Positions 1 to 22,879 of a stretch of DNA of 22,879 nucleotides are shown in pieces. The first letter of the stretch is position 1. Every line of letters starts with the position of its first letter. The notes beneath the pieces were generated by a model. The model saw only the letters and a program-made list of their open reading frames with translations, ran no database searches and was not told where the DNA came from. Both the position numbers and the translations under genes were made by a program. Source of the stretch: a virus; the IMG/VR virus record IMGVR_UViG_3300010389_000152, positions 1-22,879 of that record. The stretch is one strand, 5' to 3'.

Positions 1-45
1 ACACGTAAGGAGTCGTCGGCAGCGTCAGATGTGTATAAGAGACAG
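1..45 (+). other. Illumina Nextera adapter with i5 index (artefact)
   Basis: Bases 13-45 match the full 33-base Nextera Read 1 transposase adapter, including the 19-base mosaic end at 27-45 (ends ATAAGAGACAG). The eight bases at 5-12 (GTAAGGAG) match a standard Nextera i5 index, and ACAC at 1-4 is the end of the P5 sequence. The order P5 end, index, Read 1 adapter is that of a library molecule, so this is untrimmed adapter and not phage DNA. Any reading frame running through it should be cut at 46. The match is from memory of the kit sequences. Confidence 0.97.
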
Positions 46-132
46 CATACACACCGCGGAAATGCGGTATATTCACATGACAAGTATATCGCTACAGGGT
101 GGTATTACGGACAAGATGGAGATGGCTACTAA
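46..132 (+). CDS. 3' end of an unidentified CDS (partial)
   Basis: An open frame runs from the end of the adapter to TAA at 130-132 and gives 28 residues ending in GWYYGQDGDGY. Its stop overlaps the next gene's ATG in a TAATG junction, the same arrangement as at several other gene pairs in this window. That supports it being the tail of a real gene, cut by the contig edge. The aromatic, Gly/Asp-rich C-terminus would fit an exported or virion protein, but there is too little to assign a family. Confidence 0.5.
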   Translation, partial: HTHRGNAVYSHDKYIATGWYYGQDGDGY

Positions 133-470
133 TGGCTAAATATTCAATGAATCGTTGGGCTTCTGATGAAGCGCAAATTTGCAAAGATGGCGTATGTTAT
201 GAGCCGTGCGACATCTCAGCGTCAAATACAACATGGCGAGCTGTTCAATGGGACGGCACAGAAGGTCGTGCTGAGTTGTGTGACGGCACTGACTACGATG
301 TTAATACCGGTGAAGAAGCAATCTCGGCTGAATCTGAGCTGAGTGCATTGGCTACTGCATGGCAAACTGCATACGATGCTCACCAAGCGGAAATTGCAGC
401 GGCAGAGTTAGCTGCGGCACAAGCGCAAGCAGAAGAAGAAGCAGCTGAAGAAGAAGCAGCTTCTGCATAA
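132..470 (+). CDS. Hypothetical phage protein with Ala/Glu-rich C-terminal helix
   Basis: A 112-aa protein. I chose the ATG at 132 (MAKYSMNRW) over an upstream GTG at 99 because it forms a TAATG junction with the preceding gene and has GGAG at 118-121. The N-terminal half has three cysteines (ICKDGVCYEPC) and Trp/Asp/Gly-rich stretches suggesting a small beta domain. The last 45 residues are almost all Ala, Glu and Gln and should form a charged helix or coiled coil. This pattern is seen in small proteins near tail-fibre genes of aquatic phages, so a structural or tail-associated role is possible. I do not recognise a named family. The function is unknown. Confidence 0.75.
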   Translation: MAKYSMNRWASDEAQICKDGVCYEPCDISASNTTWRAVQWDGTEGRAELCDGTDYDVNTGEEAISAESELSALATAWQTAYDAHQAEIAAAELAAAQAQAEEEAAEEEAASA

Positions 471-473
471 TCT

Positions 474-1343
474 GTGAAAAGAACAGCCCCATTTTCGGAC
501 GAAGAAATAGTATTCATCCGTAAGTGGGGGATCATGCCTATCGATAGGACGGGCTTGCTGCATGACTGTTTGCACAACGTAAACACAGACAGTCCATTGC
601 CTGACGCGACAGACGAAGTCACGTTGCAGCAGTGCATTGATGAAAGATGTGGTGAGATAGCGGGAAAGCCAGACATAGCCTTGATGTGGTCTGGTGGGAT
701 TGACAGCACGCTTGCATTCTACGCTTTGGTAGATCATGGCATTTCCTTTGAATGCTTAGGTGACCAAAAGTCTGTCGCGGAATATCCAGAATTAGCAGAT
801 CAAATAAAGCGTGGTCAGTTTTCTGGTGTTGAGTGGGTGGATCGTCCAAGATCAACTTATGACAGTTACTACAAGACTCGCACGTTGGTTACTGGCGAGC
901 TTGGTGATCAGATGGTTGGAACAGACAAGCTGATATTCAGTTACCCAGACAAGCAGGTTCGGGAGCAAGACTCCAAGTCAGAGTTTGGTGACAAGGTATT
1001 TGACAGATACCACGATGCAATCAAAACAGTCTTGGGAAGAGATTACCTGACTGTTGCTGAATTTGCATGGGCGATGAATTTCTTGTTTAAGTTCACGAAT
1101 GTTAAACGCCGGATGAAACGCATATTTAACTTAGACCGACAAGATCGCCTAAGCCATTTCTTTGATAGTCAAAGTTTTCAGCGATGGGCATTGCAAAACT
1201 ACCGTGACAATGTGCATTTTGACGAAGTGACTGATTACAAGATGGCGTACAAAGATTACATACATTCGCACAACGGTGATGACAGTTATCGTAGTAGTAA
1301 AGTTAAGGAAGGCTCGCTAGTGCTAGTTCCGGTGGTTCGGTAA
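474..1343 (+). CDS. PP-loop ATPase, asparagine synthetase-like (no glutaminase domain)
   Basis: A 289-aa protein with GTG start. Residues 68-82 carry the PP-loop signature SGGIDST (73-79) after a hydrophobic strand, as in N-type ATP pyrophosphatases that adenylate a carboxylate or carbonyl. GELGDQMVG at 141-149 corresponds to the second conserved loop of asparagine synthetases (the GDGGDE-like motif). The N-terminal glutaminase domain of AsnB-type enzymes is absent, so it would need free ammonia or another amine donor, or it modifies a different substrate. The start lies 3 nt after the preceding stop without a clear Shine-Dalgarno. It is directly followed (TAAGTG junction) by an oxygenase gene, suggesting co-expression. 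The PP-loop family is clear. The asparagine synthetase-like subgroup is likely. The substrate is unknown. Confidence 0.8.
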   Translation: MKRTAPFSDEEIVFIRKWGIMPIDRTGLLHDCLHNVNTDSPLPDATDEVTLQQCIDERCGEIAGKPDIALMWSGGIDSTLAFYALVDHGISFECLGDQKSVAEYPELADQIKRGQFSGVEWVDRPRSTYDSYYKTRTLVTGELGDQMVGTDKLIFSYPDKQVREQDSKSEFGDKVFDRYHDAIKTVLGRDYLTVAEFAWAMNFLFKFTNVKRRMKRIFNLDRQDRLSHFFDSQSFQRWALQNYRDNVHFDEVTDYKMAYKDYIHSHNGDDSYRSSKVKEGSLVLVPVVR

Positions 1344-1892
1344 GTGAAGAATCTGGTTGATTTTATCCATGTAACACGCGGATTTTTGTCGCACGATACT
1401 TGCGATCAAATCGTGTCTGAGTATTGCAACGAGGGTTTTATCCGCGGTCAGCACCACATTGGATTGGAGCGGCGTAGACTGAGCGAGCTAAACATCTCAG
1501 ATCAATCTGTCATCAGCCAAAAAAATACAGCACACCGTCAGCAGTTAGACGATCTAATGTTTTCAAAGATCGGAAATGTTCTTAAAAGATATCCAGATAT
1601 CATCGTGCAAAATGATTCCGGTTACTCGCTCAGAAAGATGGATACTGGCGATTATTACAAGCAGCATACAGACGAGGGCGCATCTGGCACCGCGCCTTCT
1701 TGGAAGCTAACAGCATCTATCGTGTTAAATGACGACTTTGAGGGTGGTGACTTCTGCTTTTTTGATCGTGAGCTATGCTATACCTTGAAAAAAGGCGACT
1801 GCCTGACATTTCCTGCTAACTTCATGTACCCACACGAAGTAAGAGAAATCACATCCGGCACTCGGTTTGCGCTTGTAACATGGTTCTATTGA
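1344..1892 (+). CDS. 2OG-Fe(II) oxygenase, prolyl 4-hydroxylase-like
   Basis: A 182-aa protein, a full-length single double-stranded beta-helix domain. The iron-binding triad is visible: H108-T-D110 (in YYKQHTDEG) and distal H164 (YPHEV), with R174 ten residues later as the likely 2-oxoglutarate carboxylate ligand (SGTRFALVTW). The core strand LTASIVLND followed by a Gly-Gly turn (FEGGDFCFF) is typical of phage and bacterial P4H-type oxygenases. These couple 2-oxoglutarate decarboxylation to hydroxylation of a peptide, nucleobase or small molecule. The GTG start abuts the upstream stop with no gap. A cupin gene follows after 1 nt. The substrate cannot be read from the sequence. Virion proteins or a product of the neighbouring enzymes are both possible. 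Confidence 0.85.
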   Translation: MKNLVDFIHVTRGFLSHDTCDQIVSEYCNEGFIRGQHHIGLERRRLSELNISDQSVISQKNTAHRQQLDDLMFSKIGNVLKRYPDIIVQNDSGYSLRKMDTGDYYKQHTDEGASGTAPSWKLTASIVLNDDFEGGDFCFFDRELCYTLKKGDCLTFPANFMYPHEVREITSGTRFALVTWFY

Positions 1893-1893
1893 T

Positions 1894-2499
1894 ATGTTTG
1901 AAATAAAGAAAGCACAGTCTGGTCAATCTGCGGTTTTCCAATCTAACGATAAAGATTTATACACATACACCACATATACCGGCAAGCACACGATTAAGGT
2001 TGAGCAAGGCGACTCGGCTTGGATGATCAACCAACAGTCAGCCTCAGTCGTGCGTGGTGAGAAAGAAATCACCAATGACGGCATGACGGTGGTTATTCGT
2101 GGCTACACGCCAGATGAGAAGACGAGCAGCATCCAAACCTATTCAAACCTGCCATACGTTAACGGTTGCAGCACACACCAGATATTTCCGCCTATCAGGG
2201 TAGGCGATCCGACATTGCAGCTACTGTATATGCCGCCACACACAACCGAGCAGGTACACCACATCCACTCAACGGTACGCTGTGTTTACGTTCTTGAGGG
2301 GCAAGGTTGGTCAGTGCAGGGTATGAGTGATACGGTAGAAGAGCAGCTAAACGTGGGTGATGTGTTGGTGCTAGATAAGATGACACCACATCATTTTCGC
2401 ACTGATGACTCACACCTTGTGGTAATACCGTTTCACGTTTACAGCTCAACGCATCTTGAGCATGGTCATCCGATGAAGGATGGCACCCATAAAATTTAG
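1894..2499 (+). CDS. Cupin-domain protein
   Basis: A 201-aa protein. Residues 122-138 fit cupin motif 1: H123-I-H125, then E135 and G136 in VYVLEGQG. Motif 2 follows as GDVLVLDKMTPHHF (155-168), with H166/H167 as the third metal ligand and a strand HLVVIPFHVY completing the barrel. The N-terminal 100 residues may form a second, degenerate beta-barrel half (KVEQGDSAWM and similar strands). The intact His/Glu ligands suggest a metal-binding enzyme (dioxygenase, isomerase or epimerase type) rather than a pure sugar-binding cupin. It starts 1 nt after the oxygenase stop without an obvious ribosome binding site, so translational coupling is likely. The reaction is unknown. Confidence 0.8.
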   Translation: MFEIKKAQSGQSAVFQSNDKDLYTYTTYTGKHTIKVEQGDSAWMINQQSASVVRGEKEITNDGMTVVIRGYTPDEKTSSIQTYSNLPYVNGCSTHQIFPPIRVGDPTLQLLYMPPHTTEQVHHIHSTVRCVYVLEGQGWSVQGMSDTVEEQLNVGDVLVLDKMTPHHFRTDDSHLVVIPFHVYSSTHLEHGHPMKDGTHKI

Positions 2500-2508
2500 A
2501 GGTCAACA

Positions 2509-3132
2509 ATGAATTTATATTCTTTTCCCAACATCGGCTATGTTTTTGAGCCATTACCAACAGACGTTTATGCAAGTTTGCGAAAAACTGCGGATGAATG
2601 CTTAAAAAACGCAGTTCCTTATAACAATAGACTGATGGGGCGTATTCAGGATGAGTACGATATGTCGCTAGAAAACAAAGTCTTTAGTAATTATTTGTTG
2701 CGAAACATTGTTGAAGATTATGACGCAGCACTAGGTAATTACTCGCGGTCGTATGCGGTAGCAGATGAAAATTACGAATTTTTTGTAAGCAGCCTATGGC
2801 TAAACAAGCAGAAAAAACACGAGTTTAACCCTGTACACCGCCACAAAGGCGTGTACTCTTTTGTGATTTGGCTAGACATACCTTACACGTTAGCTGATGA
2901 GGCTGCGTCCTATCCTGATGCTGTTGGTTCAAATAAAGCAGGTGCTTTTGAGTTTCAGTACACGGATACTCTAGGCAGAATCTCACAACTTACATTTGAG
3001 CAGGATAAAGAATTAGAAGGTAGTATTTGTGTGTTTCCTGCATCTTTAACTCACTGCGTCTATCCTTTCCACACAACAGACAAGTGCAGAATATCAGTAG
3101 CCGGAAATATTGGGATTAAGCGTAGCGCATAA
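2509..3132 (+). CDS. Putative 2OG-Fe(II) oxygenase-like protein with HxH motif
   Basis: A 207-aa protein preceded by AGAGG at 2498-2502. The central part resembles small cyanophage-type oxygenases: a Trp-rich strand (SSLWLNKQ), a histidine pair H110-R-H112 followed by YSFVIWLDIPY, then distal H182 (FPASLTHCVYPF) and R194 (CRISVAGNI) 12 residues on. That spacing suits a distal iron ligand and 2OG-binding arginine. The usual acidic residue of the HxD/E motif is not evident, since the position is His. It could therefore be a variant subfamily, bind a different metal, or be a halogenase-like or non-catalytic beta-helix protein. It closes the four-gene cassette. A 59-nt gap with an inverted repeat separates it from the next gene. 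Confidence 0.65.
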   Translation: MNLYSFPNIGYVFEPLPTDVYASLRKTADECLKNAVPYNNRLMGRIQDEYDMSLENKVFSNYLLRNIVEDYDAALGNYSRSYAVADENYEFFVSSLWLNKQKKHEFNPVHRHKGVYSFVIWLDIPYTLADEAASYPDAVGSNKAGAFEFQYTDTLGRISQLTFEQDKELEGSICVFPASLTHCVYPFHTTDKCRISVAGNIGIKRSA

Positions 3133-3135
3133 TGG

Positions 3136-3163
3136 TTTGGCATTTGCCTACTAATCTGCCAAA
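3136..3163 (+). repeat. Inverted repeat (7-bp stem) between cassette and basic-protein gene
   Basis: TTTGGCA at 3136-3142 and its perfect complement TGCCAAA at 3157-3163 can form a 7-bp stem with a 14-nt loop. T5 follows at 3174-3178, ten bases after the stem, too far for a standard intrinsic terminator. The rest of the 59-nt gap holds only the ribosome binding site of the next gene (AGGGGGCGG, 3181-3189). It could be a weak terminator, an RNA processing site or chance. Confidence 0.3.
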
Positions 3164-3191
3164 ATCGTAGCAATTTTTGCAGGGGGCGGTT

Positions 3192-3485
3192 ATGCGCAGT
3201 TATTACGCAAAAGGTGGTCGAGTCGAAAAGTCTAAAATGGCGTGCAATAAGCCGCGTCGGACTCCGTCTCACCCGAAGAAGTCACACGTTGTAAAAGCGT
3301 GCGAAGGCGGCAAAGAAAAGGTTATACGTTACGGTGAGCAAGGCGCTAAAACTGCTGGCAAACCTAAAGCCGGTGAGTCAAAACGCATGAAAATGAAGCG
3401 TAAGTCGTTCAAAGCGCGCCATGCCAAGAACATCGCCAAAGGCAAGATGTCAGCTGCCTATTGGGCGAACAAATCCAAGTGGTAA
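3192..3485 (+). CDS. Small basic phage protein (DUF6321-like)
   Basis: A 97-aa protein, strongly basic (Lys/Arg-rich) throughout. I chose the ATG at 3192 (MRSYYAKGG) over an upstream in-frame TTG at 3177 because of the purine-rich AGGGGGCGG just before it, and because the neighbour at 7155 starts with the similar MRRYYKEGG. The C-terminal block SFKARHAKNIAKGKMSAAYWANKSKW-type sequence (residues 72-97) is a pattern I recall from small proteins of marine tailed phages, annotated as DUF6321. The family name is from memory. The function is unknown. Its charge suggests nucleic-acid binding, either in the virion or in the cell. Confidence 0.75.
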   Translation: MRSYYAKGGRVEKSKMACNKPRRTPSHPKKSHVVKACEGGKEKVIRYGEQGAKTAGKPKAGESKRMKMKRKSFKARHAKNIAKGKMSAAYWANKSKW

Positions 3486-3489
3486 TATT

Positions 3490-3660
3490 ATGTCCGATCC
3501 AGACCTGCACCAATTAGACAAGGACCTTGCCGTGCTACAGAAAGAAGTTGACACGCAATTCAAAGAAATTTTTACCCGCATCAAGCGCCTTGAAATGATT
3601 ATGATTGGCACGTCCGGCACAATTATTGTTTTACTGTTGAAGATGCTCGCTGAGAAATAG
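3490..3660 (+). CDS. Small coiled-coil/TM protein, XhlA-like
   Basis: A 56-aa protein starting at ATG 3490 (MSDPDLHQL), 4 nt after the preceding stop. Residues 5-35 form an amphipathic charged helix (KEVDTQFKEIFTRIKRLE) and residues 36-53 one hydrophobic helix (IGTSGTIIVLLLKML). This short coiled coil plus C-terminal TM arrangement is that of haemolysin XhlA-like phage proteins, which sit in the inner membrane and assist holin/endolysin lysis. No catalytic residues are seen or expected. The longer upstream in-frame reading (ATG at 3421) lies inside the preceding gene and looks like a shadow. The lysis role is an inference from architecture and neighbouring membrane genes. Confidence 0.6.
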   Translation: MSDPDLHQLDKDLAVLQKEVDTQFKEIFTRIKRLEMIMIGTSGTIIVLLLKMLAEK

Positions 3661-3661
3661 T

Positions 3662-4234
3662 ATGACCCCCGCCGCCCGCCTGTACTTTTTATTCGTATCC
3701 TTATTGTTTGGTGGGCTGCTAGCAGCTTTAGCTAATATCGCTTTTGCCGCCGATCCCATCGTCACGGAATCAACGAGCACTGTTACCACTAACGGTTCTC
3801 AAACAACTACGGTGAAATCACCTCCCCCGTCTGCAATCGCGCCTCAGTTTAGCTCAGGTAGTACTTCTGACCTCTGTACTGTAGGGGCTTCGGGCGCGGT
3901 TCAGACCCAAATTTTGGGTATCTCAATCGGTAGCACTTTTACCGAAGAAAATTGTATACGTCTGAAGAACGCGAAAACGCTTTACGACATGGGTATGAAG
4001 GTCGCTGCCGTATCAGTGATGTGCCAAGACAAGAAGGTGTTTGACGCAATGATGAACGCTGGAACCCCATGCCCATACGACGGTCTAATAGGCGATGCAG
4101 CTAAGGCGGCGTGGGAAACACATACTGACAAGACCCCTGTTGAGGGAGAGACTGATGAACCCACAGCGGAAGACAAACGCAACCAAGCTCTTGGCGTTAT
4201 CGGCGCTATTTTTGGCGGCGCCCTCTTATTCTGA
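3662..4234 (+). CDS. Exported phage protein of unknown function
   Basis: A 190-aa protein starting 1 nt after the upstream stop. Residues 1-29 form a signal peptide (hydrophobic LYFLFVSLLFGGLLAAL, cleavage probably after NIAFA). A Ser/Thr-rich linker (TESTSTVTTNGSQTTT) follows. The middle domain has four cysteines (DLCTVG, ENCIRL, VMCQDK, TPCPYDG) and a helix LYDMGMKVAAVSV, suggesting two disulphides in a periplasmic domain. The end is hydrophobic (ALGVIGAIFGGALLF) and could anchor it. I recall similar Cys-patterned proteins from marine phage contigs but no known function. It is first of five consecutive exported proteins. The last 80 nt overlap the next gene. Confidence 0.7.
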   Translation: MTPAARLYFLFVSLLFGGLLAALANIAFAADPIVTESTSTVTTNGSQTTTVKSPPPSAIAPQFSSGSTSDLCTVGASGAVQTQILGISIGSTFTEENCIRLKNAKTLYDMGMKVAAVSVMCQDKKVFDAMMNAGTPCPYDGLIGDAAKAAWETHTDKTPVEGETDEPTAEDKRNQALGVIGAIFGGALLF

Positions 4235-5015
4235 ATATGAGTTTGGACACACTAATAACGCTGCTGTGGGGGGTAGCACTTGGGGGATGTCTAGTCCTCT
4301 TTTTCCTGTGGCTTCAATACCGGGAGTGGATATCAACGGCGTCTTCTACCGCTACACCGCCATCAAAGACCCAAACGACCCCTATACCGTCAGTGTCCAG
4401 AATGAAGCTGCCAATGGCAGTGGATATATATTCAGGGAGACAGATGATTGGACGCGGGGAAGTGGTGGAACAATCCAAAAATTCGTACCTGTGCCGTATT
4501 CACCACTGGGAGATTGGGGCACTGGATCGATTGAACAGGTGGGTGTAGGTAGTGTTGAAGACCCCATTGTTATGTATAGCTATCGTGTTGACCCTGACCG
4601 GTTGCAGCCAACCCAAGAAGCCTACGACTTTAGTGCCATTTCTACTTACGACGCCCTTAGTGACGGTTACGTCACAGCATCGCTAGAACCAACAGACCGC
4701 GAGCTGTACGAAGACGACGAAGAGCTTAATAAATCTGACTCAGAAGAAGAGGATGATGGTCGGCTAGAAAAGGCTCTGGCGGCTCAAGAAAACGCGCTGA
4801 CATTGGCTGGAAACGTCACTCAGTCAAACATCTTGCGGGCGATGAATGTCGCCACAAACCTAGATTCATACTACGCTGCCCAGATAAACGGTGGCGTATA
4901 TCGAGAAACTGTTGTTTTAAAAGACAAAAATATACCTGATAATAGACGTGCGCTTCGCAGTTTGGGGCAGCAGAAGTTACACACTGATATGGTTGACCAA
5001 CAGTACGGGAGATAA
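4155..5015 (+). CDS. Exported phage protein, beta-rich with acidic region
   Basis: A 286-aa protein. The start is taken at ATG 4155 because GAGGGAGAG lies just upstream (4142-4150) and the protein then begins with a good signal peptide (KLLALSALFLAAPSYS, about 26 residues). An in-frame upstream start at 4095 would bury that signal. Residues 30-150 are Gly/Tyr/Trp-rich beta-type sequence (NGSGYIFRETDDW, VVMYSYRVDP-like). Residues about 186-205 are very acidic (DDEELNKSDSEEEDDG) and could bind Ca2+. The remainder is helical. The gene starts inside the previous one and ends 2 nt before the next, so co-translation is likely. It is probably periplasmic or surface-located. The function is unknown. 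Confidence 0.7.
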   Translation: MNPQRKTNATKLLALSALFLAAPSYSEYEFGHTNNAAVGGSTWGMSSPLFPVASIPGVDINGVFYRYTAIKDPNDPYTVSVQNEAANGSGYIFRETDDWTRGSGGTIQKFVPVPYSPLGDWGTGSIEQVGVGSVEDPIVMYSYRVDPDRLQPTQEAYDFSAISTYDALSDGYVTASLEPTDRELYEDDEELNKSDSEEEDDGRLEKALAAQENALTLAGNVTQSNILRAMNVATNLDSYYAAQINGGVYRETVVLKDKNIPDNRRALRSLGQQKLHTDMVDQQYGR

Positions 5016-5017
5016 CC

Positions 5018-5509
5018 ATGAAGACTTTAATTGCACTGCTAGCATTAACACCTTGCGTCGTTGGTGCGGTAGACGTACCTATTGAGGGTACAGTTCAATC
5101 ACGTTGCACAATCGACACTGATACGGCGGGTGTTTACGGCAACCCAAATGCGTACACGTTGACCACAGCAGCTGCTGACGGCGGTGTGCAGCCTGTTACT
5201 CGTTTTGATGTGACACTGGCAGATGCGTACTACGCGAAGGTTACTCATCCAGATTCATTTAGCACCGCACCAACAGCAAACGCAACTGTAACCTTTACCG
5301 GTGAAACAGAAGTAAGCGCAGTCGGCGATGCAGCGATGTCAGGTTATGAAGCTGCTAAGACTACGTTCGGCAACAGCACTCAGTTTGATTTGACCGAGTC
5401 AGGTTCTGTTTGGTTAAAGACTTCATCCGTTGCTACCAACGGCGGAGATAAAGCGTTCCCGGGCGGCACGTACCGCTCAATCGTGGTGGCTGAGTGTATC
5501 GCCAAGTAA
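5018..5509 (+). CDS. Exported beta-sandwich protein, pilin/spore-coat-U-like pattern
   Basis: A 163-aa protein with GGGAGA before ATG 5018. The first 17 residues are a clear signal peptide (MKTLIALLALTPCVVGA). The mature part starts with IEGTVQSRCTIDTDTAGVYGNP and ends with GTYRSIVVAECIAK. A cysteine near the start and one in a final beta strand of the form GTYxxxVVxxC is the layout of spore coat protein U and type-1-pilin-like domains, where they form a disulphide. The rest is Thr/Ala-rich alternating beta sequence. If the resemblance is real it would be a small secreted structural or adhesive protein. The next gene encodes a protein that could be its chaperone. The family resemblance is tentative. 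Confidence 0.65.
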   Translation: MKTLIALLALTPCVVGAVDVPIEGTVQSRCTIDTDTAGVYGNPNAYTLTTAAADGGVQPVTRFDVTLADAYYAKVTHPDSFSTAPTANATVTFTGETEVSAVGDAAMSGYEAAKTTFGNSTQFDLTESGSVWLKTSSVATNGGDKAFPGGTYRSIVVAECIAK

Positions 5510-5871
5510 TAGCGCTATGCACACTGTTGTTGTGCATGAACGCGTCAGCGCATGAGATGACACCTACCTATCCTAAGTGGGTTCCTTCGCACATGGACGG
5601 CGTGTGGAAGACCACGATGGAGATGTTTAACAAGCGCGACGACGTTGAGTGGTACGAAATTGGAGTGTTCGACGAGAACTGGAACCCAGTCAATTTTGTA
5701 ACTAGCTACAGGCTTTTTCAGATGCCCCATTTAAGCCGAGTTAAATTTGACGTTTACATCGCCACACCAGATGTGGCTGTTGCCGAGTACATCTGCTCGA
5801 AATCCAAGCTTCGATTGATAAGTGAACAAAAGACCATGGTGGCATCGCGTGTCTGTTCGAGGTTTAAGTGA
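5494..5871 (+). CDS. Exported protein, possible periplasmic chaperone-like
   Basis: A 125-aa protein with GTG start overlapping the preceding gene by 16 nt. A signal peptide (QVIALCTLLLCMNASA) is followed by HEMTPTYPKW. The mature protein is mainly beta: MEMFNKRDDVEWYEIGVFDENW, then VKFDVYIATP and VAEYICSKSKL, with two cysteines near the C-terminus (YICSK, RVCSR). Strands of the form xxNKRDDVExYEI and a following conserved loop recall the N-terminal domain of pilus-type periplasmic chaperones, but at half their length. Overlap with the pilin/SCPU-like gene supports a working pair. The chaperone idea is an inference. What is certain is a small secreted protein. Confidence 0.65.
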   Translation: MYRQVIALCTLLLCMNASAHEMTPTYPKWVPSHMDGVWKTTMEMFNKRDDVEWYEIGVFDENWNPVNFVTSYRLFQMPHLSRVKFDVYIATPDVAVAEYICSKSKLRLISEQKTMVASRVCSRFK

Positions 5872-6281
5872 AGCGTATTACGGTAATACTGGCATTGCTT
5901 TGCGGCGGCGCGCACGCTGACAGCAGCTCGTTGAACCTAGCTATACCGAACATGGGGTCAACCTATGGAACAGACTCTATACGTGCTGGCGACCTTGATT
6001 GTAAAAACTCTATAGGTGGCGCTACCAACTTCGAGCTTGGTGTCACGTCAATTATCGATAACGCTATCAGCCCATTTGAGTCTGAAGACCCACTGAACCC
6101 AACAACTAAAGACGTCGGCATATACGCACGTATTGTGATTCCGCTTGACGCACCAAAAGAAAGAATTAACTGTAACACCTTGTATCAGCTAGAATTACAG
6201 CGTAGAAGGATTGAAGTGCAGAAACTGCGTCAGGAGCTAGAAAACCTGCGTAGATTGCAAAAACAGGCTTTTGAGAATTAG
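5868..6281 (+). CDS. Exported protein with C-terminal coiled coil
   Basis: A 137-aa protein. GTG at 5868 overlaps the previous stop in a GTGA junction. Signal peptide MKRITVILALLCGGAHA is followed by a region with two cysteines (LDCKNS, INCNTL) and beta-like strands (VGIYARIVIPL). Residues 102-135 form a strongly charged amphipathic helix (LELQRRRIEVQKLRQELENL) with heptad spacing. This fits a periplasmic protein that dimerises, possibly part of the same exported assembly as the two genes before it. I recall comparable proteins in marine phage contigs but no assigned function. It is last of the five exported proteins. Confidence 0.65.
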   Translation: MKRITVILALLCGGAHADSSSLNLAIPNMGSTYGTDSIRAGDLDCKNSIGGATNFELGVTSIIDNAISPFESEDPLNPTTKDVGIYARIVIPLDAPKERINCNTLYQLELQRRRIEVQKLRQELENLRRLQKQAFEN

Positions 6282-6283
6282 CG

Positions 6284-6388
6284 ATGTGGTGCGAGCATGC
6301 CAATAAGAAGATTTGTTTTACGGGAAGTAAACTAATGCAACACCACACCGCTGAGTTCACAGTACGCTTTTACGTGCAGATTAGATAG
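6284..6388 (+). CDS. Possible 34-aa small protein
   Basis: The only candidate gene in the 124-nt gap between 6281 and 6406. ATG 6284 lies 2 nt after the preceding TAG, and the frame stays open for 34 codons (MWCEHANKKICFTGSKLM at the start) to TAG 6386-6388. It contains two cysteines and several Lys/His. Against it, it has no clear Shine-Dalgarno, no recognisable family, and a length that could arise by chance. A conserved counterpart in related phages would settle it. Confidence 0.3.
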   Translation: MWCEHANKKICFTGSKLMQHHTAEFTVRFYVQIR

Positions 6389-6405
6389 ACGGCAAAGACA
6401 TAGAC

Positions 6406-6840
6406 ATGGCTGATCTTGGAGAAAAACTTGACGAAATTGAAGGCTTGGCTGACAAACGTCTCAGCCTTTTTGGCTTACGGTTTACTCCTACTCAGCTTGG
6501 CATGGCTGTGGCTGCCCTTGGTTCTGTACTGGGTGCTCTCTACGGCGGCTTCACGATGTACCAAAAAGTGGAAGAGCTGGCGAGCCTAGACATCGGCGGC
6601 TACCAAGCCCAGATGGAACAAACTAGCGCCAAGATTGAGACCCAAGAAAAACTGCTGACTTCTATAGAACAAAATCTGCGTGACGCCAAACAACTCACGT
6701 ACGATATTGAAAAACGTGTAAACGATAAGGTCGTTTACTTTGAGCAGAAGATGGATAAGTTCGAGGCTAAGGTCGATGAAACAAAGGCGGAGCTTGAAGA
6801 ACGCATCCAAAAGGCATTAGACAACCCACTGGCGAATTGA
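6406..6840 (+). CDS. Membrane protein with long cytoplasmic/periplasmic coiled coil
   Basis: A 144-aa protein starting at ATG 6406 (MADLGEKLDEI). One hydrophobic helix at about residues 31-52 (LGMAVAALGSVLGALYGGF) is followed by a long charged helical region, residues 58-140 (KIETQEKLLTSIEQNLRDAK and on), with coiled-coil character. No signal peptide cleavage site is apparent, so it is probably a single-pass inner-membrane protein. The architecture fits an i-spanin-like or holin-associated protein. It is upstream of another membrane protein, and a lipoprotein gene lies 1.2 kb downstream. The i-spanin reading is an inference. Other membrane-scaffold roles are equally possible. Confidence 0.6.
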   Translation: MADLGEKLDEIEGLADKRLSLFGLRFTPTQLGMAVAALGSVLGALYGGFTMYQKVEELASLDIGGYQAQMEQTSAKIETQEKLLTSIEQNLRDAKQLTYDIEKRVNDKVVYFEQKMDKFEAKVDETKAELEERIQKALDNPLAN

Positions 6841-6841
6841 C

Positions 6842-7162
6842 ATGACTGAATTTGAAAAAGCTGACATTGATGGTGACGGCGTAGTTTCCAAAGAAGAGAT
6901 GGAAATTTACCTTGAAGACAAACGCCGTCGCATGGAAGACGACGATGCTCAACGCGACGCTATTCGCAAGATGGCATGGTTTTCGTTGATAGGACTGCTA
7001 ATCTACCCAATAGGTATCGCGATTACTTCGGCTTTTGGCATGGATAAAGCTTCAACGTTGATCGCGGACATTGCGCCAACCTACTTCGCTTCGATTGCGG
7101 TTTTGGTTTCAGCGTTCTTCGGTGCTGACGCACTAAAAGGTAAAGGTAAAAAAGATGCGTAG
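6842..7162 (+). CDS. EF-hand membrane protein (two TM helices), possible holin
   Basis: A 106-aa protein, 1 nt after the previous stop. Residues 8-19 form a complete EF-hand loop: D8, D10, D12, G13, V15, S16 and E19 occupy the expected Ca2+-binding positions (DIDGDGVVSKEE). A charged helix follows, then TM helices at about 46-66 (WFSLIGLLIYPIGIAITSAF) and 78-97 (FASIAVLVSAFFGADAL). The C-terminus is a Lys-rich tail (KGKGKKDA). A single EF-hand joined to a two-TM protein suggests a Ca2+-responsive small membrane protein. Its size and placement would suit a holin or antiholin. The Ca2+ site is read directly; the lysis role is inferred. Confidence 0.7.
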   Translation: MTEFEKADIDGDGVVSKEEMEIYLEDKRRRMEDDDAQRDAIRKMAWFSLIGLLIYPIGIAITSAFGMDKASTLIADIAPTYFASIAVLVSAFFGADALKGKGKKDA

Positions 7163-7292
7163 ATATTACAAAGAAGGTGGCGCAGTTAAAGATGCTTGCT
7201 ACCACAAGGTAAAACGCCAGTACAAAGTATTTCCATCAGCGTACGCATCTGGTGCCATCGCCAAGTGCCGCAAGAAGAAGGCTGGTAAGTAA
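7155..7292 (+). CDS. 45-aa basic protein
   Basis: ATG 7155 lies inside the end of the previous gene (8-nt overlap), with AAAGGT just upstream. The TAA at 7290-7292 shares its last base with the next ATG (TAATG). The protein begins MRRYYKEGGAV, like the basic protein at 3192 (MRSYYAKGG), and contains CYHKVKRQYKVFPSAYASG followed by a Lys/Arg end. The YxVxPSAYASG pattern recurs in small proteins of marine phages, cyanobacteria and algal viruses, often beside the DUF5872-type gene that also follows here. Its function is unknown. Nucleic-acid binding is suggested by charge only. Confidence 0.75.
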   Translation: MRRYYKEGGAVKDACYHKVKRQYKVFPSAYASGAIAKCRKKKAGK

Positions 7293-7585
7293 TGGCTGTT
7301 CGCAAGACCAAAAAGGGCGCAGCGTTAAAACGCTGGTTTAAAGAAGACTGGAAGGACGTGCGTACCGGTAAGTCTTGTGGACGTAAAGAAGGTGAGAAGC
7401 GTGGCACGCCGTACTGCCGCCCCACCAAACGAGTTTCTAGCAAAACTCCAAAAACTGCATCGGAGATGTCGTCAGCGGAGAAAAAGAGCCGTATTTCCCA
7501 GAAGAAGTCACTGGGTCAACCTGCGGGCAAGCCTAAACGCGTAGCCCCTTTGAAGCGTAAAAAGACCGTGAGGAAGAAGAAATGA
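7292..7585 (+). CDS. Basic phage protein, DUF5872-like
   Basis: A 97-aa protein in a TAATG junction with the preceding gene. The N-terminal half (LKRWFKEDWKDVRTG, then KSCGRKEGEKRGTPYCRP) with two cysteines, followed by SSKTPKTASEMS, matches a pattern I know as DUF5872 from marine phages, cyanobacteria and large algal viruses (name from memory). The C-terminal 30 residues are a poly-basic tail (LKRKKTVRKKK). The function of the family is not established. The charge and tail suggest DNA or RNA binding, for example genome condensation in the virion. The ATGA overlap with the next gene implies coupled translation. Confidence 0.8.
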   Translation: MAVRKTKKGAALKRWFKEDWKDVRTGKSCGRKEGEKRGTPYCRPTKRVSSKTPKTASEMSSAEKKSRISQKKSLGQPAGKPKRVAPLKRKKTVRKKK

Positions 7586-8040
7586 TACCCGTCGAACTTA
7601 TTACCATGGCTGGCGGTGCCGCTATGGGTGGCTTGTTTAAATTCATGGATAAAGCCCAAGAGAACAAGCAAAAGCAGCAAGAAATGATGATGAAGGTGAT
7701 GGAGGCTAAGACGAAGGAAGCCGACGCCGACGAGATGCGAGCAACCAGAAGTGCTGATGCTGCCGCTGCTCGCGTTGGTAACGATCCATTCGCGAAGATG
7801 ACGCGTCGAATCTTTGTACTCTCGATGATTGGTCTCGGCGGTTGGGCAATGATGGGCGGCCTTACTGGGTTAGATATTGTCGTTCCTGTTCAGAAGGAAA
7901 CTGGATTTAACCTCTTAGGACTGATAGATACTACTGGTACAACTACTGAGTACGTGCGACTTGAAAATGCTATAGTCCACTTTGAATGGCTGAAAACGTC
8001 CATTCTCGCTGCCGGTGCGTTTTATTTAGGTAAGAGTTAA
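7582..8040 (+). CDS. Holin-like membrane protein
   Basis: A 152-aa protein with AGGA at 7571-7574 and an ATGA overlap with the upstream gene. A short hydrophobic N-terminal segment (VELITMAGGAAMGGLF) leads into an amphipathic Lys/Glu/Met helix (residues 23-63), then TM helices at about 77-95 (IFVLSMIGLGGWAMMGGL) and 136-150 (LKTSILAAGAFYLG). This three-hydrophobic-segment layout is that of the 3TM holin group of phages. A lipoprotein with o-spanin character follows in a TAATG junction, making a holin/spanin pair plausible. No endolysin gene adjoins it. The transglycosylase in this window is a virion-type protein, so the endolysin may lie elsewhere. Confidence 0.6.
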   Translation: MIPVELITMAGGAAMGGLFKFMDKAQENKQKQQEMMMKVMEAKTKEADADEMRATRSADAAAARVGNDPFAKMTRRIFVLSMIGLGGWAMMGGLTGLDIVVPVQKETGFNLLGLIDTTGTTTEYVRLENAIVHFEWLKTSILAAGAFYLGKS

Positions 8041-8201
8041 TGAAGCGAGCAAGTCTAATAGCGTTATTACTGCTAACAGCAGGATGCTCAACCCCAGAGC
8101 TGAAGGAAGGGACGCCTTTGAATAACGACGACGAATGCTCATTAAACTCAAACCCAATCTGTATTCCAATCGGGGGTCATAGTGGCACTGCTAAAGCTTG
8201 A
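8040..8201 (+). CDS. Small lipoprotein, o-spanin (Rz1-like) candidate
   Basis: A 53-aa protein in a TAATG junction with the holin-like gene, with AGG at 8028-8030. MKRASLIALLLLTAGCS is a lipoprotein signal with Cys16 as the lipidated residue, giving a mature lipoprotein of 38 residues with two further cysteines (DDECS, NPICIP). Size, lipobox and position after a holin-like gene match outer-membrane spanins, which with an inner-membrane partner fuse the membranes at lysis. The protein is less proline-rich than classical Rz1. The last 20 nt overlap the start of the tail protein gene. The lipoprotein call is solid; the spanin role is inferred. Confidence 0.7.
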   Translation: MKRASLIALLLLTAGCSTPELKEGTPLNNDDECSLNSNPICIPIGGHSGTAKA

Positions 8202-10218
8202 TTTCAAACCGGGCGTCAACAAAGAAGATACTCCGTACACCAACGAAGGTGGCTGGGTTGAATCTGACAAAATCCGCTTTCGCTCTGGTCGTCCTGAAAA
8301 AATTGGCGGCTGGCAAAAGTACTCAAACACTCAGCTAGCTGGCTTTACTCGTTCTCTACACACAGTGCGCACCTTAGACGGCACCGTTTACATGGCGGTT
8401 GGCACTAACGAAAAAGTGTACATGGAGCAAGGCGGTACTTTTTATGACGTCACCCCCGTTCGCGAAACCCAAGCTTTATCTAACCCTTTTGACACATCAG
8501 CAGGGTCAGCGGTTATCACCGTTAACGACACGGCTCACGGCGCGGACGACGGCGCGTATGTGACTATTTCTGGAGCTGCCATTACTGACGGCATCCCTGC
8601 GGCTGAGCTTAACGCTGAACACCAAATTACGTATATTGACGCTGACTCGTACTCAATCACCGTTACAACTCTGGCTACGGCTGGCGTTACAGGTGGTGGC
8701 GGCGCCTCAGTTTCAGCTGAATACCAGATAAATATCGGTGTCGCTGGAGCGACTCCACAGTACGGCTGGGGCGCGGGCTTATGGAACCGAGCGCGTCAGA
8801 CTATTTCTGGTGGTTCTGGTTGGAACAGACCGGCGCTAACAGCGGGCTCTCCTATAGCTCCAAGAGTTTGGAACTTCACTAACTGGGGTGAAGACGTCAT
8901 TATGAATTTTGCAGGTAGTGCTGTTTATACTTGGGATGCAAGTAGCCCATTTAATCGCGCTACTCTGATCACGCAAGCGCCGCATAAGGTTAACCACGTG
9001 CTTGTCACTAGCGACCGCCACTTAGTTTGTTTTGGTTGTAACGTTCCGGGTTCCGCTAACTCAGCAACAGCTTTAGATTCCTTAAGTATTCGTTGGTCTA
9101 ACCAAGAGGACTACACCGAGTGGGACGTAAAAGCCACCAACACAGCTGGCGATAAGCTAATTACTAACGGTACTGAAATTAAAGCGGTTGCTTCTACTGA
9201 GAACCAAGTAATTATTTGGACTGACGATTCAGTTGAGTCGATGCAGTTTGTTGGGCCTCCATACACATTCGCATTCGCAAAAATAGGCACCGGTGCCGGT
9301 ATTGTTTCGGCTAAATCGTGGGCTGCGTACGACAATGTCGTCTACTGGATGGGCGAGAACGGATTCTATGTGTATCAAGGTGGAACCAACGTGCTCCCAT
9401 GCACCGTTCAAAGGTACGTGTTTGACGGGATAGACACAGCTAACGAAGATAAAGTGTTTGCGGTTCTTAATAGAGAAAACCACGAAGTTACGTGGTTCTA
9501 CCCCGCTACTTCTGTAGACGCCAGACATTTAAATGGCGCAATTGACGCTACCGCAACTACGATATACCTAGATACGACAGCGGCGCTACCAAGCTCCGGA
9601 ACAATATCGATAGGCACTGAGTACATAGACTACACCGGTAAGACCGACTATTCGCTAACTGGAGTTACCCGAGGAGCCCGAGGCACAACAGCAGGTTCGC
9701 ACGCAGATGCGGCGGACGTAACGGATGCTGATGGCAACTGGAACGACGAGCCGTATCACTATGTGACGTACCACGTTATAGATAAACTGTGGTGGCTAGG
9801 TAAGTTGGAGCGTTCCGCGATGATTGATCGAGGGGTGCTTGCGTATCCAGTAGCAGCTGGAACGGATGGCTACTTGTACGAACACGAGATAGGTAACGAC
9901 GCGGATGGTGGTCCGATGGTGGCGTTTATTCAGTCAGGTGACTTTGATATTGGTGAGGGCGACAGCCTGATGCACATACATCGGGTTATCCCTGATTTTA
10001 CAATCACTGGTAGTGTTGATTTGAGCATGCAGACTAAAAAGTACCCTGCTAGCTCAGAAGTTAAAGAAACTATCGGCAACATCACGCCAACAACCGAGAA
10101 AGTAAATGTGCGCATACGCGCTAGAAATATGGCGTTGCGTATTGAAAGTGACGGCGTTGGTGATTATTGGAAGTACGGTTCAACCCGAATCGATCAGCGT
10201 ACAGACGGGAGAAGATAA
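8182..10218 (+). CDS. Tail/virion protein, podoviral stabilisation-protein-like
   Basis: A 678-aa protein with GTG start at 8182 and GGGGGT at 8171-8176. The opening LKLDFKPGVNKEDTPYTNEGG followed by SDKIRFRSGRPEKIGGWQK is a signature I know from podoviral tail stabilisation/hub proteins (P22 gp10-like group). Beta-propeller-like repeats follow. Residues about 92-180 form a Ser/Thr/Gly-rich insert (AVITVNDTAHGADDGAYVTI). Residues about 450-515 form a second insert (TIYLDTTAALPSSG, EYIDYTG, LTGVTRGARGTTAGSHADAA), a module found in many phage tail proteins. VYWMGENGFYVYQGG (about 385-400) belongs to the core. It opens the structural gene run and overlaps the lipoprotein gene by 20 nt. Confidence 0.75.
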   Translation: MALLKLDFKPGVNKEDTPYTNEGGWVESDKIRFRSGRPEKIGGWQKYSNTQLAGFTRSLHTVRTLDGTVYMAVGTNEKVYMEQGGTFYDVTPVRETQALSNPFDTSAGSAVITVNDTAHGADDGAYVTISGAAITDGIPAAELNAEHQITYIDADSYSITVTTLATAGVTGGGGASVSAEYQINIGVAGATPQYGWGAGLWNRARQTISGGSGWNRPALTAGSPIAPRVWNFTNWGEDVIMNFAGSAVYTWDASSPFNRATLITQAPHKVNHVLVTSDRHLVCFGCNVPGSANSATALDSLSIRWSNQEDYTEWDVKATNTAGDKLITNGTEIKAVASTENQVIIWTDDSVESMQFVGPPYTFAFAKIGTGAGIVSAKSWAAYDNVVYWMGENGFYVYQGGTNVLPCTVQRYVFDGIDTANEDKVFAVLNRENHEVTWFYPATSVDARHLNGAIDATATTIYLDTTAALPSSGTISIGTEYIDYTGKTDYSLTGVTRGARGTTAGSHADAADVTDADGNWNDEPYHYVTYHVIDKLWWLGKLERSAMIDRGVLAYPVAAGTDGYLYEHEIGNDADGGPMVAFIQSGDFDIGEGDSLMHIHRVIPDFTITGSVDLSMQTKKYPASSEVKETIGNITPTTEKVNVRIRARNMALRIESDGVGDYWKYGSTRIDQRTDGRR

Positions 10219-10658
10219 TGGCAGGTGGTGGACTGGGTAACGTAGACCCAAGACAACAACGTAATTCGAGCGTGGCTAGCCCTTTTGGCGGGTCGATAAG
10301 TAGACCGATGACGCAAGATATAATGTCGCCGTCGTCGTTCCCCCCTCCTGAGTCAACGACGGTAATGCCTCCTATGTATGGTCGCCCAATGCAGCAGCCT
10401 TATGGTTTCCCCATGCAGCAGCCGTATGGTCAACCTCAGCCTCAGCCGTATCAGGTTTTTCCGGGGCCAATGCAAAGCCCTCTAGGTAGAATGCCGCAGC
10501 CTGTCATGCCGCACTCTCACGGCGAAAGCGGCGAGGTAGTTCAAAACGCTCAGCAAGCTCGAAACCTGTCAGACACAGCACAATCAGCGCCTCAAGCCGA
10601 TATAGACAAAGCTATCGGAATGAATGAGGCACTGAGAGCAAGTAATTTCTTTAGTTGA
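10218..10658 (+). CDS. Pro/Gln/Met-rich low-complexity phage protein
   Basis: A 146-aa protein starting at ATG 10218 in a TAATG junction, after GGGAGAAG. Residues 35-105 are dominated by Pro, Gln, Met, Tyr and Gly, with the unit PMQQPYG twice in tandem and related PQPYQ/PQPV units. The last 45 residues are a more ordinary helical sequence (VVQNAQQARNLSDTAQSA). It should be largely disordered. Proteins like this between tail genes may act as linkers or as short unfolded ejected proteins. I do not recognise a family, and the function is unknown. Confidence 0.65.
   Translation: MAGGGLGNVDPRQQRNSSVASPFGGSISRPMTQDIMSPSSFPPPESTTVMPPMYGRPMQQPYGFPMQQPYGQPQPQPYQVFPGPMQSPLGRMPQPVMPHSHGESGEVVQNAQQARNLSDTAQSAPQADIDKAIGMNEALRASNFFS
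10386..10464 (+). repeat. Imperfect tandem repeat coding PMQQPYG-type units
   Basis: Two near-identical units of about 22-23 nt (10386-10408 and 10409-10430, each containing ATGCAGCAGCC) are followed by shorter CAGCC-rich derivatives ending near 10464. They encode the Pro/Gln/Tyr repeats of the enclosing protein and could vary in copy number through slippage. Confidence 0.6.
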
Positions 10659-10664
10659 GTTTTA

Positions 10665-11339
10665 ATGTCAAAGATAACCAACATCCGCCTGCCATCTACC
10701 GGCTTTGCTGCTGAAGTAGACCCGATTGCGTTCAACCAGACGCTTGAAGCGGTGACGCAGATTGTTCGTCAGCTAAACAGCACTTACACGCCGCAAGCTA
10801 CTGAGGACAACCAGTCTGAGTTGGATTGGTTTAGCGGGACTACAGGTCCTGTTTCTCGTTCTACACTTGAAGACCGAGGCACGTTTGCGTTTGGCGCTTT
10901 TGTTGATTACACAGACCAAACCCATACCTCAGTTGATACAGCCAAAGCGATTACGTGGAACACAACCGCATACTCAAAACACATCCAGATTGGCGCTACG
11001 ACTAGCCACATTGAGTTTGCAAAAGCGGGCAAATACCGCGTCGAGTTCACAGCGCAGCTGAGCTCTGAGTCTGCAAACGCTAAAACTTTCTGGTTCTGGC
11101 CTAGAATCAACGGCACAGACGTCACCGGCTCGACTATGCGAATTACAGTGCATGACAACGACGAGGCTAAAACTGTTGCCCGTACAGGCATGTTTCAGGT
11201 GAATGCCGGAGATTATTTAGAAGCCATGTGGGCGGTGGACAGTCTAGATACGTCGCTTCAAACGTATGCAGCTGAGACTTTTTGCCCTGCCGTGCCATCC
11301 GTAACCTTAACTATTACGAGCGTGACCAGTGAGCAATAA
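10665..11339 (+). CDS. Virion structural protein with C1q/TNF-like jelly-roll
   Basis: A 224-aa protein. The first 50 residues are a helical N-terminus (FNQTLEAVTQIVRQLNSTY) that could attach to the virion. From about residue 75 the pattern FGAFVDYTDQT, ITWNTTAYSKHI, IEFAKAGKYRVEFTAQL, WFWPRINGTDVTGS and VNAGDYLEAMWAVD is the strand order of trimeric C1q/TNF-like jelly-roll domains, common in phage fibres and decoration proteins. These domains often bind receptors or carbohydrates. The protein would be a short head or tail fibre/decoration protein. The fold is suggested by pattern only. The gene sits between two other small structural candidates. Confidence 0.65.
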   Translation: MSKITNIRLPSTGFAAEVDPIAFNQTLEAVTQIVRQLNSTYTPQATEDNQSELDWFSGTTGPVSRSTLEDRGTFAFGAFVDYTDQTHTSVDTAKAITWNTTAYSKHIQIGATTSHIEFAKAGKYRVEFTAQLSSESANAKTFWFWPRINGTDVTGSTMRITVHDNDEAKTVARTGMFQVNAGDYLEAMWAVDSLDTSLQTYAAETFCPAVPSVTLTITSVTSEQ

Positions 11340-11658
11340 GTATTTTCGCGACCATTTGATACCGGCGGCATCTACTGAAACCGACCTTTATACGGTACCA
11401 GACGCTAACACTTCAATCTTGCGCTCGCTTCGCGTGACCAACGGAAACTCGTCAGATGCAGACATTACTGTTTCTCAGTACGACGACGGGGGCACCGAGG
11501 TATTTTTGCTGAAAGCGTACCCACTATCCCCGAACGGCACGATTGACGTGTTTAACGGAGTACCATGCGTACTGGAAGCGGGCGATAAAATCACTGTAGA
11601 ATCAAGCCAATCGACGGTACACTTCTACCTAAGCTACTTAGAACACGACCGGAACTAA
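11329..11658 (+). CDS. Small beta-sandwich phage protein, probable structural
   Basis: A 109-aa protein with GTG start, overlapping the preceding stop by 11 nt. The sequence is all-beta in character: TDLYTVPDANTSILRSLRVTN, then DITVSQYDD, EVFLLKAYPL, GDKITVESS and VHFYLSYLE. Its pattern (xTDLYTVPxxxT-xLxSLxVTNxS) recurs in small phage virion proteins and resembles a fibre-end or decoration fold. No enzyme motif is present. It could be a minor capsid or tail protein partnering the jelly-roll protein upstream, with which it seems translationally coupled. Confidence 0.65.
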   Translation: MSNKYFRDHLIPAASTETDLYTVPDANTSILRSLRVTNGNSSDADITVSQYDDGGTEVFLLKAYPLSPNGTIDVFNGVPCVLEAGDKITVESSQSTVHFYLSYLEHDRN

Positions 11659-11662
11659 GGTT

Positions 11663-13066
11663 ATGAACAATCCAGCACAGTATGGTCGCAACGGCGACAA
11701 CACAATGGTCCACATGAGCAACGGTGAAGTTGCCGGACTCGAAGCTCTAGCTCGTGCAAATGGCACGAATCTGACCACAAACCCTGTGACTGGATACCCA
11801 GAAGCATTTAACTTGGTGCCGACCCTAGCAGGTATTGCAGGTGGCATGATCGCTGGTCCTTGGGGCGCAGCACTGGGTTCAGGAGCTGCTACAACAGCTC
11901 AGACTGGCTCACTAGAACAAGGTCTAGCGGCAGCGGCTATGTCAGGCGCAGGCTCGGCAATCGGTGGAAATCTAGCCGCTGAAGCAGGTACTCAAGCTGC
12001 GACAGACGCAGCTGGCGCTGCAATAACTCCAAGCGACACCTTAGTTTCAGCAGCAACCCCAACGGGCGGCGCTCCAGTGTTCGGAACTATGCCAACCCCC
12101 ACTCCAACCCCTTCTACATTCGGTGGCGCTGCAATGACCGGAGCACCTGCAACTTCTGCGGGCACTCTTGGTAACACTGTTACAGGCTCTGGAATAACTA
12201 ACACAACCGCCGGATACAGCCCGATGGAAGCTAACTTGTATCCTGAGCTAGCGCCATCAACTATGGACACTATGACCGCAGGCGTTAGTGATTTCGCTAC
12301 TAAAGCTGGCGACACCATGGCAGGTGCTAAAAACGTATTCAGTGACACCGACAAAACCACTGCGTTCCTGAAAGCTAACCAAGGAAACATCATGCTTGGT
12401 GGCGCTGGTATGGCAGGTCAAGCGGCTTTGGAAGACGCCGAGGCTAAGAAGACCGCTGAGCAGAAGATGGAAGCTGATAAGTTTGGCGAAGCTCAACGCT
12501 CATGGCAGCAAATCGCTAGCACATACGGCAAATACGGTAAGGCTCCAACAGCTGGTATGCGAGACTACGCTAGTAGATATGGCGTTAATTTCAGAGAAGG
12601 TCGTCAGGTTAAATCTCCTGAGCAGCAAGCGTACGAAGACCAAGTTATGGAGCGTTATCGCTCACAGGTCGCTGAAGAACCTGCGTACACCCGTATTCCT
12701 GTTGAGATTCTCGACTACTTCGGCGTTAAAGACCCGTACCGCTTACGCCGTGCGATGGACGCTAATAAAGAAGAAGCGCCAGTAGACAAACGCGCAGCTG
12801 GCGGATACCTAGAGGGAGGCATTGCTTCTTTAAAGGGTGACGGCATGAGTGACTCCGTGCCAGCTAAAATTGATGGGTCACAACCAGCAGCTCTAAGCAC
12901 CGGTGAGTATGTAATCCCTGCTGATGTGGTCAGCCACTTGGGTAACGGCTCATCTGACGACGGCGCTGTACGATTAGACGAGATGCTAGACCGAGTTCGT
13001 ATGGCTCGCACTGGCACCGAAGACCAAGCTCCTCAGATCGAAGCAGATAAATACCTACCAGCATGA
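11663..13066 (+). CDS. Gly/Ala-rich internal virion (ejection) protein candidate
   Basis: A 467-aa protein. The N-terminus contains VHMSNGEVAGLEALARANG and then a Gly/Ala-rich hydrophobic stretch (LAGIAGGMIAGPWGAALGSG, about residues 52-75) that could insert in a membrane. Residues 100-230 are Ala/Thr/Pro-rich and probably flexible. A helical part follows (EDAEAKKTAEQKMEADKFG). The last 90 residues carry a conserved-looking module (KGDGMSDSVPAKIDG, GEYVIPADVVSHLGNGSSD) found in phage proteins encoded beside ejection proteins. The role proposed is a virion protein delivered with the genome. It overlaps the next gene by ATGA. Confidence 0.65.
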   Translation: MNNPAQYGRNGDNTMVHMSNGEVAGLEALARANGTNLTTNPVTGYPEAFNLVPTLAGIAGGMIAGPWGAALGSGAATTAQTGSLEQGLAAAAMSGAGSAIGGNLAAEAGTQAATDAAGAAITPSDTLVSAATPTGGAPVFGTMPTPTPTPSTFGGAAMTGAPATSAGTLGNTVTGSGITNTTAGYSPMEANLYPELAPSTMDTMTAGVSDFATKAGDTMAGAKNVFSDTDKTTAFLKANQGNIMLGGAGMAGQAALEDAEAKKTAEQKMEADKFGEAQRSWQQIASTYGKYGKAPTAGMRDYASRYGVNFREGRQVKSPEQQAYEDQVMERYRSQVAEEPAYTRIPVEILDYFGVKDPYRLRRAMDANKEEAPVDKRAAGGYLEGGIASLKGDGMSDSVPAKIDGSQPAALSTGEYVIPADVVSHLGNGSSDDGAVRLDEMLDRVRMARTGTEDQAPQIEADKYLPA

Positions 13067-13473
13067 TTGTGCAGCCTGTACTGAAAGAGAACGTCAGCCA
13101 AGTCTGGAGTTCTGTTGAGAAGTTCATAACAAAAGCGTTAGAATTCTCAAAAGGTGACTACAACGCAGAACATGCTAAAGTGTACCTAGCCAACGGCACA
13201 TGGAATCTATTCGTGGCTGTTGACGAATCTGGCGATATTAAAGGCGCTTGCACAGTAAACTTTGAAAACAGACCGAACGATAGAGTCGCGTTTGTAACTG
13301 CTATGGGTGGTCGCCTAATAAGCGACTCTGACACAATCAACAACTTTAAACAGTTGCTGAAACACTACGGCGCTACCAGATTAGAAGGCGCTGCACGAGA
13401 GTCAACCAAGCGGTTATACGAATCTAAGTACGGTATGGCAGAAAAATACTCTATTGTGGAGACAGCCTTATGA
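13063..13473 (+). CDS. Small GNAT-like phage protein
   Basis: A 136-aa protein, coupled on both sides by ATGA overlaps (13063 and 13470). The order of elements, a helical start, VYLANGTWNLFVAVDE, DIKGACTVNFENRP, VAFVTAMGGRL, then a helix and GATRLEGAARESTKRLYESKYG, resembles a shortened GNAT acetyltransferase-type fold. Small proteins with this pattern are regularly encoded between ejection-protein genes of podoviruses. The acetyl-CoA-binding loop (R/QxxGxG/A) is not evident, so activity is doubtful. It may be a structural derivative. The family idea rests on pattern memory. Confidence 0.6.
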   Translation: MIVQPVLKENVSQVWSSVEKFITKALEFSKGDYNAEHAKVYLANGTWNLFVAVDESGDIKGACTVNFENRPNDRVAFVTAMGGRLISDSDTINNFKQLLKHYGATRLEGAARESTKRLYESKYGMAEKYSIVETAL

Positions 13474-14459
13474 GCGGCGGCGGCGGAACTCAGCAGTCAA
13501 ACGTGACTCAAACAGACATTCCTGAGTGGTTAAAACCATATACGATTACTAACGTTGAGTCGGCTCAAGAAGCTATTACTAAGCCATATCAAGACTTTGG
13601 CCCAGACGTATCTGGCTTCACTTTTGACCAGCAACAAGCTCAGCAAGGTATTTTGCAGCTAGACACTCCGACGGCGTTTGGAACTGCGCAAAATACTTTA
13701 GGTGATATAGCTAGCGTTGCTCAAGGTCAGTCATACGACCCAACTTCTTTTTCTGCTAACTATCAAGCCGCTGAGTTTACTCCAGATGTAGCCAAGCAGA
13801 TGATGGACCCCTACATGCAGTCGGTCGTTGACACGCAAAAGAAACAGATTCAGAAAGACTACGCGCAACAGGCGAACATAAACGCAGCTCAAGCGGTAAA
13901 AGCAGGTGCTTTTGGTGGTGGTCGTGAAGGTGCGCAACGCGCAGTGGCTCAAGATGAAATGCTAGACCGCATGGCTGAAGTTCAAGCTACAGGTACGCAG
14001 CAGGCGTATGAGTCAGCTAGAGATCAGTTTGCTAAGCAAGAAGCGGCTAAGCAGACTCAAGCAACTATGGAAATGACCGCAGATGAGCGCGCTGAGATGT
14101 CTAAACAGTTCGCTGCTAATTTTGGTCAGCAGGGTCAACAAATTGCTCAACAGGCAGCTGAAGGTCAGGCTCGCGTAGCTGCGGCTCAAACAGAAGTAGA
14201 CCAAGCGATTCTCAAAATGCAGAACGCAGTTGGTGCGGAGCAGCAGGCGCAGGCTCAGAAAGAACTTGATTCTGCTAAAGCACGTTTCGAAAGCGAACGT
14301 GACTACGACCGCCAGAACATTATGTTTATGAACGCTGTTCTACGTGGCACACCAATGGGCAGTACCTCAACTTCAAGTCAGTTCAGTGCGACTAACCCAT
14401 ACGCTCAAGCAGTGGGTGCAGGTATCGCGGGTCTTGGCGCCTATCAAAAATTCAGCTAA
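13470..14459 (+). CDS. Gln/Ala-rich coiled-coil internal virion protein
   Basis: A 329-aa protein with GGAG at 13458-13461. It begins MSGGGGTQQSNVTQTDIPEWL, an opening shared by many phage virion proteins of this position. Residues 110-270 are long Gln/Ala/Glu helices (KKQIQKDYAQQANINAAQAV and similar) with coiled-coil character, broken by the Gly-rich GAFGGGREGAQ at about 148-158. The C-terminus is small and hydrophobic (QAVGAGIAGLGAY). Composition and position, just before the transglycosylase and giant protein, resemble the T7 gp14-like ejection proteins. That would form part of the channel for DNA entry. Sequence homology to gp14 itself is not visible. Confidence 0.65.
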   Translation: MSGGGGTQQSNVTQTDIPEWLKPYTITNVESAQEAITKPYQDFGPDVSGFTFDQQQAQQGILQLDTPTAFGTAQNTLGDIASVAQGQSYDPTSFSANYQAAEFTPDVAKQMMDPYMQSVVDTQKKQIQKDYAQQANINAAQAVKAGAFGGGREGAQRAVAQDEMLDRMAEVQATGTQQAYESARDQFAKQEAAKQTQATMEMTADERAEMSKQFAANFGQQGQQIAQQAAEGQARVAAAQTEVDQAILKMQNAVGAEQQAQAQKELDSAKARFESERDYDRQNIMFMNAVLRGTPMGSTSTSSQFSATNPYAQAVGAGIAGLGAYQKFS

Positions 14460-14471
14460 TCGGCAGCAGAT

Positions 14472-16577
14472 ATGAACATCGTAAAGCTTCAGAACGACCT
14501 TAAAGACCTGTCTGACCGTCAGCTGTTAGACACCATGCAAGCAGGCTCAGCGCCGCAGTATCTTGTTTTAAGTGAGATGCAGCGTCGCAAAAAGATGCGC
14601 TCTGAAGCGCAAAGCAAGCCACAGCAACCAACTAGCGTTGCTGACGACATTATGGCTCCGCCAGCTCAACCTCAAGGTTTGGCAGGTATGCCGCAGGTCC
14701 CACAAGTTGCTATGGCTTCAGGTGGCATTGTTGGTTTCGCAGGTGGTCGTGAAGTTTACAAAGACATCGAGAGCATCGAGTCTAGCGGTCGTCAGTATGA
14801 CGCTGAAGGCAACGTACTCACTTCTCCAAAAGGCGCTAAAGGTGTTATGCAGGTAATGCCAACTACGGCAATGGACCCCGGCTACGGTGCTCGAAACATC
14901 TTCCAACTGGCTGATGACTTAGGTGTCGACTACGGCGGCAAGAAAGACCTTGAAACCGCTGAGTTGTTATTAAGCAACGAGATGCTGAACCGTGCTATGG
15001 GCGAAGAATACTTCAAAGCCATGGAAAATCGTTTTGGCTCTGAAGACGCAGCGCTCGCTGCATACAACGCAGGTCCGGGTCGTGTTGGTCGTTCTGGTTT
15101 TGATGAGTCTGGCGACCGTGATGTGCTGCCAGAAGAAACTCAAGGCTACCTAGCTAAAGCTGACAAGTTAAAAGCTGAGCGTAAACTACCTACTCAAACC
15201 GCAGCGGAAGGCATTGCGGCACTGGGCGAAGCTCGTGGCAGTTATGGTCCGGGTGAGATGACTCCTACCCAAATTACCGAAATGTATGGTCCTAGCTGGG
15301 CAGATGTTCCGGGCGATTCAATGCTACGTGGTCTGAACGGTGGGTCTGACGCTGAAACAGTTGCCGACGCAAATGCTCAAACTTTGTTTTTCGACCAAGG
15401 CGGAGCCTACGACGTCAGAGATATGGCTGGCATTCCCAACGCCGGTGGCAGCAGTGTGTTTCCTAATCGTGCTGCTCTGCCTGATATTCCTGAAGATAAA
15501 GGGCTTACTGCGTTGGCGCCGAAGAGCCCACGCGGACAAGTAAGATCACTCTTGCCGGGTGAGAAGATCGTTAACGCAGCTGAGCGTGCGACTGCTGAAG
15601 ACTACGAAGAGCTTCCGTACCGTGCGTTAGCTCCAGATAACGAACCATTCGACATCGAAGCTATGGGTAAAGGACTGCGTCAGCAATCTGCCGCTGATGC
15701 TATTGCAGCTCTCGGCGAAGGTCGTGGTAGCTATGGTCCGGGTGAGATGTCACCTACACCTAAGTCTAATCAGTTCCAACGCAAGTTCGGCGCTCCCGGT
15801 GCTCGTCCTCGTGAAGACGGCGGCATATTCAATCTCATTGATAAGCTAAAGAGCGGCACAACTGCTAACCCTGCGGAGAACGCAGAGGTACTGGCTCAAC
15901 TCGAAGAGATTGAACGTAGCCAAGCAAACAAAGATTTTGACGCTGGCGCTCAGGCACGTATGGACGAGATTGCACGTCGCAGTGGTGAAGTTATCCCAGA
16001 GACTAAACCAGAAGCTCCTAAAGCTGCACCGGTTCCAGAAACCAAAAAGGTTAAGGCTGACGATAACGACTTCACTGATGACGACCCAATCAAGACTCCA
16101 GTTGTTGGTGATCAAGAGCCTCAGTACAGCCCAGTTCGCGACGACAGCATGGCTGACTTCTTAATGCGTGCTGGTCTTGCCACAATGGCTAGTAAGAACA
16201 CTGGCTTCCTTGGCGCACTCGGTGAGGGTGGCATTAAAGGTCTTGAAAGCCTTGATAAGTCTAAAGAAACCGCACGTAAAACTGAAGAAGCACGCATGCT
16301 TGAAGAAGGTCGCATGTCACGCCAACAGATGGCAGGTGAAGCTTCACTTGAAGCTGCAAGACTTCGCGGTGCATACTCTCTGATAGGCTCACTGGCTAAG
16401 CAGGTAGCGAAGATCGACGAAGAAATAGCTGACCCAATTAAGGCGGCTCAACCTTCTGTTATCGAAGCTCTAAAAGCTACTAGAACCAAGCTAATGCAAG
16501 ACATTGAGAAACTGCAAAAGCAAGTTGCTGGCGCTCAAAGCGGAGTAACTAAAGAGTCGCTGAAGCGAGTATCTTAA
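14472..16577 (+). CDS. Virion protein with SLT lytic transglycosylase domain
   Basis: A 701-aa protein. Residues 98-205 form a soluble-lytic-transglycosylase/lysozyme-like domain: E103 in IESSGRQ is the expected catalytic glutamate, followed by GVMQVMP (124-130) and AAYNAGPGRV (196-205). It would cleave peptidoglycan locally during genome injection. The first 90 residues contain a helical start and MASGGIVGFAGG. Residues 244-266 and 407-429 are a 23-residue repeat (19 identical). Residues 430-560 are charged and Pro-rich linkers. The last 120 residues are coiled coil. A C-terminal giant protein follows with GGAGG. This is the T7 gp16-like role of an ejection protein with murein hydrolase activity. 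The domain is secure; the injection role is inferred from context. Confidence 0.85.
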   Translation: MNIVKLQNDLKDLSDRQLLDTMQAGSAPQYLVLSEMQRRKKMRSEAQSKPQQPTSVADDIMAPPAQPQGLAGMPQVPQVAMASGGIVGFAGGREVYKDIESIESSGRQYDAEGNVLTSPKGAKGVMQVMPTTAMDPGYGARNIFQLADDLGVDYGGKKDLETAELLLSNEMLNRAMGEEYFKAMENRFGSEDAALAAYNAGPGRVGRSGFDESGDRDVLPEETQGYLAKADKLKAERKLPTQTAAEGIAALGEARGSYGPGEMTPTQITEMYGPSWADVPGDSMLRGLNGGSDAETVADANAQTLFFDQGGAYDVRDMAGIPNAGGSSVFPNRAALPDIPEDKGLTALAPKSPRGQVRSLLPGEKIVNAAERATAEDYEELPYRALAPDNEPFDIEAMGKGLRQQSAADAIAALGEGRGSYGPGEMSPTPKSNQFQRKFGAPGARPREDGGIFNLIDKLKSGTTANPAENAEVLAQLEEIERSQANKDFDAGAQARMDEIARRSGEVIPETKPEAPKAAPVPETKKVKADDNDFTDDDPIKTPVVGDQEPQYSPVRDDSMADFLMRAGLATMASKNTGFLGALGEGGIKGLESLDKSKETARKTEEARMLEEGRMSRQQMAGEASLEAARLRGAYSLIGSLAKQVAKIDEEIADPIKAAQPSVIEALKATRTKLMQDIEKLQKQVAGAQSGVTKESLKRVS
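15201..15758 (+). repeat. Internal 23-residue repeat of the transglycosylase protein
   Basis: Units at 15201-15269 and 15690-15758 encode related peptides with the common core IAALGE-x-RGSYGPGEM and P-T at the end, 19 of 23 residues identical. DNA identity is highest across TATGGTCCGGGTGAGATG, present in both. The units are 420 nt apart (start of gap to start of unit), within the linker region after the catalytic domain. Confidence 0.85.
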
Positions 16578-16593
16578 ATAACTGGAGGCCAAC

Positions 16594-19500
16594 GTGGCAT
16601 ATACATACCGTTTGCAAACAAGCACTGGACGGGAGATCGCGTTTGAGTCGCCAGAGAAGCTAAGTAAAGCTGAAGCTCAAGACTTCGCTGAGCAGTACGC
16701 TCAAGAAGACCTCGCTGAAGAGCAACGCATCCAAGCGGAAGCGTACGCTGAACGTCAGAAGATGGCGGAAGAGTACGGGGGCTTCAGCGGTCTGTTAGAG
16801 CCTGAGTTCTACTCCCAAGATTTACCTATGGCGCTGGCTCAAGCCGGTTCACAGATTCGTAAGTCTGGCGGTGATGTGCTGACCGCACTCGGTGCTACTG
16901 AAACTGGTAGAGAGTTGTCTGAAGACGCAGCGGCTAACATCAAAGCGTTTGAGCAGATGAAGTCTGACCCATATCAGGCGTTACAAGCTATGAACGCAGC
17001 TGAGCTAGCCCAAGAAGAAGGCAGCATCGGTAAGTTCCTAACTTCAGCTGAGCAGCTGCTTACTAACCCAACACTAGGCTCTCAGGCATTTATTCAATCT
17101 GCCCCTGCTTTGGCGGCTACTGGTGTTGCAGGTCGTGGCGCTACTCTTCTCGGTGCAGGTACGAAGACCGCTACTGGCGCAGCTATGGCTACTGGTGCAG
17201 GTTTGCAATCTGCTGAAGTAGTCGGCGACGTATATCAAACAACTTATGATGCTGAGATCGCAAAAGGCGCGTCTCAAGAAGAAGCGGTGGACCGCGCACT
17301 ATCTAACGCTAGAAACAAAGCTGCGGCTATGTTCGGCGTGTCTATGGCTACTATGATGCTACCGGGTGGTGCGACCCTTGAGAAAGCTTTAGCGGGCACA
17401 AATACTGGTCGTGGTCTTGTTGCAGGTGCGGTTAAAGGTTTCCTCGGTGAAGCAGCTCAGGAAGGCATCGAAGAAGGTACAGGCCAGTACCTGAAGAACT
17501 TAGCGGCGTACGAGTATGACCCATCGGTCGATCTTGGCGAAGGTGTAGCTGAAGCGGCAGGTGCCGGTGCTGCACTCGGTGGTCCTCTCGGTGGATTTGG
17601 TGGCGGTGCTAGTGGCGCATATAACGCCATGGTTGCTAACCAACAAGAACAGTACGAAGCTCTCAAGAAGCAGCTTGAAGAAGCGCAACAGGCGCCAACA
17701 ACTCCGGCGGCTGCACCAGTAGTCGAGGAAGAAGAAGCAGCTGTTGAACAGCCAGATATGTGGTTCCCTACGATTACTGATCCACAGCAGCGTATGGACG
17801 CTATCGACAGAGAGCTTGACTCGTTAAGCAAAGGTCTTGGTGAGTATCAGGGCATCGACGGCAAGATACGTGGCGAGATTAAGAAGTCACTGGATTCTGA
17901 GCGCAAACTGGCTGTTAAGAACCGCCAGAAAGCTCGTGCTGAAGAAGCTAAGCGCAGAAAAGAAGATGAAGCAGCTGTAGAGATGCTGCCTAAGCGCGCT
18001 AAAGATTCAGCGGCGGCGTTTGAACAAGAAGGCGTGCAGGAAGATTTGTTCGGCATCGTGCCTGAAGAAACCCGTGCGCAACCACCTCAAGAGTTCCCAC
18101 TGCCACCAGTAGCTGACAGAACACAAGCTCAGCGTAAACCAACCCCTGTGCAGCCAGATGAAACAATATCTATGGGCTTGCCGCTTGAGGGTGGGTACAC
18201 CCAAACCGATTTCCTAAAAGACGCTGGCTTAGAAGCGGCGCAAGAGTTACCTCCTGCTACAACTAAGCGAGAAGCCCAACGTAAAGCCAAAATGCAAATT
18301 GGCAGACCAACTCGCGACGGTAAAATGTTATCGCTCGGACCTACCTTTGAGCAGACAAGAGACGCACTGGTTGGTTTGGACCTAACTACTGAAGAAGGTG
18401 TAGTTGCAGCGCGTAAGGTTCTTGATGGTCTAGACGTCGCAACTGGCGCGAGAGCACGCGGCGGAGACCAGTGGATTACTGATCTAAGAAACAACCTGTC
18501 ACCACAACTAGCAGTTGTTGAGCAGCAGATTGCTGAGCAGAAAGCCGAAGAGAACGCACGACTAGAAGAAACGCTGGCGCAGCAAGTCGCACAGGATGAG
18601 CAAGCTGCTGAACAAGAAGCGTTTGACGCTGAAACTCGTGAAGGTATAGCGCAGCAGGTAGATGCTCAGGAAGAATCTCAGAAAGCCGCTGAGATGGAGC
18701 AAGCGTTTGCTGATTTACGCGAGCGCAACCAGACCGACACAGCTACTGCAACTGAAGAAGACTTACGTGATCTTGAAGCTTCTGGCTTTGAGCTAGAGCC
18801 GATTGACGTGCAGGCGTACGAGCAGGCAGTTGAGCAATCAAAAGAGTTCGGCGGTGAAGTAAATATCGACGACTACATTCCTAATAACGCTAACCCAGAA
18901 ACCCGTGCTGCTGCCGACAAGATGGCTAAGCAGTATCTGGCTACACGCTACATTGACCTACGTTCAGCTAAAAACCAAGAAGCTATGGCTGAGTTGGAAG
19001 CTACCGCACGTAACATGCTTGGCGATAGAACTTGGGCATCAGTGAAAGGTGCTGTAACTAAACGTCAGAACCAGCAGATTCGCGACCTAAAAGCTCAGAC
19101 TGAAGGCGCAGTCCCCGGTCAAATGGACATGTTCGCGGAGCAAGATAGAAAAGATGCTGCGGCAAGGCGCGTGGCTGAAGCGTACAAGTCTGAGTACAAC
19201 GAGGTAGTAGAGGCGACTTCTAAAGAACGTGCTAAATTGGTGAAAGCGTTGGAAGATACGCTTGCAGCTGAACGCGCAAAACGTGAAACCGCTGAAGCTG
19301 AAGCCGCTCGTGCTAAGAAGGAGGCAGAAGATGCTAAATCAGCCGTACGTGAAACTGAAGTGGGAAGACGGGAGCGTCGAGACGATCAGCAGCCAGCAAG
19401 CGAGCCAAGCGTGGCAGTGGATGAGCGAGCCGTCGAGCCTAAGCCCAAGACCACCAAAAAACCTACTGCACCTAAGTCAGGAGGCGTGGCAGACACTGGG

Positions 19501-22500
19501 GGAGCTGCTGGACGAGATACTGGAGGAACAGGCGGAGAGCAGCCTGCACTAGCACTCCCTGAAGCTGCACCTCTTGTTCAGAAGGCGCTCGCTGACCCAA
19601 GTGAAAATAATGTAGCTGACTTGTTAGATAAGGCAGTAGCTGATGGCTACATGTCTAGCGATCAAGCAGTTCGTTACACCATCAAGTTGAAAGACCCGAT
19701 GGAGCGTGCTCGTGCTATCAATTACGTAGCTCGTGCTATGGCTGACACTGCTTACTTCCAAAATAACCCTGAGCAAGCAGCTGAGATGTCTAAGCAGGTT
19801 GCGACCCTGATAGACGCTAACAAGATTCAGCGCAAGATTGATAAGGCTGAAGCTGACACCGCAGCTGCGGACAGAGAAGCTGCTGAGATTCGTGCGCTTG
19901 AAGAAGAAGGCATCGTTGACGACTTTGATATTTTTGATGCGTCACGTTCACCATTTACTACTGCTGAACCTGCGTCACAAGTTAACGAGCTTGAGAAAGG
20001 TTTCAAGAATCTTATCAGCCGTGTACGTAAGCACAACAAAGTAAACATCGTTCAGTCTGTATCTGATCTCCCCTTTGATGCGCCTAAAGACTTACGTGGT
20101 GCGTATCACAATGGTGAGGTTTACGTTGTAGCAGATAACACTTCGACCCTAGACTTTGAAGAAGTCGTAGCTCACGAAACTGTGGGTCACTTGGGTCTGG
20201 AGAGCATGCTTGGTAAAGGCGGCTTCCGTGCGCTACTACAAACCGTACACAAGTTAAAAGACAGCAATCCTGAGATTCGTCGTGTTCTTGAGAACATCAA
20301 AGCGGCATATACAGACCCACAGGGTCAGTACAACCTAGACGAAATCCAAGAAGCTCGTGAAATCCTTGCGCACATTGCGCAGAGTAAAGCTAACTACCTA
20401 ACTGACAATCGTGTGATGCGTGCTTACAACGCAGTCGTTAACAGGGTTAAGCAGTTCTTAGGTAAGTTGGGTTTCGGCGATCAAGGTTCATTGTTGCTTG
20501 ACCAGTTAATCTACGATGCAGCGATGCACGTCGATGGTGGCAAGCATGCTAACCGTTCAGATCGTTACTTCTTACGCTCACCTTCTGCGGCACAGATGCT
20601 TATGCAACGTGCTTGGGACATGGGCTACCGTGGCTACGATGTAAACGGTGCAGGTGCGTACATGCGCAACCTACCATCAACTACGGTCACGCCTGAGACA
20701 ACTCAGGAGATGTTGAGCGAAGACTTTAACGAAGAGCCGCTAGATCAAGTAGCGTTCTCACGTAAACCTATCAACCCAGAAAACGTTGACCCTAAGTTCC
20801 GTAAGTTCATCAAAGAACGTCCTGAGCCAAAAGGTCTGTTCCGTGCGCTGAAAACCTCTATGGGCATCGGTCCAGATATGCGCATCCGTGACTACATTCG
20901 TGTTACCGGCGTGGATGCTGTATCGACAGTAGAAGACAAGTTGATGCGCTTCTACAACAACCAGTTAGAAGGCGACGGTTGGTTGAACCCAATCGTGTCA
21001 TACGTTCAGGCACTACGTGCTGACGGCATGGCTAACTCACTGATGCGTACCGGTCGCTTGTATGTTAACGAGCATGGTTTGTTCGATACCAAACTAAAAG
21101 AGGGTGAAGACCCTGCGTCATTGCTGAAGGTATTCCAAGCAGTTAAACGTCTTGGTAATCGAATCGGCAGTATAGACACAGCGTCTGAAGCGGTGAGCAA
21201 GGTGCTCATCTCTCGCCGTGAGTTGCAGATCAACGAAGAGAACAAGCGTCTTGAGAAGCTAGAGCAGAAGTTCCGCGACGAAGGCAACAATAAGATGGCT
21301 GACATCACCCGTGAGAAGATCAAGAACATCTTCTTAACTCGTGATGAAAACGGTGAGAACCGTCAGATGACTGAGGCTGAGCTAGCTGAGCGCATGGCTG
21401 AGAACCAGAAGAACATCGACGAGTATTGGGACACAACTCCTGAGATTCGTGAAGCGTTTGAGCTTTTCACCGAGTACAAGAACAACCTGATTCAAACTGC
21501 TGTCGACACAGGCTATATGTCTGAAGAAAAGGCGGAAGCGTTGATGGAGAGCTTGGCGTACGTTCCGTTCTACCGCGAGCAGAATGGCGAGTATGCGCAG
21601 GTTAGCCGCGGCGGTGCTGGTCTTGCAGACATAGAAGTTATCCGTCAGCTGCAAGGTTCTAACAAGGACATCAACGTTCTCGACAACATGATGCAGATGT
21701 CTTTCTTGTGGACAAACGCAATTATGAAGAACCACGCATCGCGTGGCATGGTTGATAGCTTGAATGAGATGGGTGAAGTTAAAAAGATTTACGACGACCC
21801 TAATCAGATTCCACGAAACGAGCCGGTTGTTACCTACCGCGACAAAGGCGTTAAGAAGTACGCGGTGCTTAAAGACCCACTGGACGTGCATGCTTGGCAG
21901 GGTATGGAGCACGTTGCGATTGGCGGCATGCTGAAGCCTCTAGCGAAAGCGTCTGACTTGTTACGTAAAGGTGTAACCTTGATGCCTGACTTCATTATCA
22001 GTCAGCTTGAGCAGGATACATTCCGTGCGTTCGCACTCAGTGGTGTTAAGAACCCAACTAAAGCGGCATCGCAAGTTATTCCGTCATACGCGAAGATTAC
22101 TAAGAACCTGTTGAAGGGTGAGCTAGGCGATCAGCGTCTGAGTGAGCTTGGCATCATCGGTATGTTTGACGTATCACCGATTCATACTCGTGAGCAGCTT
22201 GAAGGTCCTAACGTAAACGACCCAGAAGTTGGTCTTGGCTCAAACTTGAAGAAAGCTCTCGCTAAAGGTGAGAAGTTCTCTGAAGCATCTGACTTGGCAC
22301 AACGTAAAGCTATTTACGACCAGACTATTGCCGAGGGCGGCTCTGAAGTTGAAGCGTTCTGGCGTGCATCTGAGATCATTAACTTCTCACGTCGTGGCTC
22401 AGGCACGACCGCACACATCGCTCGTCAGGCTATTCCGTTCTTCAACGCTTGGCTGCAAGGTCAGTCAGTATTGTGGAAGTCACTGTTCAACCGCGGCTTG

Positions 22501-22879
22501 AGCTTGGAAGAGAAAGGCAAGATTATGAACCGCTTCGTTTTGAACGGTTTGAAGATAGCTGCTCTCTCAATTGCGTATGCAGCTGCGATGGACGACGACG
22601 AAGCTTGGCAGAATCAACCTGAGTATATTCGTAGTCGTTATTTCGGTATTCCGATTGGTGATGGTCGCTTCATTAAGATTGCTATGCCACCTGACTTGGC
22701 GTTCTTGTTTAAGTTCATCCCAGAAAACGTTGTGATGGAAACTGTTGGCGGTAGAGATACTGACCCAGATAAGTTGGCTATGGAGTTCCGTAGTGCTTTA
22801 GGTCACGCGATCATGGGTCCGAACATTACACCTCAGATCATCAAACCGACAGTTGAGGCTGTGTTCAACACTAACTTTA
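16594..22879 (+). CDS. Giant polyvalent-type ejection protein (3' end beyond window)
   Basis: GTG at 16594 with GGAGG at 16584-16588. 2,095 complete codons without a stop to the window edge. Residues about 163-350 are Gly/Ala-rich and hydrophobic and may enter membranes. Residues 350-1000 are long Glu/Gln/Ala helices. Residues about 1120-1230 contain HETVGH (H1194, E1195, H1198), an HExxH zincin-like metallopeptidase motif in VVAHETVGHLGLES. The last visible region (QAIPFFNAWLQGQ, PEYIRSRYFGIPIGDG, FIKIAMPPDLAFLFKF) resembles LPD38, a C-terminal domain of phage polyvalent proteins. Such proteins are packaged and injected to act on the host early. Size, position and domains fit a podovirus large ejection protein. 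A nested ORF lies at 19331-19552. The order and number of further domains are not resolved. Confidence 0.85.
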   Translation, partial: MAYTYRLQTSTGREIAFESPEKLSKAEAQDFAEQYAQEDLAEEQRIQAEAYAERQKMAEEYGGFSGLLEPEFYSQDLPMALAQAGSQIRKSGGDVLTALGATETGRELSEDAAANIKAFEQMKSDPYQALQAMNAAELAQEEGSIGKFLTSAEQLLTNPTLGSQAFIQSAPALAATGVAGRGATLLGAGTKTATGAAMATGAGLQSAEVVGDVYQTTYDAEIAKGASQEEAVDRALSNARNKAAAMFGVSMATMMLPGGATLEKALAGTNTGRGLVAGAVKGFLGEAAQEGIEEGTGQYLKNLAAYEYDPSVDLGEGVAEAAGAGAALGGPLGGFGGGASGAYNAMVANQQEQYEALKKQLEEAQQAPTTPAAAPVVEEEEAAVEQPDMWFPTITDPQQRMDAIDRELDSLSKGLGEYQGIDGKIRGEIKKSLDSERKLAVKNRQKARAEEAKRRKEDEAAVEMLPKRAKDSAAAFEQEGVQEDLFGIVPEETRAQPPQEFPLPPVADRTQAQRKPTPVQPDETISMGLPLEGGYTQTDFLKDAGLEAAQELPPATTKREAQRKAKMQIGRPTRDGKMLSLGPTFEQTRDALVGLDLTTEEGVVAARKVLDGLDVATGARARGGDQWITDLRNNLSPQLAVVEQQIAEQKAEENARLEETLAQQVAQDEQAAEQEAFDAETREGIAQQVDAQEESQKAAEMEQAFADLRERNQTDTATATEEDLRDLEASGFELEPIDVQAYEQAVEQSKEFGGEVNIDDYIPNNANPETRAAADKMAKQYLATRYIDLRSAKNQEAMAELEATARNMLGDRTWASVKGAVTKRQNQQIRDLKAQTEGAVPGQMDMFAEQDRKDAAARRVAEAYKSEYNEVVEATSKERAKLVKALEDTLAAERAKRETAEAEAARAKKEAEDAKSAVRETEVGRRERRDDQQPASEPSVAVDERAVEPKPKTTKKPTAPKSGGVADTGGAAGRDTGGTGGEQPALALPEAAPLVQKALADPSENNVADLLDKAVADGYMSSDQAVRYTIKLKDPMERARAINYVARAMADTAYFQNNPEQAAEMSKQVATLIDANKIQRKIDKAEADTAAADREAAEIRALEEEGIVDDFDIFDASRSPFTTAEPASQVNELEKGFKNLISRVRKHNKVNIVQSVSDLPFDAPKDLRGAYHNGEVYVVADNTSTLDFEEVVAHETVGHLGLESMLGKGGFRALLQTVHKLKDSNPEIRRVLENIKAAYTDPQGQYNLDEIQEAREILAHIAQSKANYLTDNRVMRAYNAVVNRVKQFLGKLGFGDQGSLLLDQLIYDAAMHVDGGKHANRSDRYFLRSPSAAQMLMQRAWDMGYRGYDVNGAGAYMRNLPSTTVTPETTQEMLSEDFNEEPLDQVAFSRKPINPENVDPKFRKFIKERPEPKGLFRALKTSMGIGPDMRIRDYIRVTGVDAVSTVEDKLMRFYNNQLEGDGWLNPIVSYVQALRADGMANSLMRTGRLYVNEHGLFDTKLKEGEDPASLLKVFQAVKRLGNRIGSIDTASEAVSKVLISRRELQINEENKRLEKLEQKFRDEGNNKMADITREKIKNIFLTRDENGENRQMTEAELAERMAENQKNIDEYWDTTPEIREAFELFTEYKNNLIQTAVDTGYMSEEKAEALMESLAYVPFYREQNGEYAQVSRGGAGLADIEVIRQLQGSNKDINVLDNMMQMSFLWTNAIMKNHASRGMVDSLNEMGEVKKIYDDPNQIPRNEPVVTYRDKGVKKYAVLKDPLDVHAWQGMEHVAIGGMLKPLAKASDLLRKGVTLMPDFIISQLEQDTFRAFALSGVKNPTKAASQVIPSYAKITKNLLKGELGDQRLSELGIIGMFDVSPIHTREQLEGPNVNDPEVGLGSNLKKALAKGEKFSEASDLAQRKAIYDQTIAEGGSEVEAFWRASEIINFSRRGSGTTAHIARQAIPFFNAWLQGQSVLWKSLFNRGLSLEEKGKIMNRFVLNGLKIAALSIAYAAAMDDDEAWQNQPEYIRSRYFGIPIGDGRFIKIAMPPDLAFLFKFIPENVVMETVGGRDTDPDKLAMEFRSALGHAIMGPNITPQIIKPTVEAVFNTNF
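19318..19324 (+). promoter_or_regulatory. Shine-Dalgarno AAGGAGG inside the giant gene
   Basis: A perfect seven-base match to the anti-Shine-Dalgarno complement, six bases (CAGAAG) before ATG 19331. It is stronger than the ribosome binding sites seen for most annotated genes here, and it lies within a coding region where it serves no purpose for the host frame. Confidence 0.65.
19331..19552 (+). CDS. Nested 73-aa ORF in the +1 frame of the giant gene
   Basis: ATG 19331 to TAG 19550-19552, 73 residues, starting six bases after AAGGAGG. The protein begins MLNQPYVKLKWEDGSVET, is rich in Gln/Ser/Trp in the middle (QQASQAWQWM) and ends in an acidic amphipathic helix (EAWQTLGELLDEILEEQ). This looks like a small beta-hairpin plus helices. 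The overlapping host frame here encodes a Pro/Lys/Gly linker with atypical codons (Gly: seven GGA, one GGG, two GGC, no GGT; Arg mostly AGA/CGG/CGA), as expected if selection acts on the nested frame. I recognise no family. The longer reading from TTG 19262 is unlikely because the Shine-Dalgarno points to 19331. Confidence 0.55.
   Translation: MLNQPYVKLKWEDGSVETISSQQASQAWQWMSEPSSLSPRPPKNLLHLSQEAWQTLGELLDEILEEQAESSLH

Follow-up and report, generated by a model that had tools for sequence, protein, structure and literature searches.

Does a gene for a giant phage virion protein carry, in a second reading frame, a complete gene for another protein? The question is raised by a viral contig of 22,879 bases, analysed here over its whole length and referred to as the window, in which a short open reading frame (ORF) lies in frame +1 of a giant gene and has both its start and its stop inside that gene (Table 1). 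An earlier note on this contig had pointed to the ORF, with its ATG, 73 codons and an AAGGAGG at a spacing of 6 nt, all of which can be read directly in the window, and had inferred that a small protein is made from within the giant gene. This main inference is supported by relatives in which the ORF is open and by constraint on the second frame. On this evidence, which includes neither ribosome profiling nor mass spectrometry, we regard the ORF as very probably (probability about 0.93) a conserved protein-coding gene that is overprinted on the giant virion-protein gene and would be translated by internal initiation. Its predicted product of 73 residues is MLNQPYVKLKWEDGSVETISSQQASQAWQWMSEPSSLSPRPPKNLLHLSQEAWQTLGELLDEILEEQAESSLH.

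Table 1. Giant gene, embedded gene and neighbouring features in the window.
Feature	Position	Strand	Remarks
DNA ejection protein family (phrog_4287), neighbour	13470..14459	+	
SLT transglycosylase virion protein, neighbour	14472..16577	+	Conserved N-terminus used as probe for relatives
Giant virion (polyvalent) protein gene	16594..22878	+	At least 2,095 codons, still open at the contig end
Giant-protein N-terminal region, aa 29-409	16678..17820	+	Resembles virion RNA polymerases (phrog_2206) in their N-terminal part
Shine-Dalgarno AAGGAGG	19318..19324	+	6 nt before the ATG at 19331
Putative embedded (overprinted) gene	19331..19552	+	73 codons plus TAG (19550-19552), in the +1 frame of the giant gene; has homologues and is constrained
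Metallopeptidase-like region, aa 1121-1295, HETVGH at aa 1194	19954..20478	+	Downstream of the embedded gene; domain type by comparison with PMC5512222
LPD38, large polyvalent protein associated domain, aa 2002-2095	22597..22878	+	Cut by the contig end

Being large and multidomain, with LPD38, a phrog_2206 N-terminus and an HExxH region, the giant protein has the domain make-up of the polyvalent type. The label "giant ejection protein", given to it in the earlier note, fits its N-terminus (E 5e-11 to phrog_2206, a virion RNA polymerase family), the LPD38 match of its available C-terminus and the DNA-ejection and SLT transglycosylase genes next to it. Polyvalent giants are thought to be packaged and injected, and their payloads act against the host (PMC5512222). 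For the giant protein of the window, packing into the particle and delivery to the host are likewise an inference, drawn from gene neighbours and families only.

The length of the embedded ORF alone is not evidence, because further ORFs, 77 aa (22268-22501) and 68 aa (19838-20044) long, lie in the same frame of the giant gene; these other +1 ORFs of similar length were not among the constrained segments in a synonymous-constraint scan. Across the embedded ORF the giant frame encodes a linker, as had been claimed, which is rich in Gly, Pro, Thr and Lys, and the reported shift in glycine codons is present as well, with GGA 7, GGC 2, GGG 1 and GGT 0 in the overlap versus GGA 4, GGG 2, GGC 60 and GGT 80 in the rest of the gene. 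Anti-Shine-Dalgarno (anti-SD) pairing at the embedded start amounts to -11.7 kcal/mol, a strength reached by none of the gene's 190 further off-frame start codons.

No close relative was found by DNA search of phage and plasmid collections or by a giant-protein scan of genome contigs, and probes from the middle and the N-terminus of the giant protein found none either. A probe from its C-terminus led to the nearest relative, IMGVR_UViG_3300025889_000689 (locus L002), whose giant protein is about 43% identical and which contains a +1 ORF of 73 codons (5150-5371) with a product 64% identical to that of the window; the start, the Shine-Dalgarno (SD) motif and its spacing are shared. With the conserved N-terminus of the SLT transglycosylase as probe, 23 viral loci were recovered, most of them with a giant gene downstream. 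A hidden Markov model (HMM) of the small protein, built from two products and then from 13, detected the ORF in 17 viral contigs in total; its strand is always plus and its frame always +1 with respect to the giant ORF. A model whose training set lacked L017, L024, L027 and L031 recovered these four at E 1e-13 to 1e-17, and with a model of all 17 members the weakest member scored 5e-19 and the next match 0.85. A scan of 2.9 million viral contigs with the small protein only yielded 36 loci, partly overlapping the 17 contigs, and all 36 ORFs are embedded in a giant ORF in frame +1, none being free-standing. The number of distinct small products is about 37 (a listing of 38 has one gene twice, with two starts). 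Judged by sequence, the putative embedded gene is a family present in dozens of phages, and this comparative evidence excludes a chance origin of the ORF.

The earlier note had proposed to examine whether the ORF and its start signals persist in relatives and whether synonymous variation in the giant frame drops over the ORF. Both expectations were met: in relatives the +1 ORF is open and has a start and, usually, an SD motif, and every pair tested shows a steep fall of third-position change in the giant frame where the ORF lies. Between the window and L002, giant codons for the same amino acid are identical in 36 of 42 cases inside the overlap versus 348 of 681 outside (Fisher p 5e-6), and substitutions between L028 and L029 at giant codon positions 1, 2 and 3 number 16, 6 and 0 inside compared with 251, 152 and 533 outside. 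In each of six pairs scanned, third-position changes in the giant gene reach their minimum in the segment that covers the embedded ORF; the tie observed for L029/L030 concerns second place only. The small protein itself changes less than expected from the outside pattern in 15 pairs (p 0.0005-0.017), where 0.0005 is the floor of 2,000 simulations and the null model uses the codon-position ratios outside the overlap, selection on the giant frame being unmodelled. The giant protein, on the other hand, changes more inside the overlap than outside in many of the pairs, an example being Erwinia phages Pavtok and PEp14 with 33 of 75 giant codons changed inside versus 9% outside. Changes fall where the small protein is least affected, because position 1 of the giant codon is position 3 of the small gene, and this pattern implies that the giant frame is mostly the more relaxed of the two in the overlap. 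Synonymous constraint in the giant frame and codon periodicity in the small frame together formed our criterion for selection on the second frame, which is met.

Synonymous constraint alone cannot separate a protein from an RNA or DNA element, such as a structure or a packaging or recombination signal, that would cause the constraint with no second protein. The substitutions, however, keep the codon periodicity of the +1 frame, every member has this frame open from a start to a stop, and a protein HMM detects similarity across highly diverged loci, so that we leave such an element only the slightest chance.

Programmed +1 ribosomal frameshifting, by which the ORF would give a shortened giant protein a different C-terminal end, has to be weighed against the start signals. 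Its attraction is that the frame relation is always +1 and that an SD-like sequence is present; sequences of this type can stimulate +1 shifts, as in prfB. Yet nearly all members have an initiation codon at SD spacing, namely ATG in most and GTG in L014, L026, L052, L065 and L073, with the site being kept, even if the SD motif of some members is weak (L027, L017). Anti-SD pairing averages -7.1 kcal/mol at the chosen starts versus -1.9 kcal/mol at other off-frame starts of the same genes (p 2e-10), a comparison that is favourably biased because the starts were picked partly by eye with the SD in view. In L017, L019, L020 and L022, in-frame stops 4-6 codons upstream of the start leave little space for ribosomes to shift in from the giant frame. 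Moreover, the synonymous conservation between the window and L002 begins around the SD and the start and not further upstream, and a shared slippery codon was not seen by eye. A frameshift product should arise by a slip at a conserved site and lack a start of its own, and since an own start with an SD is found nearly everywhere, we rejected this possibility as very improbable. Start signals and frame evidence together make both frameshifting and an RNA element poor explanations. The existence of the predicted gene, its frame, conservation and constraint, its start sites and its position are all demonstrated at the level of nucleotide and protein comparison.

Among cultured phages, tblastn with four members of the IMG/VR group gave no credible match. 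The non-member ranked highest by the enlarged HMM (E 0.21) lies within the PEp14 giant gene, PEp14 being an Erwinia phage; this ORF is in frame +1, ends in LTLH* and has counterparts in Erwinia phages Pavtok and Stean; overlap-like substitution segments lie at the ORF site in both Pavtok/PEp14 and Pavtok/Stean. A +1 ORF ending in LH* is also present in Klebsiella phage ZX1 and, at E 3e-8, in Serratia phage Parlo. In a tblastn search the ZX1 copy matched three N4-like Erwinia phages, S6, Pastis and Fifi011, in their virion RNA polymerase genes (E 0.01 to 0.6); each of these has a +1 ORF ending in SLH*, and S6/Fifi011 shows an overlap-like segment at aa 997-1036. The records of all these phages (Pavtok, PEp14, Stean, Parlo, ZX1, S6, Pastis and Fifi011) leave the ORF unannotated. 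Profile comparison of the IMG/VR group with the Pavtok/ZX1/S6 group is weak (hhalign probability 15%; 16% in global and 82% in local mode), and the homology of the cultured-phage ORFs to the window family, for which frame, place, motif and end are the common points, is likely though short of proof. The small-gene family was not detected in L015, L032, N4, LUZ7, DSS3phi2, LASTA and SopranoGao, relatives with similar giants, so no giant protein strictly needs the small gene; Skulduggery has no detectable copy either.

The N-terminal regions of the window, Pavtok, Parlo and S6 giants match phrog_2206, the virion RNA polymerase. Profile similarity chains the giant N-termini from the window to the Pavtok and N4-like groups, then to groups B6 and B7 and on to most IMG/VR groups; group B8 has no link in this chain, and the links are single comparisons without calibration. 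The N-terminal domain of N4 is believed to cross the membrane; a linker comprising residues 907-1007 connects it to the polymerase (PMC12633501). The embedded ORF starts at giant residue 964 in S6, 918 in Pastis and 902 in Fifi011, and by these coordinates the position of the putative gene in the N4-like phages corresponds to the N4 linker after the N-terminal ejection domain. In the giants of the window and of most IMG/VR groups the ORF is followed, as the next recognisable feature, by a metallopeptidase-like HExxH motif, which in most of these groups lies about 150-680 residues past the embedded-gene start. What the carriers have in common is an N-terminal region and a linker; the payload is not shared.

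The location upstream of HExxH in most of the window and IMG/VR groups would suit a product that inhibits or times the metallopeptidase of the giant before packaging, provided that the gene is real. In the Pavtok, ZX1 and N4-like groups, however, other payloads intervene and the distance to the peptidase motif exceeds 1,200 residues. Giants that have a peptidase-like region but no small gene are also common, and both points make control of the peptidase a decidedly unlikely role.

The products of the family have 54-93 aa and nearly always end in Leu, Val or Ile followed by His. For the window product, AlphaFold predicts a beta-hairpin plus two helices (pLDDT 83), and for the short form a two-helix hairpin (pLDDT 90). 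Most products are acidic (pI 4.3-5.0), with the exceptions of L020 (6.6) and of L013 and L014 (9.6-10.1), and they are hydrophilic overall (GRAVY -0.68 for the window product). Searches with the small-protein models in Foldseek and VIA-align gave no convincing match: the best VIA-align results (window model, Z 3.0, rmsd 3.9, 59 aligned; short model, Z 5.1, rmsd 3.3, 55 aligned) do not convince because small unrelated helical models reach such values. PHROGs and Pfam matches of the members were marginal and inconsistent, and no family match named a function. An Rz1-type o-spanin, which would have a lipobox Cys and a signal peptide, was ruled out by this GRAVY value and by the lack of Cys in the 73-residue product.

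The level of translation, the stability of the product, its partner and its role are a matter of inference. We propose that ribosomes may initiate internally at the SD-led ATG or GTG within the giant mRNA, which would give a mostly acidic protein of 54-93 aa with a predicted two-helix hairpin as its core; in the overlap, the small frame is the strongly selected one, with the giant frame serving as a flexible linker. Made from the same mRNA, the small protein would appear at the same time and place as the giant, might bind the N-terminal delivery region or the emerging linker and, once bound, could help the giant to stay soluble, to be packed in the head or to be ejected. A chaperone or assembly partner for folding, packing or ejection of the giant is the reading that we favour tentatively, provided that the gene is real, because carriers share the N-terminal region and the linker and not the payload.

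If the gene is real, its product could also act on the host, by takeover or anti-defence, or regulate late expression, and its location in the giant gene would then be a matter of history. Overprinted genes move with difficulty, so that co-location alone is no proof of a functional link, and the payloads of such giants target the host (PMC5512222). That none of the 36 loci is free-standing in spite of the ready reshuffling of phage genes, and that the place next to the N-terminal region persists among giants whose payloads differ, speaks against a host or regulatory role, which we hold to be possible and only slightly less likely than the partner role. A broader extension of the delivery-partner reading is speculative and, as a whole, somewhat unlikely: the small gene may be an old cofactor of giant ejected proteins, located in the linker between the delivery domain and interchangeable payloads (RNA polymerase, methylase/helicase, peptidase), and made from the same mRNA, so that every giant would arise together with a partner for its packaging or ejection; this arrangement would extend across podophages, the N4-like ones among them.

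The means by which phages maintain proteins of 2,000-5,000 residues, pack them and drive them through a narrow tail are an open question, and a conserved small protein inside the giant genes, missed in the annotation of cultured phages, would be a direct handle on giant-protein delivery. The family also indicates that fully overlapping genes are still overlooked in well-studied phage groups and that they can be found by scanning giant genes for lost synonymous variation. Out-of-frame embedded genes are a known kind; we found no description of the present family in the open-licence literature, nor of its exclusive residence in giant genes or of its probable presence in cultured and N4-like phages.

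The giants carrying the ORF belong to or resemble the N4-like virion RNA polymerases and the DarB-like and PLxRFG giants (PMC5512222), for which annotation and the cited papers cover the giant frame only, with no embedded gene. As to its possible mode of action, the small protein may be compared with the accessory proteins of the P1 Dar system (DarA-Hdf, PMC12810830), extra phage proteins that act in the head beside ejected antirestriction proteins; the likeness is one of working only, as the Dar accessory proteins are encoded by separate genes and are not overprinted. A parallel in gene arrangement is that of the Rz/Rz1 spanins, where lambda Rz1 is embedded in frame +1 in Rz. Rz1 is a lipoprotein encoded in the lysis cassette, whereas the predicted product of the window has neither Cys nor a hydrophobic stretch and its gene sits in a virion giant gene, but both are small out-of-frame embedded genes with an SD of their own, widespread and often unannotated.

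A possible additional member of the embedded family, the small +1-frame ORFs overprinted in giant virion-protein genes, is predicted from sequence in Aeromonas phage phiARM81mr, where a +1 ORF of the giant gene (C-terminal end ...KMTKH*) is the top match of the combined HMM in non-carriers (E 0.012). Erwinia phage PEp14 exhibits, in comparison with the cultured Erwinia phage Stean, a second stretch of the giant gene with an overlap-like substitution pattern, which is also partly visible in comparison with Pavtok. In Vibrio phage D274, third-position changes are nearly absent from one segment of the giant gene compared with phage 1.232.O while positions 1 and 2 vary (8, 4 and 1 changes at codon positions 1, 2 and 3, respectively). 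No embedded-family match was found in this segment, which may possibly harbour a different overlapping gene.

Coordinates of the additional features
Feature	Sequence	Position
+1 ORF	phiARM81mr giant gene	2738-2932
Second overlap-like stretch	PEp14 giant gene	aa ~1564-1658
Third-position-depleted segment	D274 giant gene	aa ~1039-1098
Transglycosylase N-terminal module (MNIVKLQNDLKDLSD...GSAPQYLVLSEMQRRKKMR)	window	14472-14747
306-aa ORF	window	4095-5015
ORFs overlapped by it	window	3662-4234, 4237-4548
Oxygenase and cupin genes	window	1344-3132

The very conserved N-terminal module of the neighbouring SLT transglycosylase gene is common to 23 viral loci, the remaining protein being divergent. 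Elsewhere, a 306-aa ORF overlaps two ORFs in other frames, all three being candidate genes. A cupin gene lies between two 2OG-Fe(II) oxygenase genes, an unusual cargo that is atypical for a contig of virion genes.
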